Source: an uncultured Rhizobiaceae group bacterium (GTDB lineage Bacteria; Pseudomonadota; Alphaproteobacteria; Rhizobiales; Rhizobiaceae). From it: a DNA stretch of 64,000 bases. The translations under genes were made by a program, and so were the position numbers. The notes below the pieces were generated by a model. It saw only the letters and a list, made by a program, of their open reading frames with translations, did not search any database and was not told the DNA's origin. The first letter of the stretch is position 1, and each line of letters starts with the position of its first letter. Positions 1 through 64,000 of the stretch are shown here, in pieces. The DNA lies in the NCBI GenBank assembly GCA_947501445.1, contig CANMVS010000009.1, forward strand, positions 62,001 through 126,000, given 5' to 3'.

Positions 1-1098
1 GAGAATTTGGCCAATCAGCATTGAATTTATGAAAGGCCAGGCAACGTCGGGGTGATTGTCAAATAGGTCGGATCCGGGAAATATGCCGTGAATCAACAGA
101 CCACCAAGCAGCACTGCAGCGGTCGGGCTGCCGGGAATCGATAGTGTAAGCAATGGCACGAGCGATGGGCCAACCATGGCATTATTGGCAGCTTCGGCTG
201 CAATGACGCCCTCTGAGTGGCCTGTGCCGAACTTTTCCTTTTCAGATGAGAACTTCTTGGTTTGATCATAGGCAACCAGGCCGGCAATCTGACCACCAAC
301 ACCCGGAATGAGGCCGATAAATGAGCCGGACAAGGTACCTATTATCAGCGCCTTGGATCGTTTGAATACCTCTCGGATTGCTTCACCTATCGGGTGCGTT
401 TGCACCTTGATTGCTTCGATACTGTCGTCATGCCTGCCTTTAGCAAACATTGTGAGAACCTGAGGGATGGCAAACAAACCGATGAGCGCGGCAATGATAT
501 TCACACCACCGCCAAGTGCATCATGAAATATGAACCGTTGAACGCCCTGCATGTCATCATAGCCTATTGTGGCCAGCCACATGCCAATGCAACCGGACAA
601 CAGGCCCTTCACAACGGAACCCGAGTCCAGCGATCCAATCACCGTAACGCCCAAAATAGCCAGCCAGAAAAGGTGAGACGGACCGAAAGCCAGAGCCCAC
701 TGGGCCAACAATGGCGTAAGAAAAATCAACAGCAGCACGCCAAATACACCGCCAACCAGGGAAGACAGAAAGGCCAGTTGCAGCGCTTTTGCGCCCTGAC
801 CGCGTTTGGCCATTTCATGCCCATCCAGCGTCGTCGCGATATTGGCCGGCGCGCCTGGAATTTTCAGCAAAATGGCGCTGACCGCGCCACCTGCAACGGT
901 AGATGTATAGGCGGCACCGAGCAGGATCAGACCATGCACCGGTTTCAAATGAAATGTGAATGGAATGAGCAAAGCGACAGCCATTGTCGGTGACAGTCCC
1001 GGCGTGGCGCCCAATATGAGCCCACCCACGGTACCGCCCACCAGCAAGAGCATGGAAACGGGCGTAAACACTTCACCGAAATAATACAGAAATTCCAT
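1..1098 (-). CDS. TctA-family permease of a tripartite tricarboxylate transporter (3' part lies outside the window)
   Basis: This is the large membrane subunit of a TTT-type secondary carboxylate transporter, expected to span the inner membrane and work with a TctB subunit and a periplasmic TctC binding protein. The frame is open from an ATG at 1098 to the window edge. It contains the glycine/proline-rich TctA signatures: a GATPGLSPT stretch near residue 30, GAPANIATTLDGH near residue 80 and a second inverted-topology copy (SFIGLIPGVGGQIAGL) about 250 residues further on. A GGAG-like ribosome site precedes the ATG. It is divergent from a LacI-type regulator with an operator between them, so it is probably repressed by that protein. 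Family assignment is firm; the substrate is unknown. Confidence 0.9.
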   Translation of the reverse strand, partial: MEFLYYFGEVFTPVSMLLLVGGTVGGLILGATPGLSPTMAVALLIPFTFHLKPVHGLILLGAAYTSTVAGGAVSAILLKIPGAPANIATTLDGHEMAKRGQGAKALQLAFLSSLVGGVFGVLLLIFLTPLLAQWALAFGPSHLFWLAILGVTVIGSLDSGSVVKGLLSGCIGMWLATIGYDDMQGVQRFIFHDALGGGVNIIAALIGLFAIPQVLTMFAKGRHDDSIEAIKVQTHPIGEAIREVFKRSKALIIGTLSGSFIGLIPGVGGQIAGLVAYDQTKKFSSEKEKFGTGHSEGVIAAEAANNAMVGPSLVPLLTLSIPGSPTAAVLLGGLLIHGIFPGSDLFDNHPDVAWPFINSMLIGQIL

Positions 1099-1164
1099 TG
1101 GCTCCAACACTCCTCCCAGAAGTCGAAACATCTTCTTGAATGTTGAGGCTAGACAATGAAAATA

Positions 1165-1186
1165 AAAATGCAAACGTTTTCATTTT
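1165..1186. promoter_or_regulatory. LacI-family operator between tctA and the regulator gene
   Basis: A near-perfect palindrome with the CpG-centred core typical of LacI/PurR/GalR-family sites, TGCAAACGTTTTCA (1169-1182), is extended by AAAA and TTTT on each side. Only one base pair of the 22-bp dyad is mismatched. It lies directly upstream of the regulator start and about 70 bases from the divergent permease start. Binding by the neighbouring LacI-type protein, controlling both directions, is inference from position and core sequence. Confidence 0.75.
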
Positions 1187-1201
1187 GTGCTAAAAACCCT
1201 T

Positions 1202-2227
1202 ATGAACCGGGAAAAATTTGCAGATATTATTGATGTTGCCAATCACGCGGGTGTTTCGCCAGCGACCGTTTCGCGTTCTTTCAATCATCCGCAAAAAGTC
1301 AAATCGGCAACCCGAAAGAAGATCCAAAAAGCAATTGAAGATACCGGTTACATTCGTAATCGGGCAGCGCAGGCGATACACGGACGGCGCAGCGGAACGA
1401 TTGGTTTGATCGTGCCAACACTCGACAATGCTATCTTTTCCAATCTGATCCAGTCCTTCTCGGAAGGGTTGACTGAACTCAACTACACAATGCTGGTTGC
1501 AACCCATGGATATGACCTCAAGCGCGAGCACATGTTACTCAGATCCCTGTTGGAACATCGCATAGAAGCGATTGGTCTGATTGGGCTTGATCATCAGGAT
1601 GCGACCTACACACTTTTGGATCGGCGCGCCACGCCAGCAATCGCCATGTGGAATTTCCAATCGGATTCGCGCATCTCGTGCGTCGGATCGGATAATTACC
1701 TGGCTGGCAAACTGGCCGCGGAACATTTGTTGGGGCAGGGGCATCGCAAACTGGGGATCATATTTCCGCCAACCGAGGGCAATGACCGTGCGGCCTCGCG
1801 AATGCGGGGGGCGACAGATGCACTTAAGGCGGCAGGTGTATCCATACCCGGTGCATGGCGCATAACTGCACAATACAGCATCGCAAAGGCCAAACGGGCT
1901 TGCCTTGAACTGTTTTCCCACGACGAAAGACCGACAGCGCTGATTGCAGGCAACGATGTAATTGCGCAGGGCGCAATTTATGCGGCCCAGCAGATCAATC
2001 TGCAGATACCCGACGATATATCAATTACCGGTATCGGTGATTTTGCCGGTTCAGCCGAAATCGTACCCGGCCTGACGACAATTCAGGTGCAATCACATCA
2101 GATAGGACGCAAAGCAGCCTATATTCTGTCATCATTGATAGACGGGAAACCATCCACGGATATTGTCAGGGAAAAAATCGAATTGAATTTCATTGAAAGA
2201 CAGTCGTCGGGTCCCGCACCCAATTGA
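1202..2227 (+). CDS. LacI-family transcriptional regulator
   Basis: This is a DNA-binding repressor of the LacI/GalR family. The N-terminus carries the helix-turn-helix (DVANHAGVSPATVSRSF) and the hinge-helix region; the rest is a periplasmic-binding-protein-like effector domain (GTIGLIVPTLDNAIFSNLI, then LIAGNDVIAQGAI and DDISITGIGDF). Length (about 341 aa) is normal. I chose the ATG at 1202; a GTG at 1187 in the same frame would add five residues but abuts the operator. It is divergent from a TctA permease gene and probably senses the carboxylate that transporter imports. The ligand cannot be read from sequence. Confidence 0.9.
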   Translation: MNREKFADIIDVANHAGVSPATVSRSFNHPQKVKSATRKKIQKAIEDTGYIRNRAAQAIHGRRSGTIGLIVPTLDNAIFSNLIQSFSEGLTELNYTMLVATHGYDLKREHMLLRSLLEHRIEAIGLIGLDHQDATYTLLDRRATPAIAMWNFQSDSRISCVGSDNYLAGKLAAEHLLGQGHRKLGIIFPPTEGNDRAASRMRGATDALKAAGVSIPGAWRITAQYSIAKAKRACLELFSHDERPTALIAGNDVIAQGAIYAAQQINLQIPDDISITGIGDFAGSAEIVPGLTTIQVQSHQIGRKAAYILSSLIDGKPSTDIVREKIELNFIERQSSGPAPN

Positions 2228-2290
2228 ATGGCGGTGTGTCGCTTTCAAGTACAAGAGTAATTTGATGTTTGAAGGGATATTCTACACAAG

Positions 2291-2674
2291 CTACGACTGT
2301 GGAATAGGCACGGGTTTGCCGTCTGCATTGACGGCAACAAAGGTAAATATGGCGTCTGTTACCTTCTCATTCGCACCATATCGATTGCGCTGCGCCCAGG
2401 CCTCCACATGAATGCTCATGGATGTCCGGCCGGTACGCGCGATGTCAGTATACACACACATAAGATCGCCCACTTTGACCGGACGTATGAATTTCATGGC
2501 GTCTATTGCGATCGTGACAACCCGGCCCTGCGCCCGTTGACCCGCCGCAATACCCGCTGCGAAATCCATTTGTGAGACAACCCAGCCACCGAAAATATCT
2601 CCTGCCGCGTTGGTATCAGCCGGAACTGCCATGGTCTTGATGGTGAGTTCACCTCTGGGCTTGCTGTCATCCAT
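2291..2674 (-). CDS. Acyl-CoA thioesterase, YciA-like hotdog fold
   Basis: A 127-residue single hotdog-domain protein that should hydrolyse acyl-CoA thioesters in the cytoplasm. The family signature is clear: TIKTMAVPADTNAAGDIFGG with the catalytic Asp after the PADTNAAG loop, then GRVVTIAIDAMKFIRPVKVGD and the C-terminal FTFVAVNADGKPVPIP. Length matches YciA. It converges with the LacI-type gene, with about 60 bases between their stops. The ATG at 2674 gives the standard N-terminus. Chain-length preference cannot be inferred. Confidence 0.88.
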   Translation of the reverse strand: MDDSKPRGELTIKTMAVPADTNAAGDIFGGWVVSQMDFAAGIAAGQRAQGRVVTIAIDAMKFIRPVKVGDLMCVYTDIARTGRTSMSIHVEAWAQRNRYGANEKVTDAIFTFVAVNADGKPVPIPQS

Positions 2675-2907
2675 ATAAATGATCCAACGTCATATGTTAC
2701 AGTCGTGAACGTGGCAGGCATCACTCAACGGACAAAATCCTGCGCGTATCGGCACTCGACAATAGGCCTTCCTCGAACCTTTTGGCAATCTATTGTGTAT
2801 TATTATAGGTCATTGCTAACTGCCCTAGTAAAATATTAAATATATACCAACCATATCGAAGTTGGTTGCCTCCAAATGCCGTTTTTAACCAATGTGAGTC
2901 ATACAGA

Positions 2908-3693
2908 ATGAACGTTTCCGGTATCAATATCCAATTTGATCGTCCAGATGATTCCGAGCCTGGAAGCGGTCCGGTAAAGGTTGGCTGGCTGTTGAACGAT
3001 GACAAGTCCGGCATAATTTTTGATCCACCCGAGCGTGTGCGTTCTGTGGAGATGAATAAAAAACATGCAAAGTCGGCATCGCGATGCCCAGCTGTCATCG
3101 GATTGGAAAGTCGGTACTTTGTTGTAAAATGTCCCTTTGACCTTCATCTCGGATTTGTTCGGACAAAGGAAGGCAAACCGGCGTTTCGAAACCTGGCGGG
3201 TGACAATTCATCCGTAAGGGCAAAAAAACTTGCAACACATTTGAGCATGACAAACGAAGTTGAGTGGCGATACCCGGACAGGCCCACTGTACAGCTGCAA
3301 TTGCCCTATCTGTTTATCGCGGATGAAACCGTTTACCTGTCACAGGTCGCACCTTTCATGCACTATCGTGCCGATCCTTTGCCCGGCACCATATTTGGCG
3401 GGAGATTTCCAATCAATGTCTGGCCGCGTCCACTGATGTGGGCATTTGAATGGCATGACATCAAGAAGGACATCGTACTGAAACGGGGTGAGCCACTCTT
3501 CTATGTGCATCTCGAAACGACACCGCAGGATCGTTCCATCGCACTTGTTGAAGCAGAAAAAACACCCGAACTTGAGGCCTATCTTGAGTTGATTACCGGC
3601 GCTGTGAACTATGTCAATCAGACATTCTCGCTATTCAAGGCGGCGGAAGAGCGACGGCCTGCAACCCTGCTGTCAGCAAAAAGAACCAAATAA
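2908..3693 (+). CDS. Conserved-looking hypothetical protein (261 aa), function not recognised
   Basis: I do not recognise a characterised family with confidence. The protein is soluble, without signal peptide or membrane segments. It has a central run ending in LQLPYLFIADETVYLSQVAPF, a Trp-rich stretch INVWPRPLMWAFEWHDIKK, and LKRGEPLFYVHLE. That order (flat beta-rich core, PYLF, Trp-rich strand, RGEP) loosely resembles DUF6065-type proteins, but this is only impressionistic. I start at the ATG at 2908 (MNVSGIN) rather than at the upstream ATG at 2866, whose extra residues look non-coding. It stands alone, followed by almost 500 bases without a gene. Confidence 0.6.
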   Translation: MNVSGINIQFDRPDDSEPGSGPVKVGWLLNDDKSGIIFDPPERVRSVEMNKKHAKSASRCPAVIGLESRYFVVKCPFDLHLGFVRTKEGKPAFRNLAGDNSSVRAKKLATHLSMTNEVEWRYPDRPTVQLQLPYLFIADETVYLSQVAPFMHYRADPLPGTIFGGRFPINVWPRPLMWAFEWHDIKKDIVLKRGEPLFYVHLETTPQDRSIALVEAEKTPELEAYLELITGAVNYVNQTFSLFKAAEERRPATLLSAKRTK

Positions 3694-4092
3694 CGTTCAT
3701 CCCGCAAACGATTGGAATGCGCTGCCGGCAGGCGAAAAAATTCGTCTGCAACGCTTTAGAAAGTAACTTCAGTACCCTTCACAATAGGGTTCGCTGACAT
3801 CAATGCCGCCGGAAACCGAATCCAGATCTTCAGTCGGTTTCTTTTCCGGGGAACATTTTTCCTTACTCCCTAATTTGTTTGCCTTTTTCGAATTTGACTT
3901 AACATGTGCCATTGTACGGCTCCGAACAAATGAGAAGTGTATAACTTATCTGCTTACTCATTTGGCAACCGTCATCATCGGTTACAAGCCTGATATTATT
4001 AACAATGCGTCATGTTGGAATTGGCTGTGGATGCGACCAAAGTCGTTCGAAAGGGTCAAACAAAATTTTCCGCGGAAATCCGGTGGGGCGCG

Positions 4093-4190
4093 AAACTATC
4101 GACAACCCGTTCAGCACGAGGGTGTCACCCATGTCCTAGGTAAAATCTGTTACCTATCTCTCCGGGTCGAACATTTGGGGAAATGGCGGA
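4093..4190. repeat. Left flanking direct repeat: IS481-type right-end remnant plus tRNA-Ser 3' end core (putative attL)
   Basis: These 98 bases match 13460-13556 with about eight differences. The first ~75 bases are the last part of the IS481-type element (tail of its transposase ORF and the right terminal repeat); the last 14 (4177-4190, ggggaaatggcgga) are identical to the sequence spanning the encoded CCA end of tRNA-Ser at 13543-13556. The rest of the IS is missing here. Together the two copies bound the mobilizable island. The preceding stretch 3694-4092 holds no recognisable gene. Confidence 0.75.
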
Positions 4191-4329
4191 CACGGACGCA
4201 GTAAGTTCGAACCCGCTTTTTGGGATATTAGCCGATTGGAATGAGCAATTAAAGCATATTGATTACAATATTCCGGACGAGCACGAGGAAGCATCCCAGG
4301 ATATTGGTCTTGAGGAGCCGCAGCCATGA
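4183..4329 (+). CDS. Small acidic protein (48 aa) leading the mobilization operon
   Basis: A short ORF (MADTDAVSSNPLFG...LEEPQP) ends with TGA overlapping the ATG of the MobC-like gene as ATGA. The next junction in the operon has the same overlap, which supports real translation. The protein is acidic in its second half. The start codon lies inside the 14-base putative attachment core shared with the tRNA-Ser end, so integration defines the 5' end of this gene. Upstream GGGG at very short spacing is a poor ribosome site. No family recognised; a minor relaxosome component is conceivable but unproven. Confidence 0.5.
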   Translation: MADTDAVSSNPLFGILADWNEQLKHIDYNIPDEHEEASQDIGLEEPQP

Positions 4330-4769
4330 ATGGTTCCGGTGTTACAAACGGCTTAAACGCCATTTTCAGCGGAAAGGTCACAGAAAAGAAAAGCAAACCG
4401 AAACGTATATCCCCGGTGTCCATTCGTTTCAGCGATGCTGAACATGCTGAACTGATGCTATGGACAAGAGGCGAATTCCTCGGGCCTTATATCAAGGGCC
4501 ATAACCTGAGCAGTGTCAGAAGTAAGCGCAAGCCGCGCAGCACTCTGCCGCCCAGGCAACAACAGGCCATTGCACAGGCATTACGACGGTTGGGACATTC
4601 CGGCCTGTACGATGTCCTTTCATCGCTTGTGTTGGCCGTTGAGGAAGGCCGTCTGCTGCCTGAACAGCAGATGGAAGACGACCTGCGCCAGGCATTGTCC
4701 AATGTGACGGCACTACGCAGCGATCTGATGACCACTCTTGGAATGCGAGCTGATAAGGCGGGTGTATGA
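4326..4769 (+). CDS. MobC-like mobilization accessory protein
   Basis: A basic 147-residue protein directly upstream of, and overlapping (ATGA), the relaxase gene. The N-terminus is rich in Lys/Arg; residues about 36-60 (ISPVSIRFSDAEHAELMLW) look like a ribbon-helix-helix strand and helix, and the C-terminal half (QAIAQALRRLGHSGLYDVL) resembles the helical MobC region. It would bind oriT DNA and help load the relaxase. The call rests on gene order plus these features and not on a strong signature. The ATG overlaps the stop of the preceding 48-aa ORF. Confidence 0.65.
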   Translation: MNGSGVTNGLNAIFSGKVTEKKSKPKRISPVSIRFSDAEHAELMLWTRGEFLGPYIKGHNLSSVRSKRKPRSTLPPRQQQAIAQALRRLGHSGLYDVLSSLVLAVEEGRLLPEQQMEDDLRQALSNVTALRSDLMTTLGMRADKAGV

Positions 4770-6088
4770 TCCTGCATGGCAATCAACGAGGTGGTGGCAA
4801 GGATTTGGCTATTCATCTTATGAAACCTGAGAATGAACGGGTGCAGGTTCATGAGATACGCGGCTTTGTCTCCAATAATCTGATTGGTGCATTCAAGGAA
4901 TCTTACGCCATCAGCAAGGCCACACGCTGCAAGCAGCATCTTTATTCCCTGTCAATCAATCCGCCGAAGAGTGCAGATATAAACGATGCGGATTTTATCG
5001 CTGCTATTGATCGAACGGAGGCAAAGCTTGGCCTGGGTGACCAGCCCCGTGCCGTTGTATTTCACGATAAGCGCGGCACTGACGGGCAATTGCGTCGTCA
5101 TGCCCATGCCGTTTGGTGCAGAATCGATACGGATAGAATGAAAGCTGTGCAGCTATCGCACACAAAGCTCAAACTACGTGATGTATCCCGTGATCTGCAT
5201 ATCGAGCATGATTTGAAAATGCCGCCCGGCTTGATCAATTCAAAAGATCGGGACCCACGTAACTTCTCATTGGAGGAATGGCAGCAATGCAAGCAGGCAA
5301 AGAAAAATGTGCAAGAGATCAAAGACACATTCAAAGACTGTTGGGCTGTCTCGGACTCAGGTGCCTTATTTTCTCATGCACTTGCAGAGCGTGGCTATAT
5401 TCTGACTAAAGGTAACAGGGGCCATGTCGCTGTTGATTACAAGGGCGAGAAGTATGCTGTCTCCCGCTATGTCGGGATCAGAGCAAAGCAGGTTCGGGAA
5501 AAACTCGGTGAAGTGCACGGGTTTCCGGATGTCGAACAGGTAAAACAGGTTGCTGCAAAACAGATCACGGATCGTCTAAAAATCCTGCGCGCCGAACAAG
5601 AAAAACAGGCACAAGGCAAAGCTATGTATGCACAAAAACAGCAACAAAGTCTGATAGAAAGCTATGCAGAAGCGGCCCGACAGCTAAAAAATATGCAGGA
5701 ATCCCGTCGTGTTTCTGAAGAGATGACCAGGGCGAATAGGATCAAAAAAGGTCTGATGGGGTTGTTTGACCACTTGACGGGCAAACGCAAACAGGTCTTG
5801 GCGCAAAACGCGACAGATACAAAGAACGCACTGTATCGTGACGTGCAAGAGGCCGAGAAACTTGAGAAACGACAACAAAAGGTGCGAGACAGTCATCAAA
5901 ATCATGCCCATTCCGCACGAGTACCGCACGTGAACGCAGTCAGGGAACTTAATGCAGACATAAAACAAATTTCCGAACCGCCTGCTCCATCAAAACAAAA
6001 GAAGGCCGAATATATTGCCAGAGAGAAGCAGCGCGCGAAACGACCGCGCCGCCCAAGATACCGCAATGGACCAAATCTTCATCCCTAA
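4766..6088 (+). CDS. Relaxase / mobilization nuclease (MobA/VirD2-like)
   Basis: The DNA-nicking transesterase that would start conjugative mobilization of this island. The N-terminus MILHGNQRGGGKDLAIHLM is the hallmark of this alphaproteobacterial relaxase group. The metal-binding histidine motif is present (H100, then HAH at 112-114 in RRHAHAVW), following AVVFHDKRG. Residues about 270-440 are highly charged and helical (coiled-coil-like) and end in a very basic tail (RAKRPRRPRYR) that may bind DNA or the transfer channel. No type IV secretion genes are present, so the island would need a helper system. The start overlaps the previous gene. Confidence 0.88.
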   Translation: MILHGNQRGGGKDLAIHLMKPENERVQVHEIRGFVSNNLIGAFKESYAISKATRCKQHLYSLSINPPKSADINDADFIAAIDRTEAKLGLGDQPRAVVFHDKRGTDGQLRRHAHAVWCRIDTDRMKAVQLSHTKLKLRDVSRDLHIEHDLKMPPGLINSKDRDPRNFSLEEWQQCKQAKKNVQEIKDTFKDCWAVSDSGALFSHALAERGYILTKGNRGHVAVDYKGEKYAVSRYVGIRAKQVREKLGEVHGFPDVEQVKQVAAKQITDRLKILRAEQEKQAQGKAMYAQKQQQSLIESYAEAARQLKNMQESRRVSEEMTRANRIKKGLMGLFDHLTGKRKQVLAQNATDTKNALYRDVQEAEKLEKRQQKVRDSHQNHAHSARVPHVNAVRELNADIKQISEPPAPSKQKKAEYIAREKQRAKRPRRPRYRNGPNLHP

Positions 6089-6407
6089 AAACAGCACCTG
6101 TTGTTTTAATCTGTGCGCCTAATGCCTGATTTTCGGAGCCACCCCTCACTTTCAAATGGGGGTGGGGTCGATAAATCGGGCATGGCCTTCTGATTTTTGG
6201 AAACCCTTCAAAACAGACTAAACAATGTCCGCCCGATCTCTCGGTCGGTCTAGACCTTGCGCGAGGGATCGAAGCCATATGGTCGAGACAGCTTGCTGGC
6301 TCGGTTCACGAGAGCCCGGCCCGCGAGAGCGGGTGTGCCATCATTTTTCTGGATAAAACCCAACCTATCTTGATAGGCTTTGGAATACACAAAGAGATAA
6401 AAGCATC
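6089..6407. other. Non-coding gap with short dyads after the relaxase gene
   Basis: No convincing ORF on either strand. The stretch contains a 10-base palindrome GGTCTAGACC (6247-6256) and a GC hairpin CCCGC-GAGA-GCGGG (6320-6333), followed by TTTTTCT about 10 bases on. The hairpin could end the mobilization transcript or belong to the transfer origin; neither is established. Confidence 0.35.
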
Positions 6408-7154
6408 ATGCAGTACCAAGAAATTGAAGCCCTCAAAGAAAGCCATATCTGCGCTAATTGTATTGGCGAAGAATATTTGAGCAGTCGTGTCAGCAATGAA
6501 GGCAAGAAAGCCAATTGCAATTACTGTGGTGAGAAGGAAAAATCCATCACGTTGGAAGACCTCTCGAGAGAGATTGTAAAAGCGTTTGAAGATCACTACT
6601 CGCGCACACAAAGGGACCCTGACGGTTTGCAATGGGCGATGATGAAAGATCCCGAGAGCAACTATGATTGGGAACGCGAAGGTGAACCCAGTGAATATGC
6701 GATTATGAATGCGGCTGACTTACCGCCTCAAGCCGCAAAGGATATTCAATCTATCCTCTCGTCAGAACATTTCGATTATGATGAGCCTGAAAGTGAGTTT
6801 TCAGACGAAACTCACTACGAAGAAGTTATGCCGGGGGACCATGAATGGGAGCAAGGTTGGCGCGACTTTCAAACTTCCATCAAATCTGAAGCTCGCTTTT
6901 TTAGCAATGTTGCTCTTGGGCAACTTGACCGTTTGTTTGTCAACATAAACACCATCAAAACCTCAATGGGAAAACCGCTAATTGTGGATGCTGGTCCTGA
7001 GACAGGCATGGCATCATTGTTCAGAGCCAGAGTATTTCAATCTGAAGCGTCACTTAAATCTGCGATGATGCGACCCGATCTTGAATTGAGCGCACCACCG
7101 TCACAATTTGCCACCGCAGGTCGCATGAACGCAAAAGGCATCTCCGTCTTTTAG
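6408..7154 (+). pseudogene. HEPN/RES-type RES-domain protein, N-terminal part (gene interrupted by TAG)
   Basis: First 248 codons of a gene whose reading frame continues past a single TAG (7152-7154) to 7853. The N-terminus has two CxxC pairs (CANC near residue 16 and CNYC near residue 37), as in the HEPN/RES N-terminal domain, then an acidic linker and the start of the RES domain with its conserved Arg (SLFRARVF). RES proteins of the ParT/MbcT type are toxins that consume NAD+. The stop falls in GISVF*GAT, where RES domains carry a conserved Tyr (FYGAT). No Xre-type antitoxin gene lies beside it. As it stands the product lacks the catalytic Glu and Ser. Confidence 0.75.
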
Positions 7155-7166
7155 GGGGCGACGGGA

Positions 7167-7853
7167 GTGGATACCGCGTTGGCCGAAGTTAGACCGCCAG
7201 TTGGATCGGATGTTGCTGTGGCAAAGTTCAATATTGTCCGTCCACTGCGATTGTTAGATTTGACCCTGCTAAGCGATGTTCATGTCACCGGGAGTATTTT
7301 TGACACAAGCTATGCAGACCGCCTTGGTCACAAAACATTCCTGCGTAAGCTGGTAGACCGCATGACCCGGGCCGTTATGCCAGACGATCAGGACAGTGAA
7401 TATCTTCCAACACAAGCGATTGCTGACTATTTGGCAACCAGCGAGACCTTAAATATCGATGGCATTGTTTTTCCGTCGGTTCAAACAAGTACCAAAGGGC
7501 TGAATGTCGTTTTATTTCACAAGGCCTCAAGATGCAAAACACTGTCATTTCCAGTTGGTACCGAGCTTTCTGCTGATACGTATCAGATGTATGCAGAAGG
7601 ACCGGAGCCCGAATATCAGGTGATCGAAGAAGTCCCACCTGAGAAAAAAAAGGATGAAGAGCCGAAACAAAAGTTTCCGTTTCCGCCTTCTCTTCCGTAT
7701 TTGGACGACGCGTTTGATACCGATGGCAGGGACAAGACTTTGGAGATCGATTTATGTTCGGTTCGCGTTCATGTTGTTCACGCAGTAACGATCAAGGCCG
7801 ATGATTTCGAAGTTGAGCGTGTCCGTTGGACCAAGAACGGTGATGTTTTTTGA
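7167..7853 (+). pseudogene. RES-domain protein, C-terminal part (same frame as the upstream fragment)
   Basis: This is the second part of the broken RES gene. The frame is open from the codon after the TAG at 7152-7154; a GTG at 7167 is only a possible internal start. It contains the remaining RES signatures: TALAEVRPPVGS with the conserved Glu, and the IDGIVFPSVQ region with the conserved Ser followed by NVVLFH. A C-terminal tail with a charged, proline-rich stretch (PPEKKKDEEPKQKFPFPP) ends in a beta-rich segment. Without readthrough no complete active site can form. It converges with the TcmP gene, with 27 bases between. Confidence 0.72.
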
Positions 7854-7880
7854 TCGGGATTAGATTTCAATGAACGCCGC

Positions 7881-9122
7881 TTACTTTTTCATGGCCGGCA
7901 TGAGAAAGAAGCTTCTTTGCGGATTAAGAATGAGAGTATCAGTTGAGCGAATGCCGTTAGGACTTCGACGTTCACCACCATTTTCAGTGCGAACCGTGAG
8001 GTCGGTATTCTCGATCATCATTTGCTTGATATCCATTGAATGAGCTGGCGTTTCATTGCTGACATTGCGAATGAAATCCTCAATCGCGATGGCGTCACCG
8101 AATTCAGAAACAGCCTTTGGAATATCTCCGTAAAGCTCCTCGCGTGCTCGCTGCCTGTCAGAATCAGCGAAAAGGTAATCACTTCCCTCGAACTGCGGAT
8201 CATACGCCAACATACTTAGCCCTGACCTTCCAAAATGACCTTGTGCACCGGCATTTTCGTGAAGAAGGTCGTTGTAGACCTGCCTTGCTTTTGGTTCATT
8301 TGCAAAATGCAGAAGCCAATAAAACCAACCATCGGGATTGTTGATGGCAAAGGGGCTGACATAGGGGCTACAGCTCCGATAGGATTCAAACACAAGCCGT
8401 TCTATCGCTGCTCGCCATTCGCGCTTGTTGGCAACTTCTGAAATGTCCTCAATTCGAGTTTGCTCAATGCCATGTTGGGAAAGCGTCTTTGCAAGCGCGT
8501 CGGGATTGTTTCTAGATAGATATGTGAACATGGATTGTGCCGCGAATGTCAGTAGCACTTCTGCCGATTGGTATGTTGTGAGAATATCGACAATCGTATT
8601 GCGCGTGACCCGTGAGCTTCCACACTGATCCAGATTGAAAAAAACATTTCTTGGAATTTTGTTGGATGCAAGGAGTACTTTGACCTTGGGATAGGCGACT
8701 TCAAACTCATCGTTGAGAAACTCGATTTGAACTGTGAGATGGTTCTTCGCGTTGCAAGCCTGGAGCAGAGGCGCAACATTAGATTTAAGGATGTTGATTG
8801 CATCCTTATCGAGGTCGTTGAGAATAAGCAGACACTCAAACTGGATTTGCGCCATCCCATTAGCGGCACGTTCAACATTGATCTCGTTGGTTTGTTCTTC
8901 AAGCAAACTCAAAAATATCAAGGGAGAGCCAGGTTCACCACCTTCATACGCGCCACCACCCGCAAAGCCATCGACAATCGCTAGTCTGAAGCGGGATTGT
9001 TGGGGTGTTCGGCAACGAATGCGTAGATATTCGGAAATGTACTGCCTTAGGACTTGATGTTTCTTTTTTGAGTGCTCTTTGAGAACGGCACCATCAACCC
9101 ATTGATACGGAACTTGAACCAT
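7881..9122 (-). CDS. Three-Cys-motif partner protein TcmP
   Basis: A 413-residue protein of the TcmP family, named for genomic pairing with three-Cys-motif proteins, exactly as here (DUF5131 gene 8 bases upstream). The N-terminus shows a methyltransferase-like first motif, IVDGFAGGGAYEGGEPGSP (about residues 49-67), then CLLILNDLDKDA as a second Rossmann-like strand and VFFNLDQCGSS as a motif-IV-like acidic strand. This suggests an AdoMet-dependent methyltransferase fold, though the activity is not known. The C-terminal 150 residues look helical. With its partner it sits on a mobile island between a RES gene and transfer functions. Confidence 0.85.
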   Translation of the reverse strand: MVQVPYQWVDGAVLKEHSKKKHQVLRQYISEYLRIRCRTPQQSRFRLAIVDGFAGGGAYEGGEPGSPLIFLSLLEEQTNEINVERAANGMAQIQFECLLILNDLDKDAINILKSNVAPLLQACNAKNHLTVQIEFLNDEFEVAYPKVKVLLASNKIPRNVFFNLDQCGSSRVTRNTIVDILTTYQSAEVLLTFAAQSMFTYLSRNNPDALAKTLSQHGIEQTRIEDISEVANKREWRAAIERLVFESYRSCSPYVSPFAINNPDGWFYWLLHFANEPKARQVYNDLLHENAGAQGHFGRSGLSMLAYDPQFEGSDYLFADSDRQRAREELYGDIPKAVSEFGDAIAIEDFIRNVSNETPAHSMDIKQMMIENTDLTVRTENGGERRSPNGIRSTDTLILNPQRSFFLMPAMKK

Positions 9123-9130
9123 TCACCACC

Positions 9131-9904
9131 TCAAGCAGCAACAGCGGGCATTTCATCCCAGGTTTGGCCACGATAGTGTCGACCGTTTGCTTTCTTCGAT
9201 CGCTTTTTGTTATCGGCTCCCCACGTACCCCATTGTTTGAAGAAAAATGCGGTATCGTGATCACGGCAATGGTTGTGGATCTCGTCTATCCACTCTTCAC
9301 GGATCGGTCGTGCGGATGGACCACTTTCGCCACCGACAATTGCCCAGTGAATGTCTTTTAGGCTAATTAAGCCAACCGGACCGATCAGCGGCTCAAATGA
9401 AATGAAGCGTACTTGCGCTGGAACACGCCGAAGTTCATCTATTCGAGGTGCCACCGCTGCATCCTCAACACTTGTTCCAAGCCAGACATTAGGCAGAACG
9501 GCCTTTATTTCTTCTTTGATCAACGTTGCCATTCGGTCAGGTCTTTTTGTGAGTATTTGATAATTATGTTGAGGCGTATCAGCCATGACGTCCCATACTT
9601 TCTGAATAAAGGCATCATCCACCTTCTCGTGAAAAAGGTCTGACATGGAATTGACGAATATGTTGCGCGGTTTTCTCCATTTTTTTGGGATGTTCAACGC
9701 AGCTTCGTCAAGACGCACATTATTGTTCCAGATTGTGCGCTTTCCGCTCTTTCGCGTGAGGCCTGCATATTTTTGAACACCCATGGCCTCCAAACGATGG
9801 GCCATCTGCATTGCATAGCAGTTAGTGCAGCCAGCAGACATGATCGAACACCCCGCTACAGGGTTCCAAGTTGTGTCTGTCCATTCAATGCGCGTTTCAG
9901 CCAT
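9131..9904 (-). CDS. DUF5131 (phage Gp37/Gp68-like) three-Cys-motif protein
   Basis: A 257-residue protein of the Gp37/Gp68 family, related to radical-SAM TIM-barrel proteins. The N-terminus MAETRIEWTDTTWNPVAGC is diagnostic; the three cysteines follow as C19-x6-C26-x2-C29 and probably hold an iron-sulfur cluster. Further conserved blocks are NIFVNSMSDLFH, YQILTKRPDRM, WLGTSVED and IVGGESG. It is the first gene of a two-gene operon with TcmP. The substrate is unknown. Phage copies and its mobile location make a nucleic-acid-modifying or defence role plausible, but that is inference. Confidence 0.88.
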   Translation of the reverse strand: MAETRIEWTDTTWNPVAGCSIMSAGCTNCYAMQMAHRLEAMGVQKYAGLTRKSGKRTIWNNNVRLDEAALNIPKKWRKPRNIFVNSMSDLFHEKVDDAFIQKVWDVMADTPQHNYQILTKRPDRMATLIKEEIKAVLPNVWLGTSVEDAAVAPRIDELRRVPAQVRFISFEPLIGPVGLISLKDIHWAIVGGESGPSARPIREEWIDEIHNHCRDHDTAFFFKQWGTWGADNKKRSKKANGRHYRGQTWDEMPAVAA

Positions 9905-10110
9905 ATCTTATCCTAAGCTCAAGCATCCGCTAATTCAAGAAGAAGTTCCTATTATGTTCTCTATCAGAATATGCATAACATCTCGTTAAGATGCTGAAAT
10001 CATTTTGGTTCGGAGGGCATTGATTGACTAGGTTCGAAATTCATTCAGGGTCGAATAACCGACTAACTTGTCAAGCTAAGGTCTATAAACCTAACAGCAG
10101 GGGGTGAAAC

Positions 10111-10171
10111 GGGGGCGGCACGCCCCCTACGAACGCCAACGGCGTTCGGCAAGGGCGTGGTTTACCCACGC
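10111..10171. other. Three consecutive hairpins; candidate oriT or structured regulatory region
   Basis: Three perfect dyads stand side by side: GGGGGCG-gca-CGCCCCC (10111-10127), CGAACGCC-aac-GGCGTTCG (10130-10148) and GCGTGG-tttac-CCACGC (10155-10171). The stretch aagggcgtggttta resembles the AAGGGCG-type cores near nick sites of Q-type transfer origins, and the island encodes a relaxase, so an oriT is a reasonable idea. It lies about 4 kb from the relaxase gene, which weakens the case. 9905-10110 holds no gene and should carry the promoter of the DUF5131 operon. Confidence 0.4.
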
Positions 10172-10216
10172 ACACCTTGCGCGTAACAATTAGGCATGAA
10201 CTTAGGGGGTAAACCA

Positions 10217-10480
10217 ATGACAGATTTGGTGAAGCATACCGCTCCGACAAGGCCAAAAGAGCGTCAATGCCAGCCTTTCGATTTTACCAAAGGCTGGCAT
10301 ATTGAAACGAAACGCTCCGCATGCTCCAACGATCAAGAGGCATTGCAACCGTACCCGGTAGGGAACAATCCTCCGCATCCGAAGACAGAAAATATGTGGC
10401 TGGAACAGAAAAGAGCTTGGCTAATTCAGCAAGCAAAGATGGGCCTGTCAATCTGTACATCCATATCTCTTACAACGTAA
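10217..10480 (+). CDS. Hypothetical protein (87 aa), possibly frameshifted
   Basis: A short ORF starting MTDLVKHTAP, preceded by a purine-rich ribosome site (TAGGGGG). No domain recognised. Its last residues (MGLSICTSISLTT) look unnatural, whereas the neighbouring +1-phase frame over the same bases reads GPVNLYIHISYNVTRH. An indel near 10430-10440 may therefore have shifted the true C-terminus. It precedes the recombinase gene and could once have been a small accessory or excision protein; this is a guess from position. Confidence 0.35.
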   Translation: MTDLVKHTAPTRPKERQCQPFDFTKGWHIETKRSACSNDQEALQPYPVGNNPPHPKTENMWLEQKRAWLIQQAKMGLSICTSISLTT

Positions 10481-10491
10481 CGCGGCATTGA

Positions 10492-10642
10492 TCAGGCGGC
10501 CTCCAATCCGATACGCTGGAATGCCCGTTTGAGCGTGATGGGAGAAACCCGGTCCAGCTTGCAACAAAAGCGGAGAAGGAATGCCTCAACCATAAAACAC
10601 CAGACGCAAAGGAAATACCCCTGGAAAGGAGCGATGTATGAA
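10492..10642 (+). pseudogene. Fragment of an unknown gene overlapping the original recombinase start
   Basis: An open frame without a good start reads SDTLECPFERDGRNPVQLA and continues to IPLERSDV, where its TGA overlaps an ATG (10638) in ATGA fashion. Composition is protein-like. A TGA at 10489 separates it from the frame running through NVTRH upstream, so it may be the tail of the same decayed gene. No function recognised. Confidence 0.3.
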
Positions 10643-10670
10643 ACACACGTAAACCAGCAATACAGATACG

Positions 10671-12026
10671 GTGCCTGTCGCACCAGCCATCACATTTAAA
10701 ACCTCACGGACCAGGGCGGTGATTTATTGCCGTGTGTCTTCACCCCGACAGGTGGAGGAAGGGCACGGATTGGATTCACAGGAAGCACGATGCCGAGAAT
10801 ATGCAAGCCGTATGAAATATGAGGTGATTGGGGTCTTTCAGGACAAAGGCGTATCCAGCGGCATTTTTGATCGCCCCGGTATGCAGAAAATGCTCAGCTT
10901 TCTGCAATGCTGTGATGATGAAAAAATCATGGTCATTATTGACGATATCAACCGCTTTTCTGGGGATATTCAGGTTCACTGGGATTTAAAGGCGCGCTTG
11001 GCAATGGCGGGCGGCCTGCTTGAAAGCCCTACCATGAAATTTGGTGACAGCCCCGATGATAAGCTCATTAAAAATCTGCTGGCCTCTGTCGCAGAGCACA
11101 GGCGCGAGAAGATTGCTGAAACAACCAAGCACCGCATTCAAGGGCGAGCAATGAATGGCTATTGGGTCTTTCACGCGCCGCAAGGCTACAAGTATGAAAA
11201 GGTCGCCGGGCATGGCAAATTGCTTGTTCGTGATGAACCTGTTGCTTCTATCATACAGGAAGCTTTACAGGGCTTTGCCTCGGGTCGCTTTGAAACTCAG
11301 GCAGAAATCAAACGCTTCCTAGAAAGTAAACCGGAGTTTCCGAAGGACCGCCGCAGCGGTGAAGTTCGATACGAAGAAATCATTCGTCTTTTAACTCGTC
11401 CACATTACGCCGGGCACATTGAAATTCCAAACTGGAATATCTCACTGCGCAAAGGGCAGCATGATGGATTAATCACTCTTGAGGAGTGTCAGCGCATTCA
11501 GGAGCGTATCAAGGAAGGTGCACGGGTTCCTGCGAGAAAGGATATCAATGCTGAATTTCCGCTGCGGGGCTTTGTAACCTGCGGGACTTGTGAAAACCCG
11601 CTGACAGCCAACTTTTCAAAATCAAAAACCGGAAAGCGGCATCCCTACTATATGTGCTTTACCAAAGGGTGTGAGAGTTACCGCAAATCCATTCGCCGTG
11701 CTGATATTGAAGGGGAGTTTGAAACTCTACTGAAACAAATGCGCCCCTCTGCCAAGCTGCTCCATTGCCTGAAAGTGATCTTCAAGCGTGAATGGGAACT
11801 TAGACTTGATCAAATGCGGGAAATCAAGAAGTCTCTCAGGCGCGATATTGCGGGGCTGGACAAGCAAATTGAAACGCTGATGGACCGCATTGTTGATGCC
11901 GAATCCACAACCGCAATCACGGCCTATGAACGCCGCATTGTGAGACTGGCAAAGGAAAAGCTCTTAAAGGGGGAACAACTGGAAAATGGTACTGCTCCCC
12001 AACGCCCCTTTGAGGAAATGTTCTAA
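10671..12026 (+). CDS. Serine recombinase (large, resolvase-type N-terminus), damaged at both ends
   Basis: A site-specific recombinase: resolvase catalytic domain (AVIYCRVSSPRQ with the nucleophilic Ser, EARCREYA, GVSSGIFDRPGM, IIDDINRFSGD), recombinase domain, zinc-ribbon-like segment (CGTCENPL...CFTKGC) and C-terminal coiled coil. It is the only candidate integrase on the island. The frame is open but for stops well beyond both ends. Upstream an ATG at 10638 with an AAGGAG site reads MKHT, then TAA (10650-10652), then runs into this ORF. Downstream, after TAA at 12024-12026, 60 more codons (LALEFLSNSWKIW... to ILGDINMGK) run to 12209, at the edge of an IS481-type element. The GTG at 10671 is the first usable start after the TAA and has no clear ribosome site. 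Probably inactive or weak. Confidence 0.85.
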   Translation: MPVAPAITFKTSRTRAVIYCRVSSPRQVEEGHGLDSQEARCREYASRMKYEVIGVFQDKGVSSGIFDRPGMQKMLSFLQCCDDEKIMVIIDDINRFSGDIQVHWDLKARLAMAGGLLESPTMKFGDSPDDKLIKNLLASVAEHRREKIAETTKHRIQGRAMNGYWVFHAPQGYKYEKVAGHGKLLVRDEPVASIIQEALQGFASGRFETQAEIKRFLESKPEFPKDRRSGEVRYEEIIRLLTRPHYAGHIEIPNWNISLRKGQHDGLITLEECQRIQERIKEGARVPARKDINAEFPLRGFVTCGTCENPLTANFSKSKTGKRHPYYMCFTKGCESYRKSIRRADIEGEFETLLKQMRPSAKLLHCLKVIFKREWELRLDQMREIKKSLRRDIAGLDKQIETLMDRIVDAESTTAITAYERRIVRLAKEKLLKGEQLENGTAPQRPFEEMF

Positions 12027-12343
12027 CTCGCCCTCGAGTTTCTCTCGAACTCTTGGAAAATATGGGTTTCTGAGCATTTAGAGAACAAAAGAACCGTCCT
12101 GAAACTGGCCTTTGATGAGCGCCTAGCCTACTGCCGGAATGAGGGACTTCGAACCCCAAAAACCACCTTACCATTCAACATCTTAGGAGATATCAACATG
12201 GGAAAGTGAGCGACCTGAGACATAGGTGACATTTCGTACCGGACACATAGGTAACACTTTTCGCATTTTGCGGGAGGTGTTGATGCCCCTTTCGGCGATG
12301 CTTTGCATCGCCTGTCGGGCAATGGTGGAAAGAGAGTTCAGTT

Positions 12344-12940
12344 ATGGAGGAACGTTTGAGATTTGTGGCTCGCCGTCTTGAGGGAGAAGGCATGAGCGAG
12401 CTATGTCGAGAGTTCGGGATTTCCCGCAAGACGGGCTACAAGATCTTCAATGGTTACAGGGATCGTGGGCTTGAGGCCCTTTGCGATCGATCGCGTCGAC
12501 CGGTGCGTTATGCCAATCAATTGCCTGAAGCGATTGAGCGGATGATTGTTGAATGCAGACGCGACAAACCCCATTGGGGAGCCCGCAAGATCCGCGAGTT
12601 GCTTGTGCGGCGTCTGGCCGGTGATGTGCGTATCCCAGCCAAGAGTACCGTACATGCGGTTCTGGATCGCCACGGCCTGGTCAAGCGCGGCAGGCAGCGC
12701 AGGCGGAATAAGGCACAAGGTACGCCACTATCGTCGGGATCGACTGCCAATGCCCTGTGGTGTGCTGACTACAAGGGCGAATTCAAACTTGGCAATGACC
12801 AATATTGTTACCCCTTGACGGTGACAGATCACGCCTCACGCATGGTGTTGATGTGTGAAGCCCATGATTCGACCAAGGAGATCAATGCCTTGTCGGCCTT
12901 CCAACAGCTGTTCACCGAACGGGTTTGCCTGAGGCAATGA
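12344..12940 (+). pseudogene. IS481-type transposase, N-terminal part (frameshifted)
   Basis: Contains the helix-turn-helix (MSELCREFGISRKTGYKIF), the HTH/IS481 linker (KPHWGARKIRELLVRR) and the first half of the DDE integrase core including the first Asp (LWCADYKGEF). The frame breaks at FTERVCLRQ near 12923. Adding one G to the GGG run there restores FTERGLPEAMRTDNG, continuing into the overlapping downstream ORF. Family transposases are normally one ORF of roughly 380-390 aa, so a one-base deletion is the simplest explanation. Confidence 0.75.
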
Positions 12941-13506
12941 GGACAGATAACGGTCTGCCGTTTGCCAGTCCCAACGGGCTTTACAACTTGTCCAGGCTCT
13001 CTGTGTGGTGGCTGCGACTGGGCATCAGGATCGAGCGAATTCAACCAGGATGTCCCCAACAAAACGGCAGACATGAACGCATGCATTTGACATTGAAGAA
13101 GGAAACAACCAGACCAACGGGCAAAAACAGCCTGCAACAACAGGTCCGTTTCGATGCATTCGTTAATGAATTCAATGACGAACGACCGCACGAGGCGCTG
13201 GACATGCGATGTCCAGGTGAGGTCTATTGTGCATCCCGGCAAACCTACAAAGGTCTGCCGGAAGTCACGTATCCAGTCCACGACAAGGACATTCTGGTCA
13301 CCGCATGCGGACGTATCTGCATGCATAGAAAGAAGATCAACATATCAACCGTATTGGCTGGGCAAAAACTGGGAATGAAGGAGGTGGACGACGGAATATG
13401 GCTTTTAAGCTTCATGCAATATGATCTGGGATACATCGACCTGGAGCAAAAAACACTGCAAACTATCGACAACCCGCTCAGCACGAGGGTGTCACCCATG
13501 TCCTAG
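12925..13506 (+). pseudogene. IS481-type transposase, C-terminal part (frameshifted)
   Basis: Continues the transposase in the -1 phase. It carries the second catalytic Asp (AMRTDNGLPF) and the Glu (QQNGRHERMHLTLKKE), then the C-terminal region to VSPMS at the right end of the element. The overlap with the N-terminal fragment (12925-12940) contains the lesion. GGGTTTG is present there, but it is not in the X-XXY-YYZ phase needed for ordinary -1 frameshifting, so programmed frameshifting is unlikely. Confidence 0.72.
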
Positions 13507-13556
13507 GTACAATCTGTTACCTATCTTTCCGGGTCAGACATCGGGGAAATGGCGGA
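13460..13556. repeat. Right flanking direct repeat (putative attR) running into tRNA-Ser
   Basis: Partner of 4093-4190. It comprises the IS481-type right end, a 7-base spacer and the core ggggaaatggcgga (13543-13556), whose last seven bases are the discriminator, CCA end and acceptor bases of tRNA-Ser on the minus strand. The intact tRNA lies on the chromosomal side, as expected when an island integrates at a tRNA 3' end and recreates the gene. Confidence 0.7.
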
Positions 13557-13639
13557 GGAGGTGGGATTCGAACCCACGGTACGCTCTCACGCACGCCGGT
13601 TTTCAAGACCGGTGCCTTCAACCGCTCGGCCACTCCTCC
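13550..13639 (-). tRNA. tRNA-Ser(TGA)
   Basis: The minus strand folds as a class II tRNA of 90 nt with encoded CCA: acceptor GGAGGAG/CTCCTCC, anticodon stem CCGGT/ACCGG around the loop CTTGAAA (anticodon TGA), a long variable arm and the T loop GGGTTCGAATCCC. It decodes UCA (and other UCN) serine codons. Its 3' end is the right boundary of the island, a common integration site. From here to the next gene (13640-13969) I see no other feature. Confidence 0.95.
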
Positions 13640-13969
13640 AGCGCGGCCTTATTGCGACAAGTCAACGCGTATTGCAAGTTACTTTTGTAAATTTGCGCGT
13701 AAAAATTTTGAGATGTCCGAGGTGTCATCGAATTCTGACGGAGCCCCGACCATTGCGGCCATTCACTCTTGATTAACCACTGCAGTATCATTTCGCCGAA
13801 CCGTTACGATTTGATGCACTGTGCTCCATTTGTTGACAAATTCCAAAGCACTTATGTCCCATAGAGATTGCCATGGCGTCGTGGGGTTTTGGGAAATGGC
13901 CAATATGGTGTATGAACAAAATCTTAACGCGCGTTCAGCGAAATCGATCAGAAGTTTTTTGAAATCGGA

Positions 13970-15049
13970 ATGACACGACCTATGCAACGCGATTTTGCCA
14001 GGATAGTTTCCAAACACAGTATTCAATCTGTCGCATCTAGTTGTCGACACATGACAATGGGTGGATTGTCACGCGCTGCAATGTTGATTGCGGTTGGGGT
14101 GGCTTTAAGTGCCTGTGGCAGTACCGGGGGCGGAACCGGTGGTGCTGATATCAATAACAAAACCAAGTTTTCCAAAAAAACCTATGGTGTCAGTGCCAGC
14201 AAGCGGGTCACCACCTCAAAGAATGTCAAAAAGGGTGGCGGCAGTTATAAAATTGGAAAGCCTTACAAGGTACGTGGCAACTGGTATCACCCAAAGGAAG
14301 ACAAGAATTACGATAAAAAAGGCCTTGCGTCCTGGTACGGACCCAATTTCCACGGTCGTCGCACGGCCAATGGTGAAATCTATGACCAGTACCACCTGTC
14401 TGCGGCCCATCCGACTTTTCCATTGCCAAGTTATGCACGCGTGACCAACCTGACCAATGGACATTCAGTTGTGGTTCGCGTCAATGATCGTGGGCCGTTT
14501 GCAAAAGGGCGGATTATTGACCTGTCCAGCCAGGCTGCTGATTTGCTCGAAATGAAGCATCATGGTCTGGCAAAAGTACGTGTACAATACGTCGGTAAAG
14601 CCCGCATGGATGGACGTGACATGCCTTTTCTCATGGCGTCCTATGAAAAGAATGGCCGCAAAAATCCGTTGAAACCTGAAAACAAGGGCTTCGCTTCCGG
14701 TGTCATGCTGGCGCTGAAAGCGCCGCAAAGAGCGGTCACATCGGTTATTGGCAAGTCTGAGCCTGTTGTCGCAGCACCCGTTGCCGTATCCAAAGGTTCA
14801 AGAATTGCGCTTGCGCCATCCACCAATGACCTTCCGATTGTCAAAACAAGTGCACCAGCAGGGACTGAGGGCGTTTTATTGCCTGAAATAGGTCCGGTGC
14901 CGACAGAGCGACCGTCCATCGTTTTGGCACTGACAGGCGACAATCAATCTGCGGCATTGTCTGCCTATGCCCAAAGCCGGATTGAGCGTCAGGCTATCAA
15001 TCCATTTACGCATATTCTCAGTGGCGGCCTTCAATTGGCCAAACGCTAG
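13970..15049 (+). CDS. rlpA: Septal-ring lytic transglycosylase RlpA-like lipoprotein
   Basis: Outer-membrane lipoprotein expected to cleave denuded peptidoglycan at division sites. A hydrophobic signal ends in the lipobox LSAC (Cys near residue 49 from this start). The double-psi beta-barrel RlpA domain follows: KGLASWYGPNFHGRRTANGE, then VRVNDRGPFAKGRIIDLS with the catalytic Asp region. The C-terminal third is low-complexity and has no evident SPOR domain. An internal ATG at 14051 would give a more typical short n-region and may be the true start. It is followed by a D,D-carboxypeptidase gene, a pairing typical of Hyphomicrobiales. Confidence 0.88.
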   Translation: MTRPMQRDFARIVSKHSIQSVASSCRHMTMGGLSRAAMLIAVGVALSACGSTGGGTGGADINNKTKFSKKTYGVSASKRVTTSKNVKKGGGSYKIGKPYKVRGNWYHPKEDKNYDKKGLASWYGPNFHGRRTANGEIYDQYHLSAAHPTFPLPSYARVTNLTNGHSVVVRVNDRGPFAKGRIIDLSSQAADLLEMKHHGLAKVRVQYVGKARMDGRDMPFLMASYEKNGRKNPLKPENKGFASGVMLALKAPQRAVTSVIGKSEPVVAAPVAVSKGSRIALAPSTNDLPIVKTSAPAGTEGVLLPEIGPVPTERPSIVLALTGDNQSAALSAYAQSRIERQAINPFTHILSGGLQLAKR

Positions 15050-15324
15050 GTCTGTTGAATTTCAGACTGGCATGCATGTACGGCAAATCGCGTATATTTG
15101 CGTGATTTCGTTCCATTCGTCATTGAATATGCCTTGCGCGGCCTGCCTCCTCAACAAACAAAATCGAATGGATCCGGACATCCGATTAACCGTTCTGATC
15201 ACCTCATTGAGCATTCATTCGGGCGATCTTATGGGGCAGTTGGTGCCTATCGCTGGCTTTACAGATTGATCGTACACCTGTGCGTTGTTACCATCTGGCA
15301 AAATACCGGGAGAATTGAAAAGCC

Positions 15325-16485
15325 ATGCCTGTACCCAAATGGTCGTTTGTTGCAGTCTTCGTCGCTGTTTTGTTTGTCCTTGTGCCATCAACAGGTGTCG
15401 CGCAGGATTTTGAAACAAAGGCCAAGCAGGCCTATCTGATGGAAGCTGAAACAGGAACAGTTCTTTTCGCCAAGAATGAAGATGATCTGATTCCACCGGC
15501 GTCACTGGCTAAATTGATGACGATGGAACTTGTCTTCGATGCATTGCGCAATGGTCGGTTGGCGCTTGATGACACATTTCAGGTGTCCGAAAATGCCTGG
15601 CGCACCGGCGGTGCACCATCTGGTACCTCCACCATGTTTGCTGAAATAAAATCATCCGTGCCGCTGGAAGATCTGATTAGAGGTGTGATCGTCCAATCCG
15701 GCAATGACGCCTGTATTGTCATCGCCGAAGGCATGGCGGGTTCGGAAGATACCTTTGCGCAATTGATGACGGAACGGGCGCGGGCACTGGGGATGACCAA
15801 ATCAGTTTTTGCCAATTCCACCGGATTGCCGGATCCTGAAGCCAGGGTAACAATGCGCGAACTGGTATTGCTCGCCCGTCACATTCAGCAGACCTATCCG
15901 GAATTTTACCCAATATATTCTCAAGCCGAATTCAAGTGGAATGGCATCAATCAGCGCAACCGCAATCCATTGCTGCGGGCCAATATCGGTGTCGACGGTC
16001 TGAAGACCGGCTTCACAGAAGAATCCGGCTACGCCATTGTCAGTTCAATTGAGCGCAAAGGCAGACGGCTGTTTCTCGCCATGAGCGGAATGAGCAGCAT
16101 CAAGGAACGGGCAGAAGAGGCGCGAAGAATGCTTGAATGGGGCCTGCGTTCATTTGAAAAACGTCAGTTGTTTTCAGCAGATGAAATCGTTGGAAATGCC
16201 AGCATATATGGCGGTGAGCAATCTGATGTCGCCCTTGTGGCATCCGGTCCTGTGGACATATTTGTGCCAACCACCAATGCGGATCGGCTAAAAGCCCGCA
16301 TCATCTACAACTGGCCGATAAATGCGCCGGTTGAAGAGGGGACACAGATCGGCGTTTTGAAAATCTGGGTTGGTGACACACTCAGTCAGCAGACACCTTT
16401 ATATGCCGCCGAATCGGTCGCCAGAGGCCCGCTGCACAAAAGAGCACTGGATGCGGCACAGGAGTTGATGTTGTTCTGGCTTTGA
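15325..16485 (+). CDS. D-alanyl-D-alanine carboxypeptidase, PBP5/6 type
   Basis: Serine peptidase (S11) that removes the terminal D-Ala from peptidoglycan stem peptides in the periplasm. Signal peptide residues 1-26 (cleaved after GVAQ-like end). Active-site motifs are complete: SLAK at 60-63, SGN at 125-127 and KTG at 227-229 (GLKTGFTEESGY). A PBP5 C-terminal beta domain follows, then a C-terminal amphipathic segment (AAQELMLFWL) like the membrane anchors of this family. 386 aa is the normal length. It lies between rlpA and tmk. Confidence 0.92.
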   Translation: MPVPKWSFVAVFVAVLFVLVPSTGVAQDFETKAKQAYLMEAETGTVLFAKNEDDLIPPASLAKLMTMELVFDALRNGRLALDDTFQVSENAWRTGGAPSGTSTMFAEIKSSVPLEDLIRGVIVQSGNDACIVIAEGMAGSEDTFAQLMTERARALGMTKSVFANSTGLPDPEARVTMRELVLLARHIQQTYPEFYPIYSQAEFKWNGINQRNRNPLLRANIGVDGLKTGFTEESGYAIVSSIERKGRRLFLAMSGMSSIKERAEEARRMLEWGLRSFEKRQLFSADEIVGNASIYGGEQSDVALVASGPVDIFVPTTNADRLKARIIYNWPINAPVEEGTQIGVLKIWVGDTLSQQTPLYAAESVARGPLHKRALDAAQELMLFWL

Positions 16486-16609
16486 GTTGTAACATTGACT
16501 TGTCGGCAATAGATATCAACCACCAATTTGACCTGCTGTGCCGGATTGGGTGGACGATAAGTCAAAACCCACATACAAACTGACCGGGATATCAAGAGGT
16601 TGTGTTTTG

Positions 16610-17281
16610 GTGCAAGGGCTATTCATCACATTTGAAGGCGGCGAGGGCGCTGGCAAATCCACCCAGATTCAGTATCTGGCGGAGACTTTGCGCGCCTCGG
16701 GTCATGACGTTGTGTTGACACGCGAGCCGGGTGGTTCGCCTGGTGCCGAGGCTGTACGTCATGTCTTGCTTTCAGGTGCTGCAGAAGAATTTGGCGTGCG
16801 CATGGAGGCAATTCTGTTTGCCGCTGCACGCAGTGACCACGTGGAAGAGTTGATCAGACCCGCAGTGGCTGCAGGCAAAACGGTATTATGTGACCGGTTT
16901 ATGGATTCCTCGCGTGTGTACCAGGGCGTTACGGGCAACCTCGAACCGGACTTTGTGAATACGCTTGAGCGGGTCGCGATCAACGGCATGGTTCCGGACC
17001 TGACAATCATACTCGATTTGCCGGCCGAGGTCGGGCTTGCCCGTGCCCGGGCGAGGGCTGCCAGCGACGCACCGGATCGATATGAAAAAGAAGCGCTGGC
17101 TATTCACGAAAAACGCCGCGAGGCCTTTCTTGAAATAGCCGCCCGTGAACCACAACGCTGCAAGGTTGTTGATGGCAATCAACCCGCCGACGCCATTGCC
17201 ATGGCCATTCAGCGGTTGGTGCGGGAACTGGATGAAAAGCAGCGTTCAGACAATCACAACGCCCGTGTTGTGCCATCATGA
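16610..17281 (+). CDS. tmk: Thymidylate kinase
   Basis: Phosphorylates dTMP to dTDP. P-loop [11 protein letters not shown] at the N-terminus, the [11 protein letters not shown] motif, the [12 protein letters not shown] Arg/Tyr motif and a lid region [15 protein letters not shown] are all present. I start at the GTG at 16610 ([11 protein letters not shown]), preceded by AAGAGG; the longer frame from 16538 adds 24 residues that do not belong to the family. It overlaps the next gene (holB) by four bases (ATGA), so the two are translationally coupled. Confidence 0.92.
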
Positions 17282-18318
17282 GTGTGGGGCAGGGTGTGTT
17301 GGATGGTGCCATACCACCGGCAGAAAACACGCATCTGTTTGGCCATCGTGATGTGGTTTCCTTTTTGGCGAAATCTTATCGTGGCGGCAATCTGCATCAT
17401 GCACTTTTACTTGAAGGGCCCGAAGGCATAGGCAAAGCGACGCTGGCCTATAGGTTCGCAAATCATATCCTCAAACACAAAGACCCCGCATCAGCACCGG
17501 ATGTCATTGCAGACCCGGATCCTGACGCGGCCATAAGCCGACAATTGTCCGGTGGCGCCTCGCATCATTTGTTGCATCTCGCGCGACCGGTTGATGTTAA
17601 AACCGGCCGGGTGAAATCTGCGATAACCGTGGAAGAAGTGCGCCGAGCCGGGCATTTCCTGGCACAAACATCCGGCACCGGTAACTGGCGTATTGTTGTT
17701 ATCGATCCGGCTGACGACATGAACCGCTCTGCGGCCAATGCTATTCTGAAAATTCTGGAAGAACCGCCCAGGAAGACAGTGTTTCTGGTGCTTTCGCACG
17801 CGCCAGGCAAACTATTGCCAACGATTAGATCACGCTGCATGCCAATACGTCTGGCGCCGCTGGATGATGCAGATATGCTGCGGGGGCTGGAGCTATTGGA
17901 CCTGACGGTTCACCAGGACCCGGAAATGCTTGCAACGGTCCTGCATCATGCAAAAGGCAGCCTGTCCAACGCCTTGCTGCTGCTTCGTTATGGTGGACTG
18001 GAGATTGCTGAAGCATTTGAACAGATTCTGCTGGATGGGCCGGCAAAATCGCGTGCTGCCATACACAAGCTCGCAGAAACGCTGACGGCCAAGGATCGCG
18101 ATATGGCGTTCGGGTTTTTTATAGACTATGCAACGAACCGGGTGATGGGTATGGCACGCCAGGCCGCGCAAAATGGCGATTTGTCAGCCGCAGAACACTG
18201 GGCAAGTCTGTCAAGCCAGCTTCAGGAAAACCTTGCGATTGCGGATGGCTATAATCTGGATCGCAAACAGACGATTATCTCGTTGATTTCTTCGTTTTTT
18301 CGAATGCCTGTGGCATAG
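17278..18318 (+). CDS. holB: DNA polymerase III subunit delta'
   Basis: Clamp-loader subunit of the replicative polymerase. It has an AAA+ fold with a P-loop [17 protein letters not shown] and the sensor/clamp-loader stretch [22 protein letters not shown] followed by the SRC motif ([11 protein letters not shown]). 346 aa is usual for Rhizobiales delta'. It overlaps tmk (ATGA) and is followed by metG after about 60 bases; tmk-holB-metG-tatD is a conserved alphaproteobacterial order. There is a short spacer after the P-loop where a zinc-binding module sits in relatives, with few cysteines here. Confidence 0.92.
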
Positions 18319-18379
18319 CCAGTGAACGTCTTTTGCCGTATGACGGCACAAACACCTTCCAGATGAGTGACATTCAAAA

Positions 18380-19933
18380 ATGAGCGATAAAGAACGCTTT
18401 TACATCACAACGGCCATTTCCTATCCCAATGGGAAGCCCCATATCGGCCACGCTTATGAGTTGATTGCGACAGACGCCCTGGCGCGCTATCAGCGCTGCG
18501 ATGGCAAGGACGTCTATTTTCTGACCGGAACGGACGAACATGGTCAAAAAATGCTGCAGACCGCGCGGACCGAAGGAATTCCGGTTGCAGATCTTGCTGC
18601 GCGCAATTCGGATGAATTCGAACGCATGACCAGGGTTCTGGGTGCCTCCAACGATGATTTTATCCGCACCAGCGAAACGCGTCACCACAAGGCCAGCCAG
18701 GCGATCTGGGAAAAGATGGTCGCCGCCGGCCATATCTACAAGGATGTTTACGCCGGCTGGTACTCGGTGCGTGATGAGGCCTACTATCAGGATAGCGAAA
18801 CAGAGCTGCGCGAAGACGGTATTCGCTATGGCGGACAGGACACACCCGTGGAATGGGTCGAAGAGGAAAGCTATTTTTTCCGACTGTCAGCCTTTCAGCA
18901 GCCATTGCTTGATCATTTTGAACAAAACCCGGATTTTATTGGCCCTGATTCACGGCGCAATGAGGTGATCTCCTTCGTGAAATCGGGATTGAAAGATCTT
19001 TCGATGTCACGCACGACCTTTGATTGGGGTATCAAAGTACCGGACAATGATAAGCACGTCATGTATGTATGGGTCGATGCGCTGACCAATTATATCACCG
19101 CGCTGGGCTACCCGGATGAGGACAACCCTCTATGGGACTATTGGCCTGCCGCCGTGCATATTATCGGCAAGGACATCATTCGTTTCCATTCTGTGTACTG
19201 GCCTGCCTTTTTGTTGTCTGCCGGCGTCGCACTGCCCAAACGTGTTTTTGCCCACGGTTTTTTGTTCAACCGGGGTGAAAAAATGTCAAAGTCGGTGGGC
19301 AATGTTGTCGATCCGGCTGACATGGTTGAAAAATACGGTCTTGATCAGGTCCGCTACTTCCTGTTGAGAGAAGTGCCTTTTGGTCAGGATGGCAGCTACA
19401 GTCACGATGCAATCGTCGCCCGGGTCAATGCAGATCTGGCCAATGACCTTGGCAATCTGGCACAACGTTCGCTTTCGATGATTGGCAAGAACTGCGATGG
19501 GCAAATCCCGACACCCGGTGAGTTTACACAGGCCGATCTGACCCTGCTACAGGCCGCAGACGGCTTGCTGAATGAAACACGCCAGGCGATGCAGTATCAG
19601 GCAACACACACAGCATTGGCTTCCATCTTTGCTGTTGTGTCGGAAGCCAATCGGTATTTTGCCGGGCAGGAACCATGGGCACTGAAAAAAACCGATCCGG
19701 ATCGCATGGGCACCGTACTCTATGTAACCGCGGAAATTATCCGGCAAACGGCCATCTTGTGCCAGCCTTTCATGCCGCAATCGGCCTCAAGGCTGCTTGA
19801 CGTCCTGGCGATCGATGAGAATGAACGCCAGTTCGACAAACTTGGTGCGGAAAACCGATTGTCCGGTGGCAGTGCCATTCCAAAACCGCAACCGATTTTT
19901 CCCCGTTATGTTGAAACGGAAGAAACACAATAG
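18380..19933 (+). CDS. metG: Methionyl-tRNA synthetase
   Basis: Class I aminoacyl-tRNA synthetase charging tRNA-Met. The HIGH signature is in [12 protein letters not shown] and the KMSKS loop in [12 protein letters not shown]. At 517 aa it is the shorter alphaproteobacterial form, without the tetracysteine zinc knuckle and without the C-terminal tRNA-binding (EMAP-like) domain. Start ATG at 18380 gives the standard N-terminus ([11 protein letters not shown]). It is followed almost at once by tatD. Confidence 0.95.
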
Positions 19934-19937
19934 GGCT

Positions 19938-20753
19938 ATGCCGATGCTTGTAGACAGCCATTGTCATCTGGACTTTCCGGATTTTGATGCAGAGCGGGAT
20001 GCAATCATACAGCGTGCCCACGACGCCGGTGTTGGGCGCATGGTGACGATCTCGACGCGGGTTGCAAAATTTGATCAGGTCCGCGCCATCGCAGAGCAAT
20101 ATGACACGGTCTATTGCTCGGTTGGCACGCATCCTCACAATGCCGATGAGGAACTTCATATTACCTCTGATCAGCTGGTAGAGCTGGCGCAGCACCCAAA
20201 AGTGGTTGCAATCGGTGAGGCGGGGCTGGATTACTTCTATGACAAAGCCCCGCGTGAGGCGCAGGCACTGGGTTTGCGCAACCATATTGCCGCCGCGCGG
20301 CAAACAGGGCTTCCGCTTGTTATTCATGCGCGCGATGCTGATGAAGATATGGCAAGGATCCTGCGGGAAGAAACGCAAAAGGGTGCATTCCCGTTCATTC
20401 TGCACTGTTTTTCATCTGGTGCGGCTCTGGCAAAGACCGGCATTGAACTGGGTGGCTACATTTCATTTTCAGGCATTTTGACCTTCAAAAAATCTGAAGA
20501 ATTGCGGGCGATCGCCCGCACATTGCCACTCGACCGATTGTTGGTGGAGACTGATGCTCCCTATCTCGCGCCAATGCCATATCGCGGCAAACGCAACGAA
20601 CCTTCCTACGTGGTTCATACTGCAGGCGTTCTGGCGGATACGATGGACATATCGCATCAGGAACTTGCAACGCATACGACCAATAATTTCTTCAGGCTCT
20701 TCAAAAAAATACCGGCGCCGGATGCTCCAGACGTGACGGAAGCTGCTTCATGA
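19938..20753 (+). CDS. TatD-family metal-dependent hydrolase/DNase
   Basis: TIM-barrel amidohydrolase-fold enzyme of the TatD/YcfH group, metal-dependent 3'-5' exonuclease-like. Metal ligands are visible: DSHCHLDF at the N-terminus, GEAGLDYFYD, VIHARDADED, LHCFSSG and VETDAPYLAP. I take the ATG at 19938; the frame extends upstream into metG but those codons are not part of the family. It starts 4 bases after metG stops and overlaps the next gene (ATGA), forming an operon. Confidence 0.9.
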   Translation: MPMLVDSHCHLDFPDFDAERDAIIQRAHDAGVGRMVTISTRVAKFDQVRAIAEQYDTVYCSVGTHPHNADEELHITSDQLVELAQHPKVVAIGEAGLDYFYDKAPREAQALGLRNHIAAARQTGLPLVIHARDADEDMARILREETQKGAFPFILHCFSSGAALAKTGIELGGYISFSGILTFKKSEELRAIARTLPLDRLLVETDAPYLAPMPYRGKRNEPSYVVHTAGVLADTMDISHQELATHTTNNFFRLFKKIPAPDAPDVTEAAS

Positions 20754-21568
20754 TTGTCCGGCAGCGGATGACAATATTGGGCTGTGGTTCATCACCTGGC
20801 GTGCCACGCATTAACGGAGATTGGGGTGCCTGTGATCCCAACAATCCAAAAAACCGCCGTCGACGGGCTTCATTGCTGATTGAACAAACAATGCCGGGCC
20901 ATGGCTGCACGAGTGTTGTTATCGATACTGGTCCGGATTTTCGCGAGCAGATGCTCAGTGCCCGGGTAAAGCGGCTTGATGCGGTGGTTTTTACCCATCC
21001 CCATGCAGATCATCTGCACGGCATCGATGATTTGCGCGGGTTTGTTCTGGCGCAACGCCAGCGCATCCCCATCCATGCGGATCCGGCGACCATGCAGCGA
21101 ATGCGAGAGGGATTTGGGTATTGTTTTGAAACACCGGTTGGCAGTGCCTATCCACCAATCTTGGACCCATATCTGATTGAAAACACGGATCAACCGATTG
21201 TCATTGATGGGAAAGGGGGGCCGGTAAGCCTTCTGCCCTATGAACAACAGCACGGTGACATAATCTCTCTTGGGTTTCGTATTGGCGAAATTGCCTACAG
21301 CAGTGATGTCAGCAACTATCCGGATGCGACCTTGCCAAAACTGAAAAATCTCGATGTGCTGATTATCGATGCCTTGCAATACCGACCCCATCCAAGCCAT
21401 CTGTCTCTTGCTGAGGCACTTGAGTGGATCGAGCGGATACGACCACGCAAAGCAATATTGACCCATATGCACATACCGCTGGATTATGAGACCGTGCGCG
21501 CAGAGACACCCGACAATGTATTGCCGGCCCATGACATGATGGTACTGGAACAGGAAATTGAGGTTTGA
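20750..21568 (+). CDS. Metallo-beta-lactamase-fold hydrolase, PhnP-like
   Basis: MBL-fold phosphodiesterase-like enzyme of 272 aa. The N-terminus ILGCGSSPGVPRINGDWGACDP with paired cysteines, and the metal motif THPHADHLHGIDDLR, are those of the PhnP/YcbX-type group found downstream of tatD in alphaproteobacteria. The later ligands are in SSDVSNYP and LTHMHIPLDY. Its start overlaps tatD by four bases and its stop overlaps a possible TTG start of the next gene. The physiological substrate is uncertain; cyclic phosphodiester hydrolysis is known for PhnP. Confidence 0.88.
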   Translation: MIVRQRMTILGCGSSPGVPRINGDWGACDPNNPKNRRRRASLLIEQTMPGHGCTSVVIDTGPDFREQMLSARVKRLDAVVFTHPHADHLHGIDDLRGFVLAQRQRIPIHADPATMQRMREGFGYCFETPVGSAYPPILDPYLIENTDQPIVIDGKGGPVSLLPYEQQHGDIISLGFRIGEIAYSSDVSNYPDATLPKLKNLDVLIIDALQYRPHPSHLSLAEALEWIERIRPRKAILTHMHIPLDYETVRAETPDNVLPAHDMMVLEQEIEV

Positions 21569-21573
21569 AATCC

Positions 21574-22083
21574 ATGCCTGAGCAAAGCACCCGGACAGGC
21601 ACTGCAAAACTATCCAGCCTGCAGCGCGTCAAAAATGCAGCTGCTGAGTTGGCGCTTGAAATTGAAATCAAAACGATGGAGCAATCAACCCGCACGGCCC
21701 AGGAAGCGGCCGATGCCTGTGGCTGTGATGTGGCTCAGATCGTGAAATCCCTGATATTTGAAAACAGCAACGATGGAGCGCTCACATTGGTCCTTGTTGC
21801 TGGAAACAATGTTCTGGATACCGCATATATATCAATGGTCTATGGATTGAAATTAAAGCGCTGCGATACCCGAAGAGTGCGCGCTGAAACCGGCTTTGCA
21901 ATCGGTGGTGTCGCACCTATTGGCCATCTTAAACCCATTACGACCTATATGGACCAAAGCCTGCTGACCCATGACCTTGTCTGGGCCGCGGCCGGTCGGC
22001 CGGATAGTGTTTTTAGTGTTGATCCAAAGGCCTTGTGCGACGCTATTGATGGCCAGGTAATCGATGTGGGAGCACCTGATTGA
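21574..22083 (+). CDS. YbaK/EbsC-family aminoacyl-tRNA deacylase-like protein
   Basis: 169-residue YbaK/ProX-like domain that probably hydrolyses mischarged aminoacyl-tRNA. Recognisable parts are TRTAQEAADACGCDVAQIVKSL, the central LVLVAGNNVLD and the GFAIGGVAPIGH glycine-rich loop. ATG at 21574 is preferred; a TTG three codons upstream overlaps the previous stop. It is the last gene of the metG-tatD-MBL run. Specificity (Cys, Pro or other) is not readable. Confidence 0.88.
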   Translation: MPEQSTRTGTAKLSSLQRVKNAAAELALEIEIKTMEQSTRTAQEAADACGCDVAQIVKSLIFENSNDGALTLVLVAGNNVLDTAYISMVYGLKLKRCDTRRVRAETGFAIGGVAPIGHLKPITTYMDQSLLTHDLVWAAAGRPDSVFSVDPKALCDAIDGQVIDVGAPD

Positions 22084-22117
22084 TCGCGGGTTTTTCCATC
22101 AAGACAGGACAAAGCTA

Positions 22118-23092
22118 ATGCTTCCAAAGCTGCTGATATCCGTTCTCATGGTTCCGGTCATCTATTTGTTGATCGCCTTTGTGCTGACCTTGATCGCGCC
22201 ATCCGTCAGCGGTTCGAAAAGTCTGAATTTCGCCCAACTTGCCAACGGTGAGGGTGCGCGGGTTGAACAATCGCAACTGCACAGTTTCACTGCCCGTGAC
22301 GGTTCAGCCATATCCTACGCGCATTATCCGGCGGCGACAGACCTCAAGGTTATCCTGCTGCATGGGTCTGGCTATCATGGCGGCTATCTCAACACGCTGG
22401 CAGAATATCTCTCATCCTCCGGTGCGGCAGATGTCTATGTGCCAAACGTGCGTGGTCACTGGAATTCAGGTGATCAGCGTGGCGACATTGCCTACATAGG
22501 CCAGCTTGAAGACGATCTGGTTGATCTGATTGAACTCATCAAGAACGATGACGCTGACGCCCGTATTGTGATTGGCGGACATTCCTCTGGTGGCGCGCTG
22601 GCCATGCGTTTTGCCGCAAGTGAACATGCAGCAGCCATCGCCAATTTTTTCACACTGGCACCGTTCCTTGGACCGGATGCACCAACGCTACCCAAAGATG
22701 ATTCCGGTTGGGCACATATTTCTTTGCCACGCATCATTGGTTTGTCCATGCTGAACAATGTCGGCATACACTGGTTGGACTATCTGCCAACAATCAAATT
22801 CAACCTGCCGGAGCCGTATCGTGATGGATCCGAGACGCTGGACTATTCCTGGCGGCTGATGATGAATTTTGCAGTCCATAAGAAATTCAGGCAAGACATT
22901 GCAAGTTTGCCGGAAACATCATTGACGCTTGTCGGACGCGATGACGAAGCTGTCGACGCATCGGCATTTCCAAAACTATTCAATGGATTACAACGTGATG
23001 TTAAGATCGTGGATGGACATGATCATTTCAGTTTGATCCTTGACCGTTCTACACACGAACACATCGCCGAATGGCTGCGTGAGCAACCATAG
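22118..23092 (+). CDS. Membrane-anchored alpha/beta hydrolase (lysophospholipase-like)
   Basis: About 324 aa with an N-terminal transmembrane anchor (VLMVPVIYLLIAFVLTLIA) and an alpha/beta hydrolase domain outside or at the membrane. HGSGYHGG is the oxyanion-type loop, GGHSSGGALAM the nucleophile elbow (Ser), VGRDDEAVD the acid and DGHDHFS the His. The ATG at 22118 follows an AGGACAAAG ribosome site; the upstream frame is not part of the protein. 23093-23443 to its right holds nothing I recognise. Substrate unknown. Confidence 0.8.
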   Translation: MLPKLLISVLMVPVIYLLIAFVLTLIAPSVSGSKSLNFAQLANGEGARVEQSQLHSFTARDGSAISYAHYPAATDLKVILLHGSGYHGGYLNTLAEYLSSSGAADVYVPNVRGHWNSGDQRGDIAYIGQLEDDLVDLIELIKNDDADARIVIGGHSSGGALAMRFAASEHAAAIANFFTLAPFLGPDAPTLPKDDSGWAHISLPRIIGLSMLNNVGIHWLDYLPTIKFNLPEPYRDGSETLDYSWRLMMNFAVHKKFRQDIASLPETSLTLVGRDDEAVDASAFPKLFNGLQRDVKIVDGHDHFSLILDRSTHEHIAEWLREQP

Positions 23093-23443
23093 AGCCGCCA
23101 TTCGTACATCTGGAGCACCAATTCAATTGAATCCGATGCTCTCACCTACGTACCAATAAGTTCCATAATATATCTTATGCGACAAACGTATGTAGCGGCG
23201 ATATATGAACGCGACAATTGAGCGAGTTGGAAGTGCGACAGTTCCAAAACCCCTTCTTTTGAGTTTTCAGGGCCAAAGCCTGAAACTAACAATCTTGCTG
23301 GCACGATTTGCCCTGAAGAAATTCGCACGATCAAAACGCGCAGCAGTCGAATTACCGCTGTGCGCACGAATTTGACGTTTGAATTGCATAGACCGACGCC
23401 CGCCTTAGATAATGCCATGGTCAGCTCTCTGGACCCTTGGTTG

Positions 23444-24337
23444 CTACATCGGAATGTGTTGGGCCTCACCCCATTGTCGCGGCGATTGTCCATACATACG
23501 TTTAAACTCTCTGCTGAACTGCGACAGGCTGACATAGCCGACATCCAGCGCCGCCTCGTTTACCGTCATGCCCCCTGCGATCTTCATCGCGGCATCATTT
23601 AATCGCATCGACTTTACGAATTGAATCGGTGCCATCGTGGTAGCCTGCTTGAACTTTCGGTGAAACACGGCCCGACTCATGCCCGAGCGGGTCGCCATCT
23701 CATCAATCGAAACCGGCGCATCCAGCTGGTCTGAAATATGTGCGATGGACCGCGCAATGGCGTTGCCAGCGCCAAAGGACTGACGTGCAAACATGCCCGC
23801 CTCGCCCTTTAAGATTGTATAATACAATTCTCGCAATCGCGAGTCCCCAAGGATCGCCGCGTCCGTCAGGCTGGCTCCAAGGTCTAGCAACCGGTGGAGA
23901 GCATCGGTAAAGGCATCATCCCATCGGGCCAGTTTGATCCCTTGCGCACGAAGGCCGCCTTTGCCCATGGGTAGTACGCCACCGGCGTTCTCCATCTGCA
24001 TCGCGAGTGCAGTCATTACGTGCTGATCGAGCGAGATATAAACGCCATAGAGAGGATTGTCCGGCGACGCGGAGGGCGTTCCCGCTTTAACCGGCATCGA
24101 CATTGGGCAGCACAGGTACTTGCTGTCGTCGTAGATATATCGTTGGCCACCAAAGACAGCCTCTTTGGCCCCACTCACAATGGCAACGACGCACGGTTCG
24201 TAGACTGCCGGCACACAGGGGATTGCCTGGGTTGCCCGAAACAAGCGCACTCCCTTAATGCCGGTTTCTGTCTGGCCGTCATCATCGGTGTGAGAAGCTA
24301 TAAGTTGCATGATCTGTTCTTTGCTCATGCGAAACAT
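23444..24337 (-). CDS. AraC-family transcriptional regulator
   Basis: 297-residue activator with an N-terminal AraC_N cupin-like domain (GVRLFRATQAIPCVPAVYEP) and two C-terminal helix-turn-helix motifs (SIDEMATRSGMSRAVFHRKF and NEAALDVGYVSLSQFSREFKR). It is divergent from a short-chain dehydrogenase gene and very likely controls it, as in the YqhC-type arrangement where such regulators respond to aldehydes or other reactive compounds. The effector is unknown. Confidence 0.88.
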   Translation of the reverse strand: MFRMSKEQIMQLIASHTDDDGQTETGIKGVRLFRATQAIPCVPAVYEPCVVAIVSGAKEAVFGGQRYIYDDSKYLCCPMSMPVKAGTPSASPDNPLYGVYISLDQHVMTALAMQMENAGGVLPMGKGGLRAQGIKLARWDDAFTDALHRLLDLGASLTDAAILGDSRLRELYYTILKGEAGMFARQSFGAGNAIARSIAHISDQLDAPVSIDEMATRSGMSRAVFHRKFKQATTMAPIQFVKSMRLNDAAMKIAGGMTVNEAALDVGYVSLSQFSREFKRMYGQSPRQWGEAQHIPM

Positions 24338-24390
24338 CTAAAGCATCCCAGATCACCCTCGCAATAGTTTTGATACAATCAGGCAAGGAA

Positions 24391-24407
24391 ATGCGACAAT
24401 TTCGCAT
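24391..24407. promoter_or_regulatory. Inverted repeat in the AraC/SDR intergenic region
   Basis: ATGCGA-caatt-TCGCAT lies between the divergent AraC-type and SDR genes, about 85 bases before the SDR start. It is the only clear dyad there and may be part of the regulator's target, although AraC proteins more often use direct repeats. Confidence 0.35.
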
Positions 24408-24489
24408 GTTTTTTAGTCAATATGAAGGCTATTTACCTATTCAAGACAAAAGCATCGCGCTCGGCTAGAACGCCTGCGGCACAAGGAGA

Positions 24490-25443
24490 ATGACAATGTC
24501 GCACAAGACTTTTGGGCCAAAGGGCTGGACGCCCGAACGGCTCGGCTCACTCAGGGGCAAAACGTATGTCATCACCGGGGGCAACGCCGGTGCCGGATTC
24601 CAAGCGTCCCGCATTCTTCTATCAAAGGGCGCAAAGGTGGTGATGTTGAACCGCAGCACTGAGAAATCCACCGCCGCTGTCAATGAACTGAAAGAAGAGT
24701 TCGGGCCAAACACAGATGTTTGCTTTGTTCGCATGGACCTGTCTGAGCTTGCAAGCGTTCGCGCAGCGGCAGATGAAGTACTGGCAACAATCCCCCGCAT
24801 CGACGCTCTGATCTGTAATGCGGCTATCGCGCAGGTGCCGAAACAGAAGCTGACCATCGACGGCTTTGAAAGCCAACTTGGTACCAACCACTATGGTCAC
24901 TTCGTGTTGTGCGGGATGCTTTTTGACCGCATTCAGGAGGTGCCAGGTCGGATCGTGGTGGTGGCTAGTCTTGGTTACAACATGGGGATCAAGACGATTC
25001 AGTTCAACGATATGAATTGGGACAAAAACTACAGCGCCAACCCGGTCTACAGTCAATCCAAGCTGGCACAGATAATGTTTGCGTATGAGCTGCAAGATCG
25101 CGTCAAGGCCGCGGGCAAGAACGTAGATGTCTATGTTTGCCACCCTGGTTCTTCTGCGACATCGCTGATCAGCACAAGCGGAGGCCTTATGACCCGGCTG
25201 GCGTGGTGGCTTATGACCAAGTCACCAATGGTTCAAACTGCCGAAAAAGGTGCGTACCCGGAAGTTATGTGTGCTACCGAAAGTGGACTGGAACAGCGGG
25301 CGCTCTACGGCCCGACAGGCCGTATGGAATTCGTCGGCCCGGTCGGAAATGGCACACTGCATCCTCACGCCCATGACAAAACTGTCATGTCAAAGCTTTG
25401 GGATGTGTCTGAAAGGGCGACGGGGTTCAGTTGGAGTTTTTGA
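24490..25443 (+). CDS. Short-chain dehydrogenase/reductase
   Basis: 317-residue NAD(P)-dependent oxidoreductase. The cofactor motif is TGGNAGAGFQ (classic TGxxxGxG), NAAIAQ is the NNAG-like strand, and the catalytic pair is YSQSK. Overall it looks like the retinol-dehydrogenase/protochlorophyllide-reductase-like extended group (LGTNHYGHFVL, VVVASLG). A strong AAGGAG site precedes the ATG. It is divergent from the AraC regulator. An IS remnant begins within ten bases of its stop, so the natural downstream context is lost. Substrate unknown. Confidence 0.88.
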   Translation: MTMSHKTFGPKGWTPERLGSLRGKTYVITGGNAGAGFQASRILLSKGAKVVMLNRSTEKSTAAVNELKEEFGPNTDVCFVRMDLSELASVRAAADEVLATIPRIDALICNAAIAQVPKQKLTIDGFESQLGTNHYGHFVLCGMLFDRIQEVPGRIVVVASLGYNMGIKTIQFNDMNWDKNYSANPVYSQSKLAQIMFAYELQDRVKAAGKNVDVYVCHPGSSATSLISTSGGLMTRLAWWLMTKSPMVQTAEKGAYPEVMCATESGLEQRALYGPTGRMEFVGPVGNGTLHPHAHDKTVMSKLWDVSERATGFSWSF

Positions 25444-25449
25444 CCAAAA

Positions 25450-26502
25450 ATGTGTACGGTGGTTCGCACCGCTCCTCGCTCAGCTGTTGAAGCTGGCGAA
25501 CATTTGGGATTGTCCAGAAGCCAGGTTCACAGGCTGCTGAACCAATATAGGATGGATGGTGCAACTGGATTGGTTTCCGGCAAACGTGGTAAGCTCAGCA
25601 ATCGACGATATTCGGATGCTGTGCGAGAACATGCACGTCATATCGTCCAGTCTCGTTACCACGACTTTGGGCCAACGCTAGCGGCCGAGAAGCTTCAGGA
25701 AGTCCACCAGTTGTCGATTTCCAAAGAGACAATGCGCAAATGGATGGCTGAAGCAGGTCTCTGGGAACCCCGGATCAAAAGAAAGCGCCGCGTTTATCAA
25801 CCGCGCAACCGCCGGGACTGTTTCGGTGAACTGATCCAGATCGGCGGCTCACATCATTGGTGGTTTGAAGAACGCGGACCAAAGTGCGCATTGTTAGTCT
25901 ATATCGATAATGCGACGAGCATATTGGTTCATTTACGTTTTGCTGAATCTGAGAACGCTTTTGACTATGAACGGGCCAACAAGACGCTCCAAGACAGATT
26001 GGTGAAGGAACTACGATTGGAAGGTATTGATGATATCCAGGCTGCCAACGCTTTCGTGCCCAAGTTTATAGCTGACTTCAATAATCGGTTCGCCAAAGAG
26101 CCGCGCAATGCCAAAGACATGCACCGCCCGTTCACAGAGCATGACAGCCTTGATGGTGCGATGTGCCATAAAGAGCAAAGGACGCTCTCCAATACCCTCA
26201 CACTTCGCTATGACAAGGTGTTGTTCATTCTGGAAACATCTGATCTGGCTATCAGTTTGGCGCGCAAGCGCGTTACAGTGTGCGACTATCCCGATGTCCG
26301 GCTAGAGATTCAATCTGACCAAGGAGTTACCCTGCCCTACACAACTTTCGATTAGCTAAGATCCGTCAATCGTGCTGAAGTGGTTGAGAATAGGCGATTG
26401 GGCGCTGCTCTCGACATGATTGCAAAAATCCAAGCCGAGCGTGATATCAGGCGAAGTCAGAAAGCGCCGCGGAGAACAGGTCAAACAGGGCATATGTTCT
26501 GA
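25450..26502 (+). pseudogene. ISNCY-type transposase remnant (truncated, deleted, in-frame stop)
   Basis: The sequence AGEHLGLSRSQVHRLLNQYR followed by GATGLVSGKRG is typical of ISNCY-family transposases. Three lesions are visible. The normal N-terminus is missing: the frame begins in foreign sequence right after the SDR stop. The DDE core is cut: ENAFDY joins ERANKTLQDRL near 25965-25972, losing roughly 60 residues that include catalytic acids. A TAG at 26353-26355 interrupts the C-terminus, which continues in frame (LRSVNRAEVVENRRLG to TGHMF) to 26502. Both ends of the IS are undefined. Inactive. Confidence 0.82.
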
Positions 26503-26679
26503 TGCCGGATGGCAGCTCAGAGCCCTGAGCAGTCATCTGATGCAAATTCTCGAATTCGCATTTTCGGCCCAGAGCTGCCGTTCAGTGGCTTTCGTGCCGA
26601 AGGCCGCAATGGGCGCAAAAGGAGACCTAAGCATTTGAGGCTTCAATCCCCTCCGCGCCACTTTACGGATTGGCGCTAA

Positions 26680-26734
26680 GTTGAAGGTTTCTGGCTGCTG
26701 GCATCGAATGATGCAGCGGCGAGAAACCTTCAAC
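26680..26734. repeat. Long hairpin/cruciform beside the NTPase gene
   Basis: Perfect 13-base arms GTTGAAGGTTTCT (26680-26692) and AGAAACCTTCAAC (26722-26734), with a second imperfect inner stem (GGCTGCTGGCAT against ATGCAGCGGC) around a CGAATG loop. It lies 40 bases past the 3' end of the minus-strand NTPase gene, so it could act as a transcript-end structure, but no T-run follows. It may also be a mobile-element end. Confidence 0.5.
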
Positions 26735-26774
26735 AATGCTGACATGATCCTCCCGCCAAAACGGGCAGTGAAAG

Positions 26775-28700
26775 CTATGCAGCAGTCGGCTTGAGTGCTG
26801 CAGTATATTCTTCCCAGGCCTGTTCGGCGGGTTCGGCATAAAGACTAAGGGCGTTTTTAATTCGCGCCCTAGTTATGCCGGAACTAATTTCGGCGGTTGC
26901 TTTTAATTGTTCAAAAACCTCGAAGAACCACTCACGTTCTTCAGAAAGTTTCTCCAGCCAAGGACCGGAATACCGGGATTTGAAAAACATCATTGCCGCA
27001 CGCTGGTTTTCTGCCGGTGTTTTGAGCAGAGTGTCAACGAATTCTTTAGCTGGCAGCGTTTTCAAAATAGGGACATCGTAGTAGCTGACACCGGGGTGAT
27101 TTGTGGAGCAAACACCTTGGTAGAATATACGATAATCGTTGGGTATTTGCTCCATAAGATCACGAGCAACCTTTTCCCATTCGCTCCTAAATTCTTTGCT
27201 TAAGGTGTTAATATATTGGGCGCGAATGTTTTTGAATTCCGCGGTTTCGTTTTTCCAGATAGCTAGGCCGAAATGGACGTCCTCACGATCATTCTCGCCA
27301 CGATAATCCTCTAAGGACGGTGATATCTTCCCGTTTGTCGCCAAATCAGAGAAGTAGGTTTCCCAATCTTCAACAATCCTTTTCCAAGCTCCGTGCTCTT
27401 CGGAAGGCTCGTCACTTGCGTCAACAGGTTCAGGAAAAACATTTTCCTTGAGCCAAAGAGAAATCCCTACAGCATGGAGAATTTCGCCGCGAGATATGAG
27501 TTTTCTATCGGCGATCTGCAGTTTCAGTTTTGCGAGAGCCTCTGCAAAAACGGCGTCCTCTCTACTTAAACCGTACGCGACAGTCAACAACGCCGGCTCT
27601 TCAGTGACGCTTTGGAATGAAGGTGATTCATCGAGTTGTTTTTTGAGCTCTTCAGAACGTAGTTTCCCATGACATACGATATCGAGCCAAAGTTGACCCG
27701 AAAGGAAATATTCACTGGTAGAAAAGTTTGTGTTATGCCTCTCAAACAGATCGGTAACAGGTCCGCCTTTATTGTCACCAATTCGCTCACTTATACCAGC
27801 TGTTTCCAATGTCTTTATTTTCTTCTGAGGAAGTTTACCCTGTTTCCATGCATAGGAAACCATCAGAAAGAGATAGAAGAAGGAACTGAGACCAGACGTG
27901 CAATTTTTATGACTTTCCTGCAGTTCAGCGTACAAGCGCTGAAAATCCCAAATTACCTGCTTAACAATACGAAAGTTGACCGGCTTTTCGTTGTAGCAAA
28001 ATTGATCAATTGCCTCACGATTGCGATCAAAAAATGGTTTAATATCGCCACCTGCTGTTCCAAGGATCGTATCCAAAGCGCTATGTAAATCAGGTTCCAC
28101 TTTTAGCGTGGTTCCAATAAGTTTCTCGCGAATCCTCTTGTATCGTTTCAGCTTTTCCTTCTCACTCTCAAGCTGATAAAGCTCATCTTCATTGCCGATA
28201 ACAATAGCTTTTAGGCCGTGATGCTCAACCAGACTGTTTATGTAACCCAGGATTTCCTCTGGCAGCTGGAAGTTTGAGCGCTCGAGGTCATCAAAAATCA
28301 AAAGGCCACTGCTCTCCACGTCGGAAAATTCTTTCAGGTCTACATCGGGTAGTTTGCCGCTAACACTTCCATCAGCCCGATCATTGCCGTCCAGATCAAT
28401 CTTGACAGTAGCCCTGAGAAATCCTTTCGCAACTTTGCCAAACAGTCGAGCCTTTTTGCTACTTAACAATGGATGGAGCGCTCTAAATATTTCATAGTCA
28501 ATCTGGGACGTGTCAGACAGGCCATAAAGGCTTACCCAGACGTGTTTTTCTGCCTCAATAATTGCTTTGACGGTGTGAGTTTTGCCTACGCCCCATTCCC
28601 CAGTGATCATGACGGCAAAACCAGGTCCCTCCTCCTGCTCTTTCGTGCGATAATATCTAATGTATTCCTTAATGTGAGCATTTGGATCTGCTGCTTCCAT
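26775..28700 (-). CDS. KAP-like P-loop NTPase
   Basis: About 641 aa. The Walker A motif is in MITGEWGVGKTHTVKAI and the Walker B in GLLIFDDLERS, with a sensor-like IVIGNEDEL; this layout fits the KAP/STAND-like NTPases. The long C-terminal half is helical and unrecognised. No transmembrane segments are evident, unlike classic KAP proteins. I start at the ATG at 28700 (MEAADPNAHIKEYIRYY); 23 upstream codons are possible but look non-coding. It is AT-richer than its neighbours and flanked by a decayed transposase and about 800 bases of gene-free DNA, suggesting transfer. Such NTPases often serve in phage defence, but that is inference. Confidence 0.7.
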   Translation of the reverse strand: MEAADPNAHIKEYIRYYRTKEQEEGPGFAVMITGEWGVGKTHTVKAIIEAEKHVWVSLYGLSDTSQIDYEIFRALHPLLSSKKARLFGKVAKGFLRATVKIDLDGNDRADGSVSGKLPDVDLKEFSDVESSGLLIFDDLERSNFQLPEEILGYINSLVEHHGLKAIVIGNEDELYQLESEKEKLKRYKRIREKLIGTTLKVEPDLHSALDTILGTAGGDIKPFFDRNREAIDQFCYNEKPVNFRIVKQVIWDFQRLYAELQESHKNCTSGLSSFFYLFLMVSYAWKQGKLPQKKIKTLETAGISERIGDNKGGPVTDLFERHNTNFSTSEYFLSGQLWLDIVCHGKLRSEELKKQLDESPSFQSVTEEPALLTVAYGLSREDAVFAEALAKLKLQIADRKLISRGEILHAVGISLWLKENVFPEPVDASDEPSEEHGAWKRIVEDWETYFSDLATNGKISPSLEDYRGENDREDVHFGLAIWKNETAEFKNIRAQYINTLSKEFRSEWEKVARDLMEQIPNDYRIFYQGVCSTNHPGVSYYDVPILKTLPAKEFVDTLLKTPAENQRAAMMFFKSRYSGPWLEKLSEEREWFFEVFEQLKATAEISSGITRARIKNALSLYAEPAEQAWEEYTAALKPTAA

Positions 28701-29517
28701 CGGCAAAACGGTTCCTCTATTTGGTTGGAAATAATGCGCAAGAATGGAAGATATTTTTCTGAGGATCATAAAGCATTTCGCGATGATATAATTGTGGAAC
28801 GAGGTGCTCCGAGTGCGAAGAAAATTCCGATGCCGTGTTTACGGCGTCAAACAAATAATTGTGTAAATGATATATGCAACTTATAGATGCCGTCAAGAAT
28901 TTTTCAGCAACATCTGCCTTGGCAAATATCAGCGCGGCGAATTGCTGAAAATCAGAAAAATCAACGATATTCAGACCTCCATGGAATCCTGATTTGAACC
29001 CGATCATTACTTTAAATCACCAAGTCCGCTTTGGGGATATTCCGGACGTTAGTTTTAGGTGCAGCGAAGGTCAACTCCCCGCCCTCTCTCGCCGTTCAAA
29101 CAAATTCCAGATTTGGTCGCTTTGTCCGCACTGCGGCCATTCGACCAGACTGAGAAGGCTAAAGCCGAAGAGAGCCAGCGTCTCACTCGAGCGGGTCCAT
29201 TGGCTCTGACTCTTGGCGGTCAGCCAATGGCCTGATCCGCCTGTGCTTGCATCGAGTGAATCCCGCGACTATCGTGATGGAACAGACGTCAACTTGTCCT
29301 GTGTAGCATTTCTAATTTGCCCGGACCGTTGCATCTGTATTTTGCCCTAACATAACATGTCACAGGACACATTCCATTCCGAACAGCAACAAAGGTACTA
29401 ATCGGTCATTGGGAAACTGATTTGAGGATGTTCCAGAAAGTTCACGGCTTTGAAATGACTAAATAAGGGCCTTTGCCCAACTCCAACAAGTTGACAGCTT
29501 CAACGCACCAACTCAAT
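28701..29517. other. Gene-free stretch
   Basis: About 800 bases without a convincing gene. The first 300 are AT-rich like the neighbouring NTPase gene and probably hold its promoter; the rest returns to chromosomal composition. Short ORFs such as 28994-29209 show no recognisable motif or ribosome site. Confidence 0.4.
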
Positions 29518-30087
29518 CTACAAATCGAACCTTGTTTTGATGATTTCAGCGCATTCATGCGGTGACGTCGCGTCGGTGTCTACAGTTAAGTCATAGACCA
29601 TTCCTTCATGGACGCGGTTGAATTGCCATCGGGCTAACCCTACTTCACGGTCCTGGCGCTGAAGTTCCCTTTTTTCGAGCGTTTTCAACGAGGCAAAGAC
29701 GCCAATCATAAGGAAGTTAAAAGGTTGCAACAGGTTGCGGTACTCCAGTACGGCATTCCGAGATCCCTGATCGGTGTTTCCGTAGAGAACATCATCAATA
29801 ATCAAATTGTTTCCTGAAAGTGCCATGGCTGCTGCCGAGTGGCGCATACCTGAGAGTACGCGTTCGGCAACTGAACCAGTTTTAGCAAAGGTAGAAACGC
29901 TCCCATTTTCAATGATCTTTTCAAAACTTAAGCCGTCAGGATGTTGGAGATACCGTTCAGGCATCATGTCGAGAAAAGCATCCATTTCAAAGTGGAGGAA
30001 TGGTTGCGCAACTATGTTCTGAAGAGCTCTTGCAATAGAACTCTTCCCAACACTTCCGACGCCATTCAAAAGAACAACTTTGACCAT
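29518..30087 (-). CDS. Chloramphenicol phosphotransferase-like (CPT) P-loop kinase
   Basis: 189-residue P-loop kinase: LLNGVGSVGKSSIARALQ is the Walker A, FLHFEMDAFLDMMP the substrate-side Asp motif (like CPT's HxGxDxF), and NLIIDDVLYG a Walker-B-like strand. The C-terminus has the RHREVG-like RQDREVGLARWQ stretch seen in CPT proteins. Members phosphorylate small hydroxylated molecules; chloramphenicol is the founding substrate, but resistance cannot be claimed. I start at the ATG at 30087 because the 79 upstream codons look random. Confidence 0.8.
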   Translation of the reverse strand: MVKVVLLNGVGSVGKSSIARALQNIVAQPFLHFEMDAFLDMMPERYLQHPDGLSFEKIIENGSVSTFAKTGSVAERVLSGMRHSAAAMALSGNNLIIDDVLYGNTDQGSRNAVLEYRNLLQPFNFLMIGVFASLKTLEKRELQRQDREVGLARWQFNRVHEGMVYDLTVDTDATSPHECAEIIKTRFDL

Positions 30088-30336
30088 GGCGCTCAGCCTT
30101 GGATTGCTATGAGGAAATAGAACTAATCGAACATCATTACCCGCCCCGGACAGGCTTAGCAACCCTGACCAGGACACCTGACCGGTGCTGATCTCCCTAC
30201 CCTGTGACGGCTTCCAAGCCATTGTTGCATATACATTAGAAGTCACACAGCCAATTAGTGATGTCTCACTTTGGCTGGATAACTTAATAGAACGGGGAGC
30301 CCGACTTGGCAGGTTTGAGCTCAAACCAAAGCGATA

Positions 30337-30969
30337 TTATTGTCGGGATAGAGCTACGTTTACCCCAAGGGCAACAAGAATGCTTCCGCCAATCCTACGA
30401 ACCACTTTCGCAGCGGCGGTTGAGCGCTTGAGGACACAGGTCACTTTGTCCGCCAAAACAACAGCTATCACATCGGCGCTTGAAAACATGAAGTTCACAA
30501 CCGTCCCTAGAATGAATAGTTGAAGCCAGATCGGAAAGCTCGAAGTAGGATCCGTGAACTGAGGCAGAAAGGCTACATAGAAGATGGCGGTTTTCGGATT
30601 GAGAACTTCGACGGTTACGCTTTCCCAGAAAGCCCGCTTTGGTGATTTGGCGTCAATCTCCAGGACAGAGGTAGTGATATTTTCGCGGGAAAAGAACAGT
30701 TTTGCGCCCAGCCAGACCAAGTAAAGCGCACCCGCGAATTTGAGTATGGTGTACAGAATGGGGATCGCTTCGAATAAAACCGCCAGTCCCAGAGAAGCCG
30801 CTGCGACATGCGTATATCCACCAATATGAATGCCGACGGCCGCCAACCAGCCTGCTTTGCGGCCTCGTGCCATTGTCTGTGCGGCAGTGTAGAGCATTGC
30901 CGGTCCTGGCATATAGGCGAATATTGCTGTTGCAGTGGTAAAAGCCAATAAGAGTTCAATAGGTGGCAT
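30337..30969 (-). CDS. LysE/RhtB-family exporter
   Basis: About 210-aa inner-membrane exporter of amino acids or similar compounds. Typical features are the N-terminal FAYMPGPAMLYTAAQTMARGRKAG motif, GALYLVWLGAKLFF and LNPKTAIFYVAFLPQF, with six predicted hydrophobic segments. The ATG at 30969 (MPPIELLLAF) matches the family start. It stands alone. The substrate is unknown. Confidence 0.88.
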   Translation of the reverse strand: MPPIELLLAFTTATAIFAYMPGPAMLYTAAQTMARGRKAGWLAAVGIHIGGYTHVAAASLGLAVLFEAIPILYTILKFAGALYLVWLGAKLFFSRENITTSVLEIDAKSPKRAFWESVTVEVLNPKTAIFYVAFLPQFTDPTSSFPIWLQLFILGTVVNFMFSSADVIAVVLADKVTCVLKRSTAAAKVVRRIGGSILVALGVNVALSRQ

Positions 30970-31214
30970 ACTGTATGTTTCCATTCTCAATTTCTTCGAC
31001 AGGTATCCCGCCTCAGGAAAAACATCATCTTGAAATGACTTGAGTTATTGGAAAATCGGCATTTGTATGACGCAGGGCACCCAATGCAGCAATATCACCA
31101 ACTCCGTTGTTTCAGCGTGAAACCCTGCCTAATAGAATGCTCGACAGGCTACATTCTTTGAACCGTGCTGACCGCGCACATGTTTTAGAGGAAAAATGCC
31201 GGCTAAAGTCCAAA

Positions 31215-31721
31215 TTAGACAGGCCTCGGCAACAATGTCAGATCAGTTGGTTCAGGTTTTGCACCTGCTGCTGTGAGCATCGCGTGAACTTGGCCCCGGT
31301 GGTGGGTTTGGTGGTTAAACAGCTGGACAGCGCAGAGTGCCGTTGAATTTTCAAATAGTGATGAATCGCTCGGCGAATACCAAACCACCATCACGTCGAA
31401 GTCGGAGGTGCGAAGGTTGGCGACCCAATTCCCGATTTCCTCATCGCATTGTAAACGCAGCGTCTTGAACTCCTTCCAATCTGACGGTTCCGCAAGGGAA
31501 ATTTTAAGATTTTCGTGTGGACGTTCGTTGCCCCTAAGGCGCTGTAGCTGCAGGGTATCAGCCCAATAAAGGTGGTTTAGTGTGGCTGCGATGGATTGGA
31601 AGAAGGCGCCACGATCCTCCCAGCGTTGATCGCTGGTCAGAGCGTTTGCCGCTGTCACAAGAGAGTTGTTCTGCCAGGCGTTGTAACGCGCCATCAATCG
31701 GCAATATTCCAGCGTTATCAC
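31215..31721 (-). CDS. DinB-family protein
   Basis: 168-residue four-helix-bundle protein of the DinB/YfiT superfamily with the three metal-binding histidines: NHLYWAD near residue 49 and LFNHQTHHRGQVHAML near the C-terminus. Many members are thiol-dependent S-transferases; the precise role here is unknown. The ATG at 31721 gives a standard DinB N-terminus (YCRLMARYNAWQN). Confidence 0.85.
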   Translation of the reverse strand: MITLEYCRLMARYNAWQNNSLVTAANALTSDQRWEDRGAFFQSIAATLNHLYWADTLQLQRLRGNERPHENLKISLAEPSDWKEFKTLRLQCDEEIGNWVANLRTSDFDVMVVWYSPSDSSLFENSTALCAVQLFNHQTHHRGQVHAMLTAAGAKPEPTDLTLLPRPV

Positions 31722-31852
31722 GTGGTGATTTCCTCATATGAAATTGTTGGGGATGAAAGCATGCTGCGCTTCAATCGCAGACAAGTCAACGGCAAGTCGG
31801 CGCGCTACGTTGTCAGTAAACCGGTTACACCGACATCCATTTAGTTTGTTCC

Positions 31853-32401
31853 TCATTGTGAACCTTTGCCTGCAAACCACATCCTCTTGAGCGTTGCATC
31901 ACGTTTGATGAAATGATGATAGAACGCTGCCCCCGCATGGATGATGAACAAGAACAGCAGCACGCGCGCCCCTATTCCGTGCGGGACACGAGGCAGATAG
32001 GCGTGGAAATCCGGCAAGACTCCCTGTGCTCCACCAAATAGGATCAGTCCGGCTCCGGATAATACAAGCATGCCGATTCCACTTGCAGCCATTCCGAGTA
32101 TGATAATATAGAACAATACATGTACTGCTCTTGCGGACAGTGTCCGCCATCGGGGGCCATGCTCATGGGCGGTGGGTTTTGTATCAAAACGCCACCACCA
32201 AACGATACGGGCAAGCGTCAAAATGGCAACCGCCATTCCCATCGGCACATGGAACTGCAGAATGCGAGCCTTCATTGCCGGATCGATCGTTTGTCGGGCT
32301 CAAAATCCCAAACCAAGTATTGCAATAATGAACAAAGCGGACAGCCAGTGAATGATCGCAGCCACTGCTCCATGGTTTGTATCGGTGCTCTTCAAAGACA
32401 T
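31853..32401 (-). pseudogene. Cytochrome b561-type membrane protein, interrupted by TGA
   Basis: The frame from the ATG at 32401 reads MSLKSTDTNHG, a first membrane helix with heme-ligand His (IIHWLSALFIIAILGLGF), then TGA (32300-32302), then continues ARQTIDPAMKARILQFHVP through three more helices to 31853. Relatives read GF-R-ARD at this point, so CGA to TGA is the likely change. Internal ATG 32275 would yield a protein lacking helix 1 and one heme ligand. Normal proteins of this type carry electrons from quinol in the inner membrane. Probably non-functional. Confidence 0.78.
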
Positions 32402-32427
32402 CGTATCTTCTCACAATCAGCAGTACA

Positions 32428-32796
32428 TCAGGCTACGCAACAATTCGGAACTGCAATTTTTTCAAACAGATGTGGTGCGGTGACTGCGCTGGACGGGTAA
32501 TGGCTGAGAGCATTTTGAAACTCCGGATTCGAGAATGCCATACGGAAATCGGCTATAGAGTCCCAGACAGCGTAATTCAGGTACATGCTACTTTCACCGA
32601 CTGCCTTGTGCAGTTGTGTGCTGATATAGCCTTGTTGTTTTTTCATGAAGAGGGCATCCTCTTTCCATGCCTTGATCAAGGCCGTCTGATCGCCAGGGTC
32701 CACCGTGAACAGGTTTATCAGCACCACTGGTCCGGCATCGATGCCAAGTTGTTCCTGAATGGGAAATTCAGGGTCGAGAGGTTTGAAGTTGACCAT
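32428..32796 (-). CDS. Antibiotic biosynthesis monooxygenase (ABM) domain protein
   Basis: 122-residue dimeric ferredoxin-like-fold protein (ABM superfamily): VVLINLFTVDPGDQTALIKAW and QQGYISTQLHKAVGESSMYLNYAVWDS match the family pattern. Such proteins include quinol monooxygenases and heme-degrading enzymes. It is divergent from a MarR-type regulator with a perfect palindrome between the two, so it is probably repressed by that protein and induced by a small aromatic or oxidant. Confidence 0.82.
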   Translation of the reverse strand: MVNFKPLDPEFPIQEQLGIDAGPVVLINLFTVDPGDQTALIKAWKEDALFMKKQQGYISTQLHKAVGESSMYLNYAVWDSIADFRMAFSNPEFQNALSHYPSSAVTAPHLFEKIAVPNCCVA

Positions 32797-32864
32797 TTAA
32801 TATCATCCTTGAAAGTTGATTTGTTTTGGTGTCGTGTTGTCAAATATAGTAACCATAGACCGAT

Positions 32865-32882
32865 ATGACAACATGTTGTCAT
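32865..32882. promoter_or_regulatory. MarR-type operator, perfect 18-bp palindrome
   Basis: ATGACAACATGTTGTCAT is fully self-complementary and lies between the divergent ABM and MarR genes, 21 bases before the MarR start; a second half-site TGTTGTCA is at 32835-32842. Size and position are typical of MarR operators controlling both directions. An ATG inside the palindrome is not the MarR start. Confidence 0.75.
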
Positions 32883-32903
32883 TCTATTTTTTCAGGGATC
32901 ATC

Positions 32904-33374
32904 ATGCCAGACATTCAATGGACAGAAGCAGGAGAAGCGGTGACCGCGTTGATACTGGACGTATTCAGATTGAACGGTCAGTTACTGGTTGCCGGTGATC
33001 GTCTTGTTGCGGAACTTGGCTTGACCAGTGCGCGATGGCAAATTCTTGGCGCAATTGCTTATGCAGAAAAGCCGGAGTCGGTTGCATGGCACGCACGCAC
33101 GATGGGCGTTCATAGACAAGGCATTCAACGCATTGTAAATGAGTTGAAAAAGGAGGGGATTGTTGAGTTCCAACCAAATCCGCACCACAAACGCGCTCAC
33201 CTTATTGTTCTTACATCCAATGGAGAAAAACTGTTTGAGCAAGCCCTGGAACTGCAGACGCCATGGGTGAACGATATATCCAAAGGCCTTACGCCAAAAG
33301 AAATTGCAGCCGCAAAATACGTGATTGAACAGCTTTCCTCACAGCTCGAGAAGGTGCGTGAGAATGCGGCATAG
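32904..33374 (+). CDS. MarR-family transcriptional regulator
   Basis: 156-residue winged-helix repressor. The DNA-binding region includes LTSARWQILGAIAY, VAWHARTMGVHRQGIQRIVNEL and the wing EFQPNPHHKRAHLIVLT. The ATG at 32904 (MPDIQW) follows CAGGGA; the upstream ATG at 32865 lies within the operator. It probably represses itself and the divergent ABM gene in response to a small ligand. Confidence 0.9.
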   Translation: MPDIQWTEAGEAVTALILDVFRLNGQLLVAGDRLVAELGLTSARWQILGAIAYAEKPESVAWHARTMGVHRQGIQRIVNELKKEGIVEFQPNPHHKRAHLIVLTSNGEKLFEQALELQTPWVNDISKGLTPKEIAAAKYVIEQLSSQLEKVRENAA

Positions 33375-33457
33375 ACAGTTCCACATTTTATCAAAAACGG
33401 GGAAACGGTATCACACTGCCCTATGGAAGCCCTGGTGAATAACAAACGGCGAATTAC

Positions 33458-34792
33458 TCAAGATGCAGTACCTGAAACCTGTTGCGAGCAGGACTTCAAC
33501 GAATAAAGACCGACCGGCTCGCTCAATCCCCGGACTTCGGTTTCACCGATCCTTTGCAGCGCCCCTTCTGGAACTTGTTCTGCCGTTGATTGGGACACCA
33601 ACAATGATGTCCCATATTCCTTGTTCAGGCTTTCAAGCCGCGCTGCCAGGTTAACAGCGTCACCGTAGACCGTATAACTCTGTCGGCCTCCGCCACCAAC
33701 GTTGCCGGCAACCACCGGACCGGAACTCAGCCCGATACGGATATTGAGATGTTCACCTGCGAAGGTCTCGGTTTTCGTCAGTTCTATCAGATCCCGGGCA
33801 GCATCCAGAGCGCGTTGCGCGTGCTGCTCATCTTCAATGGGCACATTGAACGTCGCGAGAATCGCGTCACCCAGGAACTGGGTCACCACGCCATTGTGCT
33901 TGCCAATGATTTGAGATGACGCGTCGAAGAAGGCATTGAATGTATCCACGACAGCCCGTGGGCCCTTGGTCTCCGTCAGACTGGTAAATCCGGCGACATC
34001 CGTGAACAGGACAGTCGCAGCCCGCTCAACCGGGTCCAAAGCCCCCTCGCCCTTGATCATGGACTGTGCCACTGCAGCCGGCACGAACCGACCGAACATT
34101 TGTGAAATCAACGAATTTTCACGCTCCGCGACGAGTTGCCGACGCACAGTTTGCCGCGCCCTGTGCATCACGATCGCAAGCAGGATCGCAACCACCACAA
34201 AAATGGCCGCCTCCTGCATGCGACTCCCCGTACCGGCGAATTCCGGGTTCAAAAAGATACCCAGAAATTGATCTGGTGTTGGAGACGTCGACATACTCGT
34301 CCATTCCAGCACCCGATCCATGTCCGAGCGAATCCACAAGAATGCGCCCATCCAACCAGCGGCACCCAACACCCCCGTCCACAGGAGAAGCCCTGGAGAA
34401 AAACTGAATGCGGCGACACCTAACAAGAGAAAATAAATCGGAAAGACGCTGAAGCGAAAGATCATGATTTGCGGGATGTCGGTAATCGGGGCCGCTGGCA
34501 TCAACGCCACTGCGGCGGACAGTAATCCGACATCGATTGTGATAAACACGTATTTCACCCAACTGCGATCAAATCGCGACCCGATCAGCAGATAATGGGC
34601 AATCCCCAGCCCGGCAAACAACAACCCTGCCAGAATATAGTCGGCAGCCCGGTCCGGTCCACGCGTGATGGCCATCAACGTCGTCAGAAGAATCACTGTT
34701 ACAAGCCTGCCCTTGATGGCAAGTTTCAGGCCCGCCTGCTCGGCCGCGTTAAACAGGTCTTGCGATTGTATTGCCGGATTCTGATCTGTCAT
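33458..34792 (-). CDS. Membrane-bound class III adenylate/guanylate cyclase
   Basis: 444 aa: an N-terminal membrane domain with about six hydrophobic segments, a linker, then a class III cyclase catalytic domain. AATVLFTDVAGFTSLTE carries the first metal-binding Asp, FLGDAILATFNVP the second, and VAGNVGGGGRQSYTVYGDAVNLAARLE the nucleotide and transition-state region. It should make cAMP (or cGMP) in response to an unknown membrane signal. I start at the ATG at 34792 (MTDQNPAI); the longer frame to 34912 has no support. Confidence 0.85.
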   Translation of the reverse strand: MTDQNPAIQSQDLFNAAEQAGLKLAIKGRLVTVILLTTLMAITRGPDRAADYILAGLLFAGLGIAHYLLIGSRFDRSWVKYVFITIDVGLLSAAVALMPAAPITDIPQIMIFRFSVFPIYFLLLGVAAFSFSPGLLLWTGVLGAAGWMGAFLWIRSDMDRVLEWTSMSTSPTPDQFLGIFLNPEFAGTGSRMQEAAIFVVVAILLAIVMHRARQTVRRQLVAERENSLISQMFGRFVPAAVAQSMIKGEGALDPVERAATVLFTDVAGFTSLTETKGPRAVVDTFNAFFDASSQIIGKHNGVVTQFLGDAILATFNVPIEDEQHAQRALDAARDLIELTKTETFAGEHLNIRIGLSSGPVVAGNVGGGGRQSYTVYGDAVNLAARLESLNKEYGTSLLVSQSTAEQVPEGALQRIGETEVRGLSEPVGLYSLKSCSQQVSGTAS

Positions 34793-34982
34793 TGCTGACG
34801 AACCTATTGACCCGCGACGAACAACACAACAATAACTCTTTCTCATCAATGTTTTCCCGGAGCACCAGGCAGAATCGCCAATCATGTCACAGGTAAATAC
34901 CCAAATGATCATTGGTAGTCGTTTTGTCCGTCTTGCCGAACTTACGACACGTCGGCAATATCAATGTTGCAGATCGCCTGTT

Positions 34983-35879
34983 TCACACCAGGCCACTCGA
35001 AACCGCCCTAACGTGATTGATGAATGCCCGTTGTTTGACTGTCGCGCCACGGCGACTGGGATAGATCACCGATAGAGTAGCACTGGCGGCCCTCCAATCC
35101 GGCAAGACTGCGGAAAGTTGGTTGGAAGCGCATTCTGCGTGAACTGCATATGCCGGCAGCATGGCGATACCGCCGCCTGCGACAGCAAGGTTTCGAAGTG
35201 TCATGAAGTCATTGACGACGACATCGCCCTGAGCGGTGATTCTGATCTCATCTGCGTCTCGTTTTAATTTCCATTGCGTGGTCTTGATCCCCCTACCCAT
35301 GATCAAACAACAATGATCCTTCAGGTCATTCGGGGATTTGGGCGCTCCAGATTTCCGCAGGTAATTCGGGCTGGCAAAAAGGCCAAGCGGGAATGTTCCA
35401 ATGGCCTGAGCCATCATGGTTGAATCCTGATTTTTACCAATGCGGAAAGCCAGGTCAAAGCCATCCTCAATGAGGTTGGCCCGCGCATTTGTCAGCTCCA
35501 GGATAACCTGCACCTTTGGAAATTGCTGCGCATAGGCCGCTATGGCCGGAGCGATGATTTGTTGTCCAACCAGCACTGAGGCTGAAACGCGCAACTCACC
35601 CGCTGGTTCAGCAAGGCTTGTTTCGATAACGGCGTCGGCTGCATCTGCTTCCTCAACCATCAGGCGACAATAGTCTGCGTAGCAGACGCCAATCGATGTC
35701 AGTCGTCTGCTGCGGGTATTGCGTTCCATCAATTGAACACCGAGACGATCTTCCAGTCGCGCCAATCTCCGGCTGACATTCGATTTTGGAAGTTTCAGTT
35801 TTTCCGCAGCGCCAGTGATGCTCTGCTCCTTAGCAATAGCAGCAAAAACTGCAAGATCGTTTAAATCTCTATGTTCCAT
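34983..35879 (-). CDS. LysR-family transcriptional regulator
   Basis: 298-residue regulator: N-terminal winged HTH (LAVFAAIAKEQSITGAAEKL, SNVSRRLARLEDRLGVQL) and a LysR substrate-binding domain. The ATG at 35879 gives the standard N-terminus; the upstream frame is spurious. It is divergent from a pirin remnant and an isochorismatase-family gene. LysR-pirin-isochorismatase is a familiar arrangement, so it probably governed that pair. Confidence 0.9.
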   Translation of the reverse strand: MEHRDLNDLAVFAAIAKEQSITGAAEKLKLPKSNVSRRLARLEDRLGVQLMERNTRSRRLTSIGVCYADYCRLMVEEADAADAVIETSLAEPAGELRVSASVLVGQQIIAPAIAAYAQQFPKVQVILELTNARANLIEDGFDLAFRIGKNQDSTMMAQAIGTFPLGLFASPNYLRKSGAPKSPNDLKDHCCLIMGRGIKTTQWKLKRDADEIRITAQGDVVVNDFMTLRNLAVAGGGIAMLPAYAVHAECASNQLSAVLPDWRAASATLSVIYPSRRGATVKQRAFINHVRAVSSGLV

Positions 35880-35976
35880 ATATAGAACTCTCTTTTGACA
35901 ATTAGCGCCATTGAACCAGATACGGGATAATCGCATATTCCCGTCAAGCAATGCAACACGCTTGATTGGAAACGAT

Positions 35977-36305
35977 ATGATGTCCCAAAATCTGGAAATC
36001 CTGCACCGGGATGCGCTCACCGAAGGTAGGTTCGCCGGATTTAAAGAACATCGTCTGGTGACAGGTAGAAAACTTTGGGGTGAACGCGCCAATCCGGATG
36101 CCTGGGATGGTATCGGCGATTTTGTCTATCTGGCAGTTGCGCAGTTCAACCCCAAAGGTGAAACGACCATGCATCCCAAAAAGAGATCAACGTGATTTCT
36201 GTGATGGTTGAAGGACGTGTTGCGCATCAGGGCTCCCTGGAGCACGGAGATTCATTCACAGCCACGACAGACGTTCAATTCATTCTTATTGGCACGCTTG
36301 CGTAG
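35977..36305 (+). pseudogene. Pirin gene remnant (frameshifted and truncated)
   Basis: The start is intact pirin-like sequence: LEILHRDALTEGRFAGFKEH, then WDGIGDFVYLAVAQFNPKGETTMHP. After HPKK a one-base deletion near 36180 shifts the frame; the other frame resumes pirin (INVISVMVEGRVAHQGSLEH, DSFTATTDVQ) and then runs into unrelated sequence ending at 36305. About half of a normal pirin (230-290 aa) is gone. The neighbouring isochorismatase gene is intact. Confidence 0.75.
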
Positions 36306-36332
36306 CCGACTCTCCCCCCGAAAGGAAATACA

Positions 36333-36971
36333 ATGACCAACAAATTTTCAGAATTCCTGACGCCAGACAACGCTGTTCTGGTAATGATCGATCACCAAAC
36401 GGGCCTGTTGGCAAGTGTTCGTGACATTCAGCCGGAAACGCTGCGCAAGAACATTAACGGCTTGACCAAAATGGCCAAAACCGCAGGCATCCCGTCGGTT
36501 GTTACAGCATCATTGGCCGAAGGTCCCAACGGACCGGTTTTGTCAGATATCACGAATGTGCTTGGCGACTCGGTCATCAACCGTGCAGGCGAAATCAACG
36601 CCTGGGATTCACCCGATTTCAAGGCCGCGATTGAGGCGACAGGTCGAAAGAAAATCATCATGGCCGGCATCGTCACCGATGTGTGTTTGCTGTTTCCAGC
36701 GCTGTCAGCAGTCGCTGAAGGCTACGACGTCTATGCGGTCGTCGATGCATCAGGAACATGGGATGAGGTCACGCGTGATGCCGCCATGCTGCGTATGAGC
36801 CAGGCCGGTGTGAAAGTCACAACATGGGCCTCTGTACTGGCTGAAGTCATGAACGACTGGCGTTCAGAACAGGGATATCCGCTTGGTGGTGTTCTCGGCG
36901 GGCACACGGCCTATGGCTTAGTCTATGAGAGCTACCTTGCCCTGCAGTCCCAACCCGAGACGGCTGAATAA
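36333..36971 (+). CDS. Isochorismatase-family cysteine hydrolase (YcaC-like)
   Basis: 212-residue hydrolase. The catalytic Asp is in VMIDHQTGLLASV, the Lys in the RKKIIMAGIVTDVCLL stretch and the nucleophilic Cys in TDVCLLFPAL. The C-terminus (HTAYGLVYESYLALQS) matches the YcaC group, whose natural substrate is unsettled. A GAAAGGAAAT site precedes the ATG. It follows the pirin remnant and is divergent from LysR, which is its likely regulator. Confidence 0.88.
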   Translation: MTNKFSEFLTPDNAVLVMIDHQTGLLASVRDIQPETLRKNINGLTKMAKTAGIPSVVTASLAEGPNGPVLSDITNVLGDSVINRAGEINAWDSPDFKAAIEATGRKKIIMAGIVTDVCLLFPALSAVAEGYDVYAVVDASGTWDEVTRDAAMLRMSQAGVKVTTWASVLAEVMNDWRSEQGYPLGGVLGGHTAYGLVYESYLALQSQPETAE

Positions 36972-36996
36972 CGATCAGCAGTCGCCCTAGTGGTTG

Positions 36997-37097
36997 GAGC
37001 AATTCAGGTTTTGACGGCATCGGCAAAACCTGAATGCATCAACAAAATCAAAGGCCGACACCGTTGTCCCGTTTTTGACAAAACGTGAAGCGGTCTA
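36997..37097 (+). repeat. Dispersed ~100-bp repeat, copy A (complete)
   Basis: Starts GAGCAATTCAGGTTTTGAC and ends AACGTGAAGCGGTCTA. It contains an inverted repeat TTCAGGTTTTG (37003-37013) / CAAAACCTGAA (37024-37034). The same sequence recurs at 51270-51367, inverted at 61168-61246 and 62869-62969, and partially at 58344-58378. It lies between the isochorismatase and GST-family genes. Confidence 0.8.
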
Positions 37098-37128
37098 AGC
37101 CTTCGGGGTATCAAATCAGGAGTAAATT

Positions 37129-38064
37129 ATGGCAGGCAGATTGATAGACGGCATATGGACTCGCGAAGGCGACATTCTGGCATCGAAGGACGGGCATTAT
37201 CACCGTCAGGAAACAGATTTTCGCAATTGGATATCGCCGGAACCCAATGCAAAGTTTGCACCGGAAATTGGAAGATATCATCTCTATGTCTGCTATGCCT
37301 GTCCCTGGGCGCACCGGACCCTGATCATGCGTAGTCTCAAGGGCCTGGAAGATGCAATTTCCGTAAGCTCTGTTGCACCCATCGTCAACGAAGACGGATG
37401 GGCGTTCACAGCTGCAGATGGTGCATTTCCCGATCACCTCTCAAACAAAAGATTTTTACACGAAATCTATACCCTGGCCGACCCCACCTACACAGGCCGT
37501 GTTAGCGTGCCCGTCCTTTGGGACAAAAAACTGAATACCATTGTCAGCAATGAATCCGCTGAAATTGCGAGGATGTTAAACGCTGCATTTGTCGGGGTTG
37601 CCGGCAATGAGGTGGATTTTGCACCCCAGGCGCTGCTGTCGGAAATCGACGAAGTGAATGATCTCGTCTACAGCAAGATCAACAACGGGGTGTATCGCTG
37701 TGGGTTTGCTGGAACCCAGGCCGCCTATGAAGAGGCGGTGACTGATCTGTTTTCGGCCCTGGACACAGTAGAAGCGCGGTTGAAGAATGATGGCTATCTG
37801 GTTGGCGGGCAACTGACAGAAGCAGACTGGCGTTTGTTCACAACACTCATCCGTTTCGATCAGATCTATGTCGCCTTGTTCAAATGCAATATCCGCCGGA
37901 TCACAGATTATCCAAACCTGTCAGCCTTGCGCAAAAGGCTCTATGAATATGAAAATGTGGCTGACACGGTGAAGTTCGATCAGATCAAGACCCACTACTG
38001 GGCAAGTCTGCGCGGTGTTAATCCCAGTGGCATAGTCCCGGCAGGACCGGAGCTCGTCCTATGA
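37129..38064 (+). CDS. Glutathionyl-hydroquinone reductase (GST superfamily)
   Basis: 311-residue Xi-class GST. The catalytic Cys is in YVCYACPWAHRTLI (CPWAH motif), with the family's SNESAEIARML and LTEADWRLFTTLIRFD signatures. It reduces glutathionyl-hydroquinones with glutathione. Good AGGAG site. Its stop overlaps the start of the next gene (ATGA), and that gene is an ABM-type protein followed by a hemerythrin-like protein, so the operon looks devoted to quinone or oxidant handling. Confidence 0.92.
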   Translation: MAGRLIDGIWTREGDILASKDGHYHRQETDFRNWISPEPNAKFAPEIGRYHLYVCYACPWAHRTLIMRSLKGLEDAISVSSVAPIVNEDGWAFTAADGAFPDHLSNKRFLHEIYTLADPTYTGRVSVPVLWDKKLNTIVSNESAEIARMLNAAFVGVAGNEVDFAPQALLSEIDEVNDLVYSKINNGVYRCGFAGTQAAYEEAVTDLFSALDTVEARLKNDGYLVGGQLTEADWRLFTTLIRFDQIYVALFKCNIRRITDYPNLSALRKRLYEYENVADTVKFDQIKTHYWASLRGVNPSGIVPAGPELVL

Positions 38065-38603
38065 GCAAAACAGTCACACTGGCAGTGACCGATCATGTCC
38101 CCATGGCTTCCAGGAACCGTTACGAAAAACTGGTGGAAGAACTGCATCAACTCTTCGAAACACAGGACGGGTTTTTGTCGGTTGATACAGTGCGGCATAA
38201 GCGTCCGCATCAGGTCGAATATACCATTTTGTCCCGTTGGTCAGATGAACTTGCGGCAACGCACTGGCGAAAGAACGATATCATTCGCAAGAAATTGTCA
38301 GAGATCGAAAGTATTACCGGCGGCCCTGCGCAACATGTCCAGGCCGTGGGTCTGGGGATGTGGATTGATCATGCCGAGGGTATGGCACCGAACCTTCCAC
38401 CCGCCTGGAAACGCGTCGCAATGAGCGTGGTTGCCGTTTATCCGATGTTGATGTTGTTAATGGCGTTAAGTGCTCCAATTGTCGGAGGGCTTCCGCAGTT
38501 CCTTCAGGTGCTGACCATCGTGATTGTTCTGTCAGCACTTTTGACATGGCCAATCATGCCTTGGCTGAGCAAAATCCTGCGTCCCTGGCTGACGACCAGA
38601 TAA
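38061..38603 (+). CDS. ABM-domain protein with C-terminal membrane helices
   Basis: 180 aa. The N-terminal ~95 residues fit the antibiotic-biosynthesis-monooxygenase fold (NRYEKLVEELHQLFETQDGFL, VEYTILSRWSDELAATHW). The C-terminal part has two transmembrane segments (VVAVYPMLMLLMALSAPI and VLTIVIVLSALLTWPIMPW). It is the membrane-linked form often fused or paired with quinone-related enzymes. Coupled to the GST gene by a four-base overlap. Confidence 0.8.
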   Translation: MSKTVTLAVTDHVPMASRNRYEKLVEELHQLFETQDGFLSVDTVRHKRPHQVEYTILSRWSDELAATHWRKNDIIRKKLSEIESITGGPAQHVQAVGLGMWIDHAEGMAPNLPPAWKRVAMSVVAVYPMLMLLMALSAPIVGGLPQFLQVLTIVIVLSALLTWPIMPWLSKILRPWLTTR

Positions 38604-38621
38604 CCATTGAAGGCTGAAAAA

Positions 38622-39191
38622 ATGCTCCTCGATTATGACTTGCCGCAGTACCATGTCAGCAAGCGAACAGGGCTTCCATCATCCGTCCAGGAGACACTTT
38701 TGGAAAGCACACGATCCGAATGGCAAAACCATCCCCGTTTTGGTGGTAAAGCAAATTTCTTCATGACGATCCACCGCGATTTGCTGAATGGTGCAAATCA
38801 ATTGTCGCGCGGGATCGAAAGACTTCTGGATACATCTCCGGGTGATATCGGCGATGCCGTCGAACGCATGAATCTTTTACCCTTTAGCAGGAACATGATC
38901 GGTTTTGCACATCATCATCATGAGATCGAAGACCATGGGTATTTCCCTCAATTTGCGCTGATGTATCCTGAGTTAAATCGCGGATTGTCCCTTTTGGATG
39001 GCGATCACAAAATACTCGATGCTGCCCTGGATGATACTCAGATGGCGCTCAATGGGTTAAACGATACAGCGATCAGACGCGACCAACTGGCAGCATTATA
39101 TTCGGGCAGCCAGGCTTTGGAGAATATCCTCAATCGCCATATCTGGGATGAAGAAGAGGTCATCATTCCCATATTCCTGCGGCATGGCTAA
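38622..39191 (+). CDS. Hemerythrin-like (HHE) domain protein
   Basis: 189 residues. The likely iron ligands are in FMTIHRDLL, FAHHHHEIEDHGYFP, LDGDHKILD and the C-terminal NRHIWDEEEVIIP. A di-iron four-helix bundle binding O2 or reacting with oxidants/NO is expected. The ATG at 38622 follows GAAGG; a TTG at 38607 is the alternative. Third gene of the GST-ABM operon, 3-18 bases behind it. Confidence 0.78.
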   Translation: MLLDYDLPQYHVSKRTGLPSSVQETLLESTRSEWQNHPRFGGKANFFMTIHRDLLNGANQLSRGIERLLDTSPGDIGDAVERMNLLPFSRNMIGFAHHHHEIEDHGYFPQFALMYPELNRGLSLLDGDHKILDAALDDTQMALNGLNDTAIRRDQLAALYSGSQALENILNRHIWDEEEVIIPIFLRHG

Positions 39192-39464
39192 GCGAACATA
39201 CATTCCGCATCTCAAGTGGCCCGTTATCCCTTGGGGGCAGACGATCAATCGATCACTTTCGACAGGCAACCTGCATGCAAGAAAATGATAGGTCCACTTG
39301 CGCAGGATGAACGCCATTGTATTCAGTTTTGCGACTGATATATGAAACATTCTGATTATATTCGAAGGACGATCGCAGGGACACCAAACTCAATTTGACC
39401 GGATCGCGCTGAAAAACCTGGAGAATTACGATTGAATTTTTGACAATCAGGCACATGATTCAGC

Positions 39465-40319
39465 ATGTCGCGTAATTTTCTCCTGATAATTGCCATATCG
39501 TCGGTAGTCTTGGTCGCAGCGGGCTTTGGTGGTGGATTGCACAGAAGTATGGACACACTGGCACTCGGGCGGCCGCTCTTCGGTCTTGCCTGCCTTATTG
39601 GTATCTTTGCAACAGGCTCAATTCTGCTTCGACTTCTGTTTTGCTCAACGGCAATATTAGCCATTGGTACAATAGTGGTCTTCCTCATTCCCCAGGATGA
39701 TGGCAAAGACCTGCGCGTCTATTCAAAGAACCTGTGGTTCTGGAATGATGAAATTCCGGCTGTGGTCGCCGATATTGAGGCAGCACAAGTTGATGTTGTG
39801 ATGTTGCAGGAAGTGTCAAAACACAATGTTGCCATCCTTGACCAACTTCAAAACAGCTTTCCCTATCAACACGTCTGCAGGTTTTCCGAGTGGTTGGGGG
39901 CGGCTGTGCTTTCGCGGTATCCGATTGATGGTCGGCCAAAATGCTCAATTTGGCGCGCGATGGCTGCGGCACCGATCCGCATCAACAATGAGCGTGTTTG
40001 GATCGTCTCGGCGCATGTACCGTGGCCTTGGCCTTTGGGCAGCAGCAGAAATGAACAGGCCGCCGTGATACTGCTCAATTCGCTTGAAGGAAAAATCGTC
40101 GTTGCCGGAGATTTCAACACATTTCCCTGGACAGGAAGAATATCCCGGATCGCGAGGATTACCGACACAAAGGTTGCAGGTCCGGTAACGCCAACCATGC
40201 ACATATTACACATACCCCTACCCCTCGATTTGGTGCTCGCACCTGAAGGAGGTTCGATAGCAAAACGGCCTCTCCTTGGATCTGACCATGCTGGTCTGGT
40301 CGCCGATGTAGGGCTTTGA
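39465..40319 (+). CDS. Membrane-anchored endonuclease/exonuclease/phosphatase-family protein
   Basis: 284 aa with three N-terminal hydrophobic segments (residues about 5-85) and an EEP catalytic domain: KNLWFWND, VDVVMLQEVSKHN with the metal Glu, VVAGDFNTFPW with the Asp-Asn pair, and the C-terminal GSDHAGLVADV. Such membrane EEP proteins hydrolyse phosphodiesters or phosphates; the substrate is unknown. It converges with the VOC gene. Confidence 0.85.
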   Translation: MSRNFLLIIAISSVVLVAAGFGGGLHRSMDTLALGRPLFGLACLIGIFATGSILLRLLFCSTAILAIGTIVVFLIPQDDGKDLRVYSKNLWFWNDEIPAVVADIEAAQVDVVMLQEVSKHNVAILDQLQNSFPYQHVCRFSEWLGAAVLSRYPIDGRPKCSIWRAMAAAPIRINNERVWIVSAHVPWPWPLGSSRNEQAAVILLNSLEGKIVVAGDFNTFPWTGRISRIARITDTKVAGPVTPTMHILHIPLPLDLVLAPEGGSIAKRPLLGSDHAGLVADVGL

Positions 40320-40352
40320 TTGAAGGTCTGCTTAAAACCCGCACAGGCAGGA

Positions 40353-40739
40353 TTACGGCTTCTCCAGTCTCCAGGGTGGGAATCGCCGGTCCTGTCCGGC
40401 GTGATACAGGCAAAACCTGTTCCCGGTCGGATCCGAAAATCGTGCCTCCCGCCATCGCCAGCTTTGGTCCATTGGAGGACTGTCAAAGGTGATACCCAGC
40501 CCAAGGAGTTCCTCATACCGTCGATCAACCTCATCCACCTCGAAATACAATATGGTGTTGCTCGCAACCGGTTGTTCGGAAACGTGAAATGAGAATGTGG
40601 CAGACCCTGACGGAAGCTCAAACCGCGCATATTCCTGTCTTGCAGATACGATCAATCGCAAGCCAATCTTTGTATAAAAATCCACGCTTTCGTTGAAGTC
40701 ACGCACTTCTACCGTCACCTGATTCATGTCCATGGGCAT
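40353..40739 (-). CDS. VOC-family (glyoxalase/bleomycin-resistance-like) protein
   Basis: 128-residue beta-alpha-beta-beta-beta pair: VTVEVRDFNESVDFYTKIGLRLI and FSDPTGNRFCLYHAG. No clear full set of metal ligands, so enzymatic activity is uncertain. It stands alone. About 286 bases to the right (40740-41025) hold nothing I recognise. Confidence 0.82.
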   Translation of the reverse strand: MPMDMNQVTVEVRDFNESVDFYTKIGLRLIVSARQEYARFELPSGSATFSFHVSEQPVASNTILYFEVDEVDRRYEELLGLGITFDSPPMDQSWRWREARFSDPTGNRFCLYHAGQDRRFPPWRLEKP

Positions 40740-41025
40740 CCATCCATTCAGTTGATTCTGGAATTGATTCCTGCAGCTTAGCTCCTCAAGTTAAGGTGAG
40801 GTCAATCGACCTGGCAAAACAGATCGATTTTATCTTCCATTGTTGTTGTTAGGCGATTGATCCATTTATTAACGTACCCATCCGCATATATTTCTTGACC
40901 ATTAATATATGCGAGATAGTATGTAATACACATTCTCAAATCACGGCACCTTCGTCCCGATTAAGATGAAATAGATAGCCAGTCGAATTGCGATCACGTG
41001 TTGGACGACACTAAGGAAATCAGAC

Positions 41026-41451
41026 ATGAATCGGCGTTTATTGGAACTTTTCACTGATCCTGTGGACATGATCAAAGGTATTCGAAAAGAGTCAGATCTG
41101 GGCCTTAATATATGGGGCCCGGCACTGCTGTTTCCGCAGGCAATTGGTGGCCTGTATTTTCTGGAAACCCTTGAGGGTGTTGTTGTGTTGGTCGCCTTGA
41201 TATTGATGCTTGGCTCGGCCGGTTACATTCATCGGCACGCGCCGTTAAGCCGGTTGATTGGTGTCTGCCAGGTATGGTGGGTATTGATCATTCCCTGGCT
41301 TTTCCAGCAGGCTTTGAACCAACAAACACTAACGTTGTTTTCAGTCTGGCTTTGGTACGTTACGGCCACCATTTCCATTAGCCTGTTGATGGATGTCTAT
41401 GGCTTCCATTTGTTCCTCACCACAAAGAATAGGACGTACAGCACGAACTGA
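41026..41451 (+). CDS. Hypothetical four-helix membrane protein (141 aa)
   Basis: Mostly hydrophobic, with segments around residues 30-48, 50-65, 78-95 and 105-128 (ETLEGVVVLVALILMLGSAG, VWWVLIIPWLFQQAL). The N-terminus FTDPVDMIKGIRKESDLGLN is soluble. No family recognised and no informative neighbours. The ATG is in the first good position, although the ribosome site is weak. Confidence 0.6.
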   Translation: MNRRLLELFTDPVDMIKGIRKESDLGLNIWGPALLFPQAIGGLYFLETLEGVVVLVALILMLGSAGYIHRHAPLSRLIGVCQVWWVLIIPWLFQQALNQQTLTLFSVWLWYVTATISISLLMDVYGFHLFLTTKNRTYSTN

Positions 41452-41568
41452 AACACAGGTCATGACCTTTCAGCTGCAACGGTCTGAATATCCATTGCTT
41501 CACGCCCATTGAGGGTGACTTGCGCCTACAGGGCGGTTTATGCACAACGGTTTCACGAGGTCTAAAAT

Positions 41569-41733
41569 ATGAACACATGGAAGCCGCATGCTATCGGTAT
41601 TGATGATGGCGTGATTTGGGAAACCGAAGAAGCACCGGATGTAGCCGACCTTCTTGGACACCATTATTCCGGTTGTGCTGTCCTTGCCGGTTTTTGTGGG
41701 GGCACACACACTCTTGCCCGCGCAAGCTTGTGA
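41569..41733 (+). CDS. Possible small protein (54 aa)
   Basis: An ATG 6 bases after ACGAGG opens MNTWKPHAIGIDDGVIWETE and runs to TGA at 41731-41733 with protein-like composition in the first 40 residues. No family recognised. It lies in the 440-base gap before the GntR gene and could be the start of a decayed enzyme gene. Weak evidence. Confidence 0.25.
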   Translation: MNTWKPHAIGIDDGVIWETEEAPDVADLLGHHYSGCAVLAGFCGGTHTLARASL

Positions 41734-41895
41734 ATGAAATCAGACACACCTCAAATGCACTGACGTTCCTCAACAAAAATGCCAACGGGCATGTCCAATC
41801 TGTCTCCATTTCCCGATATGCCACCAGCATTGGTAACCTGATACAGCCTGCAATGCTCCCAATCCGGGTGTATATTCCGCAAAGCATTGATCGCC

Positions 41896-42690
41896 TTAGA
41901 ACTCAAGATTGCAATCAGAAACAGAAACCAGAATGCGCTGATGGTACACGGGTCTTTTGTTGTCAGTAAATGCTGTCGCGTTGATCTCGTAGTGTGGCTG
42001 TTGACTGGTCAAGCCCAATCGCCTGACCTCAGCCTCGCCCGGTGTTATGACCGAGACCCTGTTCGTGCATCCAGTGATCTTCAAATTCAGATGCGTTTCC
42101 AAAAAAGGCCGTATGTTGATCAATTCGAGTTCATCGACATCAACCTCGCCCAGGCCTGACGCAAGCCCGCCGGGAAGGTACATTTCGGCCCCTGCCCTGG
42201 TTCCGTCCTGCATACGGACCCTGCGCGAGATGCAAAAATATTCCTTGTCCTTGCCGAGGAATTCGGACCAGTAACCGGTTTTAGTGATTTTGCTCATTTT
42301 GAGTTTGGACTTGGCCATTCTCAGGGGAATATTGTTTTCGCGCGACAAGAACCGAAAATGCCAGACATTGTCCGTAAATGGCTCGGCATCAGATACCCGC
42401 GTACCATCTCCGCGTCGACGCTGGATTACCCCCAGATCCTGCAATTGCCCCAGTGCGACCTGAACGGTGCCGAGACTGACATTGAGGATTTCCGCCAGAG
42501 CTATCTCAGACGGCAGATATTCACCCGGTCGCAACACGTCATTTTGGATGCTGTTGGAAATGGCCAGGCGAACCGCCGTCCGCTTGGTGCAGTTTTGCGC
42601 GGATAATACAGTTTGAAGTTCCCGCGCCAATGCAGCGTAGAGCGCTGCATCATTGTCACGGTTTTCACTGGTTTCTTCAGTTAGTAGCAT
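41896..42690 (-). CDS. GntR-family regulator with UTRA domain (HutC-type)
   Basis: 264 aa. The winged HTH is AISNSIQNDVLRPGEYLPSE / ALAEILNVSLGTVQVALGQL; the UTRA effector domain follows (EYFCISRRVRM, HYEINATAFTDNKRPVYHQRI). Its start overlaps the 3' end of tctA by 14 bases, so it is the last gene of the tctC-tctB-tctA-gntR operon and likely its regulator. A palindrome in the tctC promoter is the candidate operator. Confidence 0.88.
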   Translation of the reverse strand: MLLTEETSENRDNDAALYAALARELQTVLSAQNCTKRTAVRLAISNSIQNDVLRPGEYLPSEIALAEILNVSLGTVQVALGQLQDLGVIQRRRGDGTRVSDAEPFTDNVWHFRFLSRENNIPLRMAKSKLKMSKITKTGYWSEFLGKDKEYFCISRRVRMQDGTRAGAEMYLPGGLASGLGEVDVDELELINIRPFLETHLNLKITGCTNRVSVITPGEAEVRRLGLTSQQPHYEINATAFTDNKRPVYHQRILVSVSDCNLEF

Positions 42691-44176
42691 TCTTGATCTC
42701 CCGCCAGGCGGACCGAAGTAGAAGGATGGCGGTGAGCGCCAGAAATATTATTGCAATCGGGCTTTGAACAATGGCGCTAAAGTCGGATTTGTACAACAAA
42801 AGAGATTGTCGCAGCGATGTCTCAAACATTCCACCCAGAATAAACCCGATGACAAGGCATACGACGGAAAATCCGGTACGGCGCATTATCAAACCAATGC
42901 CGCCAAACGCAAGCATGACCCCGACGTCAAACATGGATTGGCCCGGCAGATAGACGCCAACGATACACATAACGATGACCGCAGGCAAAATGAGGCCACG
43001 TGGTGCTTTGGCGATCCGCGCCCAGATTGGAATTCCGGTTTTGCCAACCGCCAGATGGACGAAATTGGCCATGATCATACTGGCAAAAAGAGCATAGATA
43101 ATCTCACCATGCATCGTCAGCATAAATGGACCCGGAACAATGCCGTGGATGATAAAGGCGCTGATCAACAGGGCCGCTGCGATGTTCCCCGGTATGCCCA
43201 ATGCAATTGTGGGCACAAGATTGGCGCCAACAACAGCACTATTGGCCGCCTCGGTTGCGATGATCCCTTCGGGGTCGCCCTTGCCAAAGTTCTCAGGCGT
43301 TTTGGATGCGTTGCGCGCAGCCCCATAGCTCAAAAATGCGGCAAGTGTCACGCCCAATCCCGGCAACATGCCAATACCTGATCCGATCAGGGCACCTCGG
43401 ATGATTGTACGCCAGTGGCTGATGAATTCGCCAAATGGCAGCGATGAACCTGATGGGGCAATGTCCGCGTCAACACTGGAACTGGTCTCGCCCCCGGCAC
43501 GCCAAAGATCAAAAACCTGCTCAATCACCGATGCAAGGGCCAGCGAACCGATGGCAACGGCTATCAGCGGCAAACCATCGAACAGGTAAATTGTCCCAAA
43601 AGTCATGCGCGCCGAACTGTCCATCGGGTCCAGGCCGATGGTCGAAAGGAAAACGCCGAGAATAATGGCAATCAGTCCCTTGATCAATGAACCGCCCGAG
43701 ATGCCTGCCAGGAGTGCGAATGCAAAGATCAGCACGCTGGTAAATTCAAGTGGTCCGAACTGCAGGGCGATCGCCGCCACCGGAACCACCAGAAAGATCA
43801 GCATCACATCAGAAATCATGTCGCCCGTGACGGAAGAATAAAGTGCAAATTTCATCGCCCGTTGTGCTTCGCCCTTCCTGGCCATCGGGTGGCCGTCAAG
43901 CGCCGTGGCTGCGGCTTCGGGCGTACCCGGACTATTGAGCAATATTGCGGGAATGGCCCCGCCGGATGTGCCACCCTTGTTGACCCCGACCAGGAATGCA
44001 ATCGCCGACAAAGGTGGCATGTAATAACTGATAGGTATCAGCACAGCTAATGCGGTAACGCTGCCAAGTCCGGGAATGGCTCCAATGACAATGCCAAGTG
44101 TAATGCCGGCGACGATATACATCAGGTTAATCAGGGTAAAGGCATCGCCAAATCCTGTAAGAAGTTGCTCCAGCAT
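42677..44176 (-). CDS. tctA: TctA subunit of tripartite tricarboxylate transporter
   Basis: 499-residue large permease with about 12 membrane segments. Both duplicated TctA signatures are present: GAIPGLGSVTALAVLIPISY followed by GAIPAILLNSPGTPEAAATALDGHPMARKG, and GSGIGMLPGLGVTLAAFLSYG. Complete, unlike the copy at the left edge of the window. Coupled to tctB and tctC upstream and GntR downstream. Confidence 0.93.
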   Translation of the reverse strand: MLEQLLTGFGDAFTLINLMYIVAGITLGIVIGAIPGLGSVTALAVLIPISYYMPPLSAIAFLVGVNKGGTSGGAIPAILLNSPGTPEAAATALDGHPMARKGEAQRAMKFALYSSVTGDMISDVMLIFLVVPVAAIALQFGPLEFTSVLIFAFALLAGISGGSLIKGLIAIILGVFLSTIGLDPMDSSARMTFGTIYLFDGLPLIAVAIGSLALASVIEQVFDLWRAGGETSSSVDADIAPSGSSLPFGEFISHWRTIIRGALIGSGIGMLPGLGVTLAAFLSYGAARNASKTPENFGKGDPEGIIATEAANSAVVGANLVPTIALGIPGNIAAALLISAFIIHGIVPGPFMLTMHGEIIYALFASMIMANFVHLAVGKTGIPIWARIAKAPRGLILPAVIVMCIVGVYLPGQSMFDVGVMLAFGGIGLIMRRTGFSVVCLVIGFILGGMFETSLRQSLLLYKSDFSAIVQSPIAIIFLALTAILLLRSAWREIKNATN

Positions 44177-44201
44177 TGTCAGCGCTCGCTATGTATCTGC
44201 T

Positions 44202-44690
44202 CTATGGGAGTTGAACCTGAAAAACCAACCAGGCGAGTTGGGATGTGATCAGCGGCATTGCCAGTGCCAGACCGCCAATCATCCAGAAATTGCGATAGCC
44301 GCAGGCAAGTGCAGCAATTACGATAAGTGCTGCTGTCACCACCAGGAAACCGACTGTCTGCAAACCTGTATAGGTCAAGGTCGCTATCAGCATCCAGACG
44401 CCTGCCTCCGCGAGGATCCAGCCACCATGGCGGCCGGCGGTATCGAGGCCCCGGTTACGCAGCTTTGTGCTATGTACCGCAACAAGTGCCAATGACAGAG
44501 CGAGCAACAACCAGGCCGCCATTGTCGGAAACAATGACGGAGAAATGTCATTTTTACCCGTAGCCTGGCCTATGTTATCTGGAATAATCACAATCAGCAG
44601 ACATACCGAAACTGCCGCCAGCAAAAGGCCGGCGACAATATTCAATACTGAAGAACCCGATCCCGTGTCCGTTGTCTCTGCATCAGACAT
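44202..44690 (-). CDS. tctB: TctB subunit of tripartite tricarboxylate transporter
   Basis: 162-residue small membrane subunit with four hydrophobic segments (VLNIVAGLLLAAVSVCLLIVI, MAAWLLLALSLALVAV, GVWMLIATLTYTGL, LVVTAALIVIAALACGY). Sequence conservation in TctB is low, so the call rests on length, topology and its place between tctC and tctA. Confidence 0.85.
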   Translation of the reverse strand: MSDAETTDTGSGSSVLNIVAGLLLAAVSVCLLIVIIPDNIGQATGKNDISPSLFPTMAAWLLLALSLALVAVHSTKLRNRGLDTAGRHGGWILAEAGVWMLIATLTYTGLQTVGFLVVTAALIVIAALACGYRNFWMIGGLALAMPLITSQLAWLVFQVQLP

Positions 44691-44699
44691 GACGTGTGC

Positions 44700-45650
44700 C
44701 TATTTGGTTTTTTCGAGGACCAGGTTCAATCCATCGACAGTTGTCGCGATGTCTTTTGTAAGTGCATCGGAACCAAGAAATGCGACCGGAAACTGCAATT
44801 TATTGGTTACAAGATCGACAAAATCACTGTCCTTGGATGCTGTTTCCATGGCCGCTTCGAGCTTGGCGATTACATCCGCTGGTGTGCCCGCTGGCACCGC
44901 TATAACGGCCTGACTGGGCATCGATACATTGTAGGTTTCCGAGATTGACGGCACATCTTTGGATGCAAGGAGACGACCGCTGTTCATGGAAGCCAGAACT
45001 TTCATTTTGTCGCCGTAGCGGTTGTGAATGCCGCCGCTCCAGGCAAAATCGATCTTTCCGCCAAGCAGGAATGGAACCATTTCGCCGCCACCCTTTGTCG
45101 GAATGCCAGTCCAGTCAACGCCTTCTTCGGTGCCGATGAAATCGATGAACATGCGCGACAGTGCGCTTTGGTCCGCATAGTTCAGCGGGTGGGTTCTGGC
45201 GTGTTCAATCAGTTCTTCCAGCGTATCAAAGGGCGCATCCGCTTTGGCAACAATTGCCTGTTGATAATCCGTTATCTTGCCCACATAGGCAAAACTATCG
45301 ATATCATATTCCACGTCCTGCGTAAGCGGCGGCCACAACAGCGAAGACGAGGCGGCAAACAGCAAGGTGTAGCCATCCGGAGCTGCGTTGGAAACTTCGG
45401 TCGCCCCTATGGCGCCACCGCCACCGGGTTTTGTCTTGACGATAACCTTTTGACCCAATGCATTGCCAAGAGCCACAGAGAATACCCGGGCCATTGTCTC
45501 GGTGCTGCCTCCCGCCTTATACGGGATCACCAGAGTAACAGGTTTATCGGGATATTCAGCCAGCGCCGGTGACACACCCAGAACTGAAGCAAGCCCTAAC
45601 CCGATCCCGGTTAATGCAGATGCGATACGGATTCCAATAAATTTTTTCAT
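44700..45650 (-). CDS. tctC: TctC (Bug-type) periplasmic substrate-binding protein
   Basis: 316 aa with a signal peptide (residues 1-31, ending SPALA-EYP). The Bug signatures are present: YPDKPVTLVIPYKAGGSTETMARV and GAIGATEVSNAAPDGYTLLF. It captures a carboxylate in the periplasm for TctAB. First gene of the operon, facing the DUF3604 gene across a 126-base promoter region. Confidence 0.92.
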   Translation of the reverse strand: MKKFIGIRIASALTGIGLGLASVLGVSPALAEYPDKPVTLVIPYKAGGSTETMARVFSVALGNALGQKVIVKTKPGGGGAIGATEVSNAAPDGYTLLFAASSSLLWPPLTQDVEYDIDSFAYVGKITDYQQAIVAKADAPFDTLEELIEHARTHPLNYADQSALSRMFIDFIGTEEGVDWTGIPTKGGGEMVPFLLGGKIDFAWSGGIHNRYGDKMKVLASMNSGRLLASKDVPSISETYNVSMPSQAVIAVPAGTPADVIAKLEAAMETASKDSDFVDLVTNKLQFPVAFLGSDALTKDIATTVDGLNLVLEKTK

Positions 45651-45716
45651 TACATTCCTCCCTGTTTTCAGTCTGTTGAACGGGAAATCGACCTGTATTT
45701 CACGCTCGTCGTTTAC

Positions 45717-45732
45717 AAAACTATATAGTTTT
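45717..45732. promoter_or_regulatory. Palindrome in the tctC/DUF3604 promoter; candidate GntR operator
   Basis: AAAACTATATAGTTTT is a perfect 16-bp palindrome in the divergent promoter region. HutC-type GntR proteins bind short palindromes with a TATA-like centre, and the regulator gene is in the tct operon. It could alternatively be a promoter -10 element. Assignment is inference. Confidence 0.55.
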
Positions 45733-45776
45733 TGCTAGACATGTCGAGTCTCCGTGCGAACAGAAGGACATGAAAC

Positions 45777-48083
45777 ATGAAACAGCAAAGCCCCTTCGGA
45801 GCCGTGCCACGCCATCTGGTCGGCGACAATGGCCCCTCTGTTCTTCCCGGCCACGATCGATCCATTTTTGGCTATGCCACGCTGTCACCAGTGACACCTG
45901 TGGAGGCGCGGAGTTACCATTCGACCACCCTCACCTATACGGTCGGCAAACTGGGGCTGGATGACACGGGTGCCATTCGAATTGCATGGCGCATGGTAAG
46001 TGATTCAGGTCGTCCACAGATGACCAATCCGGCCGATGCCAATTATGTGACGGCCAATAGTAGTGGAGCCGGTAATCTGGTCCTGCGGTTCGACAAATTG
46101 GGCGGACAACGTCCGTGGAATGAAACCCTGACGATCTATCAACGCGGCGGCTACCTCAAAGAGGGAGACACAATCACGGTGGTGTTTGGGGATACGTCGA
46201 AAGGGTGCCCGGGAATGCTGGCGCAGACCTTTGCGGAAGGGGGGCGTGATTTCAAAATCACGGCGGATGTACAGGCGACAGGCAACTTTGTTGAACTGCC
46301 GGACACGCAACTTTCCATTCCGATTGTTGCCGGGCCGGCGGTAAGCTGGCACGCCGTTATGCCCAGTTTACGGCGCCCTGGAGAAACGTTCCATCTTGGG
46401 CTGAAAGCTGAAGATAAATGGGGAAACCCTACCCCGCAGGCCCATGGAAGGCTTGTTCTTCGGCCCACGCTTCCAGTGGAAGGCCTGCCTGAAGAGCTGG
46501 AATACGCGCCCCAGGATCGGGCGATGATATTCGAGAACCTTCGTGTCACAGATGCGGGCCTGTTACGCATTGCGATCTATAAGGACGACGTCCAGGTAGC
46601 AGAGGCTGGCCCTTTGGTTGTTAAAGGAGGCACAGTGGCGGGGTTTTGGGGCGATTTGCATGGGCAAACCGGCGAAACTGTGGGCACGAATACCATCGAA
46701 AGCTATCTGGATTTTGCCCGGAACAAATCATTTCTTGATGTCACCAGCCACCAGGCAAACGACTTTCAGGTTACATCGCAATTTTGGCAACATCTGAACA
46801 CCCTGACTGCGCAATATGATGAACCCGGTCGCTTCACCGTATTTCCGGGGTATGAATGGTCGGGCAACACTGCAGTGGGCGGCGATCACAACATATTCTT
46901 CAAGAATGAAGGCAGAACGATCCGTCGCTGTTCACATGCCCTGATGGAAGATCGGTCCGAGATTGACACCGATGCACATACCTTGAGTGATCTTTACACA
47001 GTGTTCCGCGACACGGACGAAGACGTCGTGATGTACGCCCATGTCGGCGGTCGATATGCCAATATTCATTATGATCACGATGCCAATATCGAAACCGCGG
47101 TCGAAATGCATTCGGCATGGGGCACGTTTGAGTGGATTTTGACCGACGGTTTTGAACTGGGGCGCCGTGTTGGTGTCGTATGCAACAGCGATGGTCACAA
47201 GGGCCGCCCTGGTGCCAGTTATCCCGGCGATTCCGTGTTTGGTGCCTACGGCGGATTGACCTGTTTTCTAACGGACCGCAATGATCGCGATCACATTTTT
47301 GAAGCCCAACGCCGTCGCCACCACTATGGAACCACCGGCTGCAGGATGCACATTGACCTCGCGGTTATTTTGCCGGAGGTCAGCACCGTATTTGCGCGCA
47401 ATCCGGACGCCGTGCCCAACGCACCAAAGGCTCAAACAAATACTGTAATGATGGGCGATATCGTACAGACTGCAGCAACATCTGCAGAGCTGTGCGTCAA
47501 TATATGTGCCCATGCCGGAATTGAGCGCGTAGAAATCCGCAATGGTACGCGGGTACTGGAAACCATCAGGCCCTACGCTGATGAGGATCTGGGTAACCGT
47601 ATTCGCGTTTTATGGAGTGGTGCGGAATATCGGGGCCGCGGACGCAACACACAATGGGTTGGCCGCGCGCAATTTGACGGCGTAACAATTTCAGATTTCG
47701 TCACAATCAACCAGTGGAATCCGGATCAACTGTTCGAACAGCGCGGGTCCGACACTGTGATCTGGAAAGCTGTGACAACCGGCAATTTCATGGGGTTTGA
47801 TGCCTGGATATCCGGTAATTGCGGTACATTGGCAGTTGAAACAAATCATGGCGCGATGCACCTGGATGTTGAAACAATTGGCCTGGAAGACCGCATATTC
47901 GATGCTGGAGGACTCAAACGGCAAATTCGGGCCTACAGATTGCCGTCTGAACCGCTAAAGCGCGAGTTGACGATTAACAAGACCGTCGCGCTCGACGCCA
48001 CGGGTGACAATCAGATCTGGATTTGCGTTACAACCGAAGATGGCTATCAGGCATGGACCAGCCCGGTCTATCTCTTTAAATGA
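45777..48083 (+). CDS. DUF3604-domain protein (large metal-dependent hydrolase-like)
   Basis: 768 aa without signal peptide. The middle contains the DUF3604 hallmark: FWGDLHGQTGETVGTN, then LDFARNKSFLDVTSHQANDF, FTVFPGYEWSG and VCNSDGHKG, which together give PHP-like histidines and acids. The N-terminal 200 residues and the C-terminal 150 look beta-rich. No defined activity is known to me. It is divergent from tctC and co-directed with a dehydrogenase, flavin reductase and hydratase, so it probably acts on the imported compound. Two close ATGs (45770 in another frame, 45777) were considered; 45777 fits. Confidence 0.85.
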   Translation: MKQQSPFGAVPRHLVGDNGPSVLPGHDRSIFGYATLSPVTPVEARSYHSTTLTYTVGKLGLDDTGAIRIAWRMVSDSGRPQMTNPADANYVTANSSGAGNLVLRFDKLGGQRPWNETLTIYQRGGYLKEGDTITVVFGDTSKGCPGMLAQTFAEGGRDFKITADVQATGNFVELPDTQLSIPIVAGPAVSWHAVMPSLRRPGETFHLGLKAEDKWGNPTPQAHGRLVLRPTLPVEGLPEELEYAPQDRAMIFENLRVTDAGLLRIAIYKDDVQVAEAGPLVVKGGTVAGFWGDLHGQTGETVGTNTIESYLDFARNKSFLDVTSHQANDFQVTSQFWQHLNTLTAQYDEPGRFTVFPGYEWSGNTAVGGDHNIFFKNEGRTIRRCSHALMEDRSEIDTDAHTLSDLYTVFRDTDEDVVMYAHVGGRYANIHYDHDANIETAVEMHSAWGTFEWILTDGFELGRRVGVVCNSDGHKGRPGASYPGDSVFGAYGGLTCFLTDRNDRDHIFEAQRRRHHYGTTGCRMHIDLAVILPEVSTVFARNPDAVPNAPKAQTNTVMMGDIVQTAATSAELCVNICAHAGIERVEIRNGTRVLETIRPYADEDLGNRIRVLWSGAEYRGRGRNTQWVGRAQFDGVTISDFVTINQWNPDQLFEQRGSDTVIWKAVTTGNFMGFDAWISGNCGTLAVETNHGAMHLDVETIGLEDRIFDAGGLKRQIRAYRLPSEPLKRELTINKTVALDATGDNQIWICVTTEDGYQAWTSPVYLFK

Positions 48084-48255
48084 TATGGCAAATTTTGGAC
48101 GCATTGACACCTGGCGAACGGATATAAGTTCGCAGCTGAGACCATTTCACTTGTTGAAACGGCAATCAATTGGCTTTGTATCAAAAAAACCTCAATGATA
48201 CCGTCTTGCTACGCACATGGCTGCTATTTTGAAGAAGCGTTTTGCAGGAGGCCTG

Positions 48256-49128
48256 ATGAGCCAGGGTATGAATATCGGGATTGCGGGCCTGGGCAAGATG
48301 GGTCAAGCGCTTGCCGGTCGACTATCAAACAGCGGGTTTACCGTTCGCGGTTGGACACGAAGCGGTGTGTCTTCAGTTGATGCCAAAGCGCTCGGTATTT
48401 CTGCGGTCGCTGATCTTGGCGAACTTGCTGATACGTGCGACATTCTGCTGCTTTCTCTATTTGATGACGACGCAGTGATTTCAGTACTCAACCTGCTTTG
48501 CCGTCATGATCTGACCAATGTGCTCATTGTTGATACCAGCACCGTATCGCCAAATACGCTACCTGGGCAGCTTGACAGGGTCAAAGCTGCAGGAGGCACG
48601 GCGATTGATGCACCGATATCAGGCTGGCCTGCCATGGTTTCCAAGGGTATTGCTGGCCTTTATATTGGCGGTTCCTCCCAGGACGTTGCCCGGTTCAAAC
48701 CGGTTGCAGAAGCAATATCAAATCGCGTACATCATGTTGGAGACCTGGGTCAGGGAGCCGCAGCAAAAATTGTCAATAACATGATGCTGGCGAGCTATTG
48801 GCAATGTTTGAAAGAAGCATTGCAGGTCGGTCAAAGCGCTGGATTGGCACCTGAAAAAATGGTGGAAATTCTCACTGGCAGCCCCGCGGCCAATGGCAGC
48901 CTTGCAGCCAAAGCACCGGTCATATTGGGGGAAAGTGAAACCGTCAGCTTTACAGTGTCAGCAATGGTCAAAGACACCAGTCTGTTCAATCACGTCGCCA
49001 TGGAAGCGGGAATTGACGTTCCGGCGCTCAATGCAGCTTTGGCCAGTTATCAAACCCACAGTAAAGCCGGATTTGGGGCTGCCGATTTTGTCACGATGGT
49101 CCATTCTGCCATCACCAACACAAAGTGA
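48256..49128 (+). CDS. NAD(P)-dependent beta-hydroxyacid dehydrogenase (HIBADH-like)
   Basis: 290 aa. Rossmann motif GIAGLGKMGQALAGRL at the N-terminus, substrate motif DAPISGWPAMVSKG (the family's DAPVSGG variant) and the catalytic Lys in GAAAKIVNNMMLA. It oxidises a beta-hydroxy acid or reduces the semialdehyde. I start at the ATG at 48256, directly after a strong AGGAGG; the longer frame from 48217 is not needed. Next gene follows in 9 bases. Confidence 0.9.
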   Translation: MSQGMNIGIAGLGKMGQALAGRLSNSGFTVRGWTRSGVSSVDAKALGISAVADLGELADTCDILLLSLFDDDAVISVLNLLCRHDLTNVLIVDTSTVSPNTLPGQLDRVKAAGGTAIDAPISGWPAMVSKGIAGLYIGGSSQDVARFKPVAEAISNRVHHVGDLGQGAAAKIVNNMMLASYWQCLKEALQVGQSAGLAPEKMVEILTGSPAANGSLAAKAPVILGESETVSFTVSAMVKDTSLFNHVAMEAGIDVPALNAALASYQTHSKAGFGAADFVTMVHSAITNTK

Positions 49129-49137
49129 CCGCCGTCG

Positions 49138-49767
49138 ATGTTTTTTGAACCTGCAAAGGGCCATGGTCTTTCCCACAATCCCATTTCTGCCTGTGTCTCG
49201 CCACGCCCGATCGGCTGGATTTCAACGATCAGTCGATCAGGCATCGGTAATCTGGCGCCGTTCAGTTATTTCAATCTGGTGCATAATTTTCCACCCACTG
49301 TCATGTTCGCCTGTAACGGACTGAAGGCCGATGGCACAGCAAAAGACTCATGGGTAAATGCCAAGGAAACAGGTGAGTTCGTTTATAATGTCGCCACATT
49401 GGATTTGCGCGAAAAAGTCAATCTGACATCCACATCATGGAGTGCGCAGACGGATGAGTTGGCTGAAGTTGGCTTAACTGCACAAAGCTCCATCATTGTA
49501 AAACCTGTGCGGGTGGCTGAGTCGCCAATCCAGTTTGAGTGCAAAACCGTAAAGATCCTACATCTTCCATCCAATTCCGAACAGAACCCCAGCACCGTGG
49601 TATTTGGCGAGGTTGTCGGTGTTCACATCGATGACCGGTGTTTGAACGAAGGTCAGGTTGACTACGATAGGGTGCACCATATTTCGCGCCTCGGATATCT
49701 GGATTTTGCGACGATTGGAGAACGGTTTTCAATGCCCAGCACCTATATCAAGCGGGAGCAGAAATAG
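49138..49767 (+). CDS. Flavin reductase-like, FMN-binding split-barrel protein
   Basis: 209 aa. The start FFEPAKGHGLSHNPISACVSPRPIGWISTIS is the typical split-barrel flavoprotein pattern, with APFSYFNLV and GEFVYNVATLDL further on. It may reduce flavin for a monooxygenase or act directly. Its stop is adjacent to the start of the hydratase alpha gene, so they are co-transcribed. Confidence 0.87.
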   Translation: MFFEPAKGHGLSHNPISACVSPRPIGWISTISRSGIGNLAPFSYFNLVHNFPPTVMFACNGLKADGTAKDSWVNAKETGEFVYNVATLDLREKVNLTSTSWSAQTDELAEVGLTAQSSIIVKPVRVAESPIQFECKTVKILHLPSNSEQNPSTVVFGEVVGVHIDDRCLNEGQVDYDRVHHISRLGYLDFATIGERFSMPSTYIKREQK

Positions 49768-50634
49768 ATGATCAGCTATGATGCCATCAAGAGATTGTCG
49801 GGTGATCTGTATGATTGGTCGTTAAAAAAAATACCGGAAGATACCAAAGTCAGGCTCGCAGAAGCAGAATCGATGGAGACTGGTGCGAACGCCAAAAAAG
49901 TCCTGCAGTTCATGATACACAGCGCCCGGGTGGCCGAAGAAGAAGGTCGATTTTTGTGTTCCGACGCGGGCGTTCCCGTCTATGCAGTGAAAGTTGGATC
50001 TCAAGCACGGTTCGAGGGCGATGTTAAACGGGCCTTTTCTGATGGTTTTGACGAACTGGTGGAGCGTATTGATCCGCCGCTTTTGAGGTTCGTACAAAAC
50101 CCCCTGACAAATGAGCGTTCTTTCAAAGGCAAGGATATGCCCATTGTGTCATGGGATATCATCGATGGAGCAGATTATATGGATATAACCTGCTCCCCAA
50201 AGGCTCTCGGATCGGGTCGTTGGGCTGCATTGGAAATTTTTGTTTATCCAAGCCTGGAAGATATTGAAAAATACATCATGGATACGGTGATCAAAGCAGG
50301 TTCACAACATTGTCCACCGGTGATGATCGGTGTTGGCATTGGCGGATCGTTCGATCAGGCGGCAAAATTGGCAAAGATGGCAACACTGCGCCCAATGGGT
50401 ACCGATAATCCGGAGCCCATATTGGCGGATATGGAAAAACGCCTGTTCAAGGCGATTAACAAAACCGGATTTGGCCCGATGGGGCAAGGTGGCGACACAA
50501 CAGCTTTGGGAATCCACATCGATTATTCAGCCGGTCACGGTTTCACACCGGTTGCGGTATGTTTCAATTGCTGGATCAACCGGCGAACCCGTGCCCGTAT
50601 CTACAATGATGGCACCATAGATCGGATTGAGTAG
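49768..50634 (+). CDS. Fumarate hydratase class I / tartrate dehydratase-type, alpha subunit
   Basis: 288 aa. It resembles the N-terminal part of class I fumarase and TtdA. Three cluster-binding cysteines are in place: RFLCSDAGVPVYAVKVG, DITCSPKALGSGRW and HCPPVMIGVGIGG, which would hold a [4Fe-4S] cluster that activates the hydroxyl leaving group. The C-terminus (IDYSAGHGFTPVAVCFNCW) is typical. The ATG follows the previous stop directly. Substrate could be fumarate/malate, tartrate or a substituted analogue. Confidence 0.9.
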   Translation: MISYDAIKRLSGDLYDWSLKKIPEDTKVRLAEAESMETGANAKKVLQFMIHSARVAEEEGRFLCSDAGVPVYAVKVGSQARFEGDVKRAFSDGFDELVERIDPPLLRFVQNPLTNERSFKGKDMPIVSWDIIDGADYMDITCSPKALGSGRWAALEIFVYPSLEDIEKYIMDTVIKAGSQHCPPVMIGVGIGGSFDQAAKLAKMATLRPMGTDNPEPILADMEKRLFKAINKTGFGPMGQGGDTTALGIHIDYSAGHGFTPVAVCFNCWINRRTRARIYNDGTIDRIE

Positions 50635-50642
50635 GCAGCCTT

Positions 50643-51269
50643 ATGAGCCAGACCCATGAATTAACACTGCCCTTTAAAGCCGAAGAGATTGAACGGTTGG
50701 AGATTGGCGATTTGGTGTTCCTGACAGGTGAGATAATCGTGACTGTCGGACTGCCAACGCACAAACGCATCAAGGCGTTCATTGATGAAGGCAAAAACCT
50801 GCCTTTGGATTTCGACAAAGGCATGCTGTGCCAAGTGGGCTGTTATGTCGAAGAGCGCGATGATGGCACCAGGGTTTGCCGATACATTAATCCGTCAACC
50901 AGCACACGCTTTGAGCCCTATTTGCCGACGATAATTGGTGCAACCGGCATTATGGCCGTCGGAGGCAAGGGCGGCGTTGGGCCTGACACGATAAAATCCA
51001 TGCGGGAGAATGGCTGTGTCTATCTGTCATTTGTTGGTGGAGCCAGTGCTCTGACGTCCGAGGCGGTTCGCGAAGTAGTTGATGTCGTCTGGGAGGATTT
51101 TATTCCCCAGTTCAGGCTTACACGCCTGCGGGTGGAAAAGCTTGGACCGCTTAATGTGGGTGTCGATGTCAGGGGTAATTGCCTTTACACCAATTTACAG
51201 GAACAGGCGCGCGACAAACTGGACGATCTGATGGAAGAACTCAATCAGACCCGGCCAGCCAGCCCTTAA
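50643..51269 (+). CDS. Fumarate hydratase class I / tartrate dehydratase-type, beta subunit
   Basis: 208 aa, partner of the alpha subunit eight bases upstream. Marked family features are GDLVFLTGEIIVTVGLPTHKR, the PSTSTRFEPYLPTIIGATGI stretch (variant of the GPTTSxRM motif) and GGKGGVGPDTIKSM. Together the two form the heteromeric Fe-S hydratase. The operon ends here; a dispersed repeat copy begins at its stop. Confidence 0.9.
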   Translation: MSQTHELTLPFKAEEIERLEIGDLVFLTGEIIVTVGLPTHKRIKAFIDEGKNLPLDFDKGMLCQVGCYVEERDDGTRVCRYINPSTSTRFEPYLPTIIGATGIMAVGGKGGVGPDTIKSMRENGCVYLSFVGGASALTSEAVREVVDVVWEDFIPQFRLTRLRVEKLGPLNVGVDVRGNCLYTNLQEQARDKLDDLMEELNQTRPASP

Positions 51270-51367
51270 AGTAATTCAGATTTTGACGAAATCGGCAAAA
51301 CCTGAATGCATCGACAGATCAAAGGCCAACACCGTTGTCCCGTTTCTGACAACACGTGAACCGGTCT
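51270..51367 (+). repeat. Dispersed ~100-bp repeat, copy B
   Basis: Same orientation as copy A, starting GTAATTCAGATTTTGAC and ending GTGAACCGGTCTGG, with about a dozen differences and one short gap from copy A. It sits between the hydratase beta stop and the convergent IclR gene and could fold into hairpins ending both transcripts. Confidence 0.72.
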
Positions 51368-51417
51368 GGAAACTTCGGCTGGAGTTCTCGTGGGCCGACG
51401 CCCCGGGCACCATCAGA

Positions 51418-52197
51418 TTATATAAGTTTTTGTGTACTCTTGGCGATTTCCGATGCGGCATTTTGCAATAGGCCGACAAATTTTGTAATCGCTTCCTGCC
51501 GCGTGTAGGCGGAACGGAAGAACGTGATCCCCAATGTTCCCATAACCCGGTCATTATCCAGTATCGGTACCGCTATTGTGTTCGACGATCTGGGGTCCAT
51601 ATAGGGATTTCTTTCAGCAAAACCCTGCTGACGTATCCTCTGCAAATCACGACGAAAGACCCTTTCCGTTTCACCGACCTGGCTGTCCGTTTCATCCCTG
51701 CCCTGCATGATGGAATGGATCAGTAAGTCCTGTTCTTCCCCAGAGCAAAATGCCAGATAGGCAAGACCGAGCGCATGGCGATCAAGCGTCAGGTGCATAT
51801 TGACGGTGGCATGAAACGGTGAATTGGGACTGTCAGGTATAGTCGAGTAACGCACGATCATATGGGTTGCATCCAATATGGCGATCGTTGCAGGCCATAT
51901 GAGCTGTTTTGTAAGCATCCTGGCATGGGCCCGCCCCGCCTCGACAACAAGTGGGTCTCCGTGGAACCCTGAGCTGAGTGAGGTGACCTTCGAGGTAACC
52001 TGATAGCCACCATGGCGCATGTCATTGGACACGTAGCCCAGCTTCTCGAGCGTTTGCAGCAGCCTGACGATTGTCGGTTTTGGCAATCCGGTCGCGTGGT
52101 GCAAATCACGCACAGCTGTAACCTTGTTCAGATTCAACTGTTCCAAAATGGCCAACACCCGCTCCACGGATCGCACCGGCAAAAATGACCCCATCAA
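51418..52197 (-). CDS. IclR-family transcriptional regulator
   Basis: 259 aa. N-terminal winged HTH (VLAILEQLNLNKVTAVRDLH, LPKPTIVRLLQTLEKLGYV) and the C-terminal IclR effector domain. It faces the DUF6282-FAH-TRAP genes and probably regulates them; the 190-base intergenic region contains TTTC/GGAA-type sequences but no unambiguous operator. Confidence 0.9.
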   Translation of the reverse strand: MMGSFLPVRSVERVLAILEQLNLNKVTAVRDLHHATGLPKPTIVRLLQTLEKLGYVSNDMRHGGYQVTSKVTSLSSGFHGDPLVVEAGRAHARMLTKQLIWPATIAILDATHMIVRYSTIPDSPNSPFHATVNMHLTLDRHALGLAYLAFCSGEEQDLLIHSIMQGRDETDSQVGETERVFRRDLQRIRQQGFAERNPYMDPRSSNTIAVPILDNDRVMGTLGITFFRSAYTRQEAITKFVGLLQNAASEIAKSTQKLI

Positions 52198-52386
52198 TTA
52201 CTCCCAGAGTGTCTCATCATTGGGTGGATTTTCGGCTTTTGGCTGCGCTTAGAAACGATCCCGCAATACCATACGGCGTTTCATACAATGGAATGGTCGA
52301 AATAGGAAATTGCAAACGATTTTATCCTTCTTCAATCTTTTGAGAACGGTAGCGATTGCGCTCAACAAAAAAGACTGGAGTAAAAT

Positions 52387-53301
52387 ATGATGGACAATGT
52401 CAGCCCAACATCTCCCGAAATGAAAGCACGTGTAGACGCGTTGATGAAAGGATCAATTGACCTTCATGTTCATTCTGGCCCATCGGTCATGGCGCGCAAG
52501 CTTGATCATTTCGAAGAGGTCAAAGAGGCCGCTGCTGCAGGGCAACGGGCTGTATTGATTAAAGACCACTACTACGCTGGTGCTCCTTTGGTGAACCTGC
52601 TCAAACCTTTGATCAAGGACTATGATGTTGAACTGTTGTCCGGCATTCCACTCAACAATACTTCGGGTGGCCTCAATCCATACACGGTCGACACCTTCTT
52701 GAAATCCGGCGCGCGTCTGGTGTGGATGCCGACATCTTCTGCTGCCAATCATCTGCGGTCAACTCACCGTAAAACCCGGCTTGCGACCGCAAAACCGATG
52801 AAAAAAGCCGAGGGAATTTCGGTCGTCAACAACAGGGGCGAACTGGTTGATGAGGTAAAGGAAATACTGGATCTCATTGCGGAATTTGATGCCGTCTTGT
52901 CCTCAGGCCACCTGCACATAAGTGAAATCTGGCCACTATTTGAGGAAGCCAAAGCACGTGGCGTGAAACGGCGTTTGGTCAATCACCCAACCTATGTTGT
53001 CGGGTGCAGCATGGCAGATATTGCAGAACTCACAGAAAACGGTGCCATCGTCGAACATTCGGCGGCCTTCTACATAGACAGCAAGTTTTACTGCTATTCA
53101 AATGATGAACTGCGTGCCCACATTGATGCCGGCGGCATTGACGGAACCGTGTTGGGTTCCGACCTCGGCCAGGCTGGCAACCCAAGTCCGGTTGAAGGCA
53201 TGCGTACGCTGATCGAGCTTATTCTCAATCTTGGATACAGCGATGATGACGTGCGCAAGATGACCACTATTAATCCCGCACGCCTGATCGGTCTGGACTG
53301 A
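52387..53301 (+). CDS. DUF6282-family amidohydrolase-like protein
   Basis: 304 aa, resembling a TIM-barrel metal hydrolase. IDLHVHSGPSVMARKLDHFE gives the HxH metal pair, IKDHYYAGAPLV the next block, and SSGHLHISEIWPL, VNHPTYVV and LGSDLGQAGNP later ligands. Family members lie in carboxylate-degradation clusters but no activity is established to my knowledge. An AGACTGGAG site precedes the ATG. First gene of the run with FAH hydrolase and TAXI-TRAP transporter. Confidence 0.82.
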   Translation: MMDNVSPTSPEMKARVDALMKGSIDLHVHSGPSVMARKLDHFEEVKEAAAAGQRAVLIKDHYYAGAPLVNLLKPLIKDYDVELLSGIPLNNTSGGLNPYTVDTFLKSGARLVWMPTSSAANHLRSTHRKTRLATAKPMKKAEGISVVNNRGELVDEVKEILDLIAEFDAVLSSGHLHISEIWPLFEEAKARGVKRRLVNHPTYVVGCSMADIAELTENGAIVEHSAAFYIDSKFYCYSNDELRAHIDAGGIDGTVLGSDLGQAGNPSPVEGMRTLIELILNLGYSDDDVRKMTTINPARLIGLD

Positions 53302-53353
53302 ACGAAGGTCCGGCAACCGGACGACGTCAAAATAGTTTAAAAGGAAGTTTGCA

Positions 53354-54325
53354 ATGAAATTTTGCCAATTCAGGCACAAGAGTGGTGATCGACGGATCGG
53401 TCTGGCCTGCAATAATGACGATCAAATTGCTGATCTTGGCGCGATTTATGCGCAGCTTTCCCATGCGGAATACACGTTTCCATCCAGCATGAAAACCATG
53501 ATCGCTGATGGCGACAAGGCATTGACCGCTGCACGTCATGTTGCAGCCGCTATCGACAGCGGAACCGGTCTGGCACACTATGCCGGTGACATTGTCAATT
53601 TTGATGACACTTACATATTCGCTCCAATCAATGATCCGCAGAAATTTTTTGCCATTGCCATTAATCGCCATGGAGGATGGGATACGGCCGATAAGCCGGA
53701 AAACCCCAACGCCACCTACTTTGTGAAACTCGCGTCCACTATTGTTGGTCCGCGCGATACGGTTGAAATACCAGATGCCGGCCAGGTAGGGCCGGAAATT
53801 GAACTGGCCATTGTCATCGGCAAACCGGGCAAGAATATTTCCGAGGAAAATGCACTTGATCACATATTTGGGCTGATGACACACAATGACATCACAGCCC
53901 ACGAAATGCGCAGAACGACAGAATGGATCCGAATGAACCGCGCCGACGGTTCAAAGGAACACCTTACCTATCCAGGTCGCTACAAGAACTTTGATACGTT
54001 CTCACCCATGGGGCCATGGCTCGTTACACCTGACGAGGCACCAAAACCTGATGAAGCGGTACTGGATGCCTGGTTGAATGAGGATCACGTTCAACACGGC
54101 ACGACGGCTGAACACGTCTATAAGGCAGCGCACCTGATTTCATATCTGTCGCGGGCGCACGCTCTGGTTCCCGGAGACATCATTTCCACAGGCACCGTAG
54201 GCCCCGTTGATCCATGGACAATGGCAACCATCAATCTGGGTAAGGTAGGCGGTGTCATTCATTCTGCAGTTGATGGGTTGGGCCGAACATCCAATCCGAT
54301 CAGGTTTGTACCAGGCCTCAGATAG
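53354..54325 (+). CDS. Fumarylacetoacetate hydrolase (FAH)-family protein
   Basis: 323 aa. The C-terminal FAH catalytic domain is clear: AIAINRHG, VGPEIELAIVIGKPGKNIS with the metal-binding Glu pair, FGLMTHNDITAHEMRR, and ALVPGDIISTGTVGP. Relatives cleave C-C bonds of acylpyruvates or hydrate 2-oxoacids in catabolic pathways. AAAAGGAAG precedes the ATG. In the same transcription unit as the DUF6282 and TRAP genes. Confidence 0.88.
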   Translation: MKFCQFRHKSGDRRIGLACNNDDQIADLGAIYAQLSHAEYTFPSSMKTMIADGDKALTAARHVAAAIDSGTGLAHYAGDIVNFDDTYIFAPINDPQKFFAIAINRHGGWDTADKPENPNATYFVKLASTIVGPRDTVEIPDAGQVGPEIELAIVIGKPGKNISEENALDHIFGLMTHNDITAHEMRRTTEWIRMNRADGSKEHLTYPGRYKNFDTFSPMGPWLVTPDEAPKPDEAVLDAWLNEDHVQHGTTAEHVYKAAHLISYLSRAHALVPGDIISTGTVGPVDPWTMATINLGKVGGVIHSAVDGLGRTSNPIRFVPGLR

Positions 54326-54392
54326 TGTTTGCCGAACAGAATAAACGATTTGTTTTGACGCTACGCCAAAACGCAACAGGGAGAAAAAAGTC

Positions 54393-55547
54393 ATGTTGAG
54401 TAAGTCGATGAGAGTGACGACGGTGACAGCTATCGGATGGCTGTTAGCTGGCGCCGCATTTGCGGCAAATGAGGTTGAGCTGCCCAAGACTGTTTCCTGG
54501 ACAGCTTACAACGTCGGTAGCACCGGATACAGCCATTCAGTGGCGATCGGTAAAGCACTTCAGGATGCCTACGGGGTCACACTGCGTGTTGTACCGGCCA
54601 AGAATGACGTTTCGCGCGTCCTGCCAGTGATGAAGGGACAGATCGATTTTTCTGCGGCTGGCTCGGGTGTATTCTATGCTGCCGAAGGTGTTCTTGGCTG
54701 GGCCAAGCCGGAATTGGGTCCACAACAATTGCAAATGGTCATGAGCGCTTCCGGAAAAAACTGTCTGGCGCTCGGAACAGCCACGGATGCAGATATCAAA
54801 ACTGCTGCTGATCTGAAGGGCAAGCGTTTGCCCTGGGTAATTGGGTCACCTGCATTGCAGACCAATGTGACGGCTTTTCTGGCCTTTGGTGGATTGACAT
54901 GGGACGATGTGGAACGTGTCGATGTATCGGGATTTGATGCCGCATGGAAGGCGGTTCTGAACAATCAGGCTGACGCCATGACTTCCTTTACGACCAGCAG
55001 CGGAAGCATCGCCGAACTGGGCGCATCGCCGCGTGGGCTTTCCTGGTTGTCAACGCCACACAACGAGACCGAAAATTGGGCAAGGATGCAAGCGGTAGCA
55101 CCCCATATGGCAAAACGGGTCGCAACAATCGGTCTGGACCTGTCCGCTGACAATCCACTTGAGTGCGGTGGGTTCCCCTACCCTATTTTGGTCACTGCGC
55201 CAGACCGCGACGCGACCGTTGTGCAAAACATGGCCATGGGTGTCAGTGATCAGGTTGCAAATTTTGCTGCCGCAGAACCATCAGCCTCAGGCTGGGCGGA
55301 TGGTCGTCAGAATTTTCAATGGGTGCTGCCGTATCATGAAGGTGCCGTCGCATTCTGGAAATCCAAAGGTCTGTGGACAGATGAGGCCGAAGCGCACAAT
55401 CAGGAACTGTTAAAGAGGCAGGATATCATTGCTGCAGCCTGGTCTGGCATGGCCGACAAAGGCGGCGATGACTTCAAAGATCGCTGGATGGCAATTCGTG
55501 GTAAGGCCTTGACGGACGCAGGACTGGCTCCTGTCTGGACAAAATAG
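54393..55547 (+). CDS. TAXI-family TRAP transporter solute-binding protein
   Basis: 384 aa with a signal peptide (about residues 1-25, ending GAAFAA). Typical TAXI features are SWTAYNVGSTGYSHSVAIGK and the ADLKGKRLPW / FGGLTWDDVERVDVSGFDAA stretches. It delivers an organic anion to the fused membrane subunit encoded two bases downstream. AGGGAG site present. Confidence 0.9.
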   Translation: MLSKSMRVTTVTAIGWLLAGAAFAANEVELPKTVSWTAYNVGSTGYSHSVAIGKALQDAYGVTLRVVPAKNDVSRVLPVMKGQIDFSAAGSGVFYAAEGVLGWAKPELGPQQLQMVMSASGKNCLALGTATDADIKTAADLKGKRLPWVIGSPALQTNVTAFLAFGGLTWDDVERVDVSGFDAAWKAVLNNQADAMTSFTTSSGSIAELGASPRGLSWLSTPHNETENWARMQAVAPHMAKRVATIGLDLSADNPLECGGFPYPILVTAPDRDATVVQNMAMGVSDQVANFAAAEPSASGWADGRQNFQWVLPYHEGAVAFWKSKGLWTDEAEAHNQELLKRQDIIAAAWSGMADKGGDDFKDRWMAIRGKALTDAGLAPVWTK

Positions 55548-55548
55548 A

Positions 55549-57510
55549 ATGCAAAACGAAAATAAGGAAGCGGCACTCGGCCGCTTCCGCACACTCTCCA
55601 ATATCTGGTTGTGGCCTTTGAGGCTGGGAACAATTGCGGTTATTTTTCTGGCCGTAAACCAGGCCTTCAATCTGCATTTTTTTCTTGGATACACCTTGTT
55701 ATCCAACAAATACATGTACACGCTTTTGTTCCTGATCATTCCCACAATCTTTATCCTGCTGCCGGTCACAGCCAAGGCATCCAAAACACGGGTCCCCTGG
55801 TATGATGTGATACTGGCGCTTGCAACAGCGATTGTACTGAGTTTCTTCATATTCAATTCACTTCAGATTATGCAAAACGGCTGGGAATTGAGCGCGCCTC
55901 TGCACGCTTCTTATGTTTCCATGGTTCTTTGGGTGCTGATTTTCGAGGCGTCCCGACGTGCCGGTGGACTGGCTCTGGCTGTTATCGTTGGTGTCGTTTC
56001 GCTTTATCCACTCTTTGCCGATCTGATGCCGGGCCCAATCGCCGGTTTCTCATTTCCGATTGAGGTCGCAGCCGGCTATCACGCCATGAGCAACGAGAGC
56101 ATCATCGGTATCCCGATGCGGGCATTCGCCAATCTGGTCATCGGCTTTTTGATATTTGGCGCCGCACTTCAGCACACCGGAGCGGGAAAATTCTTCATCA
56201 ATCTGGCATTTGCACTGCTTGGTCACATTCGCGGTGGACCGGCAAAAGTGGCCATTGTCGCCAGCGGTCTGATGGGCTCCATGAGTGGCTCGGTGGTTAC
56301 CAATGTCATGACGACTGGCGTTATGACGATCCCGGCAATGCGACGGATCAAACTGACTGCACCATTTGCTGCCGGGGTCGAAGCCTGCGCTTCAACCGGT
56401 GGCGTTTTGATGCCGCCTGTAATGGGTGCAACCGCCTTTATCATGGCAAATTTTCTTCAGGTTCCCTATGCCAGCGTGGCGCTCGCGGCTGTAATTCCAT
56501 CATTTTTGTATTTTTTCGGACTCTTCGTGCAGATCGATTCTCGTGCGGCCCGTGAAGAAATTCAGGGGCTGAACAAGGCTGATCTGCCCTCTGTTCGTCA
56601 GACATTGAAAGAAGGCTGGTTCTACATCTTTGCCTTCGCGCTGCTGGTGTATCTGCTGTTGTTTTTGCGCCGCGAAATGCTTGCGCCCTACTATGCGACG
56701 CCGGTCCTGTTGTTGATCAACCAACTGTTTTCCAAAGATACCCGATGGGGCCGGAAGGAATTGTTTGCCTTCATCGATACGCTGACAAAGCTGTTTGCAG
56801 AACTGGTCGGCGTTCTTGCCGGCATCGGTCTGATTGTCGGCGCCCTTTCCATGACCGGTCTGGCAGGAACACTCGTCAATGATCTCCTTTCGATTGCCGG
56901 GGGATCAGCAATGGTTCTGCTGGTGATCGGCGCGTTAACCAGCTTTGTGCTTGGCATCGGGATGACGGTGACTGCCGCCTATATATTCCTTGCGATCCTT
57001 CTGGCACCCGCATTGATATCAACCGGTATGAACCCGATGGCCGTTCATATGTTCATTTTCTATTGGGGGATGTTGTCCTTCATTACGCCGCCCGTTGCAC
57101 TGGGCGCCTTTGCAGCAGCATCTGTCGCCAAGGCATCGCCGATGGCAACCGGGTTCGAAGCAATGCGTCTTGGCAGTGTCATTTACTTCATTCCGTTTTT
57201 CTTCGTCCTCGATCCGGCGTTGATTCTGGTCGGTGAACCATTGGAAATCCTGCGATCCCTTTGTCTCGCCAGCCTTGGTATCTTGATCTTTGCCAGTGCT
57301 ATGCAAGGCTATCTGGCGGGCATCGGTCGGTTGAATTGGCTGGAGAGGATGTTTTTGCTGATTGCAAGTCTGCTCCTTCCATTACCAGGCGGAACGGTTC
57401 TTCCGTGGTCAAAACTGGAACTATTGTCGGCTGCAGGTGCGGTGATCGTGACCGTTGTTCTAATCGCAATGTTGCGCAACCGGCGCGTCATTGTGCAGAC
57501 ACGAGCATAA
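55549..57510 (+). CDS. TRAP transporter fused permease (small + large membrane subunits)
   Basis: 653 aa with many hydrophobic segments: the small (4TM) subunit at the N-terminus and the DctM-like large subunit afterwards. Distinctive parts are GLMGSMSGSVVTNVMTTGVMTIP, ACASTGGVLMPPVMGATAFIMA and MLSFITPPVALGAFAAASVAKA. Fused permeases are characteristic of TAXI-TRAP systems. Starts two bases after the binding protein stop. Confidence 0.92.
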   Translation: MQNENKEAALGRFRTLSNIWLWPLRLGTIAVIFLAVNQAFNLHFFLGYTLLSNKYMYTLLFLIIPTIFILLPVTAKASKTRVPWYDVILALATAIVLSFFIFNSLQIMQNGWELSAPLHASYVSMVLWVLIFEASRRAGGLALAVIVGVVSLYPLFADLMPGPIAGFSFPIEVAAGYHAMSNESIIGIPMRAFANLVIGFLIFGAALQHTGAGKFFINLAFALLGHIRGGPAKVAIVASGLMGSMSGSVVTNVMTTGVMTIPAMRRIKLTAPFAAGVEACASTGGVLMPPVMGATAFIMANFLQVPYASVALAAVIPSFLYFFGLFVQIDSRAAREEIQGLNKADLPSVRQTLKEGWFYIFAFALLVYLLLFLRREMLAPYYATPVLLLINQLFSKDTRWGRKELFAFIDTLTKLFAELVGVLAGIGLIVGALSMTGLAGTLVNDLLSIAGGSAMVLLVIGALTSFVLGIGMTVTAAYIFLAILLAPALISTGMNPMAVHMFIFYWGMLSFITPPVALGAFAAASVAKASPMATGFEAMRLGSVIYFIPFFFVLDPALILVGEPLEILRSLCLASLGILIFASAMQGYLAGIGRLNWLERMFLLIASLLLPLPGGTVLPWSKLELLSAAGAVIVTVVLIAMLRNRRVIVQTRA

Positions 57511-57623
57511 GCTGGCGCGGCAACAGAACTGTCAGAATTCCAAGAAGAAATGGAAAGCTTCCTTGACATATTCACCGTGACAACTATGTAAAGGATACTT
57601 TCCACAATTGCCGGTAAAAACCA

Positions 57624-58025
57624 ATGACAACCGAACAGGCGACATACCGTTATTTCAAGGTGTTTATCCCATCGATGATTGGGTACATGATTGGTTCGAT
57701 AGGCTTGACCTGGGCGGCAGATCACATGAACCTGCCGCCGCTTGCCCTGTATGGACTGGCAGTAATCCCCATTGCCGCGATATTGGCCGCCTTTTGGGCA
57801 CACTGGCGCTTTGCTTGCGAAATCGATGAGTTTTTGCGCAGCATACAGATCAAAGCAGTCATCTTCGGGATCGCCTGCGTCATGGTGATCGCGACAGGAT
57901 GGGGTACGCTGGAAATGTTGACCAATGCACCCAAACTCGGGGTTTTTTGGTTGCTGCCGATCTTTTGGGTTTCCTATTCAGCAGCAGCAGTGGTCGTCAC
58001 AAAACGCGAGGGTGGCGTGTTCTGA
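57624..58025 (+). CDS. Four-helix membrane protein paired with an XRE regulator
   Basis: 133 aa with hydrophobic segments near residues 10-28, 40-62, 75-95 and 105-125. The ATG is at 57624. The stop codon overlaps the ATG of a short XRE-type HTH gene, a pairing seen widely where a small DNA-binding protein is cotranscribed with a DUF2178-like membrane protein. Function unknown. Confidence 0.7.
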   Translation: MTTEQATYRYFKVFIPSMIGYMIGSIGLTWAADHMNLPPLALYGLAVIPIAAILAAFWAHWRFACEIDEFLRSIQIKAVIFGIACVMVIATGWGTLEMLTNAPKLGVFWLLPIFWVSYSAAAVVVTKREGGVF

Positions 58026-58237
58026 TGAGGAACAGGCTCAAAGTCCTGCGTGCGCAACGTCAGTGGTCACAGGCGACGCTGGGTGAGAAGCTCGAGGTAT
58101 CACGCCAGACAATCAATGCTATCGAGGCGGGTCGGTATGACCCTTCCTTGCCACTGGCATTCAAGATTGCTCACCTCTTCGGGCAAACAATAGAAGATAT
58201 CTTCGAGTATGACACACAGCTCAGTGCTGATCCGTAA
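58025..58237 (+). CDS. Small XRE-family HTH regulator (70 aa)
   Basis: The entire protein is a Cro/CI-type HTH: RLKVLRAQRQWSQATLGEKL, EVSRQTINAIEAGRYDPSL and FKIAHLFGQTIEDIF. This is the YozG/PlcR-like short form. ATG at 58025 overlaps the upstream stop (TGATGA), so translation is coupled. It probably regulates its own operon together with the membrane partner. Confidence 0.88.
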   Translation: MRNRLKVLRAQRQWSQATLGEKLEVSRQTINAIEAGRYDPSLPLAFKIAHLFGQTIEDIFEYDTQLSADP

Positions 58238-58343
58238 CAAGTGGCAAGGGGTTCCACGGCGGCTATTCCAGACATTATTGTTGTAAAGAACATGGGTGCT
58301 GTGCCCGGTGCAGCATCGGTATTGCGGCTAGTTACCTGCTAAG

Positions 58344-58378
58344 CGTTGTCGCGTTTCTGACAAAACGTAAAATGGTCA
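58344..58378 (+). repeat. Dispersed repeat, copy E (partial)
   Basis: Only the last third of the repeat remains (CGTTGTCGCGTTTCTGACAA to AATGGTC). It matches the 3' part of copies A and B. It lies between the XRE gene and the convergent YdeI-like gene. Confidence 0.55.
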
Positions 58379-58421
58379 AGAACCGGTGCAATACGCCGTC
58401 CTTGTTCCGCAGAAAATACTA

Positions 58422-58985
58422 TTACTCTCGCAAAGTTGGTATCTTAAGCCCTGCTTCAGATGAAGCAATCAATATGCCAAGCCGTTTTAAACGTGTTTCC
58501 TCTTTCCTGGCGCTCATGACCCACCAGATCGAATCTCGTTTATAGGATGGTGCCAAATTTGAGAGGAATGTCCAGGCCGCTGGATTTGCCTTGATTTGCT
58601 CTTCATACGCTCTGGCAAGCCGCACATTTCTTTGCTCAGAGGAGTAGCCTTGTGCATCAGTTCTGTTGTCAAAAACGTGCATTCCTGCTGGTTTCATCTT
58701 TCCAAGCGGTATGAGGGCTTCCACCTTCTTTACGTTCACAGCACTCCATACACTCGTTAGTTTGCGCGGCGTGAAGCGGATTTTGTAACTTTGGTCATCA
58801 ATGGTTTTTCTTATACCGTCGATCCACCCAAAACAAAGAGCAACATCTACTGATGAAGACCACGTAAGGCTTGCACGCCCTGTGCTTTTCCTGAAGTAGC
58901 CAACCCATAGCTCGCTCGCTTCCGGGTGCTGTTCCAACCAATCGCCAAACTCTTCCTGATTGGTAAAAAAAATTGCATCTGCCAT
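58422..58985 (-). CDS. YdeI/OmpD-associated-family protein
   Basis: 187 aa. IFFTNQEEFGDWLEQHP, LWVGYFRKSTGRASLTW, DVALCFGWIDGIRKTID and the C-terminal YKRDSIWWVMSARKEETRLKRL are the usual motifs of this family, sometimes annotated as bacteriocin-protection. The molecular role is not known. The ATG at 58985 gives the standard start; the upstream frame runs through a hairpin and is spurious. Confidence 0.85.
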   Translation of the reverse strand: MADAIFFTNQEEFGDWLEQHPEASELWVGYFRKSTGRASLTWSSSVDVALCFGWIDGIRKTIDDQSYKIRFTPRKLTSVWSAVNVKKVEALIPLGKMKPAGMHVFDNRTDAQGYSSEQRNVRLARAYEEQIKANPAAWTFLSNLAPSYKRDSIWWVMSARKEETRLKRLGILIASSEAGLKIPTLRE

Positions 58986-59039
58986 CCTGTAGTCTCCTGC
59001 GGACGGTGAACTGTTCGTTGCATTCGGCGTCAAATTACA

Positions 59040-59060
59040 CCCTCCGGCCAGGCCGGAGGG
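59040..59060. terminator. Strong GC hairpin after the epoxide hydrolase gene
   Basis: Ten-base arms CCCTCCGGCC and GGCCGGAGGG flank a single A. On the minus strand the hairpin lies about 30 bases after the epoxide hydrolase stop and before the YdeI gene. No good T-run follows, so it may be an attenuating or protective 3' structure instead of a classical terminator. Confidence 0.45.
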
Positions 59061-59088
59061 CATGCATGACCCTGGAACGCTTATGGGA

Positions 59089-60033
59089 CTAGGAGGCACA
59101 CTGCTGTTCCAGCCATTTTAAGATGGCATGGTTTGTTTCATCCGGCTTTTCCTGCTGGATCCAATGACCGCAATCCACATTGACGACTTCCACGTTCGGC
59201 ACGAAATCTGCCAGTTTTTCAGACTTCGCGACCGCATCCCGATGACCATAGATCATGAGTGCGCGCTGTTGGATGATCGGGTTCACATCCGCCAATAGAT
59301 GCCAGTTTCGGTCGAGGTTTCTGTACCAGTTTATACTGCCGGTGAACCCGGATGCTTCAAAGGCGGAAACGAAAATGGCCAGTTCGCTGTCACTCATGAC
59401 GGGCTCACCGAGTGGCGTTTCTGCTCTGGCCAGATTGATCATCGCCATGCCCGGCTGAGGCTCAAGGGGTGGCTGGTTCTTGCGGTAGATGTTGCGAAGG
59501 AACTGGAATCTATTTTCTTCCAATACGGCGTCTGCGACGCCGGGCTGCCGATTGAAGTGGACAAAGTAGAAGTCGCCGCCAAACATCTCTTCCATGAATG
59601 CGATCCAGGGTTTTTCTCCGCGCTCCTGGTAAGGCAGGCTCAGGTTTATCACTTTGTTGACGCGGTTTGGGTGCAATAGGGTCAGTCCCCAAACGACCAT
59701 TGCGCCCCAATCATGACCGATAAAGGTGGCATCGTCGTATCCATAGTGATCGAGAAGTCCGGTGAGATCACCCGACAAGTGTTCAATGTCATAGTCTGTT
59801 ACTCCGCTCGGACGGGCAGAGTTGCCATATCCCCGCTGGTTTGGAACGATGACATGGTAGCCCGCCTCAACAAGAGCGGGCACCTGATAGCGCCAGGAAA
59901 ACGCATGCTCCGGCCAGCCGTGACACAGTACAATGGGGTTTCCTTCATTTTGTCGGCCTGCCTCAAAGACTTCCAGTTCCACGCCGTTGACTGAAACAAG
60001 AGTTGGCTTGGGAAAATCAGCTGGATTAAACAT
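59089..60033 (-). CDS. Epoxide hydrolase-type alpha/beta hydrolase
   Basis: 314 aa. HGWPEHAFSWRYQ is the oxyanion-loop HGxP motif of epoxide hydrolases, FIGHDWGAMVVW contains the nucleophilic Asp, and DCGHWIQQEKP the catalytic His. The cap contains the tyrosines expected for epoxide opening. Natural substrate unknown; haloalkane dehalogenases are the main alternative but usually differ at the HGxP loop. Divergent from a WYL-type regulator. Confidence 0.87.
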   Translation of the reverse strand: MFNPADFPKPTLVSVNGVELEVFEAGRQNEGNPIVLCHGWPEHAFSWRYQVPALVEAGYHVIVPNQRGYGNSARPSGVTDYDIEHLSGDLTGLLDHYGYDDATFIGHDWGAMVVWGLTLLHPNRVNKVINLSLPYQERGEKPWIAFMEEMFGGDFYFVHFNRQPGVADAVLEENRFQFLRNIYRKNQPPLEPQPGMAMINLARAETPLGEPVMSDSELAIFVSAFEASGFTGSINWYRNLDRNWHLLADVNPIIQQRALMIYGHRDAVAKSEKLADFVPNVEVVNVDCGHWIQQEKPDETNHAILKWLEQQCAS

Positions 60034-60218
60034 TGCATTTTCCCTTTAGTTTTTTGGGGTAATCAGACGAAGCCTTCCGTTTCGGATGGCGCTCTTTCCC
60101 GTCCCGGGGCCTTGCGGATGTGCGTTGCAAATTCAAAATCTCCTTGCTGACGTGTACTGCCTTTGACTAAAACCTAATGGTGACAAATACTGGCACTATT
60201 AAATGGTAGTTTTACAAA

Positions 60219-60938
60219 ATGAATGTTCGCCGCCGACATGAAGCCATCGTGCGCAGCCTTCGCCGCAACGGTACTTCGACTATCGCTGACCTGGCGGGGG
60301 AAGTTGGTGCATCCAGGCGCACCGTTTTACGTGACATCAGTGCGCTGCGCGATGAAGGCTTTATCATTCATTCAGAACCTGGTCGCGGCGGCGGCCTGCA
60401 AGTTGATCCACAATCGGTTCAGACCACAGCGCGACTCTCGGTCGCCGAGATTTTTGCGCTCCTCATTAGCGTTGCATCCATGCGTGCAGCCGGAAATCTG
60501 CCTTTTTCCGGTCTCGCAGATGCTGGGCTTGCCAAAATCGAGAAAGCCCTGCCGTCAGACAAGATACGCGACTTGCGCCGGTTTCTGGATTGTTTGTATG
60601 TCGGACAACTCTCACCGCGTATGGACATATCAGACATGGAGGTGATGGAGCCTGAACTGCTGCCCGCATTCGAGACAGCTTTTCTTCAAAGGCTGCACCT
60701 GCGTTTCCAGTACCGTGACGCAAAAGGGGCTGTAACCAGCCGAATTGTTGAGCCGCAAGCCATGCTGATCTTGCCACCATTGTGGTATCTGGTGGCCTGG
60801 GATCCTGCACGCGAAGATTTCCGTCACTTTCGAATGGACCGGATCAGCAAACCGCAACACATTGAAGGCACAACCTTTCGGCGACGCCGTGTACTATTCG
60901 AGGATGGCGTCTCTCGGGTTCGCGATCTACCTCGCTGA
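60219..60938 (+). CDS. HTH-WYL (YafY-like) transcriptional regulator
   Basis: 239 aa. The N-terminal HTH is IVRSLRRNGTSTIADLAGEV / SRRTVLRDISALRDEGFII; the C-terminal WYL domain includes RFQYRDAKGAV, EPQAMLILPPLWYLVAWDP and FRHFRMDRI. It is divergent from the epoxide hydrolase gene and may regulate it. Confidence 0.87.
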   Translation: MNVRRRHEAIVRSLRRNGTSTIADLAGEVGASRRTVLRDISALRDEGFIIHSEPGRGGGLQVDPQSVQTTARLSVAEIFALLISVASMRAAGNLPFSGLADAGLAKIEKALPSDKIRDLRRFLDCLYVGQLSPRMDISDMEVMEPELLPAFETAFLQRLHLRFQYRDAKGAVTSRIVEPQAMLILPPLWYLVAWDPAREDFRHFRMDRISKPQHIEGTTFRRRRVLFEDGVSRVRDLPR

Positions 60939-61167
60939 ACTTCACTGCATTGCAAAATAAGTGACCTTTGGGCTCAAACGATCAGTCGGCTGCGTTGCGC
61001 ATACGATTTTATTGTTACAAATGCATCCAAGCATCATGAAAAGTAGCTGGCGCATTGGGATATGGTCGACAATGACGGGGCAACCACAATGAAAGACACC
61101 ATATTCGCAACGCACTCCGATGACCGCAGGCTTACCTCGTTTACGGTTTTTTTGCTGCTGGGTCGTC

Positions 61168-61246
61168 CAGACCGTTTGACGTTTTGTCAGAAACGGGTCA
61201 ACGGTATCGGTATTTAATTTTATTGATGCATTCAGGTTTTTCCGAC
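61168..61246 (-). repeat. Dispersed repeat, copy C (inverted, truncated end)
   Basis: Reverse-complement orientation relative to copies A and B: CCAGACCGTTTGACGTTTTG to ATTCAGGTTTTTCCGAC. It ends just before the ribosome site of the VOC gene at 61264; the terminal dyad is incomplete. Confidence 0.65.
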
Positions 61247-61263
61247 AATAAAAGGGGATCACT

Positions 61264-61653
61264 GTGACCGGCAACAACATTGCACCTGAGGGTTATCACG
61301 CCATCACACCCTATTTCACGGTCGATGATGCTGATCGGCTCATTGAGTTCATGACCAGCGCATTCAAGGCGTCCGTCATCAGGGAAAACCGATATGAGGA
61401 TCAGCGCATTCAACACGCACGGGTGCTCATTGGAGACTCAATTATCATGCTAAATCAGAGTTCTGATACTTATCCGGTCAATGTATCCCAGATGCATCTT
61501 TACGTTCCGGATGCTGATGCTACCTACATGGCAGCGCTTCATTCTGGTGCTGTTTCGCTGATGGAACCAAATGATCGTCCCCATGGTGACCGTATGGCCG
61601 GCATCAAAGACCCGTGCGGTAACATCTGGTGGATAGCAACGCATCGTGATTGA
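61264..61653 (+). CDS. VOC-family protein (PhnB/glyoxalase-like)
   Basis: 129 aa, starting at GTG 61264 after AAAAGGGGA. GYHAITPYFTVDDADRLIEFM and the C-terminal RMAGIKDPCGNIWWIATH are typical of the PhnB-like group. Function unknown. A dispersed repeat lies directly upstream. Confidence 0.85.
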   Translation: MTGNNIAPEGYHAITPYFTVDDADRLIEFMTSAFKASVIRENRYEDQRIQHARVLIGDSIIMLNQSSDTYPVNVSQMHLYVPDADATYMAALHSGAVSLMEPNDRPHGDRMAGIKDPCGNIWWIATHRD

Positions 61654-61701
61654 GTCTCCAGTCACGCGAATATCAATCGCATTGGAAAAACACCTACCAA
61701 C

Positions 61702-62187
61702 ATGGACAGCCTGTTGAAACAAGAGATCACATTCACCCGTTTAACGCAGGTTGAGCCCGATGACATCATTGCGCATATGTCCGATCCGCGGGTGGCAGAA
61801 CATATGCCCCTGCTGACGTTCGATTGGGACAAAGCCACCGCCGCCAAATTTGTCGCAACCAAGGAAGCATGCTGGGATCGCGATGGGTTGGGGCACTGGG
61901 CCATATTGTGCGATGGACACTACATTGGATGGGGAGGTTTTCAAAAAGAGGGCGATGAATGGGATTATGGTCTGGTTCTGAGACCAAATTCATTTGGCCT
62001 CGGCATACGCATATCAAGGAAGGCTATCGCCTATGCCATTGCTGACAAACGCATTGACTATGTAACATTCCTTCTGCCGCCATCACGCAGGAACCTGAGT
62101 GCGCTTGGCAGGCTTGGCGCGAGTTTTATCGGAGAAATTGAATACGATGGCGCTACGTTTCTCAAATACCGGCTTGATACCATTTGA
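61702..62187 (+). CDS. GNAT-family N-acetyltransferase (RimJ-like)
   Basis: 161 aa. TRLTQVEPDDIIAHMSDPRVAEHMP is the usual start of RimJ/RimL-like proteins and ILCDGHYIGWGGFQKEG / LRPNSFGLGIRISRKAI include the acetyl-CoA region. The canonical QxxGxG/A loop is atypical (FGLGIRISR). Substrate unknown. Confidence 0.8.
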   Translation: MDSLLKQEITFTRLTQVEPDDIIAHMSDPRVAEHMPLLTFDWDKATAAKFVATKEACWDRDGLGHWAILCDGHYIGWGGFQKEGDEWDYGLVLRPNSFGLGIRISRKAIAYAIADKRIDYVTFLLPPSRRNLSALGRLGASFIGEIEYDGATFLKYRLDTI

Positions 62188-62316
62188 CAATCATGTTCGC
62201 ACCTCGTCAGTTCTTAGCCGACATTCAGTGACAGTTTTTAAAGTGAGTGCTGGCAATTTTTTTACCGCAGGATGTGCCTTGTTACTGCACATTTTCGGAT
62301 AAAGGCGAGGTCTACA

Positions 62317-62829
62317 ATGATTGAGGCAGATATTGAGATAAGGCGTCTCGATCCGAATGAAGTTGATATATTTCGGACGATACGACTGGCCGCCTTGGAG
62401 GCAGAACCATCGTCTTTTGCCAGCAGCAGTGAAGACTGGCAGGCATTTTCAGAAGAGCTCTGGGCACAGATTCTGACCGAAAGCCCCGTAATTGTAGCCT
62501 TCAGACACGGCAAACCTGTCGGCATGATGGGCTTGATGAAGCAAAAACCCGGCAAGACCTCACATCGGGCGTTCCTGATAATGGTCTATGTGGATGAGGA
62601 AAATCGCGGTACCGGCATTGCAACCAGACTCTTAAAAGCCGTTGAAAAACTGGCGGTGGATAGCGGCATCATACAACTGGAACTCGATGTCAGTGTCGAG
62701 AATGTGCCTGCCATACGGTTTTATCGCCGCGAAGGTTATGCACAGATAGGCCGCATTCCAGCCGGTTTTCTGGAGGAAGGCAAAGAAGTCGACCTTCTGT
62801 TGATGGCACGTCGCATGGAAAGCCCGTGA
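62317..62829 (+). CDS. GNAT-family N-acetyltransferase
   Basis: 170 aa with a clear acetyl-CoA motif VYVDEENRGTGIATRLLKAVE and the C-terminal NVPAIRFYRREGYAQIGRIP. The ATG at 62317 follows AAAGGCGAGG; the longer frame from 62272 is not needed. Substrate unknown. Confidence 0.88.
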   Translation: MIEADIEIRRLDPNEVDIFRTIRLAALEAEPSSFASSSEDWQAFSEELWAQILTESPVIVAFRHGKPVGMMGLMKQKPGKTSHRAFLIMVYVDEENRGTGIATRLLKAVEKLAVDSGIIQLELDVSVENVPAIRFYRREGYAQIGRIPAGFLEEGKEVDLLLMARRMESP

Positions 62830-62868
62830 GGTGTCATCAGGCGTGGCTTCTCGCGCGTCGGTTTTGAC

Positions 62869-62969
62869 TAGACCGTTTCACGTTTTGTCAGAAACGGGAC
62901 AACGGTGTCGGCCTTTGATTTTGTTGATGCATTCAGGTTTTGCCGATTCCGTCAAAACATGAATTGCTC
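62869..62969 (-). repeat. Dispersed repeat, copy D (complete, inverted, within the MFS 3' end)
   Basis: TAGACCGTTTCACGTTTTGT to CATGAATTGCTC, the reverse complement of copy A with a handful of differences. Most of it is read as the last codons and stop of the minus-strand MFS gene. Confidence 0.8.
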
Positions 62970-64000
62970 TAAGCAGCCAAACGAGCGCCGCACCAGCCAG
63001 CAACAGGAACGGGATCATCGCAAGATTGACAGCGTTCCAGCCGGCAACAGGCGTTCCGCCAGAACAATTCATCAATCCTCCTGAAGCAAGACTTGCCAGA
63101 GTCACGCAGCCGAAAACCATCATATCATTCAATCCCTGTGCACGTCCGCGTTCATTCGGTGCATAGGCTGTTGCCAGGAGGTTGGTTGCACCCACAAACC
63201 CGAAATTCCAACCGATCCCCAGGAAAATCAGAGCCACATAAAAATTGGTCAGCGTTACACCGGAAAGTGCGACCATGCCTGCTAATGCAAGAATGATCAG
63301 CCCAACCGTGACGATTTTCACTGCACCGAACCGCACGATGAGGTGTCCGGTAAAAAAGGCCGGAATATACATGGCAAGCACATGTGCCGAGACAATGTCA
63401 TTTGCATTTTCATTTGAAAATCCGCAGCCCAACACGGCCAGCGGTGTTGATGTCATTACCAGGTTCATCAACGCATAGCTGACCATTGCGCAGATGATCG
63501 CGACAAGGATTGTTGGGTTGCGCAGCAATTCCATCCGCGTTCTGCCCAAACGCACAGTTTCCCGGGTTGTTTCGGTGTCTTCCTCCCTGGGTAAATCGAG
63601 AAGAAGAAAAAGAAACATGCCAATCAGGTTCATTGCAATGATGGTCAGATATGTCCCGAGAAACGGAACGATTGAAAGATCAAAAACCAGCTTGTTCAGC
63701 TGTGGACCAAAGATTGCCGACAAAAGACCGCCTGCCATGACATATGAGATTGCTTTGGGCCTGAATGCTTCCGAGGCTGCGTCGGCGGCGGCAAACCTGT
63801 AGAAACCCTGTGCCGACATATAGATGCCGGTAAAATACGATCCCAGCAAGAGGACCGTAAAAGATCCGATGTGCAGACCATAGGCAGCGATAGCAGCACC
63901 GATTGCTCCACAGATTGCGCCGATGAAAAAACCGAACTTGCGCCCACGGCGCTGCATAAGCGGTGAAAGCCACGGCGCCGTTGTCATGGAACCAAAGACG
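62878..64000 (-). CDS. MFS transporter (5' end lies outside the window), with a repeat-derived C-terminal tail
   Basis: Frame open to the window edge; at least 374 codons with about ten membrane segments (SFTVLLLGSYFTGIYMSAQG, ILVAIICAMVSYALMNLVM). It resembles drug-efflux-type MFS proteins with the motif NERGRAQGLNDMMVFG near the C-terminal half. The last ~22 residues (SAKPECINKIKGRHRCPVSD plus KT) are encoded by dispersed repeat copy D, which also provides the stop, so the native C-terminus has been replaced or extended. An ATG at 63987 is internal. Confidence 0.88.
   Translation of the reverse strand, partial: VFGSMTTAPWLSPLMQRRGRKFGFFIGAICGAIGAAIAAYGLHIGSFTVLLLGSYFTGIYMSAQGFYRFAAADAASEAFRPKAISYVMAGGLLSAIFGPQLNKLVFDLSIVPFLGTYLTIIAMNLIGMFLFLLLDLPREEDTETTRETVRLGRTRMELLRNPTILVAIICAMVSYALMNLVMTSTPLAVLGCGFSNENANDIVSAHVLAMYIPAFFTGHLIVRFGAVKIVTVGLIILALAGMVALSGVTLTNFYVALIFLGIGWNFGFVGATNLLATAYAPNERGRAQGLNDMMVFGCVTLASLASGGLMNCSGGTPVAGWNAVNLAMIPFLLLAGAALVWLLRAIHVLTESAKPECINKIKGRHRCPVSDKT

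Follow-up and report, generated by a model that had tools for sequence, protein, structure and literature searches.

A DUF5131–TcmP gene pair on a mobile island of a Rhizobiaceae bacterium: a possible anti-phage module with predicted radical-SAM-like and methyltransferase-like components

Introduction

What do two adjacent genes of the DUF5131 and TcmP families do on a mobile island of an uncultured Rhizobiaceae bacterium? The window, i.e. the whole stretch of 64,000 nucleotides analyzed here, carries such a pair, which an earlier note, made from the sequence alone, had read as a candidate radical-SAM-like plus methyltransferase-like system, plausibly involved in nucleic acid modification or phage defence. 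We examined this reading by profile searches, structure prediction, and surveys of neighbouring genes in genomes, plasmids and viral contigs.

Results

A tightly linked gene pair on a mobile island

The first gene of the pair, DUF5131 (Gp37/Gp68 family; positions 9131–9904, minus strand), encodes 257 amino acids, and the second, TcmP (three-Cys-motif partner; 7881–9122, minus strand), encodes 413. According to the ORF calls in the window, the stop of DUF5131 and the start of TcmP are 8 bp apart, which bears out the tight coupling originally noted. The PF07505 profile is spanned nearly end to end by the window DUF5131 (346.4 bits vs. a cut-off of 28.9), and both this score, above the gathering cut-off, and three conserved cysteines place the protein in the family. 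Similarly, the window TcmP spans nearly the whole of TIGR04474 (199.2 bits vs. a curated cut-off of 53), and it lies, as expected of a TIGR04474 partner, 8 bp from a DUF5131 gene with Cys19, Cys26 and Cys29. The DUF5131–TcmP pair is a real unit.

On the island, to which transfer genes had been ascribed, profile searches recovered a MobA/VirD2-like relaxase (4766–6088, plus strand; PF03432, 45 bits) and a large serine recombinase (10671–12026, plus strand; PF00239 and PF13408). An IS481-like transposase follows in two ORFs (12344–12940 and 12925–13506, i.e. 12344–13506 overall, plus strand; LZ_Tnp_IS481, rve and rve_3). A 90-nt direct repeat has its left copy at 4093–4182 and its right copy, 91% identical, at 13460–13549 (both plus strand); the right copy abuts a tRNA-Ser(UGA) gene (13550–13639, minus strand), which lies on the right-hand border of the island, and homology to relatives from the genus resumes at 13543–13550. 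The repeat resembles the end of an IS481-type element and is also present next to a tRNA-Leu at a different place in the genome; we therefore do not claim it as an attachment site of the recombinase. The RES gene that had been placed on the island is present but interrupted: an ORF with a HEPN/RES N-terminal domain (6408–7154, plus strand; PF18870, 28.4 bits vs. a cut-off of 27.4) ends at an in-frame stop codon, which splits it from a RES domain ORF in the same frame (7167–7853, plus strand; PF08808, 46.3 bits, profile positions 42–140 of 157, an N-terminally incomplete domain). A PADLOC scan of four further window ORFs, the RES ORFs included, gave no match; with no such match, an interrupted gene and the opposite strand, HEPN/RES was rejected as a part of the system. 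The promoter and terminator scan gave nothing clearly above shuffled sequences (1 vs. 3.4 and 4 vs. 2.6).

A variant cysteine loop and a radical-SAM-like fold in DUF5131

The C-x6-C-x2-C motif pointed out in the earlier note is present at residues 19–29 (codons at 9818–9850, minus strand), as a putative iron-sulphur loop ahead of helix 30–40, and Cys19, Cys26 and Cys29 are invariant in three alignments (17/17, 58/58 and 129/129 paired rows). The spacing, however, differs from the canonical CX3CX2C of the radical SAM superfamily, which the window DUF5131 lacks. A partial link between the two spacings is provided by a Radical_SAM protein (L038) that bridges the families, scoring above the cut-off for Radical_SAM and below the respective cut-offs for SPL and DUF5131 (a weak DUF5131-profile match, 22.9 bits vs. 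28.9); the CX3CX2C of this radical-SAM/SPL-like protein aligns to CX6CX2C with a 3-residue insertion. The window DUF5131 itself had no match to the Pfam Radical_SAM profile and no sequence relatives in the PDB at E ≤ 1. It did match NCBIfam rSAM_mob_pairA (TIGR04471, radical SAM mobile pair protein A) over residues 15–224 (6.9e-20), at 71.5 bits, far below the curated cut-off of 355.

In the AlphaFold model (pLDDT 92.8), strands and helices alternate, and spore photoproduct lyase accounts for all six top Foldseek matches in the PDB, with E-values between 2e-3 and 1e-2, probabilities of 0.97–0.99 and TM-scores of 0.43–0.52. The model thus resembles the partial TIM-barrel fold of AdoMet radical enzymes, with no PDB match under E 1e-3; DesII, lipoyl synthase, MiaB, NifB and viperin rank lower, amid unrelated barrels. 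The closest solved fold is that of spore photoproduct lyase, which repairs DNA by radical-SAM chemistry, but the window protein differs from this enzyme in the cysteine spacing (CX6CX2C vs. CX3CX2C), in showing only about 10% identity and in the missing Radical_SAM match. DUF5131 is predicted to be a radical-SAM-like enzyme.

This closest fold raises the question of whether the pair simply repairs damaged DNA and is carried along by mobile elements with no role in conflict, a reading to which the occurrence of the pair near error-prone polymerase genes in Burkholderia glumae also lends itself. We consider it very unlikely, given the patchy presence of the pair (TcmP scores above the cut-off in 29 of the 385 genomes of the class) and the enrichment of defence families around it that is described below.

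A putative AdoMet-dependent methyltransferase partner

The methyltransferase-like DGFAGGG motif attributed to TcmP was confirmed at residues 51–57 (codons at 8952–8972, minus strand), and it is conserved across the TcmP rows, with Asp51 in 117/119 (Glu in the other two), Gly55 in 117/119 and Gly57 in 111/119. A motif IV-like NLDQCG follows at residues 163–168 (codons at 8619–8636, minus strand); its Asp165 is present in 119/119 rows, followed by Pro in 74, Gln in 44 and Ser in 1, and the window TcmP belongs to the long, DQ-motif subtype. The structural model (pLDDT 89.3) matched Rossmann AdoMet-dependent enzymes in Foldseek, among them SpeE, TYW4, Trm5a, an rRNA methylase and METTL16. TcmP thus shows the Rossmann fold, the Gly-rich motif I and the acidic residue in motif IV that are expected of a class I AdoMet methyltransferase, the fold at low TM-scores: the nine matches under E 1e-3 have query-normalised TM values of 0.17–0.30, and two of them are NAD synthetase. 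Sequence search of the PDB with TcmP returned five chance-level matches (best, 0.092). The structure predictions for the two proteins are therefore in line with what had been proposed, suggesting a radical-SAM-like fold for DUF5131 and a Rossmann AdoMet-enzyme fold for TcmP, and we infer that the pair binds an iron-sulphur cluster and AdoMet.

With respect to its relatives, TcmP appears to be distantly linked to RlmJ, an rRNA methyltransferase whose target is a 23S rRNA adenine. A profile of 13 TcmP rows matched RlmJ with E 5e-6 (probability 86), whereas a longer TcmP profile gave a weak match (probability 12); TIGR04474 reached the same RlmJ gene weakly (5e-4, below its cut-off), and the window TcmP had no match to the RlmJ profile PF04378 at E ≤ 0.1, so that it does not fall within that family. 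Motif I (D-x-x-AG-x-G-x-Y) aligns between the two proteins, as do a GSP segment and the aspartate of motif IV. They differ in that TcmP carries LDPYG or LDQxG in place of DPPY, the motif of amino-methyltransferases. The C-terminus of TcmP may be a winged helix, judging from GMT-wHTH matches to TcmP relatives (3.6e-6 and 1e-14); the window TcmP itself gave 0.011, under the cut-off.

These features also bear on a viperin-like scheme, under which DUF5131 would produce an altered nucleotide to halt phage polymerases, with TcmP completing its synthesis. Viperin is among the radical-SAM folds matched by the DUF5131 model (rank 42, E 0.31), but spore photoproduct lyase is clearly the better match, and several RNA methyltransferases among the TcmP matches, along with relatives that carry a winged helix, make such a scheme highly improbable.

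Pairing and co-variation across genomes

The association of DUF5131 with TcmP was already known and is borne out here: when genome loci were ranked by how closely their DUF5131 resembles that of the window, a TcmP-like gene lay no more than 300 bp away in 74 of 80. The pair is also present on 36 of 80 viral contigs and in all 14 annotated plasmid records, the latter having been found via TcmP. The arrangements in these 74 loci (27 with DUF5131 followed by TcmP, 23 with TcmP followed by DUF5131, and 24 convergent) are clade-specific, with 16 changes on the DUF5131 tree, whereas 300 shuffles gave 61 on average and never fewer than 53. The distance matrices of DUF5131 and TcmP are correlated (r = 0.41 for 118 pairs; maximum of 500 permutations, 0.066). 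Given that 74 of the 80 loci are paired and that this correlation is far above that of permuted pairs, the pairing exceeds chance. The sets of paired rows are slightly redundant (L015 is the window itself, and L049 and L077 seem to be the same places as G054 and G095, respectively). Paired loci were found in proteobacteria, Streptomyces, Mycobacterium, Rhodococcus, Bacteroidota, a Ruminiclostridium and a Phycisphaerae genome.

In several loci, the pair is joined by an additional, short TcmP gene, which is not a constant companion. In Sinorhizobium meliloti, the pair converges on a short TcmP gene and a helicase, which is taken to be Hna, and a short TcmP gene has been catalogued together with hna as a putative unit. 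Nevertheless, Hna was dismissed as a constant partner: of the 186 loci that were scanned for an Hna-like helicase, just two, L042 and L047, have one. A conserved third gene was dismissed as well: every family obtained by clustering 760 neighbours was confined to at most 4 of 86 loci, a result that is indicative only, the gene caller having missed known genes in GC-rich loci.

Two tightly linked genes of variable order could form a toxin–antitoxin-like or abortive system, in which one enzyme attacks an RNA or DNA that the cell cannot do without and, until infection, its partner hides or undoes the damage; the probable winged helix of TcmP relatives could then sense or repress, and the additional short TcmP genes, including the one in the putative unit with hna, would fit as well. 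However, in 101 genomes, 15 of the 26 DUF5131 places above the cut-off have no adjacent TIGR04474 match and 1 of the 13 TcmP places above the cut-off has no DUF5131, as expected if neither gene is lethal alone, and we regard this explanation as quite unlikely.

Defence genes and mobile elements around the pair

A survey of neighbouring genes for enrichment in defence functions, proposed in the earlier note as a check, gave a divided result. At E ≤ 1e-10, 135 neighbours from 18 TcmP loci matched 89 PADLOC families, compared to 4 families (mad2, mad3, BrxHI and AriA) for 135 control proteins from 17 stretches, a comparison that counts families rather than proteins. The neighbour set comprises 135 of 156 proteins from 18 of 20 hand-picked TcmP regions (the last region in part), the control set 135 of 136 proteins, and the neighbour set of the 80 genome loci 148 of 154; the neighbour sets come from our own gene calls, proteins longer than 900 aa were dropped, and no more than 150 proteins were taken per set. 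Only a few of the 148 nearest neighbours had PADLOC matches at E ≤ 1e-70, and these include two AbiEii, type I and type II methyltransferases, DarG, HamA and PRTase_III-A.

The plasmid records are less uniform. PLSDB has 62 records with a TcmP related to that of the window; from 40 of these we hand-picked 14 annotated ones (L042 is unannotated and was left out), and gene names were judged by us. A clear defence gene, by annotation, lies within 10 kb of the pair in only 6 of the 14 (L043, L045, L047, L276, L277 and L283); two are ambiguous (L046, with a caspase and a dGTPase, and L280, with DUF262), and no clear defence gene was found within 10 kb in the other six (L044, L278, L279, L281, L282 and L284). 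Thus, the notion that the pair is always located in defence islands was ruled out. In L278, L279 and L284, the gene immediately ahead of the pair encodes a site-specific integrase, and genes for resistance to metals or drugs are close by.

This mobile setting is the basis of the main rival explanation, namely, that the pair modifies the DNA of its own element or host, protecting it against restriction or other defences, or aids movement of the element. The 62 PLSDB records (29 typed as conjugative and 30 as non-mobilizable) are compatible with such self-protection, as are the integrases in three plasmids and the presence of the pair on 36 of 80 viral contigs. So is the occurrence of DUF5131 in 159 phage records: in three of five records hand-picked from 40 of these, a lone DUF5131 gene sits in a DNA-metabolism region, which indicates that DUF5131 itself is not defence-specific. 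Against this explanation stand the enrichment of defence families relative to the control stretches and the six plasmid records with a clear defence gene close by, and we consider it unlikely.

The pair had been described as an association with no established function; it is, in fact, already catalogued in PADLOC-DB as PDC-M30/PDC-M41, a type consisting of a TcmP A subunit and a DUF5131 B subunit, both of which are matched by the adjacent window genes. DUF5131 matched PDC-M41B (6e-104) and PDC-M30B (9.1e-99), and TcmP was best matched to PDC-M30A (2.4e-30), so the A and B subunits of PDC-M30 are adjacent in the window as judged by profile matches rather than by PADLOC system rules. Nothing essential separates the window pair, with its TcmP of the long DQ-motif subtype, from this type, and it is an additional member of an already listed type of defence candidate. 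PDC-M30 and PDC-M41 are described as candidates lacking experimental validation. In a published panel of 100 P. aeruginosa strains, 32 were predicted to carry PDC-M30, and 68.8% of these were phage-resistant; resistant strains of the same panel carry more systems overall (PMC10855318). Among the matches listed from the open-licence PMC literature, we found no functional test or mechanism for the pair.

Discussion

We consider it highly probable that DUF5131 and TcmP are two cooperating AdoMet enzymes and probable that the pair acts in the conflict between hosts and mobile elements, be it in defence or in counter-defence. With regard to mechanism, we lean slightly towards nucleic acid modification. 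The combined reading, in which the two genes form a compact mobile module of the PDC-M30 type that defends against phages by modifying nucleic acid through radical-SAM and methyltransferase reactions, is the one we prefer, if tentatively; it stops just short of being probable. We infer both nucleic acid as the substrate and defence as the outcome. The earlier reading is supported in part: the structural side sustains it, the survey side only partially.

Under the preferred reading, DUF5131 would hold an iron-sulphur cluster on the variant C-x6-C-x2-C loop, TcmP would bind AdoMet via its Rossmann methyltransferase fold, and the probable winged-helix C-terminus of TcmP might help to hold nucleic acid. 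Together, the two enzymes would make or complete a modification on phage DNA, or on tRNA or rRNA that is needed during infection, and this modification would block the infection. A more specific version, which is rather doubtful in its entirety, holds that the pair is an immune system working by radical-SAM chemistry on nucleic acid, in which a CX6CX2C enzyme similar to spore photoproduct lyase and an RlmJ-like partner, with LDP and LDQ subtypes, would together create a novel modified base in the course of infection; the lone DUF5131 of phages would then serve the phage's own DNA or counter-defence.

The LDP and LDQ subtypes and the invariant cysteine loop offer direct handles for mutational tests. 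If the proposed function is correct, radical-SAM chemistry on nucleic acid would join the mechanisms of bacterial immunity, and DUF5131, a family that is also carried by phages, would gain a function.

Gene content and borders of the island

The two genes lie on the minus strand at 9131–9904 (DUF5131, 257 aa; PF07505, 346 bits) and 7881–9122 (TcmP, 413 aa; TIGR04474, 199 bits), each covering its profile nearly end to end. Reading of the ORFs agreed with the positions and the 8-bp gap given in the earlier note, and the Cys triad of DUF5131 (residues 19, 26 and 29) and the DGFAGGG motif of TcmP (residues 51–57) were both recovered. Profiles also matched a relaxase, a serine recombinase and an IS481-like transposase on the island. 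The RES gene next to the pair proved to be interrupted: a HEPN/RES N-terminal ORF (6408–7154) and a RES ORF (7167–7853) share a frame with a stop between them. This HEPN/RES-type gene at 6408–7853 looks like a broken toxin-antitoxin-type gene.

A 90-nt direct repeat (4093–4182 and 13460–13549; copies 91% identical) flanks a 9.4-kb block, and its right copy abuts tRNA-Ser(UGA) (13550–13639). In the five genus relatives examined, homology resumes at 13543–13550, which places the right island border at the tRNA-Ser 3' end. In sequence the repeat looks like the terminus of an IS481-type element. Similar copies occur elsewhere in the genome, one of them beside tRNA-Leu, which suggests an IS481-type element favouring tRNA 3' ends.

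Linkage and co-variation of DUF5131 and TcmP

Of 101 genomes (that of the window plus 100 relatives), 11 carry TcmP above the cut-off, at 13 places in total. DUF5131 is clustered with TcmP at 12 of these places (the exception is in genome G007); one genome, G054, has two TcmP genes in a cluster with a single DUF5131 locus. When a genome collection was ranked by similarity to the window DUF5131, a TcmP-like ORF was found within 300 bp in 74 of 80 loci, a count that describes the paired clade, since only paired sequences went into the query. These 74 loci comprise 27 with DUF5131 upstream of TcmP on the same strand, 24 convergent and 23 with TcmP upstream. The pair was present in 36 of 80 viral contigs, and DUF5131 preceded TcmP in all 14 annotated plasmid records, which were retrieved by TcmP.

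In a FastTree phylogeny with 185 labelled DUF5131 proteins, 20 switches between the paired and lone states were counted, compared to a mean of 48 and a minimum of 42 in 300 shuffles; for gene arrangement, scored on 129 rows, there were 16 switches (mean 61, minimum 53 in 300 shuffles). DUF5131 and TcmP distances were correlated across 118 pairs (r = 0.41; maximum of 500 permutations, 0.066). That the linkage persists in all three arrangements, the convergent one included, points to a joint function of the two proteins, beyond co-transcription alone.

Predicted fold and conservation of DUF5131

The structure of DUF5131 was predicted with confidence (pLDDT 92.8, pTM 0.89). Spore photoproduct lyase accounts for all six top PDB matches of the model (TM 0.43–0.52, probability 0.97–0.99, E = 2e-3 to 1e-2), with no PDB match below E = 1e-3; DesII, lipoyl synthase, MiaB, NifB and viperin rank lower, interspersed with unrelated barrels. 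The DUF5131 profile weakly reached one protein (locus L038; 22.9 bits, below the cut-off of 28.9) that matches Radical_SAM (2.9e-10) and falls just below the cut-off for SPL. The CX3CX2C motif of this protein, used as a single-sequence template, aligns with the DUF5131 C-x6-C-x2-C with a 3-residue insertion (probability 34, E = 4.4e-4).

Gly18, Cys19, Cys26, Cys29, Tyr30, Ala31, Lys120, Glu171 and GGESG (191–195) are present in 129/129 paired rows and in 54–56 of 56 lone rows. In the model, helix 30–40 starts right after the last Cys of the triad, and in radical-SAM enzymes the last cluster Cys likewise stands immediately ahead of a helix. As modelled, DUF5131 is radical-SAM-like; we do not assign it as a canonical member.

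Relatives and subtypes of TcmP

The predicted structure of TcmP (pLDDT 89.3) matches Rossmann AdoMet-dependent enzymes (SpeE, TYW4, Trm5a, an rRNA methylase and METTL16) with low query-normalised TM-scores, and NAD synthetase is also among the matches. TIGR04474 weakly reaches one RlmJ gene (5e-4, below the cut-off; PF04378, 228 bits). With a 13-row TcmP profile, the alignment to this gene takes in motif I, the GSP segment and the aspartate of motif IV (probability 86, E = 5e-6); a longer profile gave a weak alignment (probability 12). A GMT-like winged helix at the C-terminus is marginal in the window TcmP (0.011, below the cut-off) and above the cut-off in two relatives (3.6e-6 and 1e-14).

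Asp165 is invariant (119/119 rows); at residue 166, 74 rows have Pro, 44 have Gln and 1 has Ser. Gln occupies this position in 34 of 41 pairs with DUF5131 upstream, the window TcmP also carrying this form, and Pro in 37/41 and 30/37 of the other two arrangements (67/78 together). TcmP is thus split into LDP and LDQ subtypes that follow gene order; if residue 166 corresponds to methyltransferase motif IV, the two may differ in chemistry.

Defence genes and a probable Hna in the neighbourhood

Neighbours of TcmP are enriched in defence families. In a matched survey, 135 neighbours of 18 TcmP loci matched 89 families of the PADLOC defence-system database at E ≤ 1e-10, including type I R-M, Mza, DRT UG29, PD-Lambda-2 and SoFic, compared to 4 families (mad2, in 4 proteins, mad3, BrxHI and AriA) for 135 proteins of 17 control stretches in the same genomes. 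Among the closest neighbours of the 80 genome loci, matches at E ≤ 1e-70 included two AbiEii, type I and II methyltransferases, DarG, HamA and PRTase_III-A.

A clear defence gene lay within 10 kb of the pair in 6 of the 14 plasmid records: CBASS and RloB (L043), AbiE (L045), a reverse transcriptase with a type ISP enzyme (L047, R. rhizogenes), a DUF1837 protein with a helicase (L276; DUF1837 is the HamA domain of PADLOC), and a DNA methyltransferase, helicase and GIY-YIG nuclease (L277 and L283). Two records (L046 and L280) were ambiguous, and no clear defence gene was found near the pair in six (L044, L278, L279, L281, L282 and L284). According to PMC10855318, the PADLOC PDC models were themselves derived by embedding logic, and the defence argument therefore rests on the named systems.

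In S. meliloti 1021 (L042:11266-14808), a short TcmP is followed on the same strand by an 845-aa helicase, and the pair converges on the short TcmP; the R. rhizogenes homologue of the helicase is PADLOC PDC-S28. PMC12445080 tabulates SMa2245 as Hna and SMa2243 as TcmP, and the 845-aa helicase is probably Hna. The same layout recurs in R. rhizogenes with an IS inserted. Four loci (L042:8037-9041, L049:8849-9853, L057 and L096) share a neighbour of ~334 aa next to the pair; the L049 copy had no Pfam match.

Possible mobile units and phages

In three Pseudomonas-type plasmids (L278:7004-11293, L279:7004-11260 and L284:8094-11251), a site-specific integrase immediately precedes the pair, and metal- or drug-resistance genes are nearby. 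In these plasmids the pair appears to belong to a small mobile unit or to be carried by one as cargo, and the unit may be built around the pair. A DNA-binding protein lies ahead of the integrase in two of the three.

DUF5131 was found in 159 of 50,697 phage records. Two of five examined hold a convergent pair (Synechococcus phage Ssp-JY39 and Gordonia phage Jablanski, in the latter with integrase genes on one side and the immunity repressor on the other), and three hold a lone DUF5131 with DNA-metabolism neighbours (a DNA polymerase subunit and DNA adenine methylase in one, a single-stranded DNA-binding protein in another and a sliding clamp in the third). As sole query, the window TcmP retrieved 1 phage record, missing both Ssp-JY39 and Jablanski, which illustrates the limits of single-sequence searches. 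In a Mycobacterium abscessus prophage (L168:3992-6105), an unpaired DUF5131 gene and a PAPS-reductase-like gene overlap within a DNA-metabolism cluster that includes DNA adenine methylase.

Status of the pair and proposed function

PADLOC-DB v2.0.0 models match both window proteins; in the cases scanned, long TcmP is PDC-M30A, short TcmP is PDC-M41A and DUF5131 is PDC-M30B/M41B. PMC10855318 calls PDC-type candidates putative, without experimental validation, and PMC12988326 states that most PDCs lack validation. In the former, a panel of 100 P. aeruginosa strains included 32 with a predicted PDC-M30; 68.8% of those 32 were phage-resistant, and resistant strains of the panel hold more defence systems overall. 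Among the matches listed in the literature searched, no functional test of the DUF5131–TcmP pair was found, and the pair thus belongs to a known, unvalidated type.

The present analysis adds the closest DUF5131 fold, the Cys-loop alignment, a distant TcmP–RlmJ link and a division of TcmP into DP and DQ forms that goes with gene order; it also shows that mostly paired and mostly lone clades are separate, and describes the neighbourhood with Hna. The pairing, the invariant residues, the predicted folds and the enrichment are observed, whereas we infer cofactor binding, a substrate and an outcome for the pair as follows: a radical-SAM-like DUF5131 and its methyltransferase-like partner would modify nucleic acid, and this modification would serve defence. 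Lowered from even chances after the annotated plasmid records, this reading is put forward tentatively, at slightly less than even chances.
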